A stretch of DNA of 53,657 nt from Leadbetterella sp. GTDB taxonomy: Bacteria; Bacteroidota; Bacteroidia; Cytophagales; Spirosomataceae. Each line of letters begins with the position of its first letter. Position 1 is the stretch's first letter. Positions 1 to 53,657 of the stretch are shown here, piece by piece. The translations under genes and the position numbers were made by a program. The DNA lies in the NCBI GenBank assembly GCA_019638185.1, contig JAHBUH010000028.1:1-53657 (forward strand). Direction: 5' to 3'. Under the pieces are notes generated by a model. That model was not told where the DNA came from and ran no database searches. It saw nothing but the letters and a program-made list of their open reading frames with translations.

Positions 1-597
1 TGTGTATGAAATTAGTGGAAGAAGGGGTGTTGGACCTGGATAAACCGCTACACCAATATCTGAAAAAGCCCATTACCGAATATGAAAATTTCTCAGTACT
101 CAAAAATGATGACCGGTGGGAAAAAATCACCGCCAGGATGTGCCTTAGCCATACGACCGGTTTACCGCGGTTCCATGGTTACCACCATTGAGGATTACAC
201 CAAATTCATTGAATACGTAGTTCAGGGAAAGGGAATACATACAGAAACATTCAATGAAATGATACGGCCCCAGATAAGGATATATTCCAAAACCCAATTT
301 CCACCCATAACAGAAACCACTACCCGTGAAAATGACGATATCCGGCTGGCTTACGGGCTAGGCTGGGGCCTGATGAAAACCCCATACGGAAGAGCATTTT
401 TTAAAGAAAGTGGAGACGACGCCTGGAAGAATTACAATATAAATTTTATTGACAGGGGAATCTCTATCATTATAATGACCAATAGTGTTAACGGGAGTAT
501 GATTTTCAAAGATCTTTTGGAGCAGGTAATCGGTGATACATTTACACCGTGTAAGTGGGAGGGATATTATCCTGTAAAATATAAAACAGATAAGTAA
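1..597 (+). pseudogene. Broken serine beta-lactamase-family hydrolase (partial)
   Basis: Remnant of a class C beta-lactamase/penicillin-binding-protein-like serine hydrolase. Frame 1 (readable from about position 3) gives a family-typical segment, EEGVLDLDKPLHQYL, and the SHTTGLPRF motif, then stops at 191. A second frame continues from about 174 with MVTTIEDYTKF, LAYGLGWGL and an IIIMTNSVNGS-type C-terminus, ending at 597. In intact relatives roughly 150 residues, including the catalytic YxN motif, separate HTTGLP from the TTIEDY segment. Here they are joined directly with a frame change. An internal deletion plus frameshift explains this, so the gene cannot make a working enzyme. The N-terminus with the SxxK nucleophile lies beyond the window edge. 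It borders the AT-rich island that follows. Confidence 0.8.
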
Positions 598-652
598 TAT
601 TTTGTTAATTTTTGACCATAAAAAACTTACTATTAATAACTTACACCCAAAA

Positions 653-689
653 AATAACAGACCATTCCGAGGATATCCTCGGAATGGTC
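653..689. repeat. Palindrome copy 1 (upstream of dinD)
   Basis: A perfect 30-bp palindrome at 660-689. Its half-site is GACCATTCCGAGGAT, followed by its exact reverse complement, centred on GATATC. The eight bases just left of the symmetric part (AATAACAG, 653-660) are also present left of the copy inside dinD, so more than the palindrome is shared. It lies about 175 bp before the dinD start. No T-run follows it on either strand, so it does not look like an intrinsic terminator. Confidence 0.9.
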
Positions 690-863
690 CCGGGCCTCAC
701 AAACCGGCCATTTCAAGGGTATCTCCGGAAGAATAAACCTATTCAAAAATGACCATTCAAGCCTCACTTATAGAATAATTCAACTCTTTTTGATATAGCT
801 CCAAAATTATTCCCTACATTTACCCGGCATTTTCACCAAACTTTTCACTTAAATATATGGATT

Positions 864-1694
864 ATGACACACAATACCGTATTCGAGCAAATCCGTAAGA
901 CGGATAAAAAGGGCAACGAATTCTGGAGTGCCCGTGATTTAGCCAAAGCACTTGAATATTCCGAATACCGGCATTTCTTACCGGTAATTGACAGAGCCAA
1001 AGAAGCGTGTACAAACAGTGGTCAACGAATAACAGACCATTTCGAGGATATCCTCGAAATGGTTATCATCGGTTCAGGTGCCCGAAGGAAAACAGAAAGC
1101 GTAAAGCTTTCACGTTATGCATGTTATCTCATTGTACAAAACGCTGACCCCTCCAAAGAAGTAGTAGCTCTTGGGCAAACTTACTTTGCTGTACAAACCC
1201 GGTTACAGGAGATCCGCCAGATGGACGAGTATAACCGGCTAAGCACAGAAGATGAAAAACGACTTTTTCTACGTGATGAACTATCCAAGCATAATATTCA
1301 ATTGGCCGCTGCTGCCAAAGATGCAGGCGTGACAGAGCCCCTTGACTATGCCATTTTTCAGAATCATGGTTACATGGGCTTATATGGAGGCCTTGACGCT
1401 AAAGGAATTCACGAACGGAAAGGATTAAAAAAGAGCCAGCAAATACTGGATCACATGGGAAGTACCGAATTGGCTGCCAACCTTTTCCGTGCTACCCAAA
1501 CAGAAGAAAAACTCCGCAGGGAAAATATAAAAGGAAAACAAAAAGCCAATGACACCCATCTTGAAGTAGGTAAAAAAGTCCGTAAAACCATAGCAGAACT
1601 GGAAGGTACCATGCCGGAAGATTTACCGGTGGCTGATAGTATTAAGAAAATTAGTATGAGTAAGCAAGCCTGGGTGTCAGAAAAGAAAAAATAG
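864..1694 (+). CDS. dinD: DNA damage-inducible protein D (DinD homologue)
   Basis: A 276-residue protein that follows E. coli DinD (about 274 residues) almost end to end. Matching segments include FWSARDLAKALEYSEYRHF, AKEACTNSGQ, LSRYACYLIVQNADPSKEV, QTYFAVQTR, QNHGYMGLYGGLDAKGIHER, DHMGSTELAANLFRATQTEE and a KVRKTIAELEGTMPEDLP tail. The N-terminal part is Bro-N-like. In E. coli the gene is SOS-induced and the protein has been reported, from memory, to restrain RecA. Residues 58-67 (DHFEDILEMV) are encoded by a perfect 28-bp palindrome that recurs on both sides of the gene. The start at 864 gives the family length. A TACATTTA sequence about 50 bp upstream resembles TAnnTTTG with one mismatch. 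Base composition is AT-rich, like the rest of the island. Confidence 0.93.
   Translation: MTHNTVFEQIRKTDKKGNEFWSARDLAKALEYSEYRHFLPVIDRAKEACTNSGQRITDHFEDILEMVIIGSGARRKTESVKLSRYACYLIVQNADPSKEVVALGQTYFAVQTRLQEIRQMDEYNRLSTEDEKRLFLRDELSKHNIQLAAAAKDAGVTEPLDYAIFQNHGYMGLYGGLDAKGIHERKGLKKSQQILDHMGSTELAANLFRATQTEEKLRRENIKGKQKANDTHLEVGKKVRKTIAELEGTMPEDLPVADSIKKISMSKQAWVSEKKK
1028..1063. repeat. Palindrome copy 2 (inside dinD)
   Basis: A perfect 28-bp palindrome at 1036-1063 with half-site ACCATTTCGAGGAT, preceded by the shared AATAACAG (1028-1035). It encodes dinD residues 58-67, which are conserved in E. coli DinD (DHFEEILDMV by memory). The symmetric base pair that is C/G in copy 1 is T/A here on both arms, so symmetry is kept. 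Confidence 0.9.
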
Positions 1695-1750
1695 CGAGAC
1701 TCATGTATTTATTAAGTTTTTGATGCCTTAAAAGCAGATTTGAAGCACCT

Positions 1751-1780
1751 GACCATTCCGAGGATATCCTCGAAATGGTC
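1751..1780. repeat. Palindrome copy 3 (between dinD and mazG-like gene)
   Basis: A 30-bp near-palindrome. Its left arm is identical to copy 1 (GACCATTCCGAGGAT). Its right arm matches the copy 2 type (ATCCTCGAAATGGTC), leaving one mismatched pair. It sits 57 bp after the dinD stop and about 147 bp before the mazG-like start, roughly the same spacing as copy 1 from dinD. No T-tract follows. Confidence 0.88.
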
Positions 1781-1866
1781 ACCCACTTTAATCACACTAA
1801 TAACCGGACCAGAGGCCAATAACTTCCTGGAATATCAGACAATACAAATGAATTTGTGTATTTTTA

Positions 1867-1874
1867 TACCTTTG
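1867..1874 (+). promoter_or_regulatory. Putative Bacteroidota -7 element for the mazG-like operon
   Basis: TACCTTTG matches the TAnnTTTG consensus and lies 53 bp before the mazG-like start. No well-spaced -33 TTG was found, so this rests on the -7 element alone. Confidence 0.4.
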
Positions 1875-1926
1875 AAGTGCAGCTAAGCCATAGCCACGCT
1901 ATTCAAATCTATAAAGCTATACAGAA

Positions 1927-2256
1927 ATGGAAAATTTTGACTCCCTCATATCGGAAATTGTCAGGTTCAGAGATGCAAGAGATTGGGAACAGTTTCATAA
2001 CTCCAAAGATTTAGCCATCGCGTTATCACTGGAGGCTTCCGAGCTGTTAGAGTTATTCCTCTGGAAACAGAATGAAGAATTTAATACTGATAAGTTGAAA
2101 GAAGAACTGGCAGATGTATTGATGTATGCTTTGTTATTGGCCAATAAACACCAGCTTGATGTCAGTCAGATTATCCGGGATAAGATTAAAAGGAATTCTG
2201 AAAAATACCCGGTAAATAAAGCTAAAGGCACAGCAAAGAAATACGATGAATTATAA
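1927..2256 (+). CDS. MazG-like nucleotide pyrophosphohydrolase
   Basis: A 109-residue all-alpha NTP-pyrophosphatase of the MazG/RS21-C6 superfamily. Members hydrolyse nucleoside triphosphates to monophosphate and pyrophosphate with Mg2+. The metal-binding signature is visible as E36-x2-E39 (in SLEASELLE) and E60-x2-D63 (in KEELADVLMY). The C-terminal segment with NSEKYPV is typical of the short single-domain forms. Its stop codon overlaps the start of the next gene by 11 bp, so the two are probably translationally coupled. In this island it may clean or deplete nucleotides in support of the nuclease-ATPase downstream, which is inference. Confidence 0.88.
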   Translation: MENFDSLISEIVRFRDARDWEQFHNSKDLAIALSLEASELLELFLWKQNEEFNTDKLKEELADVLMYALLLANKHQLDVSQIIRDKIKRNSEKYPVNKAKGTAKKYDEL

Positions 2257-4447
2257 GAAATCAGCCATGAATTTTAATATTCATCAATATCCTGTTGACC
2301 GTGCATTAGAGCCTACTCTGATCGAGCACCATCGTGAATATTTAAATTGGCCACTTATTTATTTTTTAGAGGGTGAAGGAAAAGAGAATAGAGAAGCGTA
2401 TGTGGGTGAAACAACAGATGTCTTAACCCGGTTAAAAACACATTCAAAATCAGAAAAGAAGCAAAATCTAAGTTTTGTCAGCCTTATACTAAGTGATTTA
2501 TTGAATAAGTCAGCCGCATTGGATATTGAGTCCAACCTGATCCGGTATATTGCAGCAGACGGTCAGTATGTGTTACAAAATGGTAATTTAGGTATAGCAG
2601 ACCACCAGTACTATCAGCAAAAGGAGGTTTATCAGACCTTATTCAGAGATATTTGGGGAGAATTACGAAGCATGGGAATTGCCAGGTATTCGCTCGAGCA
2701 TATTAATAATTCGAATGTATTCAAATATTCACCATATAAATCTTTGTCTAAAGAACAGGTTAAGGGTTTAAAGATTATTCTAAACTGTTTGTTGGATGAA
2801 AATGCAAAAGTAAGCCTTATTGAAGGAGGGGCGGGAACCGGAAAGTCCATCTTAGCTATTTTCCTCTTTAAGCTTTTAAAAACAGATCTCCATGATTTTA
2901 ACCATTTGGATTTTGATGAGGATGACCAGGAGCTGTTTTCTCTTTTAGAGAAGGTAAAGAAGAAATATGGTGATTTGAATATGGCATTGGTTATTCCTAT
3001 GGCTTCATTCCGGAAAACTATTTCAAGTGTATTCAAAAATATTAAAGGCTTATCCCATAAAATGGTGATTGGCCCTTCCGAAATGGTAAAGCAGGAATAT
3101 GATTTACTGATTATAGATGAAGGGCACCGACTACGAAGAAGAGTAAACTTAGGCTCATATTTTGGTACGTTTGACCAAAATACCGAAATTTTAGGCCTGG
3201 ATAAAAAGACATCGTCTGAATTGGATTGGGTTCAGATTCAAAGTAAAAAGTCAATCATTTTCTACGATGAGCTTCAATCCATTAAACCCTCTGATGTTTC
3301 CGGTGAGAGCTTTTATGAGTTGAAAAAACGGCTTACTACAAGGAAAGAAAAGCTCACGGTACAATTACGCATAAAAGGTGGGAATGAATATGTAAAACTG
3401 GTACATCAACTATTTGACGACAGTAAACAGCATAAATCCCAAATTAAAGATACCAGCCTCTATGATTTCAAATTATTTGATAACCTGGACGATATGGTCG
3501 AACAAATCCGTATCAAAGACCAACAAAAGGGTTTATCAAGAATAGTAGCCGGTTTTGCCTGGGAGTGGATTTCCAAAAAGAACAAATTATTGTTCGATAT
3601 TCAAATCGGGGATACCCTGTTAAAATGGAATAGCACAGAGAAAGATTGGATCAACTCTAAAAATGCCATAAAAGAAGTAGGCTGTATACATACCACTCAG
3701 GGCTATGATTTAAACTATACCGGCGTAATTATTGGCCCCGAATTAGATTATGATTTTACTACTAATCAATTTGTAGTTTATAGAGAGAGGTATAAAGATA
3801 AAAACGGCAAAAACTCAATTAAAAACCTCCGGGTACTTTTAGATTATATCCTTAATATTTACAGAACTTTATTTCTACGAGGCATGGAAGGAACATACGT
3901 TTATGTATGTAATCCTAACCTGAGAAAGTATCTCGCTCAGTTCATTCCCGCAAATGCCCCTAACGAAGAGCATAAATCCACTTACACCATCGTCCATAAG
4001 CCTAATGAATTTACAGTGCCTTATTATGATCTGGAAATAGCAGCAGGAAGTTTTTCAGATCAACAATCCGTAGAAAATATAACATATATTGAACTTCCTG
4101 ACTTAAGGCAGAATGAAGACCATTTTGTGTGCAGAGTAGTAGGAGAGTCGATGAACAAAATAATCCCGAACGGTAGCTTATGTTTGTTCAAAAAATATAC
4201 CGGCGGAAGCCGGAATGGACTTATAACTTTAGTAGAAGGAAGCGAAATACACGATACCGACTCCGGCGCAAATTATACCATAAAGGAATATTCAAGCAAA
4301 AAGATCACCGACGAGGAAGGCTGGCATCACGAAGAAATAATTCTGAAGCCCTTATCTACAGATCCCTATAATTCTATTGTTTTGAAAGGTGGAGAAATTA
4401 TGAATTTTCAGGTGATTGGGATTTTTGTTAGGGTGTTGGGAGAATAG
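2246..4447 (+). CDS. GIY-YIG nuclease / DUF2075 P-loop ATPase / S24 autopeptidase fusion
   Basis: A 733-residue three-part protein. Residues about 35-105 look like a GIY-YIG nuclease: IYF, AYVGET, R62, H66 and E95 in LDIESNLI. Residues about 165-560 form a DUF2075-type P-loop ATPase/helicase core, with Walker A GGAGTGKS (194-201), Walker B LLIIDE (D291, E292) and a late motif IHTTQGYDLNYTGVIIG. Residues about 595-733 are a LexA/UmuD-like S24 domain with an AAGSF cleavage-type site (A600-G601), nucleophile S635 in VVGESMN and general-base lysine K680 in YTIKEY. The A-to-S spacing of 35 equals that of LexA (A84, S119). The start at 2246 overlaps mazG; M8 at 2267 is an alternative. No separate LexA-type DNA-binding domain is seen. 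Roles in DNA damage or phage response are inference. Confidence 0.88.
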   Translation: MNYKKSAMNFNIHQYPVDRALEPTLIEHHREYLNWPLIYFLEGEGKENREAYVGETTDVLTRLKTHSKSEKKQNLSFVSLILSDLLNKSAALDIESNLIRYIAADGQYVLQNGNLGIADHQYYQQKEVYQTLFRDIWGELRSMGIARYSLEHINNSNVFKYSPYKSLSKEQVKGLKIILNCLLDENAKVSLIEGGAGTGKSILAIFLFKLLKTDLHDFNHLDFDEDDQELFSLLEKVKKKYGDLNMALVIPMASFRKTISSVFKNIKGLSHKMVIGPSEMVKQEYDLLIIDEGHRLRRRVNLGSYFGTFDQNTEILGLDKKTSSELDWVQIQSKKSIIFYDELQSIKPSDVSGESFYELKKRLTTRKEKLTVQLRIKGGNEYVKLVHQLFDDSKQHKSQIKDTSLYDFKLFDNLDDMVEQIRIKDQQKGLSRIVAGFAWEWISKKNKLLFDIQIGDTLLKWNSTEKDWINSKNAIKEVGCIHTTQGYDLNYTGVIIGPELDYDFTTNQFVVYRERYKDKNGKNSIKNLRVLLDYILNIYRTLFLRGMEGTYVYVCNPNLRKYLAQFIPANAPNEEHKSTYTIVHKPNEFTVPYYDLEIAAGSFSDQQSVENITYIELPDLRQNEDHFVCRVVGESMNKIIPNGSLCLFKKYTGGSRNGLITLVEGSEIHDTDSGANYTIKEYSSKKITDEEGWHHEEIILKPLSTDPYNSIVLKGGEIMNFQVIGIFVRVLGE

Positions 4448-4523
4448 TAGTTAAGGTAGTGTAATGTGAACTTTGTCATCTGGATTTTTTTTAGGCACCG
4501 TCCAGTAAACAATTTTTCATTAA

Positions 4524-4784
4524 TTATCTTTTTAAACTAATTGATTTCTCCAACCTCAAAATCATCTCATCCATCTCTTTAAGCCTCTGTCCATAAAGAG
4601 TATTTTTCTCATCATAAAGCTGAGCTATATTATCAATAGGATTGAAGGTAATCGTTCCAAAATTAAGACTATTTAAAGAGCTATAATCTCCAAACGTACT
4701 CACAACAATATTTACTATCTGCTCCATATCAAAATTCTGAAACACTTCCACCGGAATTTTCAGGTTTTTATGGGTAGATGTCAC
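4524..4784 (-). pseudogene. Headless remnant of an XRE-type regulator
   Basis: An 86-codon open frame resembling the C-terminal tail of Bacteroidota XRE/helix-turn-helix regulators: IPVEVFQNFD, a central FNPID segment, then a coiled-coil-like KNTLYGQRLKEMDEMILRLEK tail. The N-terminal helix-turn-helix domain that such proteins carry is missing; upstream on this strand there is only low-complexity sequence. I read it as a truncated gene at the right edge of the AT-rich island. It could instead be a small stand-alone protein; the family assignment is from pattern memory. Confidence 0.5.
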
Positions 4785-4826
4785 CGTTTTAATAGTGTTT
4801 TTGCTTGTTGGGTTTCTGTGATAAAT

Positions 4827-4946
4827 TATGTAAAACCCGTAATCTTACATAACCCCACCCCCAAATTCTAACCCACTCCCACACAATCCTCATTCCCCAT
4901 TGCATCACCCAAGTATTTAACGGAAGTTTGTAACGGGTTTTACATA
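4827..4946. repeat. 14-bp inverted repeat bounding about 90 bp
   Basis: TATGTAAAACCCGT (4827-4840) and its exact reverse complement (4933-4946) enclose a C-rich, strand-asymmetric spacer. The right arm ends nine bases before the sensor kinase start codon. It also marks the point where base composition changes from AT-rich to the GC-richer background. It could be a minimal mobile element scar or a regulatory hairpin. Confidence 0.6.
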
Positions 4947-4954
4947 TACCGGAA

Positions 4955-6655
4955 ATGATCAGAAGGAAGTTTTTATACTTAATAGTAATAGTCTGGGGGA
5001 TCATGAGCCCGGCTGTTGCCCAGGAAATGCGTTTTGGGAATAACATCCTGTTTGATATGATGATGACGGAGAAAGACCGGATGATTACCGAACCGGTGTA
5101 TGTGCCTGTGAGCGATACCGCCGTTTACCGCATCTTTGACCGGATGAAAAAGGACGGGAGGAAAAGCTTCACTCCTAAAAGCCCCGTCATGCTTGGGATA
5201 AAGCTTAACCCGTCTCTGGTGTACTATTACGGCGGGCTCGTGCCTTCTGTCTCCAAATATTACCAGACTTTTACCATCTCTGACAGCTCTGCGGCAGAGG
5301 TGATGGCGCTGGGGGTAAACCCGGAGAATGTGGATGACTTCCACTACCGGGTAGTGGAAAACGATAGCCTGGAAGTGGTGCCGTGGTCACCCATTCCCCG
5401 GCTGGAGCAGCGTTATGGCGCCAAACACCCTTTTGGCTTTCTGGGCAGCTTTAAAGCTCCTGGCCGGCGGGTGATGGTAGAAGTGGCCTCCAAAGAGAAT
5501 TACGGCGTCCGGGAAGGCGTGATTTTCGACTGGCGGAAAAGCTTTAAGCCGGTGCTTTCACAGATCATTATCAGCACGCCTCATGATTATTTTGACCTTC
5601 GTTCCAGCCTCTTTAATAAGAACTATGCCGGCCGGTTTGATCATGACGGGATGCCGCTGGATTTCAGGTTTCCGGCAGACAGCGTACTGAGTATCACGCT
5701 TCAGTTTAAAAAGCCGGAGACCCTGGTGCATACGGTGTACCTTATTAGCCAGCAGAATAGTAAGGCGGATACTTCTCACCTGGGCTTTGTAGATCAGTAT
5801 GGTTTTTTCCGCTTAAACCGTTCCTATTTTTCCCAGCCGGGCCGGTATGAGCTGATTATCAAAAAACAGGAGAAAGTACCGGATTGGAACAGCCCGCACA
5901 TGCTGCGCCTGGCTTTTGATGTGCTCCCATCAGGTGAAACGGCCATTTGGAGAAAGGTGCTGCCTTATTCCGGGGTGCTGATCCTGCTTTTTGCGGTCTA
6001 CCTGGGGTATTCGCGGCGGAGACTGCGGACCGAACAGCGGCAGAAAAGAACGGCACAGTTACGGCTGAAGTCGCTGCGAGCGCAGCTTAACCCGCATTTT
6101 ATGTTTAATGCGCTGAGTTCTGTGCAGAACCTGATGAATAAAAACGAGCTCCTGGAGGCCAACCGCTACCTTTCCAAGTTTGCGGGCCTCACCCGAGCCG
6201 TCTTAAACACTACCGAACGGGAGATGATCAGCCTGCAGGAAGAGCTGGCCATCACCGAAGATTACCTGCAAATGGAGCAGCTTCGCTTTGGGTTTCGCTA
6301 CGTGCAGGACGTAACAGATGCCCTTAGCCCCGGCAATACCGATGTTCCGGCTATGCTGCTTCAGCCCTTTATTGAGAATGCAGTGAAGCACGGAGTAGGC
6401 GGGATGCGGGACCGGGGACTGATCCGGGTGAATGTCCGTACTGAAAAGAATAATCTCCTGCTTTCGGTCACCGATAACGGTCCCGGTTTTGATACGGCCA
6501 CTACCCGAAAAGAAGGCTCTTTCGGCTTAAAGCTGAGCGAGGAGCGGATCACAGCCCTTAACGAGGTGTATAAGAATATCGCACTGAACATCAGTTCTGT
6601 ACCCGGGCATACAGAGGTGAAGATCACTTTTTATCACTGGATAAGTTATGAGTAA
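4955..6655 (+). CDS. LytS/YehU-type sensor histidine kinase
   Basis: A 566-residue membrane histidine kinase. A signal segment (about 1-21, ending AVAQ) leads into a roughly 310-residue extracytoplasmic domain I do not recognise. A single membrane helix follows at about 338-356, then a HisKA_LytS (PF06580-type) core with phospho-acceptor H381 in LNPHFMFNALSSVQNLM. The ATP-binding region has N-box LLQPFIENAVKHGVG and a DNGPGFD G-box. It lies 128 bp before a LytTR response regulator on the same strand, so the two should form a phosphorelay pair. The signal is unknown. Confidence 0.93.
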   Translation: MIRRKFLYLIVIVWGIMSPAVAQEMRFGNNILFDMMMTEKDRMITEPVYVPVSDTAVYRIFDRMKKDGRKSFTPKSPVMLGIKLNPSLVYYYGGLVPSVSKYYQTFTISDSSAAEVMALGVNPENVDDFHYRVVENDSLEVVPWSPIPRLEQRYGAKHPFGFLGSFKAPGRRVMVEVASKENYGVREGVIFDWRKSFKPVLSQIIISTPHDYFDLRSSLFNKNYAGRFDHDGMPLDFRFPADSVLSITLQFKKPETLVHTVYLISQQNSKADTSHLGFVDQYGFFRLNRSYFSQPGRYELIIKKQEKVPDWNSPHMLRLAFDVLPSGETAIWRKVLPYSGVLILLFAVYLGYSRRRLRTEQRQKRTAQLRLKSLRAQLNPHFMFNALSSVQNLMNKNELLEANRYLSKFAGLTRAVLNTTEREMISLQEELAITEDYLQMEQLRFGFRYVQDVTDALSPGNTDVPAMLLQPFIENAVKHGVGGMRDRGLIRVNVRTEKNNLLLSVTDNGPGFDTATTRKEGSFGLKLSEERITALNEVYKNIALNISSVPGHTEVKITFYHWISYE

Positions 6656-6671
6656 TGAGCTTAGAGCTATG

Positions 6672-6730
6672 CGTTTAAGGCGCATCCGGCTAATGGATAA
6701 AGCGACGCATCGCCTGCCGGTGCGACGCAC
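6672..6730. repeat. REP-like GC-rich hairpin between kinase and regulator
   Basis: An imperfect stem pairs CGCATCCGGC (6681-6690) with GCCGGTGCG (6716-6724), with one bulged base. GCGACGC occurs twice (6702-6708 and 6722-6728). It sits in the gap between the kinase and response regulator genes and superficially resembles enterobacterial REP sequences. It could modulate the kinase:regulator mRNA ratio. Confidence 0.4.
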
Positions 6731-6783
6731 AACGATTCGCCTCAAGGTTCACAACTCATGGTTCACAGCTAAAATTTAAAAAC

Positions 6784-7539
6784 ATGGAAATAAAAGCAGT
6801 TATCATTGATGACGAGGTCCCTAACGTGGAAAACCTGCAAAACATGCTGGAAAAATGGTGTTCCGGTATTCAGGTGGCCGGAAGCGCTACCGGGGCGGCA
6901 GAAGGAATAGACGTGATTAGGCGCGTAAAGCCGGATCTCCTGTTCCTGGATATCCAGATGCCTGACGGTTCGGGTTTTGATGTATTGCGGGCGTTTTCGG
7001 GGATTGATTTTGAGGTGATTTTTGTCACGGCCTATGATCAGTACGGCATCCAGGCCATTAAGTTTTCGGCGCTCGACTACCTGCTGAAGCCCGTGGATGT
7101 TTTCCAGCTACAGGAAGCCACGGCCAAAGCCCGCGGAAAGCTGGCGGCAAAAGACCGGAACCGGAATATCAGCAATCTCCTGGAGTATATCCGGAAGACG
7201 CAGGCGGATTTTCCCAAGATCGCCCTGCCTACTTCGCAGGAAACGCATTTTGTGGCCGTTAACCGGATCCTGCGCTGTGAGGCATCGAATAACTATACTA
7301 CTTTCTACATGCGGGATCAGGCGCCTGTGCTGGTATCGAAAACCCTGAAGGAGTTTGAAGAGCTGCTGGCACCGTACGGGTTTCAGCGGGTGCATCAGTC
7401 GCACCTGGTGAATTTTATGTTTGTACGGAGCCTTTTGAAGGAAGACGGGGGAGTGCTGGTGATGGAGGATGGGGTGAAGGTGCCGGTGTCACGGCAGAAC
7501 CTGGAGAAAGTGAAGAATGTGCTTACGGGAGTAGGGTAG
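6784..7539 (+). CDS. LytTR-family response regulator
   Basis: A 251-residue two-domain regulator. The N-terminal receiver (1 to about 120) has acidic pair D9/D10, phospho-acceptor D56 in LLFLDIQMPD, the T of VTAYD and K in LLKPVD. The C-terminal LytTR DNA-binding domain (about 150-250) shows the RCEASNNYTTFY and RVHQSHLVNFMFV segments of that family. It is partner of the upstream LytS-type kinase, and should bind direct repeats in target promoters once phosphorylated. Confidence 0.93.
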   Translation: MEIKAVIIDDEVPNVENLQNMLEKWCSGIQVAGSATGAAEGIDVIRRVKPDLLFLDIQMPDGSGFDVLRAFSGIDFEVIFVTAYDQYGIQAIKFSALDYLLKPVDVFQLQEATAKARGKLAAKDRNRNISNLLEYIRKTQADFPKIALPTSQETHFVAVNRILRCEASNNYTTFYMRDQAPVLVSKTLKEFEELLAPYGFQRVHQSHLVNFMFVRSLLKEDGGVLVMEDGVKVPVSRQNLEKVKNVLTGVG

Positions 7540-7608
7540 GGTTCTTGAAAACCTGGTTGACTAGCCCGTCCCGCGTGTATTCGTGCTTTCTTTTCAAGCT
7601 GTCGCCGG

Positions 7609-7657
7609 GCAGGCCCGAACTGATAGCACCCTGCATCACTTGTCAATTCGGGCCTGC
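7609..7657. repeat. 11-bp inverted repeat after the response regulator
   Basis: GCAGGCCCGAA (7609-7619) pairs with TTCGGGCCTGC (7647-7657) across a 27-base loop, in the 188-bp gap before the thioredoxin-like gene. No T-tract follows, so it is at best a weak terminator or an mRNA structure. Confidence 0.45.
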
Positions 7658-7727
7658 GTGGCCAACTTTGGCAGGAACCAAGCCACTGCATTCCCCCCTT
7701 AATAATTAAACAAACAAAACATCTTAT

Positions 7728-9161
7728 ATGAAAAAATTAGCATTCATCGTAATGACTGGCATCGCCATGCCTTTAGTGTACGGCGCTGAAAGAGAGGAAG
7801 TGGTCATCTCCGGCAAAGTGATCAACATCACGGAAACCACCCCAAAAGTAATCAAATTCAATTTTTGTAATCCCTTGATAAAAGGCGCTCAAAGCGCCCA
7901 ATTAGACCAGAATGGCCGCTTCACCGTCCGGCAGGAAATGATATATACCCAGAATATGACCGTTCACTTCCTCCGGTATTTCATCAACCTGTACGTTCAG
8001 CCGGGTGATTCCGTGCATCTCACCATTGACGCAGCCCAACTGGATCAGCCCGATTTTGCCTGGCTGACCCTAAAAGGAGATCACGCCGATATCAGCACCC
8101 AATTAAACCTTTGCGTCAACCATCTCTACCAGCTCCCCATGCATAGCAATAACCTCAGCCTGTCACCGCCGGATATGCTGGCTGCCGCAAAGCAGGACTA
8201 CCAATATTACCTGCAACACCTGGAAAAATACGCCAAAGAAAAGCACCTGCTGCCCGCCGTAACAGAATGGGCCAAACGTGACCTCCGGCTCCTGGTCTCG
8301 AACAGCATTGCCGACTACGGTATGCAAAAGTCAGGCTCATGGGCCGAACGCCGGGCCCGGGCAAAACTCTTCGCCGACCCGTTTTTCGATATGTATAACC
8401 CGGAAAATTTCCAATCCATGTTGTTTGAGTCGCACGTAGGAAACTACGTTTTTGCCCTGACCCGGTCAGACAGTACCCTGACCGGCACCGGAAAGCCGGC
8501 CGAAGCCTTGCAGAAAACCATCGCCTTACTGTCCGGAGAACCGGCGGGTGAAGTGCGCGACTATATGCTGTATCAGACCTGTTTGCCCTATATCAAAAAA
8601 TATCCCGGCCTGCTGGATTCCATCCTGGATCTCAGCCCCTTATTTACCAAAGCCATTTTCTATTTCGCCCTTAAAAAAGTAAGCGAAAATGTGGCACCGC
8701 CCGTTTTCCCCGAAACCGTGATCCGTGGCATTACTTATCTCACTACAGACGGAAAAGCGCTGCCCGTTCCGGAAACCGACGTACTCCGCTACCTGAAAGA
8801 CCGCTACCCCGGTAAAGTGATTTATATCGACGTCTACGCTACCTGGTGCGGCCCCTGCCTGGAAGAAATGCGCTACGCTCCGGCACTTCATAAAGAAGTG
8901 AAAGACGTGGTTTTTGTGAATTTATGCCTTCAGTCGGCCGTATCCAACTGGATGGAGCTGGTCAGGAAACGGTCCCTGGCAGGGGAGAACTACTTCTTTA
9001 CCGATGACGCCACCAAATTATTCATGGGCACTTATAAGCTGTCAGGTTACCCTTCTTACCTGCTGATGGACCGGCAGGGAAGGCTGGTCACCACCTCCGC
9101 TCCCCGTCCTTCAGAAGCAAAAGCCGTAAAAGAAACCCTCCTGAAACTGTTGAATGAGTAA
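7728..9161 (+). CDS. TlpA-like thioredoxin-fold protein
   Basis: A 477-residue exported protein. A signal peptide (about 1-20, ending VYGAE) precedes a long N-terminal region. A beta-rich part (about 22-115) resembles the DUF4369-like domain seen in Bacteroidota TlpA proteins. The thioredoxin-like domain occupies about 330-477, with redox motif WCGPC (C374, C377) and a cis-Pro-like GYPSYLL segment. It likely works as a periplasmic disulfide oxidoreductase. It is not obviously part of an operon; the nearest upstream gene is the LytTR regulator 188 bp away. Confidence 0.85.
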   Translation: MKKLAFIVMTGIAMPLVYGAEREEVVISGKVINITETTPKVIKFNFCNPLIKGAQSAQLDQNGRFTVRQEMIYTQNMTVHFLRYFINLYVQPGDSVHLTIDAAQLDQPDFAWLTLKGDHADISTQLNLCVNHLYQLPMHSNNLSLSPPDMLAAAKQDYQYYLQHLEKYAKEKHLLPAVTEWAKRDLRLLVSNSIADYGMQKSGSWAERRARAKLFADPFFDMYNPENFQSMLFESHVGNYVFALTRSDSTLTGTGKPAEALQKTIALLSGEPAGEVRDYMLYQTCLPYIKKYPGLLDSILDLSPLFTKAIFYFALKKVSENVAPPVFPETVIRGITYLTTDGKALPVPETDVLRYLKDRYPGKVIYIDVYATWCGPCLEEMRYAPALHKEVKDVVFVNLCLQSAVSNWMELVRKRSLAGENYFFTDDATKLFMGTYKLSGYPSYLLMDRQGRLVTTSAPRPSEAKAVKETLLKLLNE

Positions 9162-9273
9162 TCCCGCCGCAATGAAAGAATTTTCTGCTTCCACTAACTT
9201 CAACACGCCCAATGACTTATAAATTTTCTCAAAAATTTTTATAAAATCATAGTGGAAATATGAACAGCGTGCG

Positions 9274-9281
9274 TAATTTTG
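9274..9281 (+). promoter_or_regulatory. -7 element of tRNA-Leu(CAG)
   Basis: TAATTTTG matches TAnnTTTG and lies 13 bases before the tRNA 5' end. The same TAATTTTGCACCCG string precedes the second tRNA-Leu at 20141, which supports its function. Confidence 0.65.
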
Positions 9282-9294
9282 CACCCGTCTTCAG

Positions 9295-9376
9295 GCCCAG
9301 GTGGTGAAATTGGTAGACACGCTGTCTTCAGGTGGCAGTGCCGCATGGTGTGCTGGTTCGAGTCCAGTCCTGGGTA
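9295..9376 (+). tRNA. tRNA-Leu (CAG)
   Basis: Class II tRNA with acceptor GCCCAGG pairing CCTGGGT (one G-U), D-arm with GGTAGAC, anticodon stem CTGTC/GGCAG and loop TTCAGGT giving CAG. It has a long variable arm and T-arm GGTTCGAGTCC. The CCA end is not encoded; bases after the discriminator A are CAA. Confidence 0.95.
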
Positions 9377-9380
9377 CAAA

Positions 9381-9412
9381 GCTCCTCCGGAATCTCTGGG
9401 GGAGTTTTTGTT
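9381..9412 (+). terminator. Intrinsic terminator of tRNA-Leu(CAG)
   Basis: A seven-pair stem CTCCTCC/GGGGGAG with loop GGAATCTCT is followed by a T-run, directly after the tRNA. Confidence 0.7.
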
Positions 9413-9584
9413 TTTAGGGTCATTTTGTCCCACTTTGACACCCCTGCTCTCCCTATCTGGAAAATGCGGCAGAAAGAATCAGGTCTGCCTGTCAATTTGT
9501 CATAAAAAAGTGCCAAAAAAACGCGTGGCATCCGAATTGTTCATAATGAGACAAGACTTGAATTAAAAATCTTAAAATATAATT

Positions 9585-11486
9585 ATGGGAAAAATAATAG
9601 GAATTGACTTAGGAACCACCAACTCGTGTGTTGCCGTAATGGAAGGTAATGAGCCGGTGGTAATTGCCAACAGCGAAGGGGCCAGAACTACTCCCTCCAT
9701 TGTGGCTTTCTTAGACAATGGGGAGAAAAAAGTAGGTGCTCCTGCTAAAAGACAGGCCATTACCAACCCCAAAAACACGATCTCTTCCATTAAACGCTTC
9801 ATGGGTAAAAAATATTCGGAAGTAGGAAGTGAAATGAAAACGGTGGCTTACGACGTGGAAAAAGGCCCGAACGATACTCCGAGAGTAAAAATCGGCGACC
9901 GTCTCTACACGCCACAGGAAATCTCTGCCTTCATACTTCAGAAAATGAAGTCCACCGCAGAAGATTACCTCGGACAAACCGTGACCGAAGCCGTAATTAC
10001 CGTTCCGGCCTACTTTAATGACGCCGAACGTCAGGCTACCAAAGAAGCCGGGATCATTGCCGGCCTGGATGTAAAACGGATCATCAACGAGCCTACTGCG
10101 GCGGCCCTGGCCTACGGCCTGGACAAGCAGGGAAAAGACAGTACCATTGCCGTATTTGACCTGGGGGGCGGTACGTTTGACGTATCTATCCTGGATCTGG
10201 GTGATGGCGTGTTTGAAGTAAAATCTACCGACGGTGATACCCACTTAGGGGGTGACGACTTTGACCAGGTGATCATCGAGTGGCTGGCGGAAGAATTTAA
10301 AAAAGATGAAGGCGTAGATCTGCGCCACGACGCCATGGCGCTGCAACGTCTGAAAGAAGCAGCAGAAAGAGCCAAGATCGAGCTTTCCAGCTCTACCCAG
10401 GCTGAAATTAACCTGCCTTATATCTTCCCGGTAGACGGCGTGCCGAAACACCTGGTGAGAACTCTGACCCGGGCGAAGTTCGAGCAACTGGCCGATTCCC
10501 TTCTGAAAAGAATGATGGAGCCTTGTAAGAGAGCCCTGAAAAACGCCGGTATCTCAGCCAGCCAGATTCATGAAGTGATCCTGGTGGGTGGTTCTACCCG
10601 TATTCCTAAAGTACAGGAAGAAGTAGAGGCGTTCTTCGGTAAGAAACCTTCCAAAGGCGTTAACCCGGATGAAGCCGTGGCCATTGGCGCTGCTATCCAG
10701 GGAGGTGTACTGACCGGTGAGGTAAAAGATATCCTGCTGCTTGACGTGATCCCGCTTTCACTGGGTATCGAAACCATGGGCGGTGTGTTCACCAAGATGA
10801 TCGAAGCGAACACTACCATACCTACTAACAAGGTAGAGGTGTTCTCTACGGCTTCAGATAACCAGCCGTCTGTAGAGCTGCACGTACTGCAGGGTGAACG
10901 CCCTATGGCCGCTCAGAACCGTACATTAGGCCGTTTCCACCTGGACGGTATCCCACCAGCCCCGAGAGGAGTTCCGCAGGTCGAAGTAACCTTTGACGTG
11001 GATGCTAACGGTATCCTGAACGTAACCGCTAAAGATAAAGGCACCGGTAAGGAGCAAAAGATCCGTATCGAAGCTTCCAGCGGCCTCTCAGATGCAGAAA
11101 TTCAAAGAATGAAAGATGAGGCCAAAGCCAATGAGGAAGCGGATAAGCGCGAGCGCGAAACCGTGGAAAAAGTGAACGGCGCTGACTCCCTGATCTTCCA
11201 GACCGAGAAGCAGCTGAAAGAATTTGGGGATAAGCTGTCGGCCGGAAACAAATCGGCTATCGAAAGCGCCCTCACCGAGCTGAAAGCCGCCCACGGTACC
11301 CGAGATATTGCAGCCATAGATTCGGCTTCCGAAAAACTGAATGCCGCATGGCAGGCGGCCAGCCAGGAGATTTATAACGCCCAGCAGTCGGCTGATGCCG
11401 GAGCTGCCCAGCCTAACGCAGGCGGAGCGGCTCCCGGGTCAGATGACGAAGGAGTAACTGACGTTAACTACGAAGAAGTGAAATAA
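9585..11486 (+). CDS. dnaK: Chaperone DnaK (Hsp70)
   Basis: A 633-residue Hsp70 of normal bacterial length. It has phosphate-binding [16 protein letters not shown] near the N-terminus, [10 protein letters not shown], the [13 protein letters not shown] segment, [13 protein letters not shown] and [11 protein letters not shown]. The interdomain linker [15 protein letters not shown] is followed by the beta-sandwich substrate domain and a helical lid with an alanine/glycine-rich tail ending DVNYEEVK. It folds nascent and stressed proteins with DnaJ and GrpE, neither of which is adjacent here. It is followed by a strong bidirectional terminator. Confidence 0.99.
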
Positions 11487-11500
11487 TCAGCATATTGCTT

Positions 11501-11537
11501 ATAACAAAAAAGCCCCGAATCGGGGCTTTTTTGTTAT
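11501..11537. terminator. Bidirectional terminator between dnaK and hisC
   Basis: An 18-base perfect stem (ATAACAAAAAAGCCCCGA and its complement) closes around a single unpaired base. It has a GC core flanked by A6 and T6, so it can end both convergent transcripts. The hisC stop codon (11534-11536) lies inside the stem. Confidence 0.92.
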
Positions 11538-12589
11538 ATCGTCTTCTCAAACTGCCGGATGTAATCCAGTAGCCGTTCATTTTCCTCCCGGGTTCCCACC
11601 GTGATCCGGAGGCAATCCTTACACAGGATCACGTTCGTCCTGTCGCGCACGATGACCTTGTTTTCCAGCAAAAAGGCGAACAACTCCTTTGCTTTTTCGA
11701 ACCGCACCAGCAGCATATTGGACTGGCTGGGGAAGATCTTCTGCGTCATTTCCAGGCTTTCCAGTTCTTCTCTCAGGCTTTCGCGCAGTGCCAGGATCTC
11801 CCGCACGTATTCATTTTTACGTTCCTCATGGCCCAGCGATTCCAGCAGTTTGGCCTGGGTCAGTTGGTTAATGTTATACGGGTACTTCACCTTATTTAGG
11901 ATCCGGATGATCTCCGGGTGCGCATACGCCGTACCGATTCTCAGCCCGGCCATGCCCCAGGCCTTGGAAAACGTCTGGATCACCACCAGGTTAGGGTATT
12001 TCTCCAGGTCCCGGAGGAAAGAGGGCGCTTCGGAAAAATCAATATAGGCCTCATCTACCACCACCATCTTGTGCGGGAAAGCCTTTACAATCTGCAAAAT
12101 GGCTTCGCGGTCAGCCAGGTTACCGCTGGGATTATTAGGCGAACATATCCAGATGATCTTTGTGGCTGAATTTACCGAGTCAAAAACCGTATCCAGGTCA
12201 ATTTCAAAATCATCGGTCAGCGGGGCTTCCTGCACAAACACCTCCTGGATATCGGCGCATACCTTATACATCCCGTAAGTAGGCGGTAAGATCAGGATAT
12301 TGTCTATTTTAGGCGCACAGGTGATTTTGATCAGGAGATCTATGGCCTCATCCGAGCCGTTACCCAGGAAAATATTCTCCGGTGAAACGCCTTTAATAGC
12401 CGCCAGCTTTTCCTTGCAGGCCCATTGGTAAGGGTCAGGATAGCGGTTAAAATGCTCATCGGTCACCGACAGAAAAGGGTTTTCATTGGCATCCAGGAAC
12501 GTCCCTTCCTTGCCGGAATACTCATCGCGGGCGGAGGAATAGGGGGTAAGCTTTATAAAATTAGGACGAATAAGATCAGATACTTCCAT
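11534..12589 (-). CDS. hisC: Histidinol-phosphate aminotransferase
   Basis: A 351-residue class II PLP aminotransferase that converts imidazole-acetol phosphate to histidinol phosphate. Family marks are LDANENPF near residue 33, GNGSDEAIDLL, the CSPNNPSGN segment (150-158), VVVDEAYIDF and the PLP lysine K209 in TFSKAWGMAGLRIG. Its stop codon is within the terminator shared with dnaK. No other his genes are adjacent, unlike the usual hisGDCB order. A -7 element TAACTTTG lies on this strand at 12619-12612. Confidence 0.93.
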   Translation of the reverse strand: MEVSDLIRPNFIKLTPYSSARDEYSGKEGTFLDANENPFLSVTDEHFNRYPDPYQWACKEKLAAIKGVSPENIFLGNGSDEAIDLLIKITCAPKIDNILILPPTYGMYKVCADIQEVFVQEAPLTDDFEIDLDTVFDSVNSATKIIWICSPNNPSGNLADREAILQIVKAFPHKMVVVDEAYIDFSEAPSFLRDLEKYPNLVVIQTFSKAWGMAGLRIGTAYAHPEIIRILNKVKYPYNINQLTQAKLLESLGHEERKNEYVREILALRESLREELESLEMTQKIFPSQSNMLLVRFEKAKELFAFLLENKVIVRDRTNVILCKDCLRITVGTREENERLLDYIRQFEKTI

Positions 12590-12611
12590 GGGTTAATGAT
12601 AAATGGGACTG

Positions 12612-12619
12612 CAAAGTTA
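12612..12619 (-). promoter_or_regulatory. -7 element for hisC
   Basis: Read on the minus strand this is TAACTTTG, matching TAnnTTTG, 22 bases before the hisC start. Confidence 0.55.
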
Positions 12620-12645
12620 TAACTATCGGCTTTATATCCGGCTAT

Positions 12646-12653
12646 TATCTTTG
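12646..12653 (+). promoter_or_regulatory. -7 element for hemF
   Basis: TATCTTTG matches TAnnTTTG. It gives hemF a leader of roughly 115 bases, which contains a small hairpin TTTCTCA/TGAGAAA at 12672-12698. Confidence 0.55.
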
Positions 12654-12777
12654 AATCATCTTTAAGCGAAATTTCTCACTGAATGCGCCATTGAGAAAAA
12701 AAATAAAAGTAAAGAGCAGGTAAGCCACGTATAATTCGTTTAATTAGCACCTGAGATGTTACAAATAAACCAATACT

Positions 12778-13692
12778 ATGAAAGAAATTGTACGTGACTA
12801 TCTGAAAGAACTTCAGGATACCATTTGCCGGGAGTTGGAAGTGGCTGATGACAAAGGGAAATTCAAAGAAGACCTCTGGCAGCATGAAACGGGCGGTGGC
12901 GGCCGTACACGGGTAATATCCAAGGGAAGGATCATAGAGAAAGGGGGCGTGAATTTTTCAGAAGTAACGGGCAAGGTGACCGATTCCCTGAAAAGCCTGC
13001 TTAAGCTGAAAGGAGAACCGGATTATTTTGCCACCGGTGTGTCTATCGTACTACACCCGGATAATCCCTACGTGCCTATCATTCACATGAATGTACGGTA
13101 TTTTGAACTTTCAGACGGCCAGTGCTGGTTTGGCGGCGGAATAGACCTCACGCCGCATTATGTAGACCCCAAACAGGCCCGGCTCTTCCATGAGCGTATG
13201 AAAACGGCATGCGACCAGACCCATCCGGCGTTTTATCCTGCCTTTAAAAAATGGGCCGATGAATACTTTTACATCCGGCACCGGCACGAGTCGCGCGGGA
13301 TAGGCGGTATCTTTTACGACTACCTGAAACCCGATGAGCTGATCCCCCAAACCGGCACACGCCACAGCCGCCAGGAACTTTTCCAGTTTATGCAGCAGGT
13401 AGGCAATGCCTTTGCACCGGTTTACCTGGAAATGATCCAGCATAACCATTCCAAAGCCTATACTTCCGAGGAGAAAAAATGGCAGCTGCTCAGAAGGGGC
13501 CGCTATGCCGAATTTAACCTGGTATGGGACCGGGGCACGCGTTTCGGACTGGAGTCGAACGGCCGGATAGAATCTATCCTGATGAGCTTACCGCCCCAGG
13601 CTAACTGGGAGTATAGCCATGAGCCCAAAGAAGGTACCCGTGAATACGAGACCCTACAGTACCTTCGTACCATAACCGACTGGATCAGTTGA
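12778..13692 (+). CDS. hemF: Oxygen-dependent coproporphyrinogen III oxidase
   Basis: A 304-residue HemF that oxidatively decarboxylates coproporphyrinogen III to protoporphyrinogen IX in heme synthesis, using O2. Characteristic blocks are HETGGGGRTRV, HMNVRYFE, WFGGGIDLTPHYVD, RHRHESRGIGGIFYDY and AEFNLVWDRGTRFGLESNGR. Length is as expected. The 3' end overlaps the convergent menC gene by 8 bp. Its presence indicates growth with oxygen. Confidence 0.98.
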   Translation: MKEIVRDYLKELQDTICRELEVADDKGKFKEDLWQHETGGGGRTRVISKGRIIEKGGVNFSEVTGKVTDSLKSLLKLKGEPDYFATGVSIVLHPDNPYVPIIHMNVRYFELSDGQCWFGGGIDLTPHYVDPKQARLFHERMKTACDQTHPAFYPAFKKWADEYFYIRHRHESRGIGGIFYDYLKPDELIPQTGTRHSRQELFQFMQQVGNAFAPVYLEMIQHNHSKAYTSEEKKWQLLRRGRYAEFNLVWDRGTRFGLESNGRIESILMSLPPQANWEYSHEPKEGTREYETLQYLRTITDWIS

Positions 13693-14731
13693 AATAAGAC
13701 AGATCCCAGGAGCGCTCCGGATCATAAAAGATACTTCCCCGGTGAATTTCCAGGGGAGACGCGAAATTATTGGTGTACAGCTTTCCCGTACCCAGCCCCT
13801 GCGGTAGCGGGTTATCAAACTCAGCCGTAAACTGGCAGATAGCATTCAGCCCGATATTGGACTCCAGCGCCGAGGTGATCCACCAGCCGGTACCCGATTT
13901 TTCAGCCGCCCGGATCCATTCCCGGCTTCCTGCCATTCCTCCCGTCAGGCTGGGTTTCAAAATGATATATTGAGGCCTTACGGCCTCCAGGAGAGCTTCT
14001 TTCCGGTGAAAATTAGGGATGAGCTCTTCGTCTAAAGCGATAGGGACGGGCGTTTTCTCGCACAAAGCCGCCAGGGTCTCTTCCTGATTCACCGCTATGG
14101 GCTGCTCAATGGAATGCAGGTCATATTCCGACAAACGCTTCAGCTTCTCTTCCGCATCTGAAGGAGAAAAGGCGCCGTTAGCATCTACCCGTAAAACCAG
14201 TTTTTCACCGGCAAATTCCGTTCGGATAAACTTCAGTAAGCCCAGTTCTTCTTCAAAATCAATGGCCCCGATCTTCAACTTAATGGTAGTGAAACCTGCC
14301 GCTATCTTCTCTACGATCTGTTTCCGCATAAAATCTTTCGGACCCATCCAGATCAGGCCGTTGATGGAGATAGGGGAGTGCCTGACATAAAAATCATTGT
14401 CAAAAACCTTACGGATCCCGCCGTGCTGCAGGTCGGTAAAGGCCGTTTCCAGCGCAAACTGCACACTGGGGAAGGCGCTGAGGTCTTCAGGAGTCCACCC
14501 GCCACCATTAATAGAACCACAAATCCCCTTCAGCTTCTCTTCCGCCACCGCCCCGAAATCCGGGCTTAAACCCGAAAGCGGCCCGGCCTCACCTAAGCCA
14601 AAAACCTCCGGAATGCCGGAATCCCATACTTTCAGGTAGTACGAGTCCTTTTTTCTCAAAACTCCGCGCGACGTTCCTGCGTCAAAACTAAAATTTAATG
14701 TATGTTTGTAGAAATGTGCCTGTATCGCCAT
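13685..14731 (-). CDS. menC: o-Succinylbenzoate synthase (enolase superfamily)
   Basis: A 348-residue muconate-lactonizing-type enolase-superfamily protein, best read as MenC, which dehydrates SHCHC to o-succinylbenzoate for menaquinone. Visible catalytic framework: TIKLKIG (acid/base lysine), RVDANGAF and SIEQPI and ALDEEL (metal ligands), ILKPSLTGG (second lysine) and TSALESNIGL. Family members can also be dipeptide epimerases, but the isochorismate synthase gene in this window supports menaquinone synthesis. The start codon overlaps the divergent lpxK start (CATG at 14729-14732). Confidence 0.85.
   Translation of the reverse strand: MAIQAHFYKHTLNFSFDAGTSRGVLRKKDSYYLKVWDSGIPEVFGLGEAGPLSGLSPDFGAVAEEKLKGICGSINGGGWTPEDLSAFPSVQFALETAFTDLQHGGIRKVFDNDFYVRHSPISINGLIWMGPKDFMRKQIVEKIAAGFTTIKLKIGAIDFEEELGLLKFIRTEFAGEKLVLRVDANGAFSPSDAEEKLKRLSEYDLHSIEQPIAVNQEETLAALCEKTPVPIALDEELIPNFHRKEALLEAVRPQYIILKPSLTGGMAGSREWIRAAEKSGTGWWITSALESNIGLNAICQFTAEFDNPLPQGLGTGKLYTNNFASPLEIHRGSIFYDPERSWDLSYFN
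14701..14708 (+). promoter_or_regulatory. -7 element for lpxK
   Basis: TATGTTTG matches TAnnTTTG and lies 21 bases before the lpxK start, inside the 5' end of the divergent menC coding sequence. Confidence 0.5.
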
Positions 14732-15725
14732 GATGATGATTACTTATCCCCTGCATCTGCTCTACAAAGGTATTACTTCCTTCAGAAATTATCTTTTTGA
14801 CAAAGAAATTCTTAAGGAATATGTACCGGAGGTCTTCACCCTGGGGGTGGGTAACCTCACCGTAGGCGGTACCGGAAAAACCCCCATGGTAAATTACCTG
14901 ATCCGCCTGCTGAATGACCGGCACATTGGCGTCATCAGCCGGGGCTACGGCCGCAAGACCCGGGGCTTTCTCCCGCTGACCGAAGACAGCACACCCGAAA
15001 CGGTAGGTGATGAACCTCTTATGATGGCGCGCAGTAATCCCGGTACCCGGTTTTTTGTTTCCGAAGATCGCGTAAAAGGCTATGAACTGGCTCTGAAGGA
15101 TGATCCGGGCATTGACACCTTTATCTTTGACGATGTCTTCCAGCACCGGTATCTGAAGCCTCATCTCCGCATCCTGTTATCAGATTATCAGCGCCCTTTC
15201 TACCAGGATCACGTCATGCCTTACGGCCGGCTGCGGGAGAACCGGAGAGGTGCCGCGCGGGCTGATGTGATTATAGTTACTAAATGCCCGGAAAACCTGG
15301 AAGAGCAGGAAAAACAGGCCATTACCCGCCGCATTCAGGCTTATTCCCGGCCGGAAACGCCCGTATTCTTTGCCGTCTATTTCCCCGAACAGCCGGTAAA
15401 TGAACGGCAGCAGGCCCTTCCTTACGGAGAAGAGGTGGTCCTGGTCTCGGCCCTGGCCAATAACCGGCAGTTTTATGACCAGCAGTCTAAAAACTATACC
15501 ATAAAAGAGCATTTTGCCTTCCGTGACCACTTCCGGATTCCACCGGAAAAAATCAGGGAGATCCTGGCCCTCCGCCGGCCGGTGATCACCACCGGGAAAG
15601 ACATGATCAAGATCCGGGAGCTGCTGAGCCCCGGAGACCTGCCGCACTTTTACGTTCCCGAGATCACGGTAAAAATGGAAGATTACTTCTCAAATTACAT
15701 CAGAAGGCGGATGGGTTTCGTTTAA
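14730..15725 (+). CDS. lpxK: Tetraacyldisaccharide 4'-kinase
   Basis: A 331-residue inner-membrane kinase that phosphorylates the 4' position of the lipid A disaccharide precursor. The P-loop is GNLTVGGTGKTPMV (41-54), followed by VISRGYGRKT and the family motif DDVFQHR. A hydrophobic N-terminus (YPLHLLYKGI) suits membrane attachment. Three ATGs stand in tandem (14730, 14733, 14736), so the exact start is uncertain by one or two residues. It implies lipid A in a normal outer membrane. Confidence 0.95.
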   Translation: MMMITYPLHLLYKGITSFRNYLFDKEILKEYVPEVFTLGVGNLTVGGTGKTPMVNYLIRLLNDRHIGVISRGYGRKTRGFLPLTEDSTPETVGDEPLMMARSNPGTRFFVSEDRVKGYELALKDDPGIDTFIFDDVFQHRYLKPHLRILLSDYQRPFYQDHVMPYGRLRENRRGAARADVIIVTKCPENLEEQEKQAITRRIQAYSRPETPVFFAVYFPEQPVNERQQALPYGEEVVLVSALANNRQFYDQQSKNYTIKEHFAFRDHFRIPPEKIREILALRRPVITTGKDMIKIRELLSPGDLPHFYVPEITVKMEDYFSNYIRRRMGFV

Positions 15726-15731
15726 ATAGCG

Positions 15732-15739
15732 TATTTTTG
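15732..15739 (+). promoter_or_regulatory. -7 element for the porin gene
   Basis: TATTTTTG matches TAnnTTTG, 18 bases before the porin start codon and just after the lpxK stop. Confidence 0.55.
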
Positions 15740-15756
15740 TGCAGAATTAATAAGGG

Positions 15757-17598
15757 ATGTCGAAGTACCGGATACTTTTACTGTGTGTTTTTGTGGGCTT
15801 TAAGGCCTCGTCTCAGGTGTTGGACGATTCCACCCGCCAGATTTACAGCAATAAAACCGTGGAGTTTTTTTATGAAAACGATATCCTCCGGAACATTAAC
15901 CGCGCCTACCATCCTGACTCTTCCCTGAAAAATTACCATATTTCCAGCCCCTTACGACTGTCAGGCTGGCTTTACCAGGATCTCGGCAATGTGGGTACGG
16001 CCTCGCGCTCCCTTTTGTTCGAAAAAAACACAGAAGCCGGCCAGCAGATGGGAATGGAATCCTTCCGGCTGTATGCACCCCGCCTGGCGGATTTCAAATA
16101 TTACAACACGCGCTCGCCTTACACCTACCTGGGTTTCCAGCAGGGTGGGGGCCACACCCAGTTCCAGGTCACCCACAGCCAGAACATTAATCCCCGGCTG
16201 AACCTGACCCTGAACATTTTTAAATTCAATTCCGAGAAACAATACGGTTATCTCCGGAGCGAAGATGTACTGGTAAACCACTGGCGCTATGATATTTCGG
16301 GTAATTATATCTCCAAAAATAAAAAATACCGCCTGCTGGCCACCTTCTACCATTTTAACCATAAGCACTTTGAGCAGGGGGGAATCAGCGGCGGCGATAC
16401 CCTCACCTTAAAAAAACTGGAGCGGAAATACTCCCGCAACTACGACGCTGCCCTGGGCGACGGCATCTTCAACCAGGAAAGGTGGAATAATTTTCACCTT
16501 TATCAGCAGTTTCTCATGAAAAATTCGCTGCAGACCTTTCATACCCTGGACTACGAAAGGAAATTCTATTCCTTTGAAGATCCTGCTTTTACGGACAGTA
16601 CCAGCGCGCTGGTTTACCGCATTCCCGCCCCCAAGGCCGTGGATACCCTGAACTATCATTACCGCTTCCAGACCATCTCCAATAAATTCGGTTTCAAGGG
16701 GCTTTACAAAGGATTTAACTACCAGGTGTATGCCAAAGCCCGTTTCTATAAGCTTACCAATACCTTCTATCCTTCCTTTGCGGAAAAATGGCAGCCGGAG
16801 TTCTTTGCGGGTGGGCTGCTGGGCTATGTTTTCCCGGATTCCACCAATACCCTGGATGTAAAAGCGGAGATCGGGAGCTATAAAAATTACCTGCTGGACG
16901 CCACGCTTTTTTACAAAGGTTTTGAGATCGGGTTTTACAATTCCGCCACGCCGGCCGGGCTTTTCTACCAGAAATTCAGTAACGGCGTTATTAATTACAA
17001 ATCCAAACTGGACCCGGTAAACTCCAAGCATCTCTCTGTACGCTTCCCACTCCCCTACAGGGCTTTTTCCCTGGTTCCGGAAGCCCGCTGGGCCAGCATT
17101 AAAAACTATACTTTCCTGAAGGATGTGGATGAAGTGGGCCAGTCGGACCGTGACATTAACCTGTTCACCCTGGCCCTGAATGCCGGTTTCCACAGTAAAA
17201 ACTTCGACGCTCGTTATAAGCTCTTTTTCAATACCACCAGTGACGCTACCGTATATCCCATACCGAAGCAGATCCATACGGCAAACCTGGAATTCAATTT
17301 CCTGTATGCCCATGTGCTGAGGATCTATACCGGCGTGGATATGTACCTGAATTCCAGGTATCACGCTAACTACTATTCGCCCCTGGTGAATCATTTCATA
17401 GCCGTTCAGCGCCAGGAAACGGGCGGAGTGGCGCTCGTAGACCTCTATATAAAATTCCCCATCAGCAAAGGCCGTATAGCCCTGAACTGGCAGTTTATGA
17501 ACAAAGGATGGACCTGGAAAGGCGTATTTACCACACCGGGCTACGTGGGGCAGCCGGGGGCACTGATGATTAAAATCGACTGGCCTTTATTTGATTAA
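15757..17598 (+). CDS. Putative outer-membrane porin (Porin_10-like)
   Basis: A 613-residue outer-membrane beta-barrel candidate. The signal peptide (about 1-20, ending KASSQ) is followed by alternating aromatic/polar strands throughout. The C-terminus, GALMIKIDWPLFD, ends in an aromatic residue pattern typical of barrels. Overall layout and motifs such as TYLGFQQGGGHTQFQVTHSQ match the Bacteroidota putative porin family. It probably forms a channel in the outer membrane; the substrate is not evident. Confidence 0.8.
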   Translation: MSKYRILLLCVFVGFKASSQVLDDSTRQIYSNKTVEFFYENDILRNINRAYHPDSSLKNYHISSPLRLSGWLYQDLGNVGTASRSLLFEKNTEAGQQMGMESFRLYAPRLADFKYYNTRSPYTYLGFQQGGGHTQFQVTHSQNINPRLNLTLNIFKFNSEKQYGYLRSEDVLVNHWRYDISGNYISKNKKYRLLATFYHFNHKHFEQGGISGGDTLTLKKLERKYSRNYDAALGDGIFNQERWNNFHLYQQFLMKNSLQTFHTLDYERKFYSFEDPAFTDSTSALVYRIPAPKAVDTLNYHYRFQTISNKFGFKGLYKGFNYQVYAKARFYKLTNTFYPSFAEKWQPEFFAGGLLGYVFPDSTNTLDVKAEIGSYKNYLLDATLFYKGFEIGFYNSATPAGLFYQKFSNGVINYKSKLDPVNSKHLSVRFPLPYRAFSLVPEARWASIKNYTFLKDVDEVGQSDRDINLFTLALNAGFHSKNFDARYKLFFNTTSDATVYPIPKQIHTANLEFNFLYAHVLRIYTGVDMYLNSRYHANYYSPLVNHFIAVQRQETGGVALVDLYIKFPISKGRIALNWQFMNKGWTWKGVFTTPGYVGQPGALMIKIDWPLFD

Positions 17599-17643
17599 AA
17601 AAGGGACTCACCTGATAAGCAGAGGGCCCGGAAACGGAGCCTC

Positions 17644-17940
17644 TCAGAAGATTTTTTCCAGGTGCGACTCAAAGTATAAAACCGGTTCTGACACCCCCGC
17701 CTGGATCTCACCGATCATGTCTTCCAGCACCTGCACATTAAAGGCTTCCAGGCTGGAAGGCGTAGTAAAGCCCAACTGAACCGCAAAATTAAAGCTCTCA
17801 GGGTCCAGTTGCTCCACTATTTTATAAGCCCGGATATCTTCTACCCATTGGCTCACGGCATCAGTAGCCTTAAACACCTGGCTAAGAAAATCGGCTTCGT
17901 ACTGTATGGGTACTACAAAAGTGAGGTTCTTTATGATCAT
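17644..17940 (-). CDS. DUF4286 family protein
   Basis: A 98-residue cytosolic protein of the DUF4286 type (MIIKNLTFVVP start, central WVEDIRAYKI, LEDMIGEI). It has a ferredoxin-like small-domain look with no catalytic residues recognised. Its start overlaps the upstream membrane gene by 4 bp (17937-17940), so they are co-translated. Function unknown. Confidence 0.75.
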   Translation of the reverse strand: MIIKNLTFVVPIQYEADFLSQVFKATDAVSQWVEDIRAYKIVEQLDPESFNFAVQLGFTTPSSLEAFNVQVLEDMIGEIQAGVSEPVLYFESHLEKIF

Positions 17941-18506
17941 ATTGCACGGCTTTCGCTCGTAAACCAGGAGGCTTGGGTAATCAGGAAGTAGGCTCCGAAA
18001 AGGATACCGCTGAACATCAGGTCACCTACCAGCATATTCTTGAAAAAGGGAAGGCCGGCCTGGTAAGAAGCGATAATCCCGCTGAAATTATGCGGGTAAT
18101 GCCCCAAAGACGGGTCAGCTATGGGTGCTTCCGGATAGAAAAAAGCAAAATTAGTGATCAGGTAAAATAGGATGGAGGCGGTTAAGCTGGCCATCACGAT
18201 CCGCAAAACATTGATTTTCTTCAACAAGAAATATCCCACCGTAAAAATAAAGCCAAACGTAGCATACACCATAAAGGTAGAACTGTGAAAACCGTAGCCG
18301 TTCTTCAGCTCGATCAGCAGGTCACTCAGTACCAGGGCCAGCACCGGAACGCCGATCTTCCACCTCCAATCTTTAAAAACAGCGGCCGAAAAGAGCATCA
18401 CGGCCACCATAGGGGTAGCATTGAAAGGATGTTCCACCACTCTTAATGCCACCACCAGGAAGATCAGCAGAGTAGCCAAAAGGCTTTTACGGGTATCAAG
18501 TTTCAT
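17937..18506 (-). CDS. DUF6580 family membrane protein
   Basis: A 189-residue polytopic inner-membrane protein with about five to six helices. The conserved motif LRVVEHPFNATPMVAVMLFSAA near the start and the HYPHNFSGIIASYQAGLPFFKN loop are typical of DUF6580 proteins, which look like S components of ECF-type vitamin transporters. No transported molecule can be named. It is the first gene of a two-gene unit with the DUF4286 protein. Confidence 0.8.
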   Translation of the reverse strand: MKLDTRKSLLATLLIFLVVALRVVEHPFNATPMVAVMLFSAAVFKDWRWKIGVPVLALVLSDLLIELKNGYGFHSSTFMVYATFGFIFTVGYFLLKKINVLRIVMASLTASILFYLITNFAFFYPEAPIADPSLGHYPHNFSGIIASYQAGLPFFKNMLVGDLMFSGILFGAYFLITQASWFTSESRAI

Positions 18507-18544
18507 TACTTTCCTTATTTTTTTACAAAAATAAGGAAGTTTTC

Positions 18545-19972
18545 TTAATCTTTCAGTACCCAGGTGTCTTTACTTCCGCCTCCCTGGGAAGAATTCACCA
18601 CCAGCGACCCCTTCTTCAGGGCTACTCGGGTGAGTCCGCCCGGCGTGACGTGAATATCCTCACCAAAAAGAATATACGGCCGGAGGTCCACGTGCCGCGG
18701 CTCAATATCTTCCCCGATAAGGCAGGGCGAAGTAGACAGCGATATGGTAGGCTGGGCAATGTAATTCCGGGGATTGCTCTTGATCTTCTCCCGGAAAAGA
18801 TCATGCTCCTCCCGGGTAGACTTCGGCCCGATCAGCATGCCATAGCCACCGGCCTCATTAGCTTCCTTCACCACCAGTTGCTCAATATTCTCCAGCACGT
18901 ACTTCCTGCTGGACGGATCTTCACAAAGATAAGTCTCCACATTCCGGATGATAGGATCTTCACCCAGGTAGTAATTAATGATCTTGGGCACATAGGCATA
19001 CACCACCTTGTCATCAGCCACTCCGGTACCTAAAGCATTGGCCAGACCCAGGTTTCCTTTCCGGTACGCATTGAACAGGTTAGGCACCCCGATCAGTGAG
19101 TTGGGATTAAACGCCGTAGGGTCGATAAACACATCGTCCAGCCGGCGATAAAGTACATCTACCGTCTTGAAGCCCTTGGTGGTGCGGAGTTTCAGCAGGT
19201 CGTTTTCCACCACCAGGTCACGGTAATCCACCAGCTCCACACCCATCTGCATGGCCAGGTAAGAGTGCTCATAATACGCTGAATTATAAATGCCGGGGGT
19301 CAGAACAGCAATGGTGGGCTCTGACTTACCCGAAATGTAGCGCAAAACTTCAAAGAGCTTATCGGTATACTCACTGATAGAGCAGACCTTCGCTTTGGAA
19401 ATCAGCTTGGCCAGCCCCTGCTTGGAAAGCTCGCGCCCCTGCAGCATGTATGATACCCCCGAAGGGCAGCGCAGGTTATCCTCCAGCACCACAAACTCCC
19501 CCTGCGCATTCCGGATGAGATCGGTCCCTGTAATATGGATATAAATGTCCTTCAGCGGCCGAACATTCATACACTCGCGGATAAACCCTTTACTGCTAAA
19601 TACCGTATCCGATGGAATGATCTTATCTCTCAGTATTTTCTGGTCGGAATAAATATCAATCAAAAACTCATTAAGAGCCCTGATTCGCTGCTTCAGCCCG
19701 CGTTCCAGCATGGCCCATTCCTTGGCCCTGATGATTCTCGGGATGATATCAATAGGAATAATCCGCTCCATCCCGCCTTCTTCGGAATATACGTTAAAGG
19801 TGATCCCCATGTTCATCATGGCGGCCTCCAGGTTCTTCTGCCGGCTCTTAAGCTCCTCCAGGCTGAGGTTATTAAAATAATTATAAACCACCTCTACACC
19901 CTCCCTGGGCATAGCATCCAGTTCATTCATCTCATCAAAAATGCCGTTCGTCTTGTAATTCGCGAAATTCAT
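18545..19972 (-). CDS. Circularly permuted type 2 ATP-grasp protein
   Basis: A 475-residue protein of the circularly permuted ATP-grasp type 2 family (older DUF404/DUF407), expected to form amide bonds on unknown substrates. Recognisable blocks are RAKEWAMLERGLKQRIRALN, RCPSGVSYMLQGRE, LTPGIYNSAYYEHSYLA, LYRRLDDVFIDP and YGMLIGPKSTREE. The open frame begins at 20011, but the hydrophobic 13-residue extension there is unlike the family, so I use the Met at 19972. Relatives usually sit beside an alpha-E protein and a transglutaminase; neither is next to it here. Confidence 0.88.
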   Translation of the reverse strand: MNFANYKTNGIFDEMNELDAMPREGVEVVYNYFNNLSLEELKSRQKNLEAAMMNMGITFNVYSEEGGMERIIPIDIIPRIIRAKEWAMLERGLKQRIRALNEFLIDIYSDQKILRDKIIPSDTVFSSKGFIRECMNVRPLKDIYIHITGTDLIRNAQGEFVVLEDNLRCPSGVSYMLQGRELSKQGLAKLISKAKVCSISEYTDKLFEVLRYISGKSEPTIAVLTPGIYNSAYYEHSYLAMQMGVELVDYRDLVVENDLLKLRTTKGFKTVDVLYRRLDDVFIDPTAFNPNSLIGVPNLFNAYRKGNLGLANALGTGVADDKVVYAYVPKIINYYLGEDPIIRNVETYLCEDPSSRKYVLENIEQLVVKEANEAGGYGMLIGPKSTREEHDLFREKIKSNPRNYIAQPTISLSTSPCLIGEDIEPRHVDLRPYILFGEDIHVTPGGLTRVALKKGSLVVNSSQGGGSKDTWVLKD

Positions 19973-20140
19973 AATAACTGCAACCAGGATTAAAAAATTA
20001 AATATAGGCATTTATATGATATCCCATATAAAATTCTACAAGAATGCTAAAATATTTCGATTTTTCCCTGAAATTATTCAATTCTAAAGAATACCGTGAT
20101 ATAAACCAAAACTAGCGCTGGGAGAATTAAAAAAATGTTG

Positions 20141-20148
20141 TAATTTTG
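20141..20148 (+). promoter_or_regulatory. -7 element of tRNA-Leu(GAG)
   Basis: TAATTTTG, matching TAnnTTTG, lies nine bases before the tRNA. The string TAATTTTGCACCCG is identical to that before tRNA-Leu(CAG). Confidence 0.65.
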
Positions 20149-20157
20149 CACCCGTTC

Positions 20158-20241
20158 GGCGAGATGGTGGAACTGGTAGACACGCTACTTTGAGGGGGTA
20201 GTGGGCGTAAGCCTGTGAGAGTTCGAATCTCTTTCTCGTCA
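20158..20241 (+). tRNA. tRNA-Leu (GAG)
   Basis: Class II tRNA. Acceptor GGCGAGA pairs TCTCGTC, anticodon stem CTACT/GGTAG holds loop TTGAGGG giving GAG, with a long variable arm (GGGCGTAAGCCT) and T-loop TTCGAAT. CCA is not encoded. Confidence 0.95.
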
Positions 20242-20245
20242 CGAG

Positions 20246-20273
20246 GCCCGGGTAGAAATATCCGGGCTTTTTT
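20246..20273 (+). terminator. Intrinsic terminator of tRNA-Leu(GAG)
   Basis: Stem GCCCGG/CCGGGC followed by six T, directly after the tRNA. Confidence 0.8.
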
Positions 20274-20410
20274 ATGGCTATGCCTGCCCAGCGGGCACAA
20301 TCTATTCCGTAATTTCGTTTCTCCCGTTCCTTCAACAAGTTCAAACACTACAAAAACCAAAAACTGAACTTCGTCTACAACAAACGATAACAGAGACGAT
20401 GGGATACCCC

Positions 20411-21313
20411 TTATTTCCCCCCAATCTGCTCCGCCACAAAAGCTATTCCTTCCTGGAAAGACTTCGGGTTATAGCCTAATACTTTTACCGGCTTATCCAG
20501 GATAAAACCGGTGCGTGCCGGGCGTTTGGCGGTCTGCTGGAACCGGGAGCCGTCGGTTTCGTTAATGAGCGACTTATCCAGTCCGAAATAATCGGCTGTC
20601 ATTACCGCCATCTGGTAGGGATTCAGCAGGTCTTTGCCGCTGATGTTAAAAATGCCTTCAGCACGCTGGCGGGCTATGAGGATACAGCCGTCGGCCAGGT
20701 CTTCCGCCAGGGTAGGGGTCCGCCATTGGTCGTTTATCACATGAATGGCTTTTCCGCCTTCTAGGGAGTTTTTTACCCAAAGAATGATATTGGAACGGCT
20801 CATGTCATGGGCTATCCCATACACCAGGATGGTCCGGGCTATGGCCCACCGTACCTTGCTATGAATCACCAGCTTTTCAGCGGCGTACTTGCTCCAGCCG
20901 TAAAAACTGACCGGGTTAGCCTCGGCCTCTTCGGTGTAGGGGCCGGCGGCACCGTCAAAAATGAAGTCGGTAGACAGGTGAAGAAAGAACGATCCGTGCT
21001 TTTCTGCCGCTTCCAGCAGGTAAGCGGTGGCGGTGACATTCAGCTTCCAGCATTCTTCCTTCTCGGTTTCGCACTGGTCCACGTTCGTCATGGCGGCGGT
21101 ATGGATCACCACGTCAGGCTGGTACTGCGCCAATACCGCTTCCACATTCTCCTTATCCGTAATATCCAGGGAAGCGTAGGTGTATCCTTCTTTCACGGGC
21201 AGGCGGTTCTCTCCGCGTGCGGTGGCTATTACTTCCGCCTCCTTATCGCCGGCCAGTTTCTGAATCAGTTTTTGTCCGAGAAGGCCGTTAGAGCCTGTTA
21301 CCAAGATTTTCAT
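20411..21313 (-). CDS. SDR-family dTDP-4-dehydrorhamnose reductase-like protein
   Basis: A 300-residue extended SDR of the RmlD type. NAD(P)-binding ILVTGSNGLLGQKL is at the N-terminus, then DVVIHTAAMTNVDQCE, LHLSTDFIFDG and the YxxxK catalytic pair in SFYGWSKYAAEKLV, with the C-terminal RPARTGF segment. RmlD reduces dTDP-4-dehydrorhamnose for surface sugar synthesis. No other rml genes are adjacent, so a related substrate is possible. It overlaps the upstream cyclophilin gene by 4 bp. Confidence 0.82.
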   Translation of the reverse strand: MKILVTGSNGLLGQKLIQKLAGDKEAEVIATARGENRLPVKEGYTYASLDITDKENVEAVLAQYQPDVVIHTAAMTNVDQCETEKEECWKLNVTATAYLLEAAEKHGSFFLHLSTDFIFDGAAGPYTEEAEANPVSFYGWSKYAAEKLVIHSKVRWAIARTILVYGIAHDMSRSNIILWVKNSLEGGKAIHVINDQWRTPTLAEDLADGCILIARQRAEGIFNISGKDLLNPYQMAVMTADYFGLDKSLINETDGSRFQQTAKRPARTGFILDKPVKVLGYNPKSFQEGIAFVAEQIGGK

Positions 21314-22002
21314 AAGTACTTGTATCCGTATTTTTTAGTGATTTTCTTCCTCTTCATTTTCTTCATGGAGATTTTCATCTTCTGATCTTCCTCAGGGCGG
21401 TCAAAGGAGTCGGTCTTAACCCCGGCTATGGTATCAATGAGGTCCGTAGTGCCTACCACTTCGCCGAATACCGTGTAATTCTTATCCAAACGGGGTGTTC
21501 CGCCCAGGGTCTTATAGGTGGTACGCTGAGCTTCGGTGTATTTCAGGTCATTCCGCTTTTCAAGGGCATCTAACTCGGAATCGGTGATTTTCTTGCCTTG
21601 GACAATATAAAACTGGCAGGCGCTCGACTTCTTTTCCGGGTTATTGTCACGGGCCGCCGCTATCACTCCCTTTTTATGGAAACGCACCGGATTATACTCA
21701 AACGGTATCCGTTCCATATTACCGCCGCCGCCACCCAGCCGGGTGCCTTTCTCCGCATTCCGGGATTCCGGGTCACCGCCCTGGATCATGAAATCTTTAA
21801 TTACCCGGTGAAAAAGAAGGCCGTCAAAAAAGCCGGAGCTCACCAGCTTCTCAAAATTAGCCTTGTGCAGCGGTGTTTCGTCGTATAAAACGAAATGCAA
21901 CTGCCCCTTATCGGTTTCCAGGGTATACAGGTAGTCTTTCTTTTGGGAAAAGACAGACGCGCTTAGCGTCAGGAGGGAGGCGAGTATCAGTAATTTCTTC
22001 AT
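21310..22002 (-). CDS. Cyclophilin-type peptidyl-prolyl isomerase
   Basis: A 230-residue exported cyclophilin. A signal peptide (KKLLILASLLTLSASVFSQ) is followed by the cyclophilin core: GLLFHRVIKDFMIQGGDP, ACQFYIVQGKK, NYTVFGEVV. I use the Met at 22002, which begins the signal peptide, rather than a Met three codons earlier. The C-terminus carries a lysine-rich tail (KMKISMKKMKRKK) that runs into the start of the next gene. It probably helps fold periplasmic or outer-membrane proteins. Confidence 0.88.
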   Translation of the reverse strand: MKKLLILASLLTLSASVFSQKKDYLYTLETDKGQLHFVLYDETPLHKANFEKLVSSGFFDGLLFHRVIKDFMIQGGDPESRNAEKGTRLGGGGGNMERIPFEYNPVRFHKKGVIAAARDNNPEKKSSACQFYIVQGKKITDSELDALEKRNDLKYTEAQRTTYKTLGGTPRLDKNYTVFGEVVGTTDLIDTIAGVKTDSFDRPEEDQKMKISMKKMKRKKITKKYGYKYL

Positions 22003-22202
22003 TATGTACAAATGTTTTCAGCCTTAAGCAATCAGTTCTTAGTCGAGACGAGACCGGGTCAGAGAGGACGTGCTACTACGCATGTTCATAACACAGATGA
22101 CCGCCCCAACACACCCCGCTTTTATTCCTTAACGGCAGCAGGCGTACCTTTTTGTGAGCCGACTGCTCATGGTTATTTCATGTATAAAAATTCTCCAACT
22201 TC

Positions 22203-22307
22203 ATCCGGGTGACGCTTCACCGAGCGATGTCTCGCCGGGCGACGTCTCGCCGGGTGACGCTTCACCGGGCGAAGCGTCGCCCGGCACCGTTTCACTGGGC
22301 CACGCTT
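22203..22307. repeat. 15-bp tandem repeat array (7 units)
   Basis: The 356-bp gap between the cyclophilin and hemC holds seven degenerate 15-bp units, for example CGCCGGGTGACGCTT and CACCGGGCGAAGCGT. Units vary at a few positions with GC-rich conserved cores. The period keeps a reading frame, but the rightward frame through it has no gene-like context. Apart from the array I see nothing gene-like in the gap. Confidence 0.8.
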
Positions 22308-22367
22308 CGCTTATTATTCATTAACCGCAAACCGCCGCTCTCTTTGCTCCTCTCTCTCAGCTCACAG

Positions 22368-23282
22368 TTACTCTCCCCGTCCGCTCTTTATCTCCTCCAT
22401 GATCTCCCTACCACCATTCTCCAGCACCTGAAAAGCCGCCTGCCGGCCCAGCCCGGCCGGTTCTGTGCCGGTCTGCTCTACCAGGATCCTGTTCTGGCCG
22501 TCCAGTGACGTGATTCCGCCCTGGAACACAATCCCCTCTTCCGTATACCTGGCGTAGCCAAATACCGGTATGGAGCATCCACCGTTCATCTCTTTCAGAA
22601 AAGCCCGTTCGGCCAACAAGCATTTCTCCGTTATTTCATTATTACAAGCACTTTTTACGAAATTTTTAGTATCCTCATCCAGGGAAACCGAAATCTCCAC
22701 TGCTATGGTACCCTGACCCACCGGCGGGATAAACTCCTGCAGCGGGAAGCGGTGAACGATCAGCCCGTTATAATTCATCCGGTTTACCCCCGCATACGCC
22801 AGGGCCAGGGCGTCACACTGGCCTTCCCGCATTTTCCGCAGGCGGGTTTGGAGGTTTCCCCGCATATTGACCAACTGAATATGAGGATAATACCTTTTGA
22901 AAAAGGCTACTCGCCGCACGGAGGAGGTGCCTATCACCAGCGGCTGCGACAGATCCACAGGCCGGTCAGAGATCAGCACGTCATCCGGTGCTTCACGTTC
23001 CGTAAAAGCAATGATCTCAAACGCAGGCCCCAGGTCCGACTGCAGGTCTTTAGCCGAATGTACCGCTATATGTATCTCCTCATTCAGGAGTTTTTCCTCC
23101 AGTTCTTCCGTAAAAACGCCTTTACTTCCTATTTTGGATAAGGCTACATCCAGCACCTTATCACCGCGGGTTTCCATGGCTACGATCTCCGTTTCCGCCC
23201 CCGCAGCCTCCAGTTGGCTCTGGATATAATGCGCCTGCCATAATGCAAGCTGACTGGCCCTTGTTCCTATTTTTATCTTCAA
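22368..23282 (-). CDS. hemC: Hydroxymethylbilane synthase (porphobilinogen deaminase)
   Basis: A 304-residue HemC that links four porphobilinogens into hydroxymethylbilane. N-terminal IKIGTRASQLALWQA, HSAKDLQ, the GTSSVRRVA block, MRGNLQTRLRK and VGQGTIAVE are all present. The dipyrromethane cofactor cysteine is C236 in NGGCSIPV. It is the last gene of a long leftward run, 4 bp after the PAP2-like gene. Confidence 0.97.
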   Translation of the reverse strand: MKIKIGTRASQLALWQAHYIQSQLEAAGAETEIVAMETRGDKVLDVALSKIGSKGVFTEELEEKLLNEEIHIAVHSAKDLQSDLGPAFEIIAFTEREAPDDVLISDRPVDLSQPLVIGTSSVRRVAFFKRYYPHIQLVNMRGNLQTRLRKMREGQCDALALAYAGVNRMNYNGLIVHRFPLQEFIPPVGQGTIAVEISVSLDEDTKNFVKSACNNEITEKCLLAERAFLKEMNGGCSIPVFGYARYTEEGIVFQGGITSLDGQNRILVEQTGTEPAGLGRQAAFQVLENGGREIMEEIKSGRGE

Positions 23283-23286
23283 TGCT

Positions 23287-23919
23287 CTACAATTTCATAA
23301 AATAAAACACACCCACAAAACCGGTGATAAAACCCCACACGCCGCCGATCACCACTTGCCGGAGGTTATGCGCCCCCAAAATTAACCGGGAAGATGAAAT
23401 TATCCCAACTAAAAGCAGAATTGTCAGGATAGCCGGTACCAGGTGCGGGTCTGCATACCGGAAAAACAGGGCTGTAAAAACGCCCAGCACACCGGAAATC
23501 CCCGAAACATGGGCACTGATCTTATCAAAAAAATTCAGCAGGAACAGGCCCAGGATATTCACCGCCATCGCCGTGAAAATAACGGCAGTCGGCATAAAAA
23601 CACTTCCTTTGGCGTTTAAAAAATAAGCCACCGCCAGGAAAAAGCCCGAGGTGAAGAGATATACACGAGGCCTTTCGTTCCGGTGATTCAACGTAAAATC
23701 TTTGATAAAGTTCATCCTGTACTGGAGGTAGACAAAGAGCAGCGGCACGATGGCCGTATATGTAAACGTCAGCAGGAACAAAGCCACAAACAGCTTCTGA
23801 CCCATAAACACATAAAAAACCGGCAAAGGGGCGATCCACTTCAGGGCCAGAACCAGGTAAGAAGGTATAAATACCGGATGCAGTAGGTAGGAAATTCCTT
23901 TCGCGATTTTTTGAAGCAC
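23287..23919 (-). CDS. PAP2-like integral membrane protein
   Basis: A 210-residue protein with about six membrane helices. PAP2 phosphatase-like motifs can be traced as NERPRVYLF, a DKISAHVSGISGVLG block in place of PSGH, and SSRLILGAHNLRQVVIG with the R-x5-H pattern. Members dephosphorylate lipid pyrophosphates such as undecaprenyl pyrophosphate. The central motif is atypical (SAH for SGH), so activity is uncertain. It is encoded between rpoN and hemC with 12- and 4-bp gaps. Confidence 0.72.
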   Translation of the reverse strand: MLQKIAKGISYLLHPVFIPSYLVLALKWIAPLPVFYVFMGQKLFVALFLLTFTYTAIVPLLFVYLQYRMNFIKDFTLNHRNERPRVYLFTSGFFLAVAYFLNAKGSVFMPTAVIFTAMAVNILGLFLLNFFDKISAHVSGISGVLGVFTALFFRYADPHLVPAILTILLLVGIISSSRLILGAHNLRQVVIGGVWGFITGFVGVFYFMKL

Positions 23920-23931
23920 AATTCAAACGGG

Positions 23932-25398
23932 TTAAATCTCTTTTCTCAGACGGGCCACCGGAATCCCCAGTTGTTCCCGGTATTTGGCCACGGTACGCCG
24001 GGCTATATTGTACCCCTTGGCCTTCAGCAGCTTTTCCAGCTTGTCATCGGAGTAGGGCGATGTCTTCCCTTCCTCATCAATAAGCGCCTTAAGGATATTC
24101 TTAACCTCCCGGCTGGAAGCGTCCTCTCCGGACTCCGTGGCAATGCCCTCCGAAAAGAAGTATTTCAGCGGGTAGATCCCGAAATCCGTCTGCACCGACT
24201 TGCTGTTCGCCACCCGCGAAACCGTGGAAATATCCATATCAATCTTATCCGCTATATCCTTCAGGATCATGGGCCTCAGCTTACTTTCATCACCTTCCAC
24301 AAAAAAGCTGTACTGAAAGTCCACAATAGCCTCCATGGTCTTCAGCAGGGTTTGCTGGCGCTGCTTGATGGCATCAATGAACCATTTAGCCGCGTCCAGT
24401 TTTTGCTTCACAAAAGTAACGGTCTCCTTGATCTGCTTATTCTGCTTGTCGCCCCGCGAATAGGTATCCAGCATATCGGAAAACGACTTGCTGATCCGCA
24501 GGTCCGGGGCATTCTTTGAGTTCAGGATGATCTCCATCTTTCCGTTCACAAAGCTCACAATGAAGTCGGCCATCAGGTAAGCCACATTATGCGAGGTGGA
24601 AATCATGTTCCCCGGCTTGGGATTCAGCCGCGTGATCAGTTGGAAAACACTTTTCAGCGTCTCGTCATCCACACCCAGCTTTTTCTGGATCTTATCAAAA
24701 TGCTTCTTACTGAATTCGTCGAAATAATCTTCCAGCACCGTCAGCGCCAGGTTATTTTCCACCGAATTGGCCTTTTTTTCAATCTGGAGGATAAGGCATT
24801 CCTGGAGGTCACGGGCGCCTATTCCCGCCGGCTCAAACTTCTGGATCTTCCGTAAAACGCCTTCTACTTCCTCTTCATTGGTATAGATATTCTGACTGAA
24901 AGCCAGGTCGTTACAGATCGAGCGCAGCGGTCTTCTTAAGTAGCCGTCATCTTCTATGGAGCCTATCAGCTGCTTCCCGATCACCGTTTGCCGGTCATTC
25001 AGTTGTAAAAAGCCCAGCTGCTGCATCAGGGATTCCTGCAGGGAGTCTACAGACACCACCGGCATCACGTCACGGGCTTCATCCTGGTAGCTGTCAGACA
25101 TCTTGTAACCGCCGTAATCGTCATTGTCACCCCGGTAGTCCTTCAGGTTAAAATCATCCAGGCTATAGGTATCAATGCTCTGGTGGTTATCACTGTCTTC
25201 GGAATATGAATCTTCTCCGCCGGAGGAATACTTTTCCTGTTCCATGTTTTTTCCCTCTTCCAGCGCCGGATTGATCTCCAGCTCCTCCTCAATTCTCTGA
25301 GCCAGCTCAACAGTAGGGATCTGCAGGAGTTTAATGAACTGGATCTGCTGCGGCGAAAGCCTCTGCTGAAGGGATTGATTAAGGATAAGTTTTTGCAT
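23932..25398 (-). CDS. rpoN: RNA polymerase sigma-54 factor
   Basis: A 488-residue sigma-54. The N-terminal activator-interacting region begins LILNQSLQQRLSPQQIQFIKLLQ. An acidic low-complexity stretch (about 55-110) comes next, then the core-binding domain. Further on are the DMDISTVSRVANSKSVQT helix-turn-helix and the C-terminal RpoN box ARRTVAKYREQLGIP. It directs transcription that depends on AAA+ enhancer-binding proteins. None is encoded in this window. Confidence 0.98.
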   Translation of the reverse strand: MQKLILNQSLQQRLSPQQIQFIKLLQIPTVELAQRIEEELEINPALEEGKNMEQEKYSSGGEDSYSEDSDNHQSIDTYSLDDFNLKDYRGDNDDYGGYKMSDSYQDEARDVMPVVSVDSLQESLMQQLGFLQLNDRQTVIGKQLIGSIEDDGYLRRPLRSICNDLAFSQNIYTNEEEVEGVLRKIQKFEPAGIGARDLQECLILQIEKKANSVENNLALTVLEDYFDEFSKKHFDKIQKKLGVDDETLKSVFQLITRLNPKPGNMISTSHNVAYLMADFIVSFVNGKMEIILNSKNAPDLRISKSFSDMLDTYSRGDKQNKQIKETVTFVKQKLDAAKWFIDAIKQRQQTLLKTMEAIVDFQYSFFVEGDESKLRPMILKDIADKIDMDISTVSRVANSKSVQTDFGIYPLKYFFSEGIATESGEDASSREVKNILKALIDEEGKTSPYSDDKLEKLLKAKGYNIARRTVAKYREQLGIPVARLRKEI

Positions 25399-25445
25399 AG
25401 AAGGGGTACTTTAGCACTAATTGCCGGAATTCATATCCAAAATTA

Positions 25446-26633
25446 CTAAAAATCCTTAAAATTATCAAACGCCCGGCTCACTGTCCCCATCTTCATTTCC
25501 GTTTCCACCCACTCCTTATCCGGCTGGGAATCTTCTGTAATACCGCCGCCGGCATACACGTAGGCCACCCCGTCTTCCACTTTCAGCGTTCTGAGGTTCA
25601 CAAACAGGTGGCTTTCCGACTCCACGTTTACCGGCCCCAGGTAGCCGCTGTAAAATTCCCGGTCATACCCCTCAATCTCCCCGATCACCCGCTCCGCACT
25701 CTCCCGCGGCATTCCGCAAATGGCCGGGGTAGGGTGGAGCAGGTTCAGCATCACCGAGCTGAGGTTCGGGAAATTCACTTCCCGGTTATCAATGCTGTAG
25801 AATGTGCGCAGGTGAAGCAGGTTTCCGGCTTTTACCGTTTTGGGCCCCTCCTCTTCAAACTCCCGCACCCGGATCTTCTTCAGGCAGTTAATGATGTAGC
25901 GTCCCACTATGGCCTGCTCTTCGATCTCCTTATGTGTCCATAGCGCATCTACCGGACGGATCTCCTTTCCTTCCCGGTCAAAAGCCGACTGCGTGCCCGC
26001 CAGTGACATGGTGGTAAATACCCCGCGACTGTCCTGGGACACCAGCACTTCCGGAGAAGCACCTAACCAAATCTGCTTACAGTGAGGTAAATAAACCATA
26101 CTTACCATAGCATCACTATGAGAAGTATTCAGGGTTTTGAAAGCGCCAAAATAATTACTCTCTGTGATTCTTCCCAAAGCCTTACGGCGGGAAAGCACCA
26201 CTTTCCGGGCCTCACCACTGCGGATCCGGTTCAGAACCTGCCTTACCTTATCCTGGTATTCCGCGGCATCAAGGGTATCCGAAGCCAGGGGTTCAAAAGC
26301 AAAACCTTCCTGCTTCTCCGGCAGCTCCAGGTGACACTTCAGGTCAGAAATATCCAGCTGGGCACTATCAAAATCAGCTTCCCGTTCAAAATCAGTTTTC
26401 AAAAACAAAACAGGAGAAAGCGCTGTATTAAAAGGGGCGAAGGCAAAACCCGAAGGCAGCTCTTCAAAATCTACTTTTTCAAGGGGCTGAAAGGAGCTGT
26501 ACGACACCAGCAGCCGGAACCGGTTCCGGCGGGGAAGCCGGTAAACCACAAAAGGGATGCCTGAAGTCACCAGGCCATGGATCAGAGCGGATGTGTCTAT
26601 ACTATTTTCCGTAGCTAACATATCCGTCTTCAT
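25446..26633 (-). CDS. menF: Isochorismate synthase
   Basis: A 395-residue chorismate-binding enzyme. The C-terminal catalytic domain shows IRSGEARKVVLSRRK, MVYLPHCKQIWLGASPEVLV, HKEIEEQAIVGRYI, LLHPTPAICGMPRE, EGYDREFYSGYLGPVN and YAGGGITEDSQPDKEW, as in MenF/EntC. It converts chorismate to isochorismate. With menC in the window, menaquinone rather than siderophore synthesis is the better reading. The start lies inside ccmE (32-bp overlap; M5 at 26621 is an alternative start), so it is coupled to the ccm genes. Confidence 0.88.
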   Translation of the reverse strand: MKTDMLATENSIDTSALIHGLVTSGIPFVVYRLPRRNRFRLLVSYSSFQPLEKVDFEELPSGFAFAPFNTALSPVLFLKTDFEREADFDSAQLDISDLKCHLELPEKQEGFAFEPLASDTLDAAEYQDKVRQVLNRIRSGEARKVVLSRRKALGRITESNYFGAFKTLNTSHSDAMVSMVYLPHCKQIWLGASPEVLVSQDSRGVFTTMSLAGTQSAFDREGKEIRPVDALWTHKEIEEQAIVGRYIINCLKKIRVREFEEEGPKTVKAGNLLHLRTFYSIDNREVNFPNLSSVMLNLLHPTPAICGMPRESAERVIGEIEGYDREFYSGYLGPVNVESESHLFVNLRTLKVEDGVAYVYAGGGITEDSQPDKEWVETEMKMGTVSRAFDNFKDF

Positions 26634-27048
26634 CGGTTTTTAACTCCCCGTTATTGTATTTGGAAGGGCACTTCAGCAGGATCTTATCGGCTTCAAAATA
26701 ATCGCCTTCCAGGTTCATGCGGCCTATAACCACTATGCTCTCTGACCGCTCCATGTCCTGGGGTTTGGGCTCATTCAGGATCACCCGGTATTGTGCCTGA
26801 AGGGAATCCGTCATCAGGAATTCAAACCGGTTCGGGTTAACGGAAGGTTCATAACGTAAGCCCACGGGATCGCCTTTTGCGTTCCGGGGCAGCACGCCGG
26901 TCACGTGCACGGTTTTGGTATTCCCCTTTTCAGCCAGTTCTTTGGCTTCCTTAAAGCTAAGATAGGTACTGGCGTCCGCCAGGGTGGAAATGATCATGGC
27001 AACAGCTATAGCAATCACCCCTAAAGCGATAATATGACTTTTTTTCAT
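26602..27048 (-). CDS. ccmE: Cytochrome c maturation protein CcmE (CxxxY type)
   Basis: A 148-residue periplasmic heme chaperone with an N-terminal membrane anchor (about 5-23) and an OB-fold body including HVTGVLPRNAKGDP and VVIGRMNLEGDYFEADKILLK. The canonical heme-binding histidine (HDENY motif) is replaced by cysteine: C127-P-S-K-Y131. This C-x3-Y variant is known from archaea and some bacteria with a modified System I that lacks CcmH. It lies two bases after ccmD and overlaps the next gene. Confidence 0.88.
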   Translation of the reverse strand: MKKSHIIALGVIAIAVAMIISTLADASTYLSFKEAKELAEKGNTKTVHVTGVLPRNAKGDPVGLRYEPSVNPNRFEFLMTDSLQAQYRVILNEPKPQDMERSESIVVIGRMNLEGDYFEADKILLKCPSKYNNGELKTDEDGYVSYGK

Positions 27049-27050
27049 AA

Positions 27051-27227
27051 CTACTTCAGGTTATTTACTTCCTTTTCCAGCTTAGTGACCTTCCTGTCCA
27101 GTAAAAACAGGTAAGCCAGGAACCCGGTCACGATAATGACCAATCCGGCCACCACCACATAAATTTTGCCTTCCGAACGCATCGTATCGGCCATTTCCAC
27201 GCTTTGAAGAAAACTCAGAAGCTTCAT
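27051..27227 (-). CDS. ccmD: CcmD-like small membrane protein
   Basis: A 58-residue protein between ccmC and ccmE. It begins MKLLSFLQSVEMAD, has one membrane helix (about residues 22-43, IYVVVAGLVIIVTGFLAYLF) and ends in a charged coiled-coil-like tail (DRKVTKLEKEVNN). Its ATG overlaps the ccmC stop (ATGA, 27224-27227) and its stop is two bases before ccmE. Size, topology and position match CcmD, which connects heme-loaded CcmE to the CcmABC exporter. Confidence 0.85.
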   Translation of the reverse strand: MKLLSFLQSVEMADTMRSEGKIYVVVAGLVIIVTGFLAYLFLLDRKVTKLEKEVNNLK

Positions 27228-27880
27228 TCGTTTATAGTTTCGTTAATTAATTTCAATCTGATCCGCAGGCTGGCTATCCAGGTTCCGATGATGATCCAGC
27301 CCAGTACGGCGGGGTAAAATATCATCCGCATTTTGATATCCATATCGCTGCCAAACGCCGGGTTACCGCCGTTTCCGGGGTGCAGGGAGTCGGTCAGCCG
27401 GGGTAATATCCACACCAGCGGCATAAAAGAGGCAAAGGCAAAAATATTGTAAATGGCGGAAAGACGGCCGCGCCGCTGCTCGTCGTCAAATGAACCCCTC
27501 AAAATAAAATAAGCCGAATAGATCAGCAGGCCCACTTCCACCGCTATCAGCTTAGGGTCTTTAGGCAGCCAGTCGCCCCAGGTGAAATTCCCCCACAGCA
27601 TACCGGTCAGGAAGCCCAGGATACCAAAAATGATACTGACCGCAGCAAACTGCGAGGCATAAATATCATCCCGGATATTTCCTTTCTGCAGGTAGCGCAC
27701 GGAGTACACCAGTGAACTGATCATCAGGGCCATCATGGAAAACCACATGGGCACATGAAAATAGACCATCCGGATGGTTTCATTCAGGATCTCCCGACGC
27801 GGTGTTTCTCCTAAAAATCCAAAAATAACACTAAACAGGAGCAGCCCAGCCCCCAGGAATTTCCACCAGTATTTTCTCAT
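27224..27880 (-). CDS. ccmC: Heme exporter subunit CcmC
   Basis: A 218-residue protein with six membrane helices and the tryptophan-rich heme-handling motif WGNFTWGDWLPKDPK. Conserved periplasmic histidines appear in YFHVPMWFSM and near DSLHPGN. It loads heme onto CcmE. It is packed between ccmB (3-bp gap) and ccmD (4-bp overlap). Confidence 0.93.
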   Translation of the reverse strand: MRKYWWKFLGAGLLLFSVIFGFLGETPRREILNETIRMVYFHVPMWFSMMALMISSLVYSVRYLQKGNIRDDIYASQFAAVSIIFGILGFLTGMLWGNFTWGDWLPKDPKLIAVEVGLLIYSAYFILRGSFDDEQRRGRLSAIYNIFAFASFMPLVWILPRLTDSLHPGNGGNPAFGSDMDIKMRMIFYPAVLGWIIIGTWIASLRIRLKLINETINE

Positions 27881-27883
27881 GTT

Positions 27884-28546
27884 TTAACTCTTCCACAAAT
27901 AGGGAAATAACAAATAACTTAACGCGATAACTATTAAATCAATTCCAAAGATAGTCATTATTTCGTCATAACTGACTGAAAAATCCAGGCCATCCATTGC
28001 ATTTTTGGAAAGCTTGATGAGCATATTGATCAGCGGCAGTAAAACCGGCATACTCAGCACCGCCAGTACCCCGGATGAATTATCGGTTTTAGAGGCAATA
28101 CCTGCCAAAAGGGTCAGTGAAGAGCTGAAACCCAGGGAGCCCAGCACCAGGGCCAGGAGGTATAAGCGGTAGTCGCTGACGTAGTTTCCCAGTAGGGCCA
28201 GGTACAATCCGAAGCCCAGCAATGACAGCGCCAGCAGCAGTAAAAAATTAAAAATGATCTTGGCCATGATGATGGCACCCGGGCCAGCCAGCTGGTAATA
28301 ATACAGGTGCCGGCCGGAAGTTTCCTTCCGGAAGCTGTTACCGGCAGAATTTACGGCCGAGAATAGAAGAATAATCCAAAAAAGGGTATTCCAGGTCAGC
28401 TTATCCAGGTTATCCGTTCTCAGCATAAAACTGATATAGCACAGAAAAAGGGTAGACACCATAAACAGCACCATGGTGTTTATGGTATTCTGCTGGCGCA
28501 GTTCCAGTTTGATATCCTTCCAGATCAGGCTTTTAATTTCTTTCAT
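27884..28546 (-). CDS. ccmB: Heme exporter subunit CcmB
   Basis: A 220-residue ABC-type permease with six hydrophobic segments and the family block FWIILLFSAVNSAGNSFRKE plus YYYQLAGPGAIIMAKI. It forms the CcmABC complex with the ATPase CcmA, which is not in this window. Its start overlaps the S41 peptidase gene by 14 bp. Confidence 0.9.
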   Translation of the reverse strand: MKEIKSLIWKDIKLELRQQNTINTMVLFMVSTLFLCYISFMLRTDNLDKLTWNTLFWIILLFSAVNSAGNSFRKETSGRHLYYYQLAGPGAIIMAKIIFNFLLLLALSLLGFGLYLALLGNYVSDYRLYLLALVLGSLGFSSSLTLLAGIASKTDNSSGVLAVLSMPVLLPLINMLIKLSKNAMDGLDFSVSYDEIMTIFGIDLIVIALSYLLFPYLWKS

Positions 28547-29978
28547 TGACGATAAGCTGTTTTATGAATTCCACCGGGGTGTCTTTCCGTTGGAGAAAAT
28601 CCTCAAAACTCTGTTCCACGTAAAAGTCAGGCTGTACAAAAAAATCACTGTGTTTCAGCCCTTCCGTACTGTGAACCAGCTTCATCAGGGGAAGTCTCAC
28701 CCGAATGTCCGAGTTCGGGAGCTTGGCCGAATAAAATTGCCCGGCAAAAGACCCCCAATTGGCCCCGCCCGGCGGAGTCCCCACAAAGATACCCCTGTCC
28801 AGGTTCCGGAGCAAGGAAATGGTAAACGTAGTGGCGGAATATGAGCCGCCATCCATCAGCACAAAAAGCCGGTTCCCGTACCCGTGGCGGCGTACCGGTT
28901 TCGATTTTTTCTTTTCAGTAACATAGCTTCTGTAATAACCGTTTTCCGTTTTCCGGTTCAGGTACAGCCGGCCCGCCAGCGCTGTAACCCCCAGGTAAGG
29001 CCGGAAGATCTTCCGGAATCCCGCCCGGGTGATATAGACACTGTCATAGATCCGGAAAGGGGTGGGTGAGAGGTAGGAAATCAGCCGCTCCACATTCACT
29101 ACCGCACCGCCGCCGTTGCCCCGGAGGTCCAGGATGAGGTTCCGGATGCTATCGGCTTCTATCTCCCTGAAACTTCGCTTTAACTGTTTTCTGAATTTAT
29201 TTTCGGTAAAAGGAAACAGGCTTTTCCTGCCCTTAAACGTCGTGATGTCAAGCTTGGCCGTGCGGCTTAGGGAGTCAGTAATTTCCAGGTCAAAGTTTTT
29301 GCGCCGCACATTTTTATACCTTTTGGTCAGCCGGGCCATGGCCGTTTTGGGCGGGAGGAACTTCAGGCTGTCCCGGTGTTCGGAGCTGTCTCCGGGCAGC
29401 CTATACCGGATCTCCACGGAATCGCGCTTCCCGTACCAGCGGGTGTAGAGCCCGGAGAAATTGCGTTCAGCATAATAATTCTTACTGTAGAGATTCCCGA
29501 AATCCGCACCGTAGAGGGTTCTGAACCGGTAAAAATCAGAGATGGGCGGTACCCCATCCAGGGAGCGGATAAGCGTGCCCCGGACCAGGGTGCTGTCATC
29601 CGACTGGTTATAATGTACATAAAAATCATTGCCGAATTTCCGGAGGATCAGGGGGAGTACCCGGATGTCCTTACCGAAATAGCGCGGCGGGAGCCCCACA
29701 GACAGGTGCAGGTCCTGTATCTCGCTGGTCAGCAGGGAAAAACGCCGGTAGGCCTCCAGCACGGACAGGGAATCGGTTTCCCGCAGCGAATCCATCCGGG
29801 CTGAAAACCGGTCTGCGCTCTCATAATAATACAGACCCGGATAATACTTCAGCAGCAGGCCGTGCAGCCGCTCCAGGTCAGTATTAAATTCACCGGGAGA
29901 TAGTATTTTCTGAGCACTGGCTGAAGAAAACAGAAAGAGTAGCAAGATCCCTGCCCTGAGAATAATTTGCATCTGCAA
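28533..29978 (-). CDS. S41 family peptidase (exported)
   Basis: A 481-residue secreted protein. The signal peptide ends in SASAQ (about residue 23). A helical N-terminal region precedes the S41 core: NLILDLRGNGGG, then LFVLMDGGSYSATT with the likely catalytic serine at about 380, and GTPPGGANWG. S41 enzymes are tail-specific or tricorn-like serine proteases. Overlap with ccmB makes it the first gene of the ccm run, though a direct role in cytochrome maturation is not shown. Confidence 0.85.
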   Translation of the reverse strand: MQMQIILRAGILLLFLFSSASAQKILSPGEFNTDLERLHGLLLKYYPGLYYYESADRFSARMDSLRETDSLSVLEAYRRFSLLTSEIQDLHLSVGLPPRYFGKDIRVLPLILRKFGNDFYVHYNQSDDSTLVRGTLIRSLDGVPPISDFYRFRTLYGADFGNLYSKNYYAERNFSGLYTRWYGKRDSVEIRYRLPGDSSEHRDSLKFLPPKTAMARLTKRYKNVRRKNFDLEITDSLSRTAKLDITTFKGRKSLFPFTENKFRKQLKRSFREIEADSIRNLILDLRGNGGGAVVNVERLISYLSPTPFRIYDSVYITRAGFRKIFRPYLGVTALAGRLYLNRKTENGYYRSYVTEKKKSKPVRRHGYGNRLFVLMDGGSYSATTFTISLLRNLDRGIFVGTPPGGANWGSFAGQFYSAKLPNSDIRVRLPLMKLVHSTEGLKHSDFFVQPDFYVEQSFEDFLQRKDTPVEFIKQLIVNERN

Positions 29979-30013
29979 TTGAAAAATCGCTTAAAATTAC
30001 GCATCTTTTCTAT

Positions 30014-30021
30014 TATCTTTG
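30014..30021 (+). promoter_or_regulatory. -7 element for nusB
   Basis: TATCTTTG followed by GCACCCG, the same downstream bases as at both tRNA-Leu promoters. It lies 27 bases before the chosen nusB start and rules out a start further upstream. Confidence 0.6.
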
Positions 30022-30047
30022 CACCCGTTTTAAAGTTCTTTGAATAT

Positions 30048-31163
30048 ATGTTGAATCGTAGACTGGCGAGAGTAAGGGCAATGCAGGGCTTGTACGCCCT
30101 GGAGATATCGAAAGGGGCCAACTATTTACTTGCGCAGGAACTGATATCCGAGGCTTTTGCTCCTGATCTGAATTCCATGGAGAAGCAGGACCGGAATAAA
30201 CTCGCCGGGATGACCCGGCTGGCGCAATCGGTGTTTGAAGACGAGATCAAAAAGAGGATAACCACCACAGACGACGCCCTGCCCCGCGAGATCAAAGTCG
30301 CCGTAGCCAAGGCCCGTGAATATTACCGGTTGAAGAACAAAAAGGACTTCGACTTTCATGCTGCCCAAACGCTGATAGACGCCGAGAAAACCTACGATAT
30401 CTACCTGTATATTCTTAACCTCCTGGTTCTTCTGGCTGCCAAATCGGATTCCGTGTTAGGAAAAAATAAGGCTATTGCCGCCCTTAAATCAGCGAAAGAG
30501 CTGGAATTTTACTCCCTGAAACGTTCGGTAAGCCTGGATAATGAGTCTTCCCTGATCAATAAGCTGTATAACGAAGCCGTAAAAGGTAATACCCACATCG
30601 CTGAATACCAGGCTATTGTTAACAAAACCCGGGAAGATGAGCTGGCTATTGTCAAATATATCGTCAAAAACATCATCCTGAAGCACGAGGTCAGTGTGGA
30701 TTTCTTTGAAAAGCTGCACATTTTCTGGTCGGAAGACCGGGAGATCCTCCGTACCATGGTCTTTCATACCTTTGATAACTACGTGGAAGACCAGGCCATC
30801 CTGGTGGAAAAGCTGGATGAGCAGTGGGAAGAAACCAAAGACTTTCTCCGGAGCCTGTTCCGGGAAACGGCCTCGCGTGACGAAGAATTCCTGGATTATA
30901 TTCTGCCCCACCTTAAAAACTGGGACCTGGAGCGGATCATTGAAACGGATCTTATCCTGCTGAAGATGGCCATTGCCGAACTGACCCTGTTTCCCAGCAT
31001 ACCGGTCAAAGTAACGATCAACGAGATCATCGAGATCGCCAAAAACTATAGCTCAGATAAAAGCAAGGTCTTCATAAACGGCATCCTGGACGCCGTTTGC
31101 AAGGATCTGCAGGCCAAAGGACTCATCCGGAAAACAGGCCGCGGAATGCTGGATAACCGGTAG
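30048..31163 (+). CDS. nusB: Transcription antitermination factor NusB (long form)
   Basis: A 371-residue NusB. The N-terminus MLNRRLARVRAMQGLYALE matches NusB helix 1. The C-terminal third (LKNWDLERIIETDLILLKMAIAEL, VTINEIIEIAKNYS, VFINGILDAV) is the canonical NusB fold. E. coli NusB is 139 residues; a helical insertion of about 200 residues here is usual for Bacteroidota. I start at 30048 because the longer frame begins upstream of the promoter. Confidence 0.92.
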   Translation: MLNRRLARVRAMQGLYALEISKGANYLLAQELISEAFAPDLNSMEKQDRNKLAGMTRLAQSVFEDEIKKRITTTDDALPREIKVAVAKAREYYRLKNKKDFDFHAAQTLIDAEKTYDIYLYILNLLVLLAAKSDSVLGKNKAIAALKSAKELEFYSLKRSVSLDNESSLINKLYNEAVKGNTHIAEYQAIVNKTREDELAIVKYIVKNIILKHEVSVDFFEKLHIFWSEDREILRTMVFHTFDNYVEDQAILVEKLDEQWEETKDFLRSLFRETASRDEEFLDYILPHLKNWDLERIIETDLILLKMAIAELTLFPSIPVKVTINEIIEIAKNYSSDKSKVFINGILDAVCKDLQAKGLIRKTGRGMLDNR

Positions 31164-31232
31164 ATTGAAATTTTTCTTGGTGATCTTACGTTTTGATTTT
31201 ATATTTATCAAACCAAAAACAACAAAATCTAT

Positions 31233-31553
31233 ATGAACACTCAAGCAAAATCTTTAATAGCTTTTCTGGCCGGCATAGCTGCCGGTTCCGCAATAGGTAT
31301 ATTATTCGCTCCTGAAAAAGGGGAAGTAACCCGCGAGAAATTATCTTCCGGCCTGGGCGATTACAGAGATCAGCTTAAAAACTTCATTAAAGACCTCCGG
31401 GAAAGAGGAGAAGAAGTAGCTTTGGAATACGCCGGCGGAGATAACAGCGCCAAAGCCGAAGGTAAAAAAGTAGTGAATGAAGCCCGTCAGAAAGCAGAAA
31501 AGCTGCTGGAAGACGTAGAGGATCTGATGGGTCAGATCAAATCAAAAGCGTAA
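31233..31553 (+). CDS. YtxH domain-containing protein
   Basis: A 106-residue protein with one N-terminal membrane helix (about 7-26, GIAAGSAIGILFAPEKG) and a charged helical remainder. The glycine-rich helix followed by LFAPxKG is the YtxH hallmark; these are small envelope or stress-associated proteins with no known enzymatic role. It is located between nusB and yajC. Confidence 0.85.
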   Translation: MNTQAKSLIAFLAGIAAGSAIGILFAPEKGEVTREKLSSGLGDYRDQLKNFIKDLRERGEEVALEYAGGDNSAKAEGKKVVNEARQKAEKLLEDVEDLMGQIKSKA

Positions 31554-31571
31554 TTAACTTTATAAATTTTT

Positions 31572-31853
31572 ATGATATTATTACAAGCCGGAGGGGGCGG
31601 TGGAAACATGAGCTTCCTGATCATGATGGTGGGTATGTTTGCCGTAATGTACTTTTTTATGATCCGTCCTCAGCAGAAAAAACAAAAGGATCAACAAAAA
31701 ATGGTGGAAGAGCTAAAGCCGGGCGATGACGTGGTAACCGCCGGAGGACTTCACGGTAAAGTGCTGTCTAAAGACGATGCCACCGTAACCATTTCAGCCG
31801 GAGGCGGCGCCAAGCTCACTTTTGAAAAATTCGCTATTTCTAAAAAAGTATAA
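31572..31853 (+). CDS. yajC: Preprotein translocase subunit YajC
   Basis: A 93-residue single-pass membrane protein with MYFFMIRPQQKKQKDQQKMVEELKPGDDVVTAGGLHGKV, given here only as the recognised block around residues 26-60. It associates with SecDF at the Sec translocon. Its stop is immediately followed by the ATG of the DUF721 gene (31853/31854). Confidence 0.93.
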   Translation: MILLQAGGGGGNMSFLIMMVGMFAVMYFFMIRPQQKKQKDQQKMVEELKPGDDVVTAGGLHGKVLSKDDATVTISAGGGAKLTFEKFAISKKV

Positions 31854-32156
31854 ATGTCTGTTACCGCCCGCAAAACCAAAGCCCAGAGCATAGGGGAGGC
31901 CTTTGAGTCCTTCCTGAACGCTTACAAGCTCCGGTCCCGCTATAACGAGACCTACCTGGTCACGTATTGGGAAAAGCTGATGGGGGTTTCTATTGCGCAG
32001 CGTACAGAAAAGATTTATATCAGCAAAGGAGTCCTTTTTCTACGGATATCCTCTGCGCCTTTAAGACAGGAACTGGTTCTGGCGAAGTCCGGAATCATTT
32101 CCCTCTTAAACAAAGAAATGGGCGGCGAGATCGTCAAAGATGTGGTTTTTATATAA
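31854..32156 (+). CDS. DUF721 (DciA-like) protein
   Basis: A 100-residue protein of the DUF721 family, with WEKLMGVSIAQRTEKIYISKG and the SAPLRQELVLAKSGII block. Some DUF721 proteins (DciA) help load the replicative helicase; Bacteroidota members are shorter. Its stop overlaps the next start by one base (TAATG). Confidence 0.82.
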   Translation: MSVTARKTKAQSIGEAFESFLNAYKLRSRYNETYLVTYWEKLMGVSIAQRTEKIYISKGVLFLRISSAPLRQELVLAKSGIISLLNKEMGGEIVKDVVFI

Positions 32157-33058
32157 TGCGTACCCCTCCTTATTTAGTACCGGGCGATAAGGTCGCTATC
32201 ACCGCCCCCGCCAGCCGGGTTCAGCCGGAAGATGTGGCCCCGGGAATAAAAATGCTTCAGGATTGGGGCCTTCGGGTAGAAACGGGGGCCACAGTAGGGC
32301 GCTCCTTTCATAATTTCTCCGATACATTTGAGAATCGCCTGCAGGAGTTTCAGCGTTTTCTGGATGACCCCGAAGTAAAATGCATCCTGGCCGCCCGCGG
32401 TGGATACGGCGTTTCCGACCTCATAGACCACCTGGATTTTACGGCTTTCCAAAAGCACCCCAAATGGCTCAGCGGTTTTTCCGACCTTACCGCAGTGGTG
32501 CTTCACCTGAATGCCCTGGGCTATGAAGCCATACACGGCCCGATGGCCAAAACCCTGAGCTTTGACACTCATTCTTCCGAACAGCTCCGTGCCGTGCTGT
32601 CTGGCGAAACCCCGGCTTTCCGGATGGCGGCATGCGCCGCTAACCGCGAGGGCAGCGGAAGCGGCCGGGCGGTAGGCGGGAACCTGGTGCTGCTGGCCCA
32701 CTGCATAGGCTCGGCATCTGACATTTCCTATGACGGAAAGATCCTTTTCCTGGAGGATATCGGCGAGAAGTTGTATAACATTGACCGGCTGATGGTCCAG
32801 CTGAAGCGGGCCGGGAAATTAAAGCACCTGGCCGGGCTGGTTTCCGGTTCCTTTACCGATATGTGCGAGCCCTCCTTTGGCTTTACAGTGGAAGAGATCA
32901 TTCGCCATCATACCGCCGCTTATGATTATCCGGTGGCTTTCGGTTTTCAATTTGGCCATGAAAGTGTAAATTTGCCGGTGGTGATGGGGCGCACCTATGC
33001 GCTGAACGTTACCGCCGCCGGAGTCACCCTTACTATGCAGAAAAATGAGCTCGTTTGA
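32156..33058 (+). CDS. LD-carboxypeptidase (S66 family)
   Basis: A 300-residue serine peptidase that trims murein tetrapeptides. It has PPYLVPGDKVAITAPAS near the start, nucleophile in WLSGFSDLTAV, and the acid/base pair in LFLEDIGEKLYNIDRLM and FQFGHESVNLPV. The frame is open further upstream, but the Met at 32156 matches the family N-terminus and abuts DUF721. Confidence 0.93.
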   Translation: MRTPPYLVPGDKVAITAPASRVQPEDVAPGIKMLQDWGLRVETGATVGRSFHNFSDTFENRLQEFQRFLDDPEVKCILAARGGYGVSDLIDHLDFTAFQKHPKWLSGFSDLTAVVLHLNALGYEAIHGPMAKTLSFDTHSSEQLRAVLSGETPAFRMAACAANREGSGSGRAVGGNLVLLAHCIGSASDISYDGKILFLEDIGEKLYNIDRLMVQLKRAGKLKHLAGLVSGSFTDMCEPSFGFTVEEIIRHHTAAYDYPVAFGFQFGHESVNLPVVMGRTYALNVTAAGVTLTMQKNELV

Positions 33059-33251
33059 TTTTAAAAAATACCACGTCAGGGCGATGAACGCTTCTTCTGA
33101 GGCCGAAAAAGCACAGATCAACCGGGAGCTGAAGGAGCTTTACGAAGAGCTGGACGACAAATCAAAAAAACTATTTAACGAAGAACTGCAGGCATTCCTA
33201 CTCAAAGAATACGCTGCCATTAATTCAATGTATACCGGAATAAACAATTAA
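33045..33251 (+). CDS. Small hypothetical protein
   Basis: A 68-residue, charged, mostly helical protein (KAQINRELKELYEELDDKSK). It overlaps the LD-carboxypeptidase gene by 14 bp and ends three bases before glyS, so it is translated within this operon. Not recognised as a known family. Confidence 0.7.
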   Translation: MSSFDFKKYHVRAMNASSEAEKAQINRELKELYEELDDKSKKLFNEELQAFLLKEYAAINSMYTGINN

Positions 33252-33254
33252 TCT

Positions 33255-34712
33255 ATGAGTGCCACTTTACAGGACATTATCAGTCACGCGAAAGAATACG
33301 GGTTCGTATTTCCTTCTTCCGAGATTTACGACGGCCTCCAGGCCGTATACGATTACGGCCAGAACGGGGTGGAGCTGAAAAATAACATCAAGCAGGTATG
33401 GTGGAAAGCCATGACCCAGCTTCAGGATAACATCGTGGGCGTAGACGCCGCCATTTTCATGCATCCGCTTACCTGGAAAGCTTCAGGCCATGTGGACGGC
33501 TTTAATGACCCCATGATCGATAACAAAGACTCTAAAAAGCGCTACCGGGCCGATCAGCTCCTGGAAGGCAAAGCGGAAGAATACGCCGCTGCCGGCGATG
33601 AGCCCCGGGCCCAGGCCCTCCTTCAGAAAATGGGTGCCCTGCTGGGCGCTGAAAAGCTGGATGAAGTAAGAGAACTGATCATTGAAGAGGGGATTGTATG
33701 CCCCATTTCCAAAACCTCCAACTGGACCGAAGTACGCCAGTTTAACCTGATGTTCTCTACCCAGGTAGGTTCCGTGGCTGAAGACGCCAGCCTGATTTAT
33801 TTAAGGCCTGAAACCGCCCAGGGGATTTTTGTAAACTTCCTGAACGTGCAGAAAAGCGGCCGCATGAAGGTGCCCTTCGGGATAGCCCAGATCGGTAAGG
33901 CCTTCCGGAACGAGATCGTGGCCCGCCAGTTCACCTTCCGGATGCGGGAGTTTGAACAGATGGAAATGCAGTTTTTTGTACGTCCCGGCTCCGAAATGGA
34001 ATGGTACGAAAAATGGAAAGCCACGCGTCTGCGTTTTCATAAGGCCCTGGGCCTGCCGGCCGCAAAGCTGAAATACCACGACCACGAAAAGCTGGCGCAC
34101 TACGCCAATGCCGCCGTGGACATCGAATACGAATTTCCTTTCGGATTCCGGGAAATAGAAGGTATTCACTCGCGTACCGACTTCGACCTGAGAAATCACC
34201 AGGAGCTTTCGAAGAAGAAACTGCAGTACTTTGATCCGGACCTGGGCGAAGACGGCAAAGCCATCGGGAACTACATCCCTTACGTGGTGGAAACTTCCGT
34301 AGGTGCCGACCGCCTCTTCCTGGCCACTTTCTGTAATGCCTTTACTGTGGAAACCGGCGAAAAAGAGCGTACCTACCTGAAACTTCACCCGGCATTGGCA
34401 CCCGTAAAAGTGGCCATCCTGCCCCTGGTGAAGAAAGACGGCCTGGCAGAAAAAGCCCAGCAGATCGCCGACTCCCTCCGGCTGTCGTTCCGAACCGTTT
34501 ATGATGACGGCGGCGCCATAGGCAAGCGCTACACCCGCCAGGACCTGATCGGAACGCCCTTCTGTATAGCCGTAGATTACGAAACCATGGAAAACGACAC
34601 CGTCACCATCCGCCACCGCGACAGCATGGAGCAGGAACGCGTGAAGATCGCCGACCTGAAAGAGAAGATCGGGCAGGCGGTAGATCCGCAGCGGATTCTC
34701 GAAGCAATATAA
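33255..34712 (+). CDS. glyS: Glycine--tRNA ligase (alpha2 type)
   Basis: A 485-residue class II synthetase. Blocks include YGFVFPSSEIYDGLQAVYDYG, IYLRPETAQGIFVNF (motif 2 region), GKAFRNEIVARQFTFRMREFEQMEMQFF and VVETSVGADRLFL (motif 3). The C-terminal anticodon-binding domain has APVKVAILPLVKK. Single-chain GlyQS type as in most Bacteroidota. Confidence 0.98.
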   Translation: MSATLQDIISHAKEYGFVFPSSEIYDGLQAVYDYGQNGVELKNNIKQVWWKAMTQLQDNIVGVDAAIFMHPLTWKASGHVDGFNDPMIDNKDSKKRYRADQLLEGKAEEYAAAGDEPRAQALLQKMGALLGAEKLDEVRELIIEEGIVCPISKTSNWTEVRQFNLMFSTQVGSVAEDASLIYLRPETAQGIFVNFLNVQKSGRMKVPFGIAQIGKAFRNEIVARQFTFRMREFEQMEMQFFVRPGSEMEWYEKWKATRLRFHKALGLPAAKLKYHDHEKLAHYANAAVDIEYEFPFGFREIEGIHSRTDFDLRNHQELSKKKLQYFDPDLGEDGKAIGNYIPYVVETSVGADRLFLATFCNAFTVETGEKERTYLKLHPALAPVKVAILPLVKKDGLAEKAQQIADSLRLSFRTVYDDGGAIGKRYTRQDLIGTPFCIAVDYETMENDTVTIRHRDSMEQERVKIADLKEKIGQAVDPQRILEAI

Positions 34713-34716
34713 AATG

Positions 34717-34749
34717 AAAAGGGCCGTCAACTATGGATTATTACGGCCC
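34717..34749 (-). terminator. Probable terminator of the TPR/SH3 gene
   Basis: Stem GGGCCGT (34721-34727)/ACGGCCC (34743-34749). On the minus strand it is followed by TTTTC, so it fits transcription coming from 35632. Confidence 0.5.
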
Positions 34750-34751
34750 GG

Positions 34752-34878
34752 GAAGATGTTCAAAAAAGTGCGCAAAATGCAAGGCGTTGAGGATGAGTCC
34801 GTAGGAGCATACTAAAGGATGTGACTGAGGGCGGATTCCGAAAATAACGCAGCAATTTGTGCACTTTTTAACATCTTC
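34752..34878. repeat. 127-bp inverted-repeat element (MITE-like)
   Basis: Arms of about 27-29 bases (left begins GAAGATGTTCAAAAAAGTGC, right ends GCACTTTTTAACATCTTC) are near-perfect complements. Complementarity extends inward through GCGTT/AACGC after a few unpaired bases, enclosing about 60 bp. The element fills the gap between convergent glyS and the TPR/SH3 gene, and its last bases form part of that gene's stop codon. Confidence 0.8.
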
Positions 34879-35632
34879 AATTCTCCAGTAGCCACAGGTC
34901 ATTCTTATTCACATACGCCACCCCGCGGTTCCAGTACGCCTTCTGCCAGATATCATCACTACCAAAGATATTAATCTTGTTCCCGGGTTCAATTTCGCCA
35001 ATGACCGTGGCGGCTGAGCTGGGGTAGTCTCGCAGGTAGGTTTTCTCTCTTACAATAGCCGATTTATAGCTGGACGGGAGGTTAATGAGGAGTGCCAGGA
35101 GCACCAGGTAAGTAATCACCAGCGCCCAGTTATTGCGGTAGACGGGCTTTCCCTGCTTTCTTTTGTTCAGAAGCACCCACAGCAGGAAAACGCCCAGGAA
35201 AATCACCGCATACAGGATAAAAATGTAATACTGCTGGTAGAGGGCAAACACAAAATTGATATTGTTCCGCTCATAGCCCGTGAATTTATGGGTCAGCGCT
35301 ATTTTATTCATCTTATCAAAAACCTCATCGGTGGGCCGGAGGTTATAATAGCTGTTCAGGTAAAAAAGTGTCTTGGGTGCATTGCCCTCGTTTTCGAAAA
35401 TATAAGCCAGCTTCAGGCTCACATTTTCATTGTTCACCTTGGGGTCGCCAAAGATCGCCTCGTACATTTTGGCTGCTTCCGCATAATTCCTGGCCAGGAA
35501 CAACGAATCGGCCTTTTGTGCAATATCGTTTTGTGCTTTAGTATCAAAAGGTTGGCTCAAAAGGGCGAAAAAAAGTAAAAATATTTTAATAAAGGGCTTT
35601 TGAACTGTAGCAATAAATGCATAGTTTTGCAT
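34877..35632 (-). CDS. Exported TPR and SH3-like membrane protein
   Basis: A 251-residue protein. A signal segment (to about 34, DTKAQ) is followed by a TPR-like helical part (about 37-105, RNYAEAAKMYEAIFGD). Two membrane helices (about 135-155 and 168-190) come next, then a C-terminal bacterial SH3-like domain (about 195-251, KTYLRDYPSSAATVIGEIEPGN). The layout resembles BatE of aerotolerance operons, but no other bat genes are near. The open frame runs upstream across tRNA-Lys, so I start at 35632; 35638 is possible. Confidence 0.75.
   Translation of the reverse strand: MQNYAFIATVQKPFIKIFLLFFALLSQPFDTKAQNDIAQKADSLFLARNYAEAAKMYEAIFGDPKVNNENVSLKLAYIFENEGNAPKTLFYLNSYYNLRPTDEVFDKMNKIALTHKFTGYERNNINFVFALYQQYYIFILYAVIFLGVFLLWVLLNKRKQGKPVYRNNWALVITYLVLLALLINLPSSYKSAIVREKTYLRDYPSSAATVIGEIEPGNKINIFGSDDIWQKAYWNRGVAYVNKNDLWLLEN
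35622..35629 (+). promoter_or_regulatory. -7 element of tRNA-Lys
   Basis: TAGTTTTG matches TAnnTTTG, 39 bases before the tRNA, and directly abuts the start codon of the divergent TPR/SH3 gene. Confidence 0.45.
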
Positions 35633-35668
35633 CCTCATTTGAGAGAGACACTTTCTGAATTGAGTCTT

Positions 35669-35741
35669 GATTCCGTAGCTCAGCTGGTAGAGCAATACAC
35701 TTTTAATGTATGGGTCCTGGGTTCGAATCCCAGCGGGATCA
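35669..35741 (+). tRNA. tRNA-Lys (TTT)
   Basis: Complete cloverleaf: acceptor GATTCCG/CGGGATC, D-arm AGCTCAGCTGGTAGAGC, anticodon stem ATACA/TGTAT with loop CTTTTAA giving TTT, and T-arm CTGGGTTCGAATCCCAG. CCA is not encoded. Confidence 0.97.
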
Positions 35742-35744
35742 CTA

Positions 35745-35773
35745 AGCGATGAAAAACTCATCGCTTTTTTTTT
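35745..35773 (+). terminator. Intrinsic terminator of tRNA-Lys
   Basis: Stem AGCGATGA/TCATCGCT, loop AAAAC, then eight T. Confidence 0.9.
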
Positions 35774-35824
35774 ATCCGTTCTTTTAATTTTCTCATTCAT
35801 CTTTGCAAAGATAAAGCACCTTGC

Positions 35825-37228
35825 ATGAAGAAAAAATACGAAATTGAAAACATACAGATCCTCGACTTCGCTGCAGAGGGAAAATGCATCGCCAAAAATG
35901 ACGGTGAGGTGATTTTTGTGGATGGTAGTAAGGTAGTTCCGGGCGACGAGGTAAGGCTGCTGGTATCCAAATCCAAAAAACGTTTTTCCGAAGGAAGAGT
36001 GCTGGCCATAAATAAATTCAGTGAAGACCGGATTGAACCTTTCTGCGCGCATTTTGGCGACTGCGGCGGATGTAAGTGGCAACACGTACCGTACGAGACC
36101 CAATTGGCCCAGAAAGAACGCCAGGTATACGATCAGCTGTCCCGGATAGGTAAAGTGGCATTAAAGAATACATCGCCCATCCTGGGCTCTGCCAGGACCC
36201 GTTTTTACCGGAATAAGCTGGAATATACTTTTTCCAATTCGCGGTGGTTCACGGAAAAGGAGGTGAATTCAGAAGATGAGCTGGACAGGAACGCCCTGGG
36301 TTTTCATGTGCCCCGGCGGTTTGACAAAGTGCTCCCCATTCATCACTGCTATCTCCAGGGGGATCCGTCTAATGACGTCCGGAATTTCTTCCGGGAAGCG
36401 GCGCTGGCCTCCGGAAAGCCCTTTTATGACCACCTGGTGCATAAAGGCTTCTTCCGCACCCTGATGATCCGTACCACTTCTACCGGTGAGCTCATGGTGC
36501 TGGTGCAGTTTGCAGAAAACGACCAGCAGGCCATAAAAGCCGTACTGGATCAGTTTATAGCAAAATTCCCTCAGGTTACCTCTTTAAGCTACGTCATTAA
36601 TACCAAAGGAAACGATACGTTTTTTGACCTGGAGCCCGTTTACTACCACGGCTTGCCCTATATCACGGAAGAAATGGAAGGGCTGAAATTCCGGATCGGT
36701 GTAAAATCCTTTTACCAGACCAACTCCGAACAGGCTTACGAACTGTATAAGCTGGTGCGGGAATTCGCCCGAATCGGGCCTGATGACCTGGTTTATGACC
36801 TCTACACCGGCACCGGCACCATCGCTAATTTCCTGGCCCGGCAGGCCCGGGAAGTGGTAGGAGTGGAGTACATAGAACCGGCCGTACAGGATGCTAAGGT
36901 AAACTCGGAGATTAACGGTATTCCCAATACCCGTTTCTTTGCGGGAGATATGGCTAAAATCCTGAATGAAGACTTTGTGGCCGCTAACGGAAGACCCGAT
37001 ATCGTCATCACTGACCCGCCGAGAGCCGGCATGGACAAAGCCGTATGCGAAGTACTGCTGAAGGTAGCACCGCGGCGTATCGTTTACGTCAGCTGTAACC
37101 CGGCCACCCAGGCCCGGGACCTCGAAATATTAAGCGAAAAATACGAAGTAGAGGCCGTAGCCCCCGTAGATATGTTCCCCCACACCTTTCATGTGGAGAA
37201 TGTGGTCAGCCTGGTTCTGAAGAATTAA
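35825..37228 (+). CDS. rlmD: 23S rRNA (uracil-C5)-methyltransferase, RlmD-like
   Basis: A 467-residue SAM-dependent RNA m5U methyltransferase. An N-terminal TRAM domain (about 1-65) is followed by an iron-sulfur cysteine set, FCAHFGDCGGCKWQH, plus a later cysteine in HHCYLQG. The methyltransferase domain has LYTGTGTIANFLA, VITDPPRAGMD and the catalytic cysteine in YVSCNPATQARDL. The iron-sulfur set supports RlmD over TrmA; other paralogues (RlmC-like) are possible. Its 3' end overlaps convergent pdxA by 4 bp. Confidence 0.9.
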   Translation: MKKKYEIENIQILDFAAEGKCIAKNDGEVIFVDGSKVVPGDEVRLLVSKSKKRFSEGRVLAINKFSEDRIEPFCAHFGDCGGCKWQHVPYETQLAQKERQVYDQLSRIGKVALKNTSPILGSARTRFYRNKLEYTFSNSRWFTEKEVNSEDELDRNALGFHVPRRFDKVLPIHHCYLQGDPSNDVRNFFREAALASGKPFYDHLVHKGFFRTLMIRTTSTGELMVLVQFAENDQQAIKAVLDQFIAKFPQVTSLSYVINTKGNDTFFDLEPVYYHGLPYITEEMEGLKFRIGVKSFYQTNSEQAYELYKLVREFARIGPDDLVYDLYTGTGTIANFLARQAREVVGVEYIEPAVQDAKVNSEINGIPNTRFFAGDMAKILNEDFVAANGRPDIVITDPPRAGMDKAVCEVLLKVAPRRIVYVSCNPATQARDLEILSEKYEVEAVAPVDMFPHTFHVENVVSLVLKN

Positions 37229-38298
37229 TACTTTTCCTTCTTCAGGTTATCAATATCTATCTTCTGGTGTTTAATGGAGTTTTTATCTAACTCCGCATAC
37301 TCCTGCCGCTGGCGGCTGATATCCACTGCGGCGTAGATAGCGTGTAGCATGGAACCCGGATCGGCCAGGTTTTGCCCGGCTATATCAAAGCCGGTACCGT
37401 GATCCGGTGAAGTCCGTACCCCCGGGATACCCGCCGTAAAATTAACACCGCTGTCAAAGGCCAGCATTTTAAAGGGGGTCAGGGCCTGGTCGTGGTACAT
37501 GCCCAGGATAGCATCAAATTTCCGGAAATGGTCCGAGGCAAAGAAGCCGTCGGTAGGGAAGGGGCCGGATACCAGGTGGCCTTTGTTCTTGTATTGCTCT
37601 ATCACCGGGCTGATTACCTGCTTCTCCTCGTCGCCCAGGAGGCCGTTTTCACCGGCATGGGGATTCAGACCCAACACCGCTATTTTAGGCTTGGCAATGC
37701 CGAAATCCACTTTAAGGGAATGAAGCATGAGGTTTAGCTTGGAAGCGATGGCCTCGCGGGTAAGCACTTTTTTCACTTTGTCTAAAGGAATGTGCCCCGT
37801 TACCACACCTATCCGGAGCATATCGCTGATCATAAACATCAGCACATCTTTCTTATCAAACGCCTGGGCCAGGTACTCGGTGTGCCCGGGAAACTTAAAC
37901 GACTCGCTCTGGATATTTTCCTTGCTGATAGGGGCAGTCACCAGGGCATCGATCCTGCCGGCTTTCAGGTCTTCGGTGGCCCGGGCCAGGCTGTCAAAAG
38001 CCAGCTGGCCGGCTTTCGGATCCAGTTTACCCGGTGTCAGCTCAAAATACTCCCCCTTCAGGCAATTCACCAGGTTAAAATTCTTTTGCTGGGCCTGGGT
38101 GGCATCCTGAACGTGGGTGTACTGCCAGTTCTGCATCCCTACCAGGTTTTTGTATTTACTCAGATGCTTTCCGGAACCGTAGATCACAGGAATACAAATT
38201 TTATTCACACGGTGGGTGTTTAAGGCTTTTAGCAGTACTTCGGGGCCAATTCCGTTAATATCACCTGTTGTAATTCCTATACGGGGTATAAATTCCAT
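37225..38298 (-). CDS. pdxA: 4-hydroxythreonine-4-phosphate dehydrogenase
   Basis: A 357-residue PdxA of the DXP-dependent pyridoxal phosphate pathway. N-terminal RIGITTGDINGIGPEVLLKAL, ALVTAPISKENIQ, metal histidines in FPGHTEYLA, GLNPHAGENGLLG and YHDQALTPFK, and the RTSPDHGTGFDIAG block. A -7 element TAAATTTG lies on this strand at 38325-38318. Confidence 0.96.
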   Translation of the reverse strand: MEFIPRIGITTGDINGIGPEVLLKALNTHRVNKICIPVIYGSGKHLSKYKNLVGMQNWQYTHVQDATQAQQKNFNLVNCLKGEYFELTPGKLDPKAGQLAFDSLARATEDLKAGRIDALVTAPISKENIQSESFKFPGHTEYLAQAFDKKDVLMFMISDMLRIGVVTGHIPLDKVKKVLTREAIASKLNLMLHSLKVDFGIAKPKIAVLGLNPHAGENGLLGDEEKQVISPVIEQYKNKGHLVSGPFPTDGFFASDHFRKFDAILGMYHDQALTPFKMLAFDSGVNFTAGIPGVRTSPDHGTGFDIAGQNLADPGSMLHAIYAAVDISRQRQEYAELDKNSIKHQKIDIDNLKKEKY

Positions 38299-38317
38299 TC
38301 ACATCTTTATTTTGGGG

Positions 38318-38325
38318 CAAATTTA
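38318..38325 (-). promoter_or_regulatory. -7 element for pdxA
   Basis: Minus-strand TAAATTTG, matching TAnnTTTG, 19 bases before the pdxA start. Confidence 0.6.
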
Positions 38326-38340
38326 GGGATTTTCCCCTCA

Positions 38341-38380
38341 CTACGTATAAAATTTGATGCGTATCAGATTTTATACGTAG
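38341..38380. repeat. 13-bp inverted repeat downstream of the GH92 gene
   Basis: CTACGTATAAAAT (38341-38353) and its exact complement (38368-38380) with a 14-base loop. Flanking TTTTCCC/GGGAAAA can extend the stem. It lies between the GH92 stop and the pdxA promoter. No T-tract follows on the minus strand, so it may be an operator or mRNA 3' structure rather than a standard terminator. Confidence 0.55.
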
Positions 38381-38425
38381 GGAAAAAATAACTACTGCAT
38401 TTACTTTGGGTGCATCTGCGCCCGC

Positions 38426-40693
38426 TTATTTCGGCCGTTGCGCCTTTTCCATGGCTTCTGCCGGCTGGGGGCCCATGGTAAATTCCAGCTCACCGCCTTT
38501 CATAATATCGGCATAGGAAAGAGACAGCTTCTCATAGTTTTTACCGTTCAGGCGTACGCTCTGAACATATTTATTGGTGTGGCTGTTATTTTTTACCACG
38601 ATACGGAAAGTCTTGTCGCCCCCTACTTTTATAGTAGCCTTATCTACCAGGGGAGACCCGAACACAAACTCCCCGCTCAGCGGGTTAGCCGGGTAAAAAC
38701 CCAGAGAAGACAGGATATACCAGGCACTCATCTGACCCACGTCCTCGTTTCCGCTTAGCCCGTCCGGATGGGTGGTATAGAATTTATCAGCCACTTCTCT
38801 CAGTTTTTCTGCCGTTTTGCCGGGTTTTCCGGCAAAGGTATACAGGTAGATCACATGATGGCTGGGTTCATTGCCGTGTGCATACTGGCCTATTAATCCG
38901 CTGATATCATTGGAAGCCGTAGCTTCCAGCTCGCTGGGCAGGGCAAAGAACTCATCCAGCCTTTTTACAAACGCCTGGTCGCCTCCCAGCAGTTTAATCA
39001 GCTCATAGGGCTGATGAGGTACCATCCACAGGTACTGCCAGGCGTTGCCTTCCACGTAGTCGTTTGTACGGTGATCCGCACTGAAGGGGTTAAAATTCTT
39101 ACGGAAGGATCCGTCTGCAAAACGCCCGTTAAAAAACTTCCTTTCCGGGTCAAAATAAAGCTTGTAGAGCCCGGCTCGCTCCTGGTAATACTTAGCGGCA
39201 TCCGCTTTGCCCAATGCCTGGGCCATGGCTGAAAATGCGCCGTCGGCTACCGAATATTCCATGGCCCAGGCCACGGTTTCATGGATGTTATCTGCCGGGA
39301 TCCATTTCAGATCCTTCACCCATTTCTGCCCTACAGGTAATTTCTCTTCGGTAGGGTGATTAGACACCTTATAAAATGCATCAAAAGCCCGCAGGGCCGT
39401 TTCCTTCTTCACCAGACCTTTCCGGAACGCGTCAGAAACCACCGTCATGGCCGGGTTTCCCATCATACAGAAGGTTTCACTGCCGTAAAGCGGCCAAAGG
39501 GCCATGGCTTTCTGCTGCTCGGTGATGTTCACGAGCGACTGCGCAAAATCTTCCGAACGGTCCGGATCCGTTAGCGTCAGCAGGGGGTGCTGCGCCCGGT
39601 AGGTATCCCACAGGGAAAAAGTAGTATAATTCTGAAAACCGGCATTCCGGTACACCTCTTTGTCCGAACCCCGATAGTCACCGTTAACGTCATTGAAGAG
39701 GGAAGGGGCAAACCGCGTATGGTACATGGCCGTATAAAATACCGTTTTCACCGAATCTGCGGCCTCGATCTCTATCCGCGACAAATTATTATTCCACTTT
39801 TCCCGGGCTTGCTCCCTCAGCCGGTCGAAGTCGTTATGCAGCACCTCCGTATCCATATTCAGCAGGGCGTTTTCAGCGCTTACCGGTGATAGCGCCACTT
39901 TTACCACTATCTCTTTCCGGCTGTCTGTCAGCGCCGGAAATAACAGGGCTTTGATAGCTTTACCGGCCGCCCGGTTTCCCTGAACAGCCACCGTATCTTC
40001 ATATAGCTCCACCCTTTTAACCGGTACTGAGGTTTTCAGGGCAAAAAACACCCGCTGATCTTTGGACCAGCCGCGAGAAAAACGTTCACCCATAAAAAGG
40101 GTGTCATTTACCTGCTCAAAGCGGGTAGCCACCGGAGCATCCCACCCCATACCGAACTTCAGGTCTACCAGCAGGTGGGCATTGTCCGACTTCTCAAAAC
40201 GGTACCGGTGCATGCCTACCCGCTCAGAAGCCGTGAGCTCAGCCCTTACACCGTATTTATCCAGGTAAACCCGGTAATAGCCGGGCTCTGTTTTTTCATT
40301 TTCTTTTTTAAACAGCGAACCGTAGCCTGTTTCAGGCTTTTCAAACGCCATGGGTTTCAGCCGGGGTTTCCCGGTAGCCGGCAGCACCAGGATGTCATTC
40401 AGGTCACCAATCCCCGTTCCGCTCAGGTGGGTGTGCGTAAAACCCAGGATCTCTTCGCTGATATAATTATAACCGGAGCACCAGTCCCACCCGTTAAACT
40501 CATCCCAGCTCCTTATGATCTGCGAGGGGCCTAACTGTACGGCTCCAAACGGCACATTGGCCCCCACAAACACGTGACCATGCCCTTTAGACCCGATATA
40601 CGGATTCACATAAGCAGAAAGGTCTTTTTGGGTAGCCTCCCGGGCGCATCCCAATAACACCACAAGCCCGATTCCAAGCAGCACAGTTTTCAT
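38426..40693 (-). CDS. GH92 family glycosidase (alpha-mannosidase-like) lipoprotein
   Basis: A 755-residue lipoprotein. The Met at 40693 starts a lipoprotein signal (VLLGIGLVVLLGC) with the lipobox cysteine near residue 16. The GH92 N-terminal beta domain follows (VNPYIGSKGHGHVFVGANVPFGAVQ), then the (alpha/alpha)6 catalytic domain with FSLWDTYRAQHPL, AWAMEYSVADGA, GNAWQYLWMVPH and GNEDVGQMSAWYILSSLGFYP. Members are exo-alpha-mannosidases needing Ca2+. No SusC/SusD genes are nearby, so it is not in a visible polysaccharide utilisation locus. Confidence 0.92.
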   Translation of the reverse strand: MKTVLLGIGLVVLLGCAREATQKDLSAYVNPYIGSKGHGHVFVGANVPFGAVQLGPSQIIRSWDEFNGWDWCSGYNYISEEILGFTHTHLSGTGIGDLNDILVLPATGKPRLKPMAFEKPETGYGSLFKKENEKTEPGYYRVYLDKYGVRAELTASERVGMHRYRFEKSDNAHLLVDLKFGMGWDAPVATRFEQVNDTLFMGERFSRGWSKDQRVFFALKTSVPVKRVELYEDTVAVQGNRAAGKAIKALLFPALTDSRKEIVVKVALSPVSAENALLNMDTEVLHNDFDRLREQAREKWNNNLSRIEIEAADSVKTVFYTAMYHTRFAPSLFNDVNGDYRGSDKEVYRNAGFQNYTTFSLWDTYRAQHPLLTLTDPDRSEDFAQSLVNITEQQKAMALWPLYGSETFCMMGNPAMTVVSDAFRKGLVKKETALRAFDAFYKVSNHPTEEKLPVGQKWVKDLKWIPADNIHETVAWAMEYSVADGAFSAMAQALGKADAAKYYQERAGLYKLYFDPERKFFNGRFADGSFRKNFNPFSADHRTNDYVEGNAWQYLWMVPHQPYELIKLLGGDQAFVKRLDEFFALPSELEATASNDISGLIGQYAHGNEPSHHVIYLYTFAGKPGKTAEKLREVADKFYTTHPDGLSGNEDVGQMSAWYILSSLGFYPANPLSGEFVFGSPLVDKATIKVGGDKTFRIVVKNNSHTNKYVQSVRLNGKNYEKLSLSYADIMKGGELEFTMGPQPAEAMEKAQRPK

Positions 40694-40712
40694 ATTTCCG
40701 ATATATTTATAA

Positions 40713-40720
40713 CAAAAATA
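40713..40720 (-). promoter_or_regulatory. -7 element for the GH92 gene
   Basis: Minus-strand TATTTTTG, matching TAnnTTTG, 19 bases before the Met at 40693; it supports that start over the longer frame from 40741. Confidence 0.6.
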
Positions 40721-40739
40721 AGAAAATATTTCACATACC

Positions 40740-40772
40740 AAAAAGGCCGGATTTCATTGCTGAAACCCGGCC
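40740..40772 (-). terminator. Intrinsic terminator of the DAHPS-CM gene
   Basis: On the minus strand, stem GGCCGG-x-TTTCA type (one mismatch, loop of four) followed by five T, 24 bp after the stop codon. Confidence 0.8.
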
Positions 40773-40795
40773 CTTACTTTATTTATCCCGTTAGC

Positions 40796-41890
40796 TTATA
40801 TAGCCTGACGGTTCATTACTTCTGTCTGCTTCCGGATAGACTCCATGTGAATCAGCTTAAACAGCTCTTCCACCACCTCGGGGTAAAGATTCAGGCTTTT
40901 AGCCCATTCTGCCCGGCTTTCGTGCACATGCTTCCAGCGATCCAGCTGCAGTACAGCTACGTTATTATCACGCTTATATTCGCCCAGTTGCTCCACTACC
41001 GCCATCCGGCTGGCCAGCACTTCCATCAGCTCCCTGTCCAGGTTATCCAGGCGGGCGCGCAGTCTGTCCAGCTCCGACTGGAAATCGGTACCGTAAGTAG
41101 CTTTCCGGAATTCGGTGCTGCTCAGCATTTCGCCCAGGGCATCCGGTGTCAGCTGCTGCGACGCATCTGACCATGCTTCATCCGGGTTACGGTGTGACTC
41201 AATGATCAGACCGTCATAATTCAGGTCCATGGCCCGCTGGGTAAGCTCAGCCAGGTACGCCCTTTTTCCGGCCATGTGGCTGGGGTCACCGATCATCGGG
41301 ATGGACGGGAAATGCGTCTTAAATTCCACTGCGATCTGCCACATAGGTGAGTTCCGGTATTTGGTTTCCTGGGCATTGGAGAACCCGCGGTGAATGGCAC
41401 CCATTTTAGTGATGCCTGCGCCGGCTATCCGCTCAAAAGCACCCACCCATAGCGCCAGGTCCGGGTTTACGGGGTTTTTTATCAGTACAGGCACATCTAC
41501 ACCTTTTAATGCGTCAGCAAGATCCTGAACGTTAAACGGGTTAACTGTAGTTCTGGCACCGATCCACAATACATCCACGCCATACTTCAGCGCCAGTTCA
41601 ATGTGCTGCGGAGTAGCCACTTCTACTGCTGTCTTCAGCCCGGTCTGCTCTTTTACCTTCTGCAGCCATGGCAGCGCCTCTTCGCCTTTCCCCTCAAAAC
41701 TGCCCGGCCGTGTTCTTGGCTTCCATACACCGGCCCGGTAAATATGCGCATAACCGTTACGGGCTATGCCTTCGGCAGTCTCCAATACCTGCTCTTCTGT
41801 TTCAGCACTGCAGGGGCCTGCAATGATCAGGGGTTTGCCATCTGTTTTTACCCAGGACTCCAGTGGCGATACGTTCAAATTTGCTTTCAT
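40796..41890 (-). CDS. Bifunctional DAHP synthase / chorismate mutase
   Basis: A 364-residue fusion. Residues about 1-255 are a type I-beta/KDO8P-like DAHP synthase: PLIIAGPCSAETEEQV, YRAGVWKPRTRPGSFEG, LWIGARTTVNPFNVQ, GAIHRGFS and MIGDPSHMAGKR. Residues about 265-360 form an AroQ (type II) chorismate mutase, LDRLRARLDNLDRELMEVLASRM. It makes the first intermediate of the shikimate pathway and prephenate for Phe/Tyr. Fused mutase domains often give feedback control by prephenate. Confidence 0.95.
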   Translation of the reverse strand: MKANLNVSPLESWVKTDGKPLIIAGPCSAETEEQVLETAEGIARNGYAHIYRAGVWKPRTRPGSFEGKGEEALPWLQKVKEQTGLKTAVEVATPQHIELALKYGVDVLWIGARTTVNPFNVQDLADALKGVDVPVLIKNPVNPDLALWVGAFERIAGAGITKMGAIHRGFSNAQETKYRNSPMWQIAVEFKTHFPSIPMIGDPSHMAGKRAYLAELTQRAMDLNYDGLIIESHRNPDEAWSDASQQLTPDALGEMLSSTEFRKATYGTDFQSELDRLRARLDNLDRELMEVLASRMAVVEQLGEYKRDNNVAVLQLDRWKHVHESRAEWAKSLNLYPEVVEELFKLIHMESIRKQTEVMNRQAI

Positions 41891-41937
41891 TAAGTGAAAC
41901 TATTTAATCCTATTCCTATTTTATCTTAAAAACCGTT

Positions 41938-41945
41938 TATCTTTG
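41938..41945 (+). promoter_or_regulatory. -7 element for proline dehydrogenase
   Basis: TATCTTTG, 26 bases before the ATG at 41972; it overlaps the upstream GTG that would give a longer frame. Confidence 0.6.
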
Positions 41946-41971
41946 TGGCTCAAATTTCATTGAGTAATTCT

Positions 41972-43165
41972 ATGGCACCAAAACGTCGTATTGATTTTTC
42001 AGATACGGAAACAGCGTTCAAAAACCAATCCAAGAGCCAGCTTAACCTCAATTACTACATATTCATGTCCATGAACCAAAATGGGCTGGTAAATATAGGT
42101 ACTTTTTTTATTAAGTGGTTTCTGAAGCTGGGATTACCCATAAAATTTATAATTAAAAAGACAATTTTCCAATTATTCTGCGGCGGGGAAGATATCCAGG
42201 ATTGTGAAAAGACCATTGATAAGCTGAACCGGTATAAAGTAGGCACTATCCTGGATTACAGCGTGGAGGGAGAAGACGATGAGAAAAGCTTTGACGAAAC
42301 CAAGGCAGAGCTGATGAAAACCATCGAAATGGCGCACCAGAACCCGGATAAAATCCCTTTTTCTGTTTTCAAAGTAACGGGTATCGGCTCCCGCGATCTC
42401 CTGGCGGAAGTGCAGGAAGACGGGGTGGACTGCCTGTCGCCCGAAAAGCGGAGTTCCTACCAGCGCCTCGTTAAAAGATTCCAGACGCTTTGCAAAAGCG
42501 CATCCGATAAAGGGGTCCGCTTATTTATAGATGCGGAAGAAACCTGGATCCAGGACGTGATTGACGAGCTGGCCCTGGAAGAAATGAAGAAATACAATAC
42601 TTCCGCCAAAACCATCATTTACAATACCTACCAGATGTACCGGACGGCCTCCTACGGCATCCTGGAATCACATATCCTGGCCGCTAAAACTGAAGGGTTT
42701 ACGGTGGGGGCTAAGTTAGTACGTGGTGCCTATATGGAAAAAGAGCGGAAACGGGCAGAAGAAAAAGGGTACGCTGACCCTATCAACCCCGATAAAAACG
42801 CTACCGATACGGAATATAACAAGGCGGTGAAACTGAGTATTGAAAATGTGGAATACATCAGCATCTGCCTGGGAACGCATAACGAAGACAGTTGTAACCT
42901 GGCCGTAGGCCTGCTGGCGGAAAATGGAATTGATTCACACGACAGCCGGGTGTATTTTGCCCAGCTCCTGGGAATGAGTGACAATATTTCCTTTAACCTG
43001 GCCAATGCAGGCTACAATGTGGCTAAATACGTGCCTTACGGACCTATTGAAGCGGTGATGCCTTACCTGATCCGGAGAGCCGCAGAAAACTCGTCTATCG
43101 CCGGTCAGAGCAGCCGCGAATATTTATTGATCAAAAAAGAAAGGGAAAGAAGAAAGTCAGCATGA
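41972..43165 (+). CDS. Proline dehydrogenase
   Basis: A 397-residue FAD-dependent enzyme that oxidises proline to pyrroline-5-carboxylate and feeds electrons to quinone. It has a TIM-barrel with LDYSVEGEDDEKSFDET, FIDAEETWIQ, the substrate-site KLVRGAYMEKERKRA, and YVPYGPIEAVMPYLIRRAAEN near the C-terminus. It is monofunctional; no P5C dehydrogenase domain is fused. The frame begins with GTG at 41945 inside the promoter, so I take the ATG at 41972. It overlaps lspA by 4 bp. Confidence 0.93.
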   Translation: MAPKRRIDFSDTETAFKNQSKSQLNLNYYIFMSMNQNGLVNIGTFFIKWFLKLGLPIKFIIKKTIFQLFCGGEDIQDCEKTIDKLNRYKVGTILDYSVEGEDDEKSFDETKAELMKTIEMAHQNPDKIPFSVFKVTGIGSRDLLAEVQEDGVDCLSPEKRSSYQRLVKRFQTLCKSASDKGVRLFIDAEETWIQDVIDELALEEMKKYNTSAKTIIYNTYQMYRTASYGILESHILAAKTEGFTVGAKLVRGAYMEKERKRAEEKGYADPINPDKNATDTEYNKAVKLSIENVEYISICLGTHNEDSCNLAVGLLAENGIDSHDSRVYFAQLLGMSDNISFNLANAGYNVAKYVPYGPIEAVMPYLIRRAAENSSIAGQSSREYLLIKKERERRKSA

Positions 43166-43749
43166 GGTTAGCCGGAAAATATTTTTTATTTACTTTATTG
43201 CTTATACTCATAGACCAGGCCATCAAACTGTGGATGTTCTATGTGGTAGTTCCCCAACATAACGGGACCATTGACCTCATACCCGGGGTCTTTAAGCTGC
43301 ATTATGTCACAAACCCCGGAATGGCCTTCGGTATGGAGCTGGGCGGGAATTACGGTAAGATAGCTCTTACGCTGTTTCGCGTACTGGCCATGGTGCTGAT
43401 CGGTTATTACCTGTTTAAACAGTCCAATAAGCATCCCCGTAACGGTATCCTTTGGGCGCTGGCCGCCATCCTGGCAGGCGCATTGGGGAACCTGATCGAT
43501 AGCATTTTCTACGGCGTTTACCTGCCGGGAAATGCCCCGGAGTGGGTTAAAACGCCCTGGTTCCACGGCGAGGTGATCGATATGTTCTACTTTAACTGGC
43601 TCGATGGCTTCTGGCCATCGTGGGTACCCCGATACGGCGGAAGCTACTTCCTTACGCCAATTTTTAATTTCGCCGATGCTTGCATTTTCTGCGGAGTAGT
43701 GGCAATTTTGATCTTTCAAAAGAAATTTTTAGAACTGGGAAATAAATGA
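43162..43749 (+). CDS. lspA: Lipoprotein signal peptidase (signal peptidase II)
   Basis: A 195-residue membrane aspartyl protease that cleaves lipoprotein signal peptides. Family blocks: IDQAIKLWMF, YVTNPGMAFGM, GALGNLIDSIFYGVY with one catalytic Asp, and NFADACIFCGV with the other. Four membrane helices. A loop of about 40 residues between the two Asp blocks is longer than in E. coli LspA, as is common in Bacteroidota. Confidence 0.95.
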   Translation: MRLAGKYFLFTLLLILIDQAIKLWMFYVVVPQHNGTIDLIPGVFKLHYVTNPGMAFGMELGGNYGKIALTLFRVLAMVLIGYYLFKQSNKHPRNGILWALAAILAGALGNLIDSIFYGVYLPGNAPEWVKTPWFHGEVIDMFYFNWLDGFWPSWVPRYGGSYFLTPIFNFADACIFCGVVAILIFQKKFLELGNK

Positions 43750-43985
43750 AACCTGCTAACTTAAAACTTGCTGTAGTCCTATTGGTCTTTTTTGCCCTTT
43801 ACGGCTCCTATAATGTTCCGATGGTCAAAGCCCAGAAAGCCATACAGGTGGTGAGCACCCTCCTGAGCATCGGATGCCTGGTACTGCTGATCCGGAACCC
43901 CGCCGAACAGCACAAAAGATGGTGGAATATCTCCCTGACCGTTTTACTGCTGGTGACCCTGGTGGGCTTTATGATCGGGAAGTAA
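43746..43985 (+). CDS. Small integral membrane protein
   Basis: A 79-residue protein with three short hydrophobic stretches (about 8-20, 33-47 and 58-76). It overlaps lspA by 4 bp and ends the proline dehydrogenase-lspA unit. Not recognised as a named family. Confidence 0.65.
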   Translation: MKPANLKLAVVLLVFFALYGSYNVPMVKAQKAIQVVSTLLSIGCLVLLIRNPAEQHKRWWNISLTVLLLVTLVGFMIGK

Positions 43986-43990
43986 GCGGG

Positions 43991-44413
43991 TTACCGCTTA
44001 TTGTGAAGAAACTTCAATCCCTGGCCAGTATAATACTTAAACTTTTCGTCTGAAGAAACTAAAGTATGACGATCGGCTATTGCATGTGAAACAATGGCAA
44101 AATCATCCGGGTCATTGTGACCGGACTCTGCATCTAGTTTTAGAAGTGTGTTTATATGCCTTTCTGTAAAGAGAAGTATACGAATATTCAGGTTACCGGT
44201 TATTAACTCTAATACGTTTTCATTTTTCCAGCCCTTCTTTGGCTTTATCTTAGCTTTCCTAAGAAGTTGAGATACTTCTATCATAGATACAGAACTCACT
44301 TCACAAATATTATAATCGTCAGAAATGACAGCCATTATATCCCTGTGTATCTTGTATTCTTCTCCACACATAATATACACGAGTATATTTGTGTCTAACA
44401 AATACCTCTTCAT
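43991..44413 (-). CDS. PIN-domain toxin (VapC-like)
   Basis: A 140-residue PIN-domain ribonuclease candidate. The acidic active-site set is visible as D7 (LLDTNIL), E46 (SMIEVSQLL), D104 (NDPDDFAIVSHA) and D122 (SSDEKF). It follows a 50-codon basic gene with a one-base stop/start overlap (TAATG), the usual antitoxin-toxin order. The pair is AT-rich compared with its neighbours, suggesting transfer. Confidence 0.88.
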   Translation of the reverse strand: MKRYLLDTNILVYIMCGEEYKIHRDIMAVISDDYNICEVSSVSMIEVSQLLRKAKIKPKKGWKNENVLELITGNLNIRILLFTERHINTLLKLDAESGHNDPDDFAIVSHAIADRHTLVSSDEKFKYYTGQGLKFLHNKR

Positions 44414-44565
44414 TATTTCAAAACAGCCTTGTGGTCAATGATTTTAAATGCTGCCTGCCCGCTCTTAAACCATTCACCTATTTTAGAAAGTTTCTTCGGT
44501 TCCTCTTCCATGGCTTTGAAGCCCATCTCACTTTTTTTCTTACTTTTTTTTCTTTTGGTTTCCAT
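44413..44565 (-). CDS. Small basic protein, probable antitoxin partner of the PIN toxin
   Basis: A 50-residue frame starting METKRKKSKKKSEMGF and ending FKIIDHKAVLK, very lysine-rich at the N-terminus. The TAA stop and the toxin ATG share a base. No VapB fold (AbrB, RHH or Phd-type) is recognised by eye. Assignment as antitoxin rests on position and coupling only. Confidence 0.65.
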   Translation of the reverse strand: METKRKKSKKKSEMGFKAMEEEPKKLSKIGEWFKSGQAAFKIIDHKAVLK

Positions 44566-44656
44566 AAGTTTTGCTGATTAATGTGCAAATTAAGATAGAT
44601 AAAAATTATTTCTTCTGAACTTCAGATAATAAATGGAGCTTCATGATAAAATTATT

Positions 44657-44998
44657 TCAGACCTCCATCGGCTGCCCCAGCACCACTTCCCGGTGTTTCT
44701 TTCCCCATTTCACAATGCTGATAATGAGGGGTTCCAGTGACTTCCCATGCTCCGTAAGGCTATAAGTTACCCCACTGCCAGAGTCGGGTTCTCTTACCAG
44801 CAGTTTATTCATTTCCAGGTATCGTAGCTCCTTCGTAAGAATACGGGGTGTAATGATATCCAGGTCCCTTTGCAGCTCATTAAAACGCTTTCCCTTATCG
44901 CACAGGCTGGCCAGGATGGCGCCCTTCCATCTCCCGCCAATGATATCTATTACATCCTGAACATCCCGTAGCCATTCCTGCTTTTGCTTATTTCTCAT
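44657..44998 (-). CDS. HxlR-family transcriptional regulator
   Basis: A 113-residue winged-helix regulator: DIIGGRWKGAILASLCDKGKRFNELQRDL, ITPRILTKELRYLEMNKLL and YSLTEHGKSLEPLI. The N-terminal cysteine that many HxlR/YodB-type redox sensors use is absent; the only Cys is in SLCDKG. The open frame begins at 45019 inside the promoter, so I use the Met at 44998. It is divergent from an NAD(P)-binding protein, the gene it likely controls. Confidence 0.88.
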   Translation of the reverse strand: MRNKQKQEWLRDVQDVIDIIGGRWKGAILASLCDKGKRFNELQRDLDIITPRILTKELRYLEMNKLLVREPDSGSGVTYSLTEHGKSLEPLIISIVKWGKKHREVVLGQPMEV

Positions 44999-45016
44999 CC
45001 CATTTTGTACTATCCT

Positions 45017-45024
45017 CAAATATA
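45017..45024 (-). promoter_or_regulatory. -7 element for the HxlR regulator
   Basis: Minus-strand TATATTTG, matching TAnnTTTG, 18 bases before the Met at 44998. The opposite promoter lies at 45069-45076. Confidence 0.55.
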
Positions 45025-45068
45025 GTGGTTTTTTAAGGCTTTATGATGCAATCTCCGGCCGTCATTTT

Positions 45069-45076
45069 TAGATTTG
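45069..45076 (+). promoter_or_regulatory. -7 element for the NAD(P)-binding protein
   Basis: TAGATTTG, matching TAnnTTTG, 23 bases before the ATG at 45100. Confidence 0.55.
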
Positions 45077-45099
45077 CAGCACGACTAAAATCAGAAAAA

Positions 45100-45732
45100 A
45101 TGAATATTGCTGTAATTGGAGCTTCTACCGGTGTAGGCCTTGAAACCGTGAAGCTGGCCTTGCAACGTAACCATACGGTGATCACCCTTTCCCGATCCGC
45201 CATCCCTCTGCCGCCGGATCCTCACCTGAAAACCATTAAGGGAAATGCCCTGCGCAAAGAAGACCTCCGGCTGGTGGTCCACATGGCCGATGCCGTCATT
45301 GTGACGCTGGGGACCGGAACCAGCCGGGCCGCTACCACACTCTACTCCCGGTTTGCACAGGAGCTGACAGAAATTTATAAAGAAGCTCCCCGGAACATCC
45401 CATTCATCATTTTAACGGGATTCGGAGCCGGTGAAAGTATTCATTATTATTCTTTGCCTATACGACTCATCTTCCGGCTTCTGCTGGGAAAGGTCTACGA
45501 GGATAAAACCCGTATGGAAGAAATAATTACTTCTTCTGATCTTCCCTGGGTAATTGTACGGCCGGGATTACTCCGAAACCAGCCATTAACCGGCAGCTAC
45601 CGGGCAGAAACCCATCTCTACAAAGGCATCGGCATAGGGGCCGTTAACCGGGCAGACGTGGCTGATTACATGCTGAAACAGGCCGAGAATCCTACGGCAT
45701 TGCATAACTATGTTTCGCTGACGGGCCGCTGA
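45100..45732 (+). CDS. NAD(P)-binding oxidoreductase (atypical SDR)
   Basis: A 210-residue Rossmann protein of the NAD(P)H-binding NmrA/atypical SDR group. GASTGVGLETVKLALQRNH is the dinucleotide-binding loop; later PFIILTGFGAGES and LPWVIVRPGLL match the group. I use the ATG at 45100, which gives the canonical MNIAVIGAS start and lies just after the promoter. It is paired divergently with an HxlR regulator, a frequent arrangement for electrophile or redox response genes. Confidence 0.85.
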   Translation: MNIAVIGASTGVGLETVKLALQRNHTVITLSRSAIPLPPDPHLKTIKGNALRKEDLRLVVHMADAVIVTLGTGTSRAATTLYSRFAQELTEIYKEAPRNIPFIILTGFGAGESIHYYSLPIRLIFRLLLGKVYEDKTRMEEIITSSDLPWVIVRPGLLRNQPLTGSYRAETHLYKGIGIGAVNRADVADYMLKQAENPTALHNYVSLTGR

Positions 45733-45736
45733 AAAT

Positions 45737-45773
45737 AAAAAATGACCGGCCGGGTTAGCAGCTGGTCATTTTT
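45737..45773. terminator. Hairpin between the oxidoreductase gene and tmRNA
   Basis: AAAAATGACC pairs with GGTCATTTTT. A-runs and T-runs flank both sides of the stem, so it can end the rightward gene and the leftward tmRNA. Confidence 0.75.
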
Positions 45774-45776
45774 AAG

Positions 45777-46151
45777 TGGAGACGCAGGGATTCGAACCCT
45801 GGTCCGAACACGGCTACTGTCAAGCCTTCTACATGTTTAGCCGGTCTTAATTTTCGAGGTCAGAAAGCCGTCCGGCGTACCTGGTCTGACCCTTATCTCC
45901 TCGGATACTATTCAGAAATCAGAAGCCCGTTTCCAAACGCCTCTGCATGTTTGACACCCCTGGGTCCCCTGCGGCAGAGGTTGGCCGGGGAGGGATGTGG
46001 CTTATGCGTAATTTACTCCGAAATTAGGCAGCCATGGCATACGAAGTATTGCCAGTTATTGTTCGGTAGATTTTTTAAATGGAGACCTTCCACCAACTCC
46101 ATACATGCTTATACCCGCAATGGCGTCATGCCGTCAAAACCGGTCGTCCCC
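45777..46151 (-). ncRNA. ssrA: Transfer-messenger RNA (tmRNA)
   Basis: A 375-nt tmRNA. The 5' end GGGGACGACCGGTTTTGACG and the 3' T-arm/acceptor (GGTTCGAATCCCTGCGTCTCC, discriminator A, CCA not encoded) pair as the alanyl tRNA-like domain, GGGGACG/CGTCTCC. The tag frame lies at 46053-46024 on the minus strand and reads GNTSYAMAA then TAA, with a GGC resume codon as best guess. YAMAA-ending tags are known in Bacteroidota/Chlorobi. It rescues stalled ribosomes with SmpB. Confidence 0.93.
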
Positions 46152-46223
46152 ATTGTATAGAGTAAACCGTGCCCGCCTGTATTTGGTTCAGTCCACCGGA
46201 TTTTTTTTCGCCTGTATATAAAA

Positions 46224-46255
46224 ACGCACGGCAGCGGGTATTGGCTGCCGTGCGT
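46224..46255 (-). terminator. Intrinsic terminator of the M28 peptidase gene
   Basis: Stem ACGCACGGCAG/CTGCCGTGCGT (11 pairs) followed on the minus strand by TTTTTATATA. Confidence 0.88.
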
Positions 46256-46276
46256 CTCTGCTTACAGGACAATAAA

Positions 46277-47770
46277 TTACTTCCCGAACAGCTTATTATA
46301 GGCCTGTTCGTACTTGTCGCCTTTGATCCATTCCGGCGCTTTGGCGCGGTCAGCGATCAGCCGGGCGGCATACGTGTACGACTGTGCATATTTTAGCAGG
46401 TAGCCCTGATCTATATTATCAGGGTTATCTGCTGCCTGATGATAATATTTACTGATTTCCGCATCAAAAGCCGTAAAACCCGGTGAATAAGTAGGAGCAG
46501 GGATGCCCTTTGCGGCCAGGCTTACATTATCTGAACGGTCAAAGAGATTCTGCTCGGGGGCGGGGTCATCCCCTGCGGTAAGCCCGAAAGCGCGCGCAGC
46601 GGTATCAAATTCCTCTTTAACCCCGGTGCGTTCCAGCCCGATGATCGTGATTTTGGTGATGTCGTTATACCCGGCGCCATCGCAATTCATATTAAATACC
46701 GTCTTATTCAGCGGGATCAGCGGATGCTGTGCATAGTAGCGGCTGCCCAGAAGGCCCATTTCTTCCGCTGTATACGCTATAAACAGGATAGACCGCTTCG
46801 GTTTTAGCTGTGTAAAGGCTTCAGCAGCCGTCAGAACGGCCACTGTTCCGAAGGCGTTATCGCGGGCACCGTTAAAGATGGTGTCACCGGCCGATACGTT
46901 TCCTGCACCCGCTCCGTGGCCTACGTGATCATAGTGGGCCGAAAGGACCAGGTATTCTCCTTTCAGCGCCGGATCCGACCCCTCCAGGATACCCGCCACG
47001 TTATACGTAAGAACATCCCGGGTTTCCCGGGCGCCCACATCCAGCTTCACCTTATTTATTTTATTTGCTACCAGTATTTTAGCGGATGTAGAGCTGATCC
47101 ACAGGTGGGGGATCTCTCCGGATTCCGTTCTTTTCATTTTGGTGGAAGTCCGTCCGAAATTGCGTATCACCATATTCCAGGGACGCGGCGAGTTAAATAC
47201 TTCAATGATGGCTACGGCGCCCCTTTCTTTGGCCAGTTTCTGCTTATCCTCTATGGAAGCATAAAGCTGGTTAGGGGCCTCGGCATCAGGAACACCCACA
47301 CTGGTAATGATTACCTTGCCCTTTACATCTACGCCTTTATAATCATCGTAACCCTTATCTTTATCTATCCAGGCATAGGGGAGGTGAACGGTTTTGTACT
47401 CGCCACTAATGCCGTTTCCCTGCATTAACACAAAGTCGGCCCCGATTTTAGCGCTTCCTTCACTGGTGCTGATGGTCCCTTCCAGTGGCGGGGTAACGGT
47501 TTCCAGGGGTACTCTTTGAAAATAGCTGTCGCCGTTAGCCGGCTTCAGCCCCAATGCGCGGAATTGCTCCGCAATATACCGGCCGGCGATCAGGTTACCT
47601 GCCTCACCCGGTTTTCTACCCAGCATTTCGTCTGCCGCCAGGATATTCATGTGTTTGGTAGTCTGGCTTTGCGGAATACTGTATTCAGGAAGATCCTGTA
47701 CCTTTTGTGCAAAAGCGCCCCCGGCCAGAGCCAGCCCTAAAGTCAGAGCAGTAAAAGCTTTTTTATTCAT
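46277..47770 (-). CDS. M28 family metallopeptidase with PA domain
   Basis: A 497-residue exported di-zinc aminopeptidase. The signal peptide ends about GGAFAQ (residue 22). An inserted protease-associated domain lies at about 115-240. The M28 core has zinc ligands in SAHYDHVG, GARDNAFGT, YTAEEMGLLGSRYY, NCDGAG and the C-terminal KYYHQAADNPDN. It probably digests peptides in the periplasm or outside. A -7 element TAATTTTG lies on this strand at 47802-47795. Confidence 0.92.
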   Translation of the reverse strand: MNKKAFTALTLGLALAGGAFAQKVQDLPEYSIPQSQTTKHMNILAADEMLGRKPGEAGNLIAGRYIAEQFRALGLKPANGDSYFQRVPLETVTPPLEGTISTSEGSAKIGADFVLMQGNGISGEYKTVHLPYAWIDKDKGYDDYKGVDVKGKVIITSVGVPDAEAPNQLYASIEDKQKLAKERGAVAIIEVFNSPRPWNMVIRNFGRTSTKMKRTESGEIPHLWISSTSAKILVANKINKVKLDVGARETRDVLTYNVAGILEGSDPALKGEYLVLSAHYDHVGHGAGAGNVSAGDTIFNGARDNAFGTVAVLTAAEAFTQLKPKRSILFIAYTAEEMGLLGSRYYAQHPLIPLNKTVFNMNCDGAGYNDITKITIIGLERTGVKEEFDTAARAFGLTAGDDPAPEQNLFDRSDNVSLAAKGIPAPTYSPGFTAFDAEISKYYHQAADNPDNIDQGYLLKYAQSYTYAARLIADRAKAPEWIKGDKYEQAYNKLFGK

Positions 47771-47794
47771 TGTTTTTGTTTTAGGTTAATCTAC

Positions 47795-47802
47795 CAAAAT
47801 TA
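47795..47802 (-). promoter_or_regulatory. -7 element for the M28 peptidase
   Basis: Minus-strand TAATTTTG, matching TAnnTTTG, 24 bases before the start. Confidence 0.55.
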
Positions 47803-47835
47803 GTGAAAATATTACTCTAAAGGTAGGAATATACG

Positions 47836-47843
47836 TAATTTTG
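47836..47843 (+). promoter_or_regulatory. -7 element for the GNAT gene
   Basis: TAATTTTG, seven bases before the ATG at 47850, implying a very short leader. It overlaps the TTG that would give a longer frame. Confidence 0.5.
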
Positions 47844-47849
47844 TTGCTG

Positions 47850-48431
47850 ATGGAAACAGAAATACGAAAAGCCGAATACCAGGATTCCGCAGCCGTAGCC
47901 GCCCTGCTCTTGCTGGCCATGGAGGAGATCGTCTATGAATTCCTGGGCAAAAAAGATAAAGAGGCCGCCTTTAATTTCATGCATGACCTGGTACGTGCAG
48001 AAAATAACCAGTACTCCTTTCATAACGTATACGTGGCCATCCGGGAAGGGGAGATAGCGGGTGCAGTTAACATCTATGACGGTGCCCTTTTAGCGGAATT
48101 GCGCAAACCCGTAGCTGAATATGTCACGGCCCGGACCCGAAAGCTCTTTCAACCGGAAGATGAAACAGAGGCCGGGGAGTTTTATATGGATTCCATCGGC
48201 GTAGACCCGAAGTGCCAGGGGCAGGGCATAGGCAGAAGCCTGCTCCAATACCTGGTTAGTGAATACGTGGAAAAGCGGGGATTAACCCTGGGATTGCTCG
48301 TAGAAAAGGCCAACCCCTCTGCCCGGAGGCTTTACGAAAAAGTCGGGTTCCGGAAAACAGGGGAGAAGACGCTGGCAGGAAAGGAGATGGATCATCTGCA
48401 AATCGTGCCGGGTTTCTCTCCCGGCCGGTAA
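47850..48431 (+). CDS. GNAT family N-acetyltransferase
   Basis: A 193-residue acetyl-CoA-dependent acetyltransferase. The acetyl-CoA loop is MDSIGVDPKCQGQGIGRSLLQYLV, followed by the motif B region VEKANPSARRLYEKVGFRKTGE. The N-terminal half (AAVAALLLLAMEEIVYEFLG) resembles the subgroup acting on small molecules; the acceptor is unknown. I choose the ATG at 47850 because the frame start at 47841 is a TTG inside the promoter. Confidence 0.88.
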   Translation: METEIRKAEYQDSAAVAALLLLAMEEIVYEFLGKKDKEAAFNFMHDLVRAENNQYSFHNVYVAIREGEIAGAVNIYDGALLAELRKPVAEYVTARTRKLFQPEDETEAGEFYMDSIGVDPKCQGQGIGRSLLQYLVSEYVEKRGLTLGLLVEKANPSARRLYEKVGFRKTGEKTLAGKEMDHLQIVPGFSPGR

Positions 48432-48434
48432 AGA

Positions 48435-50606
48435 TCATTGTCCGGAACCGTCTTTTCGGGCTAACTCCAGTGCTTTTTCCAGGACCTCATCCCGTCCTTC
48501 CCGTATTCCCTGAATGGTAGGCCAGACCATTAGATCCGGTACTATTCCAATCCGTTGGGTTTCCCTTCCGTCCGGATAATATATCCCGATTCCACTAAAC
48601 CAGGTGCTTATATTCCCGGGTAATTCTATTTTGGAGATATTGCCGTCTGCTCCGGCGCTGGGACTGCCCAGGAGGGTGGCGTTCGGATGGAGGCTGTAGG
48701 CCATCACGTGAAATTCTGCGGAACTTTGAGTGGTTTCATCTATCAGAATCAAAACCTTTCCTTTATAATAATGAGGATTCTTTTTCCCGACAGGTAACGG
48801 TTTCTTCATCGTAAAGAGCCCTGGTTCTTTCATATTCCCGCTAGAAGACCTCTCAAAATTTTCAGCTTTGGGAAGCAGGTATCTGGAAAGTTCATAGATC
48901 ACAAAATCAGAGGGATAATTCCTACAATCGATAATAAGGGCCCGGGTATTCTGCAGGGAATCCCATAGGACTCTCAGGTCTTTTACCTTCAGTAACCCGT
49001 TATCGATATAACCGATGTTACTTTCCATTATCTTAAAAGCGCTTGTTCCCGGTGTTTTCGGGTACACCGGTTCCCAGGGTATGGTGGGGAGCTCTTTCCG
49101 GAATGTGTGGCCTTTTCTTTCTATCTGTAATACCATAGTAGAATCATTGGTTCTCAAGAGTTTGGGGGCCATATCCCGCAGTTTAGCTGCCCGGTTAGAG
49201 CCGGGTATATACTTTAACTGCTCCACCACGATCTCACTACTGGATCTCTCCCGGATATGCGTGATCACATCTCCCTTTTCCAGGCCCATATCCGGGGCGC
49301 CGGGATGAAAACCCGTCACTACCGGCCTGTCTTCAATAAAACGGACATGCACCGGGAGCATTCTCTGGCCGAAATAGTTATATACAGGCCCGTTCCAGTC
49401 CATCCCAAACGCATGAGAGTCGTGAATCCGGGCAGTTAATTCCAGTATGGATAATACGTATTCTTCCTGGGAACCGCTTAGTGTTACTTTAGGGATGAAT
49501 TCCTCCAAAACGTCTTTCCAGTCTTCTTCCAGGAGATTTTTATATGGGAAATAATAGTTGATCATGTTCCAATACCGAAAGAGTGACAGTAACTTATACC
49601 CTGAATCGGTCTGATCTTTATACGGGTTTTCATTACGGAAACCGGGATTTTGCACCCAGGGCATCAGTGTGACATAATAATGCTCTCCGTTTCTTTGCGC
49701 ATTTCTGACCTCCCACAGTAACTTAACCACCTCATCCGAAAACCCGGAAGTAGATATCCATTCCAGGTCCGGCGCTATTTTAACCTCTTTATACCGGGCT
49801 GGCTTCCCGGTCTTAAACTTCCCGGGTTTCCTGATCCAATCGGCCAATAGCTTGTTTTTATCCGTATCCGGAGCCAGGTAATGGGGGAGTATCCTGAATA
49901 ATTCATAATCCCAATTGTACTTTCCTTCAGCAATACCCGGGTGGTAATATTTCAAAAATCCCCAGACCAGCCCCAGCTTCTTCAGGTCAGCTATTTGCTC
50001 CTTACTTAAACGGTCTATTTTTATAGAGGAACCGGCATCAAACTCCCTATCCCGTTTCGCCGGGGGTAAAACCACCGGAATCTGTTGAATATCTTTATCG
50101 TCCAGGGTTAGAATAAGGTTATCCAGCCACATTTTACCTTTTCCACTTAGGTAGCCCCCCACGAAAATGGTTTGGATGAGCTGGGGATCATATTCCGCAG
50201 AAACTTCATACACCTTCCAGTCGGTAGTGCCTCCTATATTCACCTCCTTTATTTCTTCTGAGAAACGATTAAAGGGATCCATTCGAATGAATAGACGGGC
50301 AGCACCCTCGTCCACATTCTCCGTTTTTACATATCCTTTCAGTTTCAGCTTTTTACCTTTCATGGGACTCCCTATTTCATACCCCATCCAGACCCAATTT
50401 TCCGGGGTACACTCCATTTTCAGGCTGTTTTTCCCGCTTATTTTAACCAGGGAATCCACCGAAACCGTATACCCGGCAGTGCCCATCTTTTTCCAATCTT
50501 TCGGAAAATCTTTATCTGATTGCTCAAAATCAAGGTTATGGGGAGATTGGGAAGATGCTCCATAAGTCAAAAGCATACAGGCGATACCCAGGATAAGATT
50601 TCTCAT
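48435..50606 (-). CDS. S41 family peptidase with N-terminal carbohydrate-binding-like domain
   Basis: A 723-residue exported protein. A signal peptide (to about 19, GASSQ) is followed by a beta-sandwich domain (about 22-170) resembling a carbohydrate-binding module. A helical middle and a PDZ-like segment (GLEKGDVITHI) come next, then the S41 core with RALIIDCRNYPSDF, ILIDETTQSSAEFHVMAYSL (nucleophile about 627) and GSPSAGADGNISKIELPG. Related to the other S41 protein (28533-29978) only in the core. Its substrate is unknown. Confidence 0.87.
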   Translation of the reverse strand: MRNLILGIACMLLTYGASSQSPHNLDFEQSDKDFPKDWKKMGTAGYTVSVDSLVKISGKNSLKMECTPENWVWMGYEIGSPMKGKKLKLKGYVKTENVDEGAARLFIRMDPFNRFSEEIKEVNIGGTTDWKVYEVSAEYDPQLIQTIFVGGYLSGKGKMWLDNLILTLDDKDIQQIPVVLPPAKRDREFDAGSSIKIDRLSKEQIADLKKLGLVWGFLKYYHPGIAEGKYNWDYELFRILPHYLAPDTDKNKLLADWIRKPGKFKTGKPARYKEVKIAPDLEWISTSGFSDEVVKLLWEVRNAQRNGEHYYVTLMPWVQNPGFRNENPYKDQTDSGYKLLSLFRYWNMINYYFPYKNLLEEDWKDVLEEFIPKVTLSGSQEEYVLSILELTARIHDSHAFGMDWNGPVYNYFGQRMLPVHVRFIEDRPVVTGFHPGAPDMGLEKGDVITHIRERSSSEIVVEQLKYIPGSNRAAKLRDMAPKLLRTNDSTMVLQIERKGHTFRKELPTIPWEPVYPKTPGTSAFKIMESNIGYIDNGLLKVKDLRVLWDSLQNTRALIIDCRNYPSDFVIYELSRYLLPKAENFERSSSGNMKEPGLFTMKKPLPVGKKNPHYYKGKVLILIDETTQSSAEFHVMAYSLHPNATLLGSPSAGADGNISKIELPGNISTWFSGIGIYYPDGRETQRIGIVPDLMVWPTIQGIREGRDEVLEKALELARKDGSGQ

Positions 50607-50675
50607 AGAAGAATAAAACTGATGAGAACAAATTTAAGGTATTTAAACACACTGAAAAGTTAAATTACCTTAACT

Positions 50676-51368
50676 TCACTTCTTCAACAGCTTCTCCCTG
50701 ATCATCAGGAACGCTTCCTCATACGAAGCCCCCACCGGGATTTCCGTCTTATGGACCCAGACAGCGGTGCGGGAAACCTTATCGATCTTGTCGGTGGCCA
50801 CGATATAGGAGCGGTGGAGCCGTACGAATTTTTCGGCGGGCAACTGCTGCAGGGCCTCCTGCAGGGTCTGGCGGCAGAGCAGCTTACGGTCTTTCAGGTG
50901 ATATTCCATGTAATTTCCCTGGGAAATCACAAACAGGATGTCGTCAAAAAAGATCTTTTCCTCCTCCATGCCGGTTTTAAGAAAGATGCTGTCCGCTTCT
51001 GGGGTGTCCGGCTCCAGCGCTTCCAGGGCCTTATTACACGCCTTGGAAAAGCGGGCCAGGGAAAAAGGCTTCATCAGGTAGTCTACGGCATCTACTTCAA
51101 AAGCGTTTACTGCGTACTCGGAATAGGCCGTGGTAAAGATCACTTTGGGTTTCCTGGACAGGGTGCTGAGAAACTCGAAACCCGAAATATCCGGCATCTT
51201 GATGTCCAGGAAGAGAAGGTCCACCTTATTTTGCTGCAAATAGGGGATAGCCTTAAAAGCATCGGTAAATGTAGCTTTTACAGTTAAAAACGGAACTTTT
51301 TCAGCCAACATAGTCACTACTTCCAGGGCTTTAGGCTCATCATCTATGGCTATTGCTTCAATATGCAT
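50676..51368 (-). CDS. LytTR-family response regulator
   Basis: A 230-residue regulator. The receiver has D9/D10, phospho-acceptor D55 in LLFLDIKMPD, FTTAYSEYAV and YLMKPF. The C-terminal LytTR domain includes ILFVISQGNYMEYHL and FVRLHRSYIVATDKI. Its ATG immediately follows the kinase stop codon (51368/51369), so the pair is translationally linked. Confidence 0.94.
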   Translation of the reverse strand: MHIEAIAIDDEPKALEVVTMLAEKVPFLTVKATFTDAFKAIPYLQQNKVDLLFLDIKMPDISGFEFLSTLSRKPKVIFTTAYSEYAVNAFEVDAVDYLMKPFSLARFSKACNKALEALEPDTPEADSIFLKTGMEEEKIFFDDILFVISQGNYMEYHLKDRKLLCRQTLQEALQQLPAEKFVRLHRSYIVATDKIDKVSRTAVWVHKTEIPVGASYEEAFLMIREKLLKK

Positions 51369-52928
51369 TCAGTATTTGAGGGTTAATGAAATAAAAAAAT
51401 CCTGCTCACTCTGCTCGATCACCAGGCGGTGGCGCTGGGGATAAAGTAAATTTAGGCGTCGCCTGACATTTTCCAGTCCTATGCCGTTATTATATTTTTC
51501 AGGGTCGCTTTCCCGGTTCAGATGCAGGCTGTTATGCACTTTAAAAAAGAGGGTTTCTTTATCAAACGTGAGCGTAATATGAATCCAGGACGGCTTAACC
51601 AGGGATATCCCGTGCTTAAATGCATTTTCCACAAAAGGGTTTAAGAGCATGGGCGCTATCCGGATCTCGGCTTCGGGCTGCTGGAGGTTTACGGTGATCC
51701 GGATATCCTGGGTTTCATCGATCCGCATCCGCTGGATATCAATATAATTTTCCAGTTGTTCCACCTCCCGTGAGATCGGGATCAGGTGGTGGTTATTTTC
51801 ATTTAACATAAACCGCATCATATCGCCCAGCTTCTGAATGCCGGCAGCCGTGGTTTCGGCGCTTTCATTCAGTGCCACGGAATAGAGTGTATTCAGGGCA
51901 TTAAACAGGAAATGAGGGTTAACCTGAGCCTTCAGCTGGTCCAGTTCGGCAGATTTCACCGTTACCTGGGCCTGAAGTTTATTTTTTTGCCAGTACATCA
52001 GGTACCGGATGGCTCCCGCTGCTAAGGCCACCGTACCCGTCAGGAGCCCGGTAAGACTGCTTTCCGGAAGAGTGGTCTTAAGCCGCACCCACACCGGCTC
52101 ATAAGTATACCGGAACCCCGCATTCAGCACCTCCAGGATCAGAGCGGAAAAGAAGCATGCGGCGATCACTATAAAAATACCCGAACCGATCCCCCTCCGT
52201 CCCTGGTCCCGGCGAAGTACCTTGTAAAAATAATCCTGTCCAAAGATAAAGGCCACGCCCAGGATCATGATGTAAAATAAATCCATGAGGGTCTGCATTT
52301 CGTACCGGTAGTACCCCAGTACCCCCAGGAATACCAGGAATGCCAATAAGCAGATAATAAACAGGAAATTAATGACCAGGCTGTACATGGACCCTTCCCG
52401 CCTGAATCTATTACATAATGCATAAAACCCCTGGGAGCAGGTCTCGTAAAAAAGTATAGCCCAGAAATATACCAGAGTGTTAGCCAGCAGGCTGATTTTC
52501 CGGGCGCGCATAAAGAAATGAAAATCAGTGGGAAAAAGATGATGCGCACCGGTCAGTTCCCAATAGATCCTGAAACGCTGGTGAATATAATAGCCGGCAA
52601 AGAGCAGCGTAAGCGTAAAAAGCAGGTAAGAAACGCCTATGGAACGGGAGGGCTTCTGCGTAAGGGCGGGAAAGGCATACCGGTGGAATACAAACCAGGC
52701 CAGGTAGACCATCACAGCCAGCAGGGATACGGGAAAAAGAGTATTCCAGAAATGATTATAGTGATCCGGGTAGGTATTGATCAGCCACGCCGGTACCCTG
52801 TTCTCCACCAGGGTATCGATATCCCCGTTAAAACGCTTGGTCTGCGCCAGAAGATAATTCCTGACAAAAAGGATAATTCCCGCCAGAACTACCCAGTTTT
52901 CCCAAAATCGTAGTTTTTTTTCCTCCAT
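51369..52928 (-). CDS. LytS-type sensor histidine kinase, polytopic
   Basis: A 519-residue kinase with about eight membrane helices in residues 10-312, so it has a membrane-embedded sensor, unlike the large periplasmic sensor of the kinase at 4955. The coiled coil (about 315-335) leads to phospho-acceptor H339 in VNPHFLFNALNTLYSV. The N-box is LLNPFVENAFKHGISL and the G-box region NNGIGLENVRRRL. It pairs with the adjacent LytTR regulator. The promoter is not clear; TAATATTG occurs about 35 bp upstream with one mismatch. Confidence 0.93.
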   Translation of the reverse strand: MEEKKLRFWENWVVLAGIILFVRNYLLAQTKRFNGDIDTLVENRVPAWLINTYPDHYNHFWNTLFPVSLLAVMVYLAWFVFHRYAFPALTQKPSRSIGVSYLLFTLTLLFAGYYIHQRFRIYWELTGAHHLFPTDFHFFMRARKISLLANTLVYFWAILFYETCSQGFYALCNRFRREGSMYSLVINFLFIICLLAFLVFLGVLGYYRYEMQTLMDLFYIMILGVAFIFGQDYFYKVLRRDQGRRGIGSGIFIVIAACFFSALILEVLNAGFRYTYEPVWVRLKTTLPESSLTGLLTGTVALAAGAIRYLMYWQKNKLQAQVTVKSAELDQLKAQVNPHFLFNALNTLYSVALNESAETTAAGIQKLGDMMRFMLNENNHHLIPISREVEQLENYIDIQRMRIDETQDIRITVNLQQPEAEIRIAPMLLNPFVENAFKHGISLVKPSWIHITLTFDKETLFFKVHNSLHLNRESDPEKYNNGIGLENVRRRLNLLYPQRHRLVIEQSEQDFFISLTLKY

Positions 52929-53075
52929 CGTTTTTTGCTTACGGCAACAATATTACATCCCGCCACATGAATTATGTAGCGGGATGTGATAAAATGAAAG
53001 GAAAAAGGGATGAAATCAGCCCAGGTGCTCCCGAAAGAAAGGAACCAGCTGCTCTAAGGCCAGTAAAAAAACCAC

Positions 53076-53657
53076 TTACAGGTTCTTCAGGAAAAAAGGA
53101 ACGATCACCGAAGCCGTTTCTTCTACGTATTGAGGCACATCGTAGAGCTGCATATGGTTAGCACCTTCCACCACGTGGATATTTTTGTCGGCGCTGGCGG
53201 CACGTTCGTGGATATCTTCACTCATCCATCTGCAGCCGGATTCACTTCCTACCACAATCTGCAGGGGCTGAACCAGGAACGCTTCCGCCAGGTTAAACGC
53301 ATCATACGTTACCAGCTGGGTCAGGCTCCTTGAAAGTACATAACCGGGCGATGTAGAACACATGGCACGCGGCGTACGGTAATATTCCCAGGCATCTTCC
53401 ATTTCTTTGCTGGGGGCGCTCTCTTTGGTTTCCGGGGCAAAAGGAAGTTTTCCGCCGTCGGTTCCCTGAGCTTCCTGGGCGCGGGCACCCGCTCCCATCA
53501 TCAGTAAGGGCATAGCATCTTCATCTTTTACGGAACCATCCCACCCGTTACGGTACATGGCGCCTATGTTTACCGTACTGATACCGCCTACTGCTTTGAT
53601 CCGGTGGTCATTAATGGCCGCATTAACGGAGTAGCCGCCACCTGCACAGATACCGGC
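53076..53657 (-). CDS. Alpha/beta hydrolase (C-terminal part)
   Basis: The last 193 residues of an alpha/beta hydrolase; the start is beyond the right edge. The visible frame opens with a nucleophile-elbow-like GICAGGGYS, with cysteine where most members have serine, as in dienelactone-hydrolase-type and YcjY-like enzymes. The acid is probably in PLQIVVGSESG and the catalytic histidine is in VEGANHMQLYD. Substrate unknown. Confidence 0.82.
   Translation of the reverse strand, partial: AGICAGGGYSVNAAINDHRIKAVGGISTVNIGAMYRNGWDGSVKDEDAMPLLMMGAGARAQEAQGTDGGKLPFAPETKESAPSKEMEDAWEYYRTPRAMCSTSPGYVLSRSLTQLVTYDAFNLAEAFLVQPLQIVVGSESGCRWMSEDIHERAASADKNIHVVEGANHMQLYDVPQYVEETASVIVPFFLKNL

Follow-up and report, generated by a model that had tools for sequence, protein, structure and literature searches.

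A conserved palindrome inside dinD, covarying with residues of the encoded protein, as a candidate operator for DinD autoregulation

Introduction

The closest described system is the controller protein C.Kpn2I of the Kpn2I restriction-modification system. It is described as binding a site inside its own open reading frame, where it blocks the path of elongating RNA polymerase and so provides negative feedback; in-frame roadblocks may be widespread among C.Kpn2I-like proteins (PMC6237814). As in C.Kpn2I, the candidate site of DinD described here lies inside the regulator's own gene. Unlike C.Kpn2I, a small controller protein, DinD is a Bro-N protein, assigned by Pfam and NCBIfam to Bro-N and DinD. 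Its candidate site persists in most members of the family, even at 32% identity, and coevolves with the protein that presumably reads it.

Repressor sites within coding sequence are also known from the PurR operator inside purB and the lac operator O2 inside lacZ, but those sites control genes other than that of the regulator. By predicted fold, DinD appears to resemble DdrC of Deinococcus radiodurans, a dimeric DNA-binding protein of the DNA-damage response. DdrC is reported to prefer single-stranded DNA without sequence specificity (PMC5436757), whereas we propose that DinD is sequence-specific. The dinD::lacZ fusion has been used as an indicator of DNA damage (PMC4437046). A DNA site in or for dinD was not reported in any title or abstract opening among the matches listed by searches of the open-licence PMC literature. 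To our knowledge, the role of the DinD protein is unsettled; published work is said to have found inhibition of RecA in vitro, pointing to another activity.

Results

Three palindromes at a Leadbetterella dinD locus

The window analysed is a 53,657-nucleotide stretch of Leadbetterella sp. (contig JAHBUH010000028.1). Its dinD gene (864..1694, forward strand) encodes a DNA damage-inducible protein D of 276 aa, which matches NF008573 over nearly its whole length (residues 2-269, 408.3 bits against a cut-off of 242) and carries an N-terminal Bro-N domain (PF02498, 42.2 bits against a gathering score of 25.6). The protein also matches the PADLOC profile PDC-S13, a candidate defence protein, with 390 bits; its match to the PADLOC profile "Specificity_I" spans only positions 2-268 of 717. 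The sequence TTTG - 22 bp - TACATTT in front of dinD (789..821, forward strand) resembles promoters of the Bacteroidota type and is a candidate promoter. Further downstream lie a mazG-like gene (1927..2256, forward strand; PF12643, 67.7 bits) and, overlapping it, a gene for a 733-aa fusion of GIY-YIG-like, Schlafen-group-3 helicase and S24 peptidase-like parts (2246..4447, forward strand). The Pfam scores of the fusion are 203.4 bits for PF09848 and 24.0 bits for PF00717, with a weak ResIII helicase match (24.3 bits, cut-off 22.5) and a PF01541 match of 21.5 bits that is under its cut-off of 22.6. No methyltransferase was found by Pfam scan among six proteins of the locus.

The first-pass annotation of this DNA had pointed to three nearly identical palindromes before, inside and after dinD, and these are real: the number expected by chance in the window is 0 (100 shuffles). 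Copy 1, a perfect 30-bp palindrome GACCATTCCGAGGATATCCTCGGAATGGTC (660..689), lies 174 bp before the dinD ATG, 5' of the promoter-like sequence. Copy 2, a perfect 28-bp palindrome ACCATTTCGAGGATATCCTCGAAATGGT (1036..1063), lies within codons 58-67 of dinD (1035-1064). Copy 3 (1751..1780) has one mismatched pair and lies 56 bp past the dinD stop codon and 146 bp before the ATG of the mazG-like gene, so that the spacings to the next ATG agree with the values of about 175 and 147 bp given earlier. With pairs numbered from the outside of the palindrome, copies 1 and 2 differ by the paired change that had been claimed, T/A to C/G at pair 7, and copy 3, as described, combines a copy-1 left arm with a copy-2 right arm. 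The left-side stretch said to be common to copies 1 and 2 is AATAACAG, eight more bases in common. With up to 3 mismatches allowed, a search of all 39 contigs of the genome (4,222,112 bases) gave matches only at the three places in the window.

The protein segment encoded by copy 2, residues 58-67, is conserved in E. coli, as had been stated, and the DNA palindrome is conserved as well. The DinD of E. coli K-12, the product of an SOS gene, belongs to the same family (NF008573), and its gene carries the site GACCATTTCGAGGAGATCCTCGATATGGTC at the same codons. Since this site keeps 12 of 14 pairs, it is the DNA palindrome, and not the protein segment alone, that is common to both. No second palindrome above 8/12 outer pairs was found between -700 and +1100 of the E. 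coli K-12 dinD ATG; a LexA-box-like sequence, CTGTATATAAATACAG, is centred 54 bp before that ATG. The suggestion that the gene was the source or the model of the intergenic copies holds in essence, but it missed the main fact, that the copy within the gene has itself been preserved as palindromic DNA in most of the family.

The in-gene palindrome is conserved as DNA

At a threshold of at least 10 of 12 outer pairs, against which 163 genes were judged, the in-gene site at codons 58-67 is kept in 79 of 80 close relatives, in 56 of 63 near-full-length DinDs from a family search (partial matches were left out), and in 16 of 20 usable record loci. It is likewise kept in 9 of 10 DinD-type genes from a separate Bro-N search. 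Two genes are common to the first two sets, the family-search loci L098 and L099 overlapping L065 and L037; L001-L004, L100, L134-L145 and L208 duplicate other places, and L214 is the same place as L174. One of the 16 record loci, L121, comes from a Campylobacter phage record but shows 100% identity with E. coli K-12 along a stretch of 3825 bases, and it is for this reason not counted as separate evidence. L121 is nevertheless among the rows of the flanking-copy scan, the mismatch counts and the tree and, if retained by the 95% filter, among those of the covariation, mutual-information, code-table and prediction analyses.

In DinDs as distant as 32% identity the copy still occupies homologous codons, and it is kept even though the sequence of its arms varies, and with it the amino acids that they encode. 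Pairing within the site exceeds that of a synonymous-codon null: 12.86 against 8.84 of 14 pairs (sd 0.13) in a set of 81 genes and 11.89 against 8.51 (sd 0.15) in 61 genes of the family search. Among 747 positions in the gene, that of the palindrome scores best in the 81-gene set (0.919, the next being 0.488), and the synonymous third bases of codons 58, 60 and 64 follow the palindrome. Mismatches are frequent at pair 6, many sites have an asymmetric centre, and one E. coli clade retains only 10/14 pairs. When 35 genomes (36 of 37 loci, L030 being left out) were searched with the GAG-type pattern, 30 had a single match, all 30 with a GAG-type dinD. The symmetric DNA site is conserved beyond coding need.

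Bases of the site covary with residues of DinD

Two groups of residues covary with bases of the palindrome. Residues 34-40 (E34, R36, H37 and P40; 963..983, forward strand), at the start of helix 35-51, covary with the inner-arm pairs 9-11, and residues 71-75 (S71 and R75; 1074..1088, forward strand), around the tip of a beta-hairpin, with the outer pairs 2 and 5. In 94 non-redundant DinDs, pair 2 is C-G with Ser71 in 63/63 and T-A with Lys71 in 29/29, leaving two odd sites. Mutual information gives z values of 14.1 for residue 71 and pair 2, 13.3 for 75 and pair 5, 8.2 for 36 and pair 9 and 5.5 for 37 and pair 10; pair 8 tracks general relatedness. The code table rests on 136 non-redundant DinDs, and residues E34, R36, H37, P40 and S71 of E. 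coli K-12 DinD fit the code.

A tree was built without columns 28-82 from 118 of 123 rows, L119, L122 and L124-L126 being left out. The rule linking residue 71 to pair 2 has zero exceptions in 114 tree rows, 4 rows with other states not being counted. Pair 2 changed 26 times on the best tree, and on well-supported branches 7/7 independent pairs agree (p 0.016), as do 8/8 for the GAG arm and His37 (p 0.008). The residue D34 or E34 as a separate determinant of GTT versus GTG is weak on the tree.

With relatives at least 75% identical excluded, residue 71 predicts pair 2 in 128/131 and residues 34, 36, 37 and 40 predict the arms (pairs 9-11) in 117/131, the code columns having been chosen on data that overlap this test. 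The nearest remaining relative predicts 47 arms and 61 pairs 2 of 131, and randomly chosen columns reach no more than 75 and 96.

Most untranslated copies conform to this rule too, their pair 2 matching the local residue 71 in 12/14; an external copy at L034 is at odds with its own DinD, and one external copy at L158 has T-A beside Ser71. Site bases covary with residues of DinD itself.

Genes without the in-gene site and loci with extra copies

Twelve of the 163 genes are below threshold, and three of these have a palindrome in the promoter region instead, centred at -47 (L119), -41 (L178) and -37 (L155) from the ATG. L119 and L178 are from sister Thiothrix species; their residue set KER is without in-gene precedent, so that the CCC arm found there tests nothing. 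One half of the L155 palindrome is a GCT arm, which QRN residues have in other genes, and the other half is GCC. Of the remaining nine, L045 is borderline (9/12 outer pairs), L127, L175, L176 and L181 are remote relatives with under 200 profile bits, and L171-L174 form one clade of four for which no such site, in-gene or elsewhere, was seen in the stretches scanned.

Extra copies near dinD are rare, any being present in 6 of 122 other loci scanned. Either many unlinked copies or an absence of flanking copies at related loci would have spoken against a special role of the palindrome; neither was found, five other loci (L041, L042, L070, L123 and L158) having flanking copies, shortly 3' of dinD in L041, L070 and L158, and three more (L119, L155 and L178) having the promoter copies described above. 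Copies 1 and 3 of the window are probably auxiliary operators, and the mazG-like gene beyond copy 3 is possibly a co-regulated unit.

Structure model and Bro-N relatives

In the AlphaFold model of DinD (pLDDT 84), the covarying residues are placed at a helix start and at a beta-hairpin tip. The two strands of this single beta-hairpin are residues 60-68 and 74-82, residue 71 lies at the tip, and copy 2 encodes the first strand. The best fold match of the model in the PDB is DdrC (8u0g_B; Foldseek E 8.9e-5, TM-scores 0.38/0.47, rmsd 19 A); a profile comparison of the DinD and DdrC sequences is not significant (E 0.51), and a search of the PDB with the DinD sequence gave nothing significant.

With regard to the palindrome as a possible general property of Bro-N genes, the Bro-N search yielded 29 loci besides the window, 10 of them DinD-type and 13 without a DinD-profile match and outside the palindrome scan. 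No palindrome of at least 10 outer pairs was present in the six non-DinD-type Bro-N loci scanned (L187, L188, L198, L200, L205 and L209). Around the genes for RhuM, a Nostoc BRO protein and a Gordonia antirepressor (L124-L126), the best palindromes have 9-10/12 outer pairs, and shuffled controls have 8-10.

Discussion

We propose, with a probability of roughly 0.8, that DinD regulates itself as a dimeric, sequence-specific DNA-binding protein, that its Bro-N domain is winged-helix-like and that its operator lies inside its own gene, flanking copies being extra operators. The first-pass annotation had listed a self-recognised target of a DinD-type protein, and a shared operator, among its options; the residue-base covariation and the promoter copies present where the in-gene site is lost strongly support a target of this kind that would act as an operator. 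It is very probable that DinD binds to its own gene and is self-regulating through that site.

DinD might instead bind the in-gene palindrome for another purpose, such as marking, copy control or partition of a carrier element, or as a self-address in defence. The genomic settings of some dinD genes are in keeping with this: on two Thiothrix plasmids (L119 and L178) dinD stands behind parA-parB, at L184 it comes after a gene for ParA and a hypothetical gene, it occurs in streptococcal satellite phages, and the window protein matches PDC-S13. The sites at -37 to -47 from the ATG, however, are at the usual position of an operator, and we consider this alternative unlikely.

That the palindrome is an RNA hairpin in dinD mRNA, serving translation control, RNase cleavage or protein binding, was initially favoured for apparent T.G pairs. 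The mRNA has the potential to fold into a 12-bp stem with a 4-nt loop, and the centre is frequently asymmetric. The mismatch counts nevertheless speak strongly against this reading: sense-strand T.G, which would pair in RNA, occurs 33 times against 183 in the null, and A.C 18 times against 101 (family-search set, 23 against 103.5 and 15 against 65.1). The deficit of G.T mismatches is as marked as that of A.C, so it is the DNA and not the RNA that is under selection. The third base of codon 58 is C in 62/63 when its partner is G, whereas T is twice as common in background Asp codons; copy 1 lies upstream of the promoter-like sequence, the palindromes of L119, L155 and L178 precede the ATG, and window positions 1-5000 have no Rfam match. 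A hairpin in the message is thus very improbable.

It could also be supposed that residues 61, 64 and 67 covary with 34, 37 and 71 by contact within the fold, the palindrome being a by-product of packing in the single beta-hairpin that has residue 71 at its tip. Yet the synonymous third bases of codons 58, 60 and 64 track the palindrome and the codon-58 base follows residue 71; untranslated copies mostly obey the same code, and palindromes stand before the ATG where the in-gene one is missing. Packing alone is largely refuted and hardly credible. We give as little credence to binding by another protein, for which the S24-type fusion encoded 3' of copy 3 would be a candidate, S24-type repressors being known to bind palindromes; the bases vary in step with residues of DinD itself. 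Finally, three copies stand around one gene, and copies 1 and 2 share additional bases, as might be expected of a dispersed or mobile repeat or of recombination ends of a dinD cassette, the latter also listed in the earlier annotation. Both can practically be dismissed, given the genome total of three copies, the single match in 30 of the 35 genomes searched with the GAG-type pattern and the homologous position of the in-gene copy across most of the family.

On the autoregulatory reading, a DinD homodimer would recognise the 28-bp palindrome at codons 58-67 of its own gene, the start of the recognition helix (residues 34, 36, 37 and 40) reading the inner arm at pairs 9-11 and the tip of the beta-hairpin wing (residues 71 and 75) the outer arm at pairs 2 and 5. 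Bound DinD would most likely limit its own transcription, either by obstructing elongation some 0.2 kb from the start of the transcript or, where there are operators beside the gene, as copies 1 and 3 may be in the window, jointly with these. We infer DinD as the binder from the covariation, and the dimer, the winged-helix contacts and the negative direction of autoregulation are likewise inferred.

More tentatively, and with doubts that outweigh our confidence, DinDs might be seen as "self-addressed" regulators, in which one 30-bp stretch serves as operator while also encoding part of the wing, the amino acids of the strand being slaved to the DNA that the protein binds. Address and reader would then change together, and often, as the 26 changes and 7 independent pairs at pair 2 suggest, and the many mutually orthogonal specificities that result would define groups of immunity or incompatibility among the dinD-bearing plasmids, satellite phages and islands.

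Taken together, the data point to sequence-specific DNA binding by DinD, with a named site inside its gene and candidate residues for individual bases. Reporter fusions that break dinD may remove a negative feedback. Since site and reader are in the same gene, almost every sequenced dinD is a candidate protein-DNA pair, and the family would offer more than a hundred naturally occurring instances of such a code of recognition.

Palindromes in the window and its genome

The three palindromes reported in the first-pass annotation were confirmed at 660-689 (copy 1, a perfect 30-bp palindrome), 1036-1063 (copy 2, a perfect 28-bp palindrome inside dinD) and 1751-1780 (copy 3, with one mismatched pair). 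Shuffled versions of the window gave no matches at up to 3 mismatches, and the genome-wide copy search proposed as a check retrieved the three window copies only (4,222,112 bases, 39 contigs). The gene at 864-1694 is a genuine dinD (NF008573, 408 bits vs. a cut-off of 242; Bro-N domain). GATATC occurs 32 times in the 53,657 bases of the window vs. 11.8 expected. Upstream of copy 1, positions 6-597 hold two overlapping partial frames. The second has a sub-threshold similarity to a beta-lactamase-family serine hydrolase (25.7 bits; cut-off, 27 bits); the region looks like a degraded gene end.

Below, the 14 pairs of the 28-bp site are numbered from outside inward; the 12 outermost are called outer pairs, and inner pairs 9-11 the arm. 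The genome carries a second dinD (C38:41774-42607, L005), 36% identical and with a different palindrome of its own, GACCATTTCGTTGGGTTCAACAAAATGGTC. Genome G396 also has two dinDs with two different arm types, and the two dinDs of genome G347 (L113, L158) both have a CGT arm.

Conservation of the in-gene palindrome as DNA

Codons homologous to 58-67 were compared in close relatives (the best 80 of 308), where a palindrome was found with variable letters. The window has GAC CAT TTC GAG GAT ATC CTC GAA ATG GTT, L031 has AAC CAT CTC GTT GAA TTC AAC GAG ATG GTT and L043 has AAC CAT TTC GTG GAT TTC CAC GAA ATG GTT. Since codons pair in frame (the first of the ten with the last, the second with the ninth, etc.), a paired change replaces residues in both halves of the segment (E61/L64, V61/N64, V61/H64). 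The symmetric stretch, 28 bp in total, runs from the second base of codon 58 to that of codon 67. On average, 12.86 of 14 pairs were complementary (81 genes) vs. 8.84 (sd 0.13, maximum 9.28) in a synonymous-codon null of 2000 draws by codon usage, and the site ranked first of 747 gene positions (0.919; next 0.488).

Because a peptide from the site region was among the six patterns of the close-relative search, the test was redone with a family search of 395 genomes from the phylum, of which 85 had a match and 50 passed the cut-off. The near-full-length matches taken from it share two genes with the first set. Here, 11.89 of 14 pairs were complementary vs. a null of 8.51, sd 0.15 (61 genes above 250 profile bits). 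With presence defined as at least 10 of 12 outer pairs no more than 15 bp from the expected centre, the palindrome was present in 79/80 close relatives, 56/63 family-search genes, 16 of the 20 usable loci in an additional set of 25 record and viral loci, and 9/10 DinD-type genes of a third sample (a Bro-N search of 119 genomes of the class). DinDs ca. 32% identical to that of the window keep it with other arms, e.g., CATTTTGTTGACGTCAACAAAATG. E. coli K-12 dinD has 12/14 pairs, as do Neisseria and streptococcal satellite phage records; a second E. coli clade has 10/14. The record MG065691.1 (L121, “Campylobacter phage A11a”, marked UNVERIFIED) matches E. coli K-12 with 100% identity across 3825 bases around dinD; it is probably E. 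coli contamination and was not taken as separate. A Nostoc plasmid BRO gene (L125) has ACTTTTTGCC GGCATT GGCAAAAAGT near the homologous codons (10/12 outer pairs), a possible extension of the palindrome beyond DinD.

An RNA hairpin would be an alternative reason for symmetry, and sense-strand T.G would then count as a pair, yet avoidance of T.G is just as strong as that of A.C. At 91 distinct sites, T.G was seen 33 times vs. 183 expected and A.C 18 vs. 101; the family-search set gave 23 vs. 103.5 and 15 vs. 65.1. The third base of codon 58 is C in 62/63 sites with partner G and T in 23/25 with partner A; in Asp codons elsewhere, T outnumbers C two to one. Likewise, the Phe60 codon is TTC in 54/56 sites with partner G and TTT in 16/19 with partner A. 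These base counts argue that selection is on DNA, not RNA.

DinD residues tracking the site

Binding by DinD predicts that residues encoded elsewhere than in codons 58-67 track the bases of the site, and such tracking was seen. Among 94 non-redundant DinDs with at least 60% identity to that of the window (276 aa), Ser71 goes with C-G at pair 2 in 63/63 and Lys71 with T-A in 29/29, two odd sites being left over, and the GAG..CTC arm accompanies E34/H37 in 57/57. For residues 34, 36, 37 and 40, GAG corresponds to E,R,H (57/57), GTG..CAC to E,R,N,P (10/10), GTT..AAC to D/E,R,N (34/34), CGT to R,E,N (6/6), CCT..AGG to K,E,N,K (4/4) and GCT..AGC to Q,R,N (2/2); E,R,N,P is further found with one GTT..AAC arm and two mixed arms.

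In a tree built by a quick method (118 rows, columns 28-82 left out), pair 2 and residue 71 each changed 26 times and agreed in all 114 rows bearing these states. Independent pairs on well-supported branches were concordant in 7/7 cases for pair 2 and residue 71 (p 0.016), and independent pairs for the GAG arm and His37 in 8/8 (p 0.008). Across 136 non-redundant DinDs, the top columns were residue 71 for pair 2 (z 14.1), 75 for pair 5 (13.3), 36 for pair 9 (8.2), 37 for pair 10 (5.5), and 37 and 40 for pair 11 (4.5, 3.4); pair 6 was weak and pair 8 had no outstanding column. Columns equally near the site were much weaker (residue 69 scores 0.28 for pair 2 vs. 0.94 for residue 71), so linkage alone is insufficient to explain the covariation.

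With all relatives at least 75% identical left out, residues 34/36/37/40 predicted the arm in 117/131 cases (random columns at most 75; nearest remaining relative 47) and residue 71 predicted pair 2 in 128/131 (at most 96; 61). Since the code columns were chosen on overlapping data, untranslated copies and the later Bro-N-search genes provide a cleaner test. On visual inspection, residue 71 fits in all nine palindromic Bro-N-search genes, and 7/9 have an arm with precedent in the code (exceptions L201 and L211).

In the N-terminal domain, an AlphaFold model (50 sequences; mean pLDDT 84.4, pTM 0.60) places a helix at 35-51 and a beta-hairpin at 60-68/74-82, the first strand of which is encoded by the palindrome. 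Residues 36, 37 and 40 lie at the helix start and residue 71 at the hairpin tip. We read the predicted fold as winged-helix-like, with the helix toward the inner and the wing toward the outer part of each half-site. The top PDB fold match was DdrC, a dimeric DNA-damage protein of Deinococcus (8u0g_B, E 8.9e-5; TM 0.38/0.47, rmsd 19 A); by sequence, DdrC and DinD showed no significant match (E 0.51).

DinDs with the wing sequence MPK (L111, L148, L149, L155) have the right half-site AAAACGAT. The left half is CGTTTT in the promoter copy of L155, and the in-gene copies retain CAT (His59), as if limited by that codon. A faecal phage DinD (L179) has Cys for the near-invariant His59 and the wing MPH; its in-gene palindrome is now ATGTTTTGTT..AACAAAACAT, again symmetric.

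DinDs without the in-gene site and external copies

The palindrome was below threshold in 12/163 genes. The DinD gene of Thiothrix L119 is one without it, so an operator was expected elsewhere and positions -700 to +1100 were scanned. This revealed ACCATTTTCCCGGTTCCGGGAAAATGGT centred 47 bp before the ATG, with 12/12 outer pairs vs. shuffled maxima of 7-10/12. A palindrome lies at -41 in its sister species (L178); in L155, an unrelated Bacteroidota DinD gene, ATCGTTTTGCTGATATCGGCAAAACGAT lies at -37. In L155 (Q34/R36/N37, Lys71), T-A at pair 2 agrees with the code; the GCT arm matching these residues elsewhere stands in one half, and the other half has GCC. Thiothrix, whose residues K,E,R are without in-gene precedent, also agrees at pair 2. 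L045 is borderline (9/12 outer pairs). No DinD-like site was found in the stretches scanned around the remote L127, L175, L176 and L181, two of which, L127 and L176, carry unrelated upstream palindromes, or around four DinDs of one clade (L171-L174). The latter have LHFKD-like residues and an altered wing, and may have lost DNA recognition.

Extra copies near dinD were present at 6/122 other loci (shuffled-arm control, 0.0004 per locus); those of L158 are outside this count. Past the dinD stop, copies start at 31 bp (L041), 11 bp (L070) or 23 and 78 bp (L158); the others are ahead of the dinD start, by 138-420 bp (L042, L034, L123) or 3.2 kb (L084). Several retain symmetry by paired changes at coding-free positions: pair 6 in L041, pair 5 in L070, and pair 7 in L042 and window copy 1. 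Pair 2 matches the local residue 71 in 12 of 14 untranslated copies, a count that takes in the promoter copies and both such copies of the window (misfits: L034 and one L158 copy). The arm of the L084 copy is not that of its own gene but of the second dinD (L073) in the same genome, G396.

A GAG-type search of 35 genomes returned a single match in 31 of them and two matches in each of two others; G396 gave three, and G399, where the arm type differs, gave none. The single match in the genome of L034 (G395) is the external copy. With so few matches per genome there is no sign of a regulon, and the address is dinD itself.

Proposed mechanism and significance

A DinD homodimer would bind the palindrome and exert negative autoregulation. 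As the in-gene centre is ca. 186 bp past the ATG, a transcription roadblock by bound DinD would be the simplest effect. A Bacteroidota-type promoter-like sequence at 789-821 (22-bp spacer) would place copy 1 upstream of transcription, and copy 3 stands ahead of a mazG-like gene and a helicase/S24 fusion. This makes both copies probable auxiliary operators.

The fusion, a single 733-aa ORF at 2246-4447 that overlaps the MazG-like gene, is unusual: it begins with a GIY-YIG-like part (below cut-off), continues with a Schlafen-group-3 helicase domain and ends in an S24 peptidase-like part. It weakly matches several PADLOC candidate models. On two Thiothrix plasmids (L119, L178), dinD directly follows parA-parB, and on a Flammeovirgaceae plasmid (L184) it follows a ParA gene and a hypothetical gene. 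A DEAD/DEAH helicase gene is near dinD in L123, L178 and L182.

No DNA site for DinD appeared among the open-licence PMC articles listed by literature searches. We know of no described in-gene operator that most members of a large family have retained, whose sequence and reader coevolve and whose codons form part of the wing. An operator within its own gene is already known: C.Kpn2I, a proven case as described in PMC6237814, likewise has its site within its own ORF, where it binds and stalls RNA polymerase.

The computations demonstrate a DNA-level symmetric site, covarying residues, near-uniqueness, and pre-ATG palindromes in three exceptions. Across the sequences compared, the dinD site is kept through most of the family and its sequence coevolves with that of its candidate reader; we infer that DinD would bind as a homodimer and negatively regulate its own gene.
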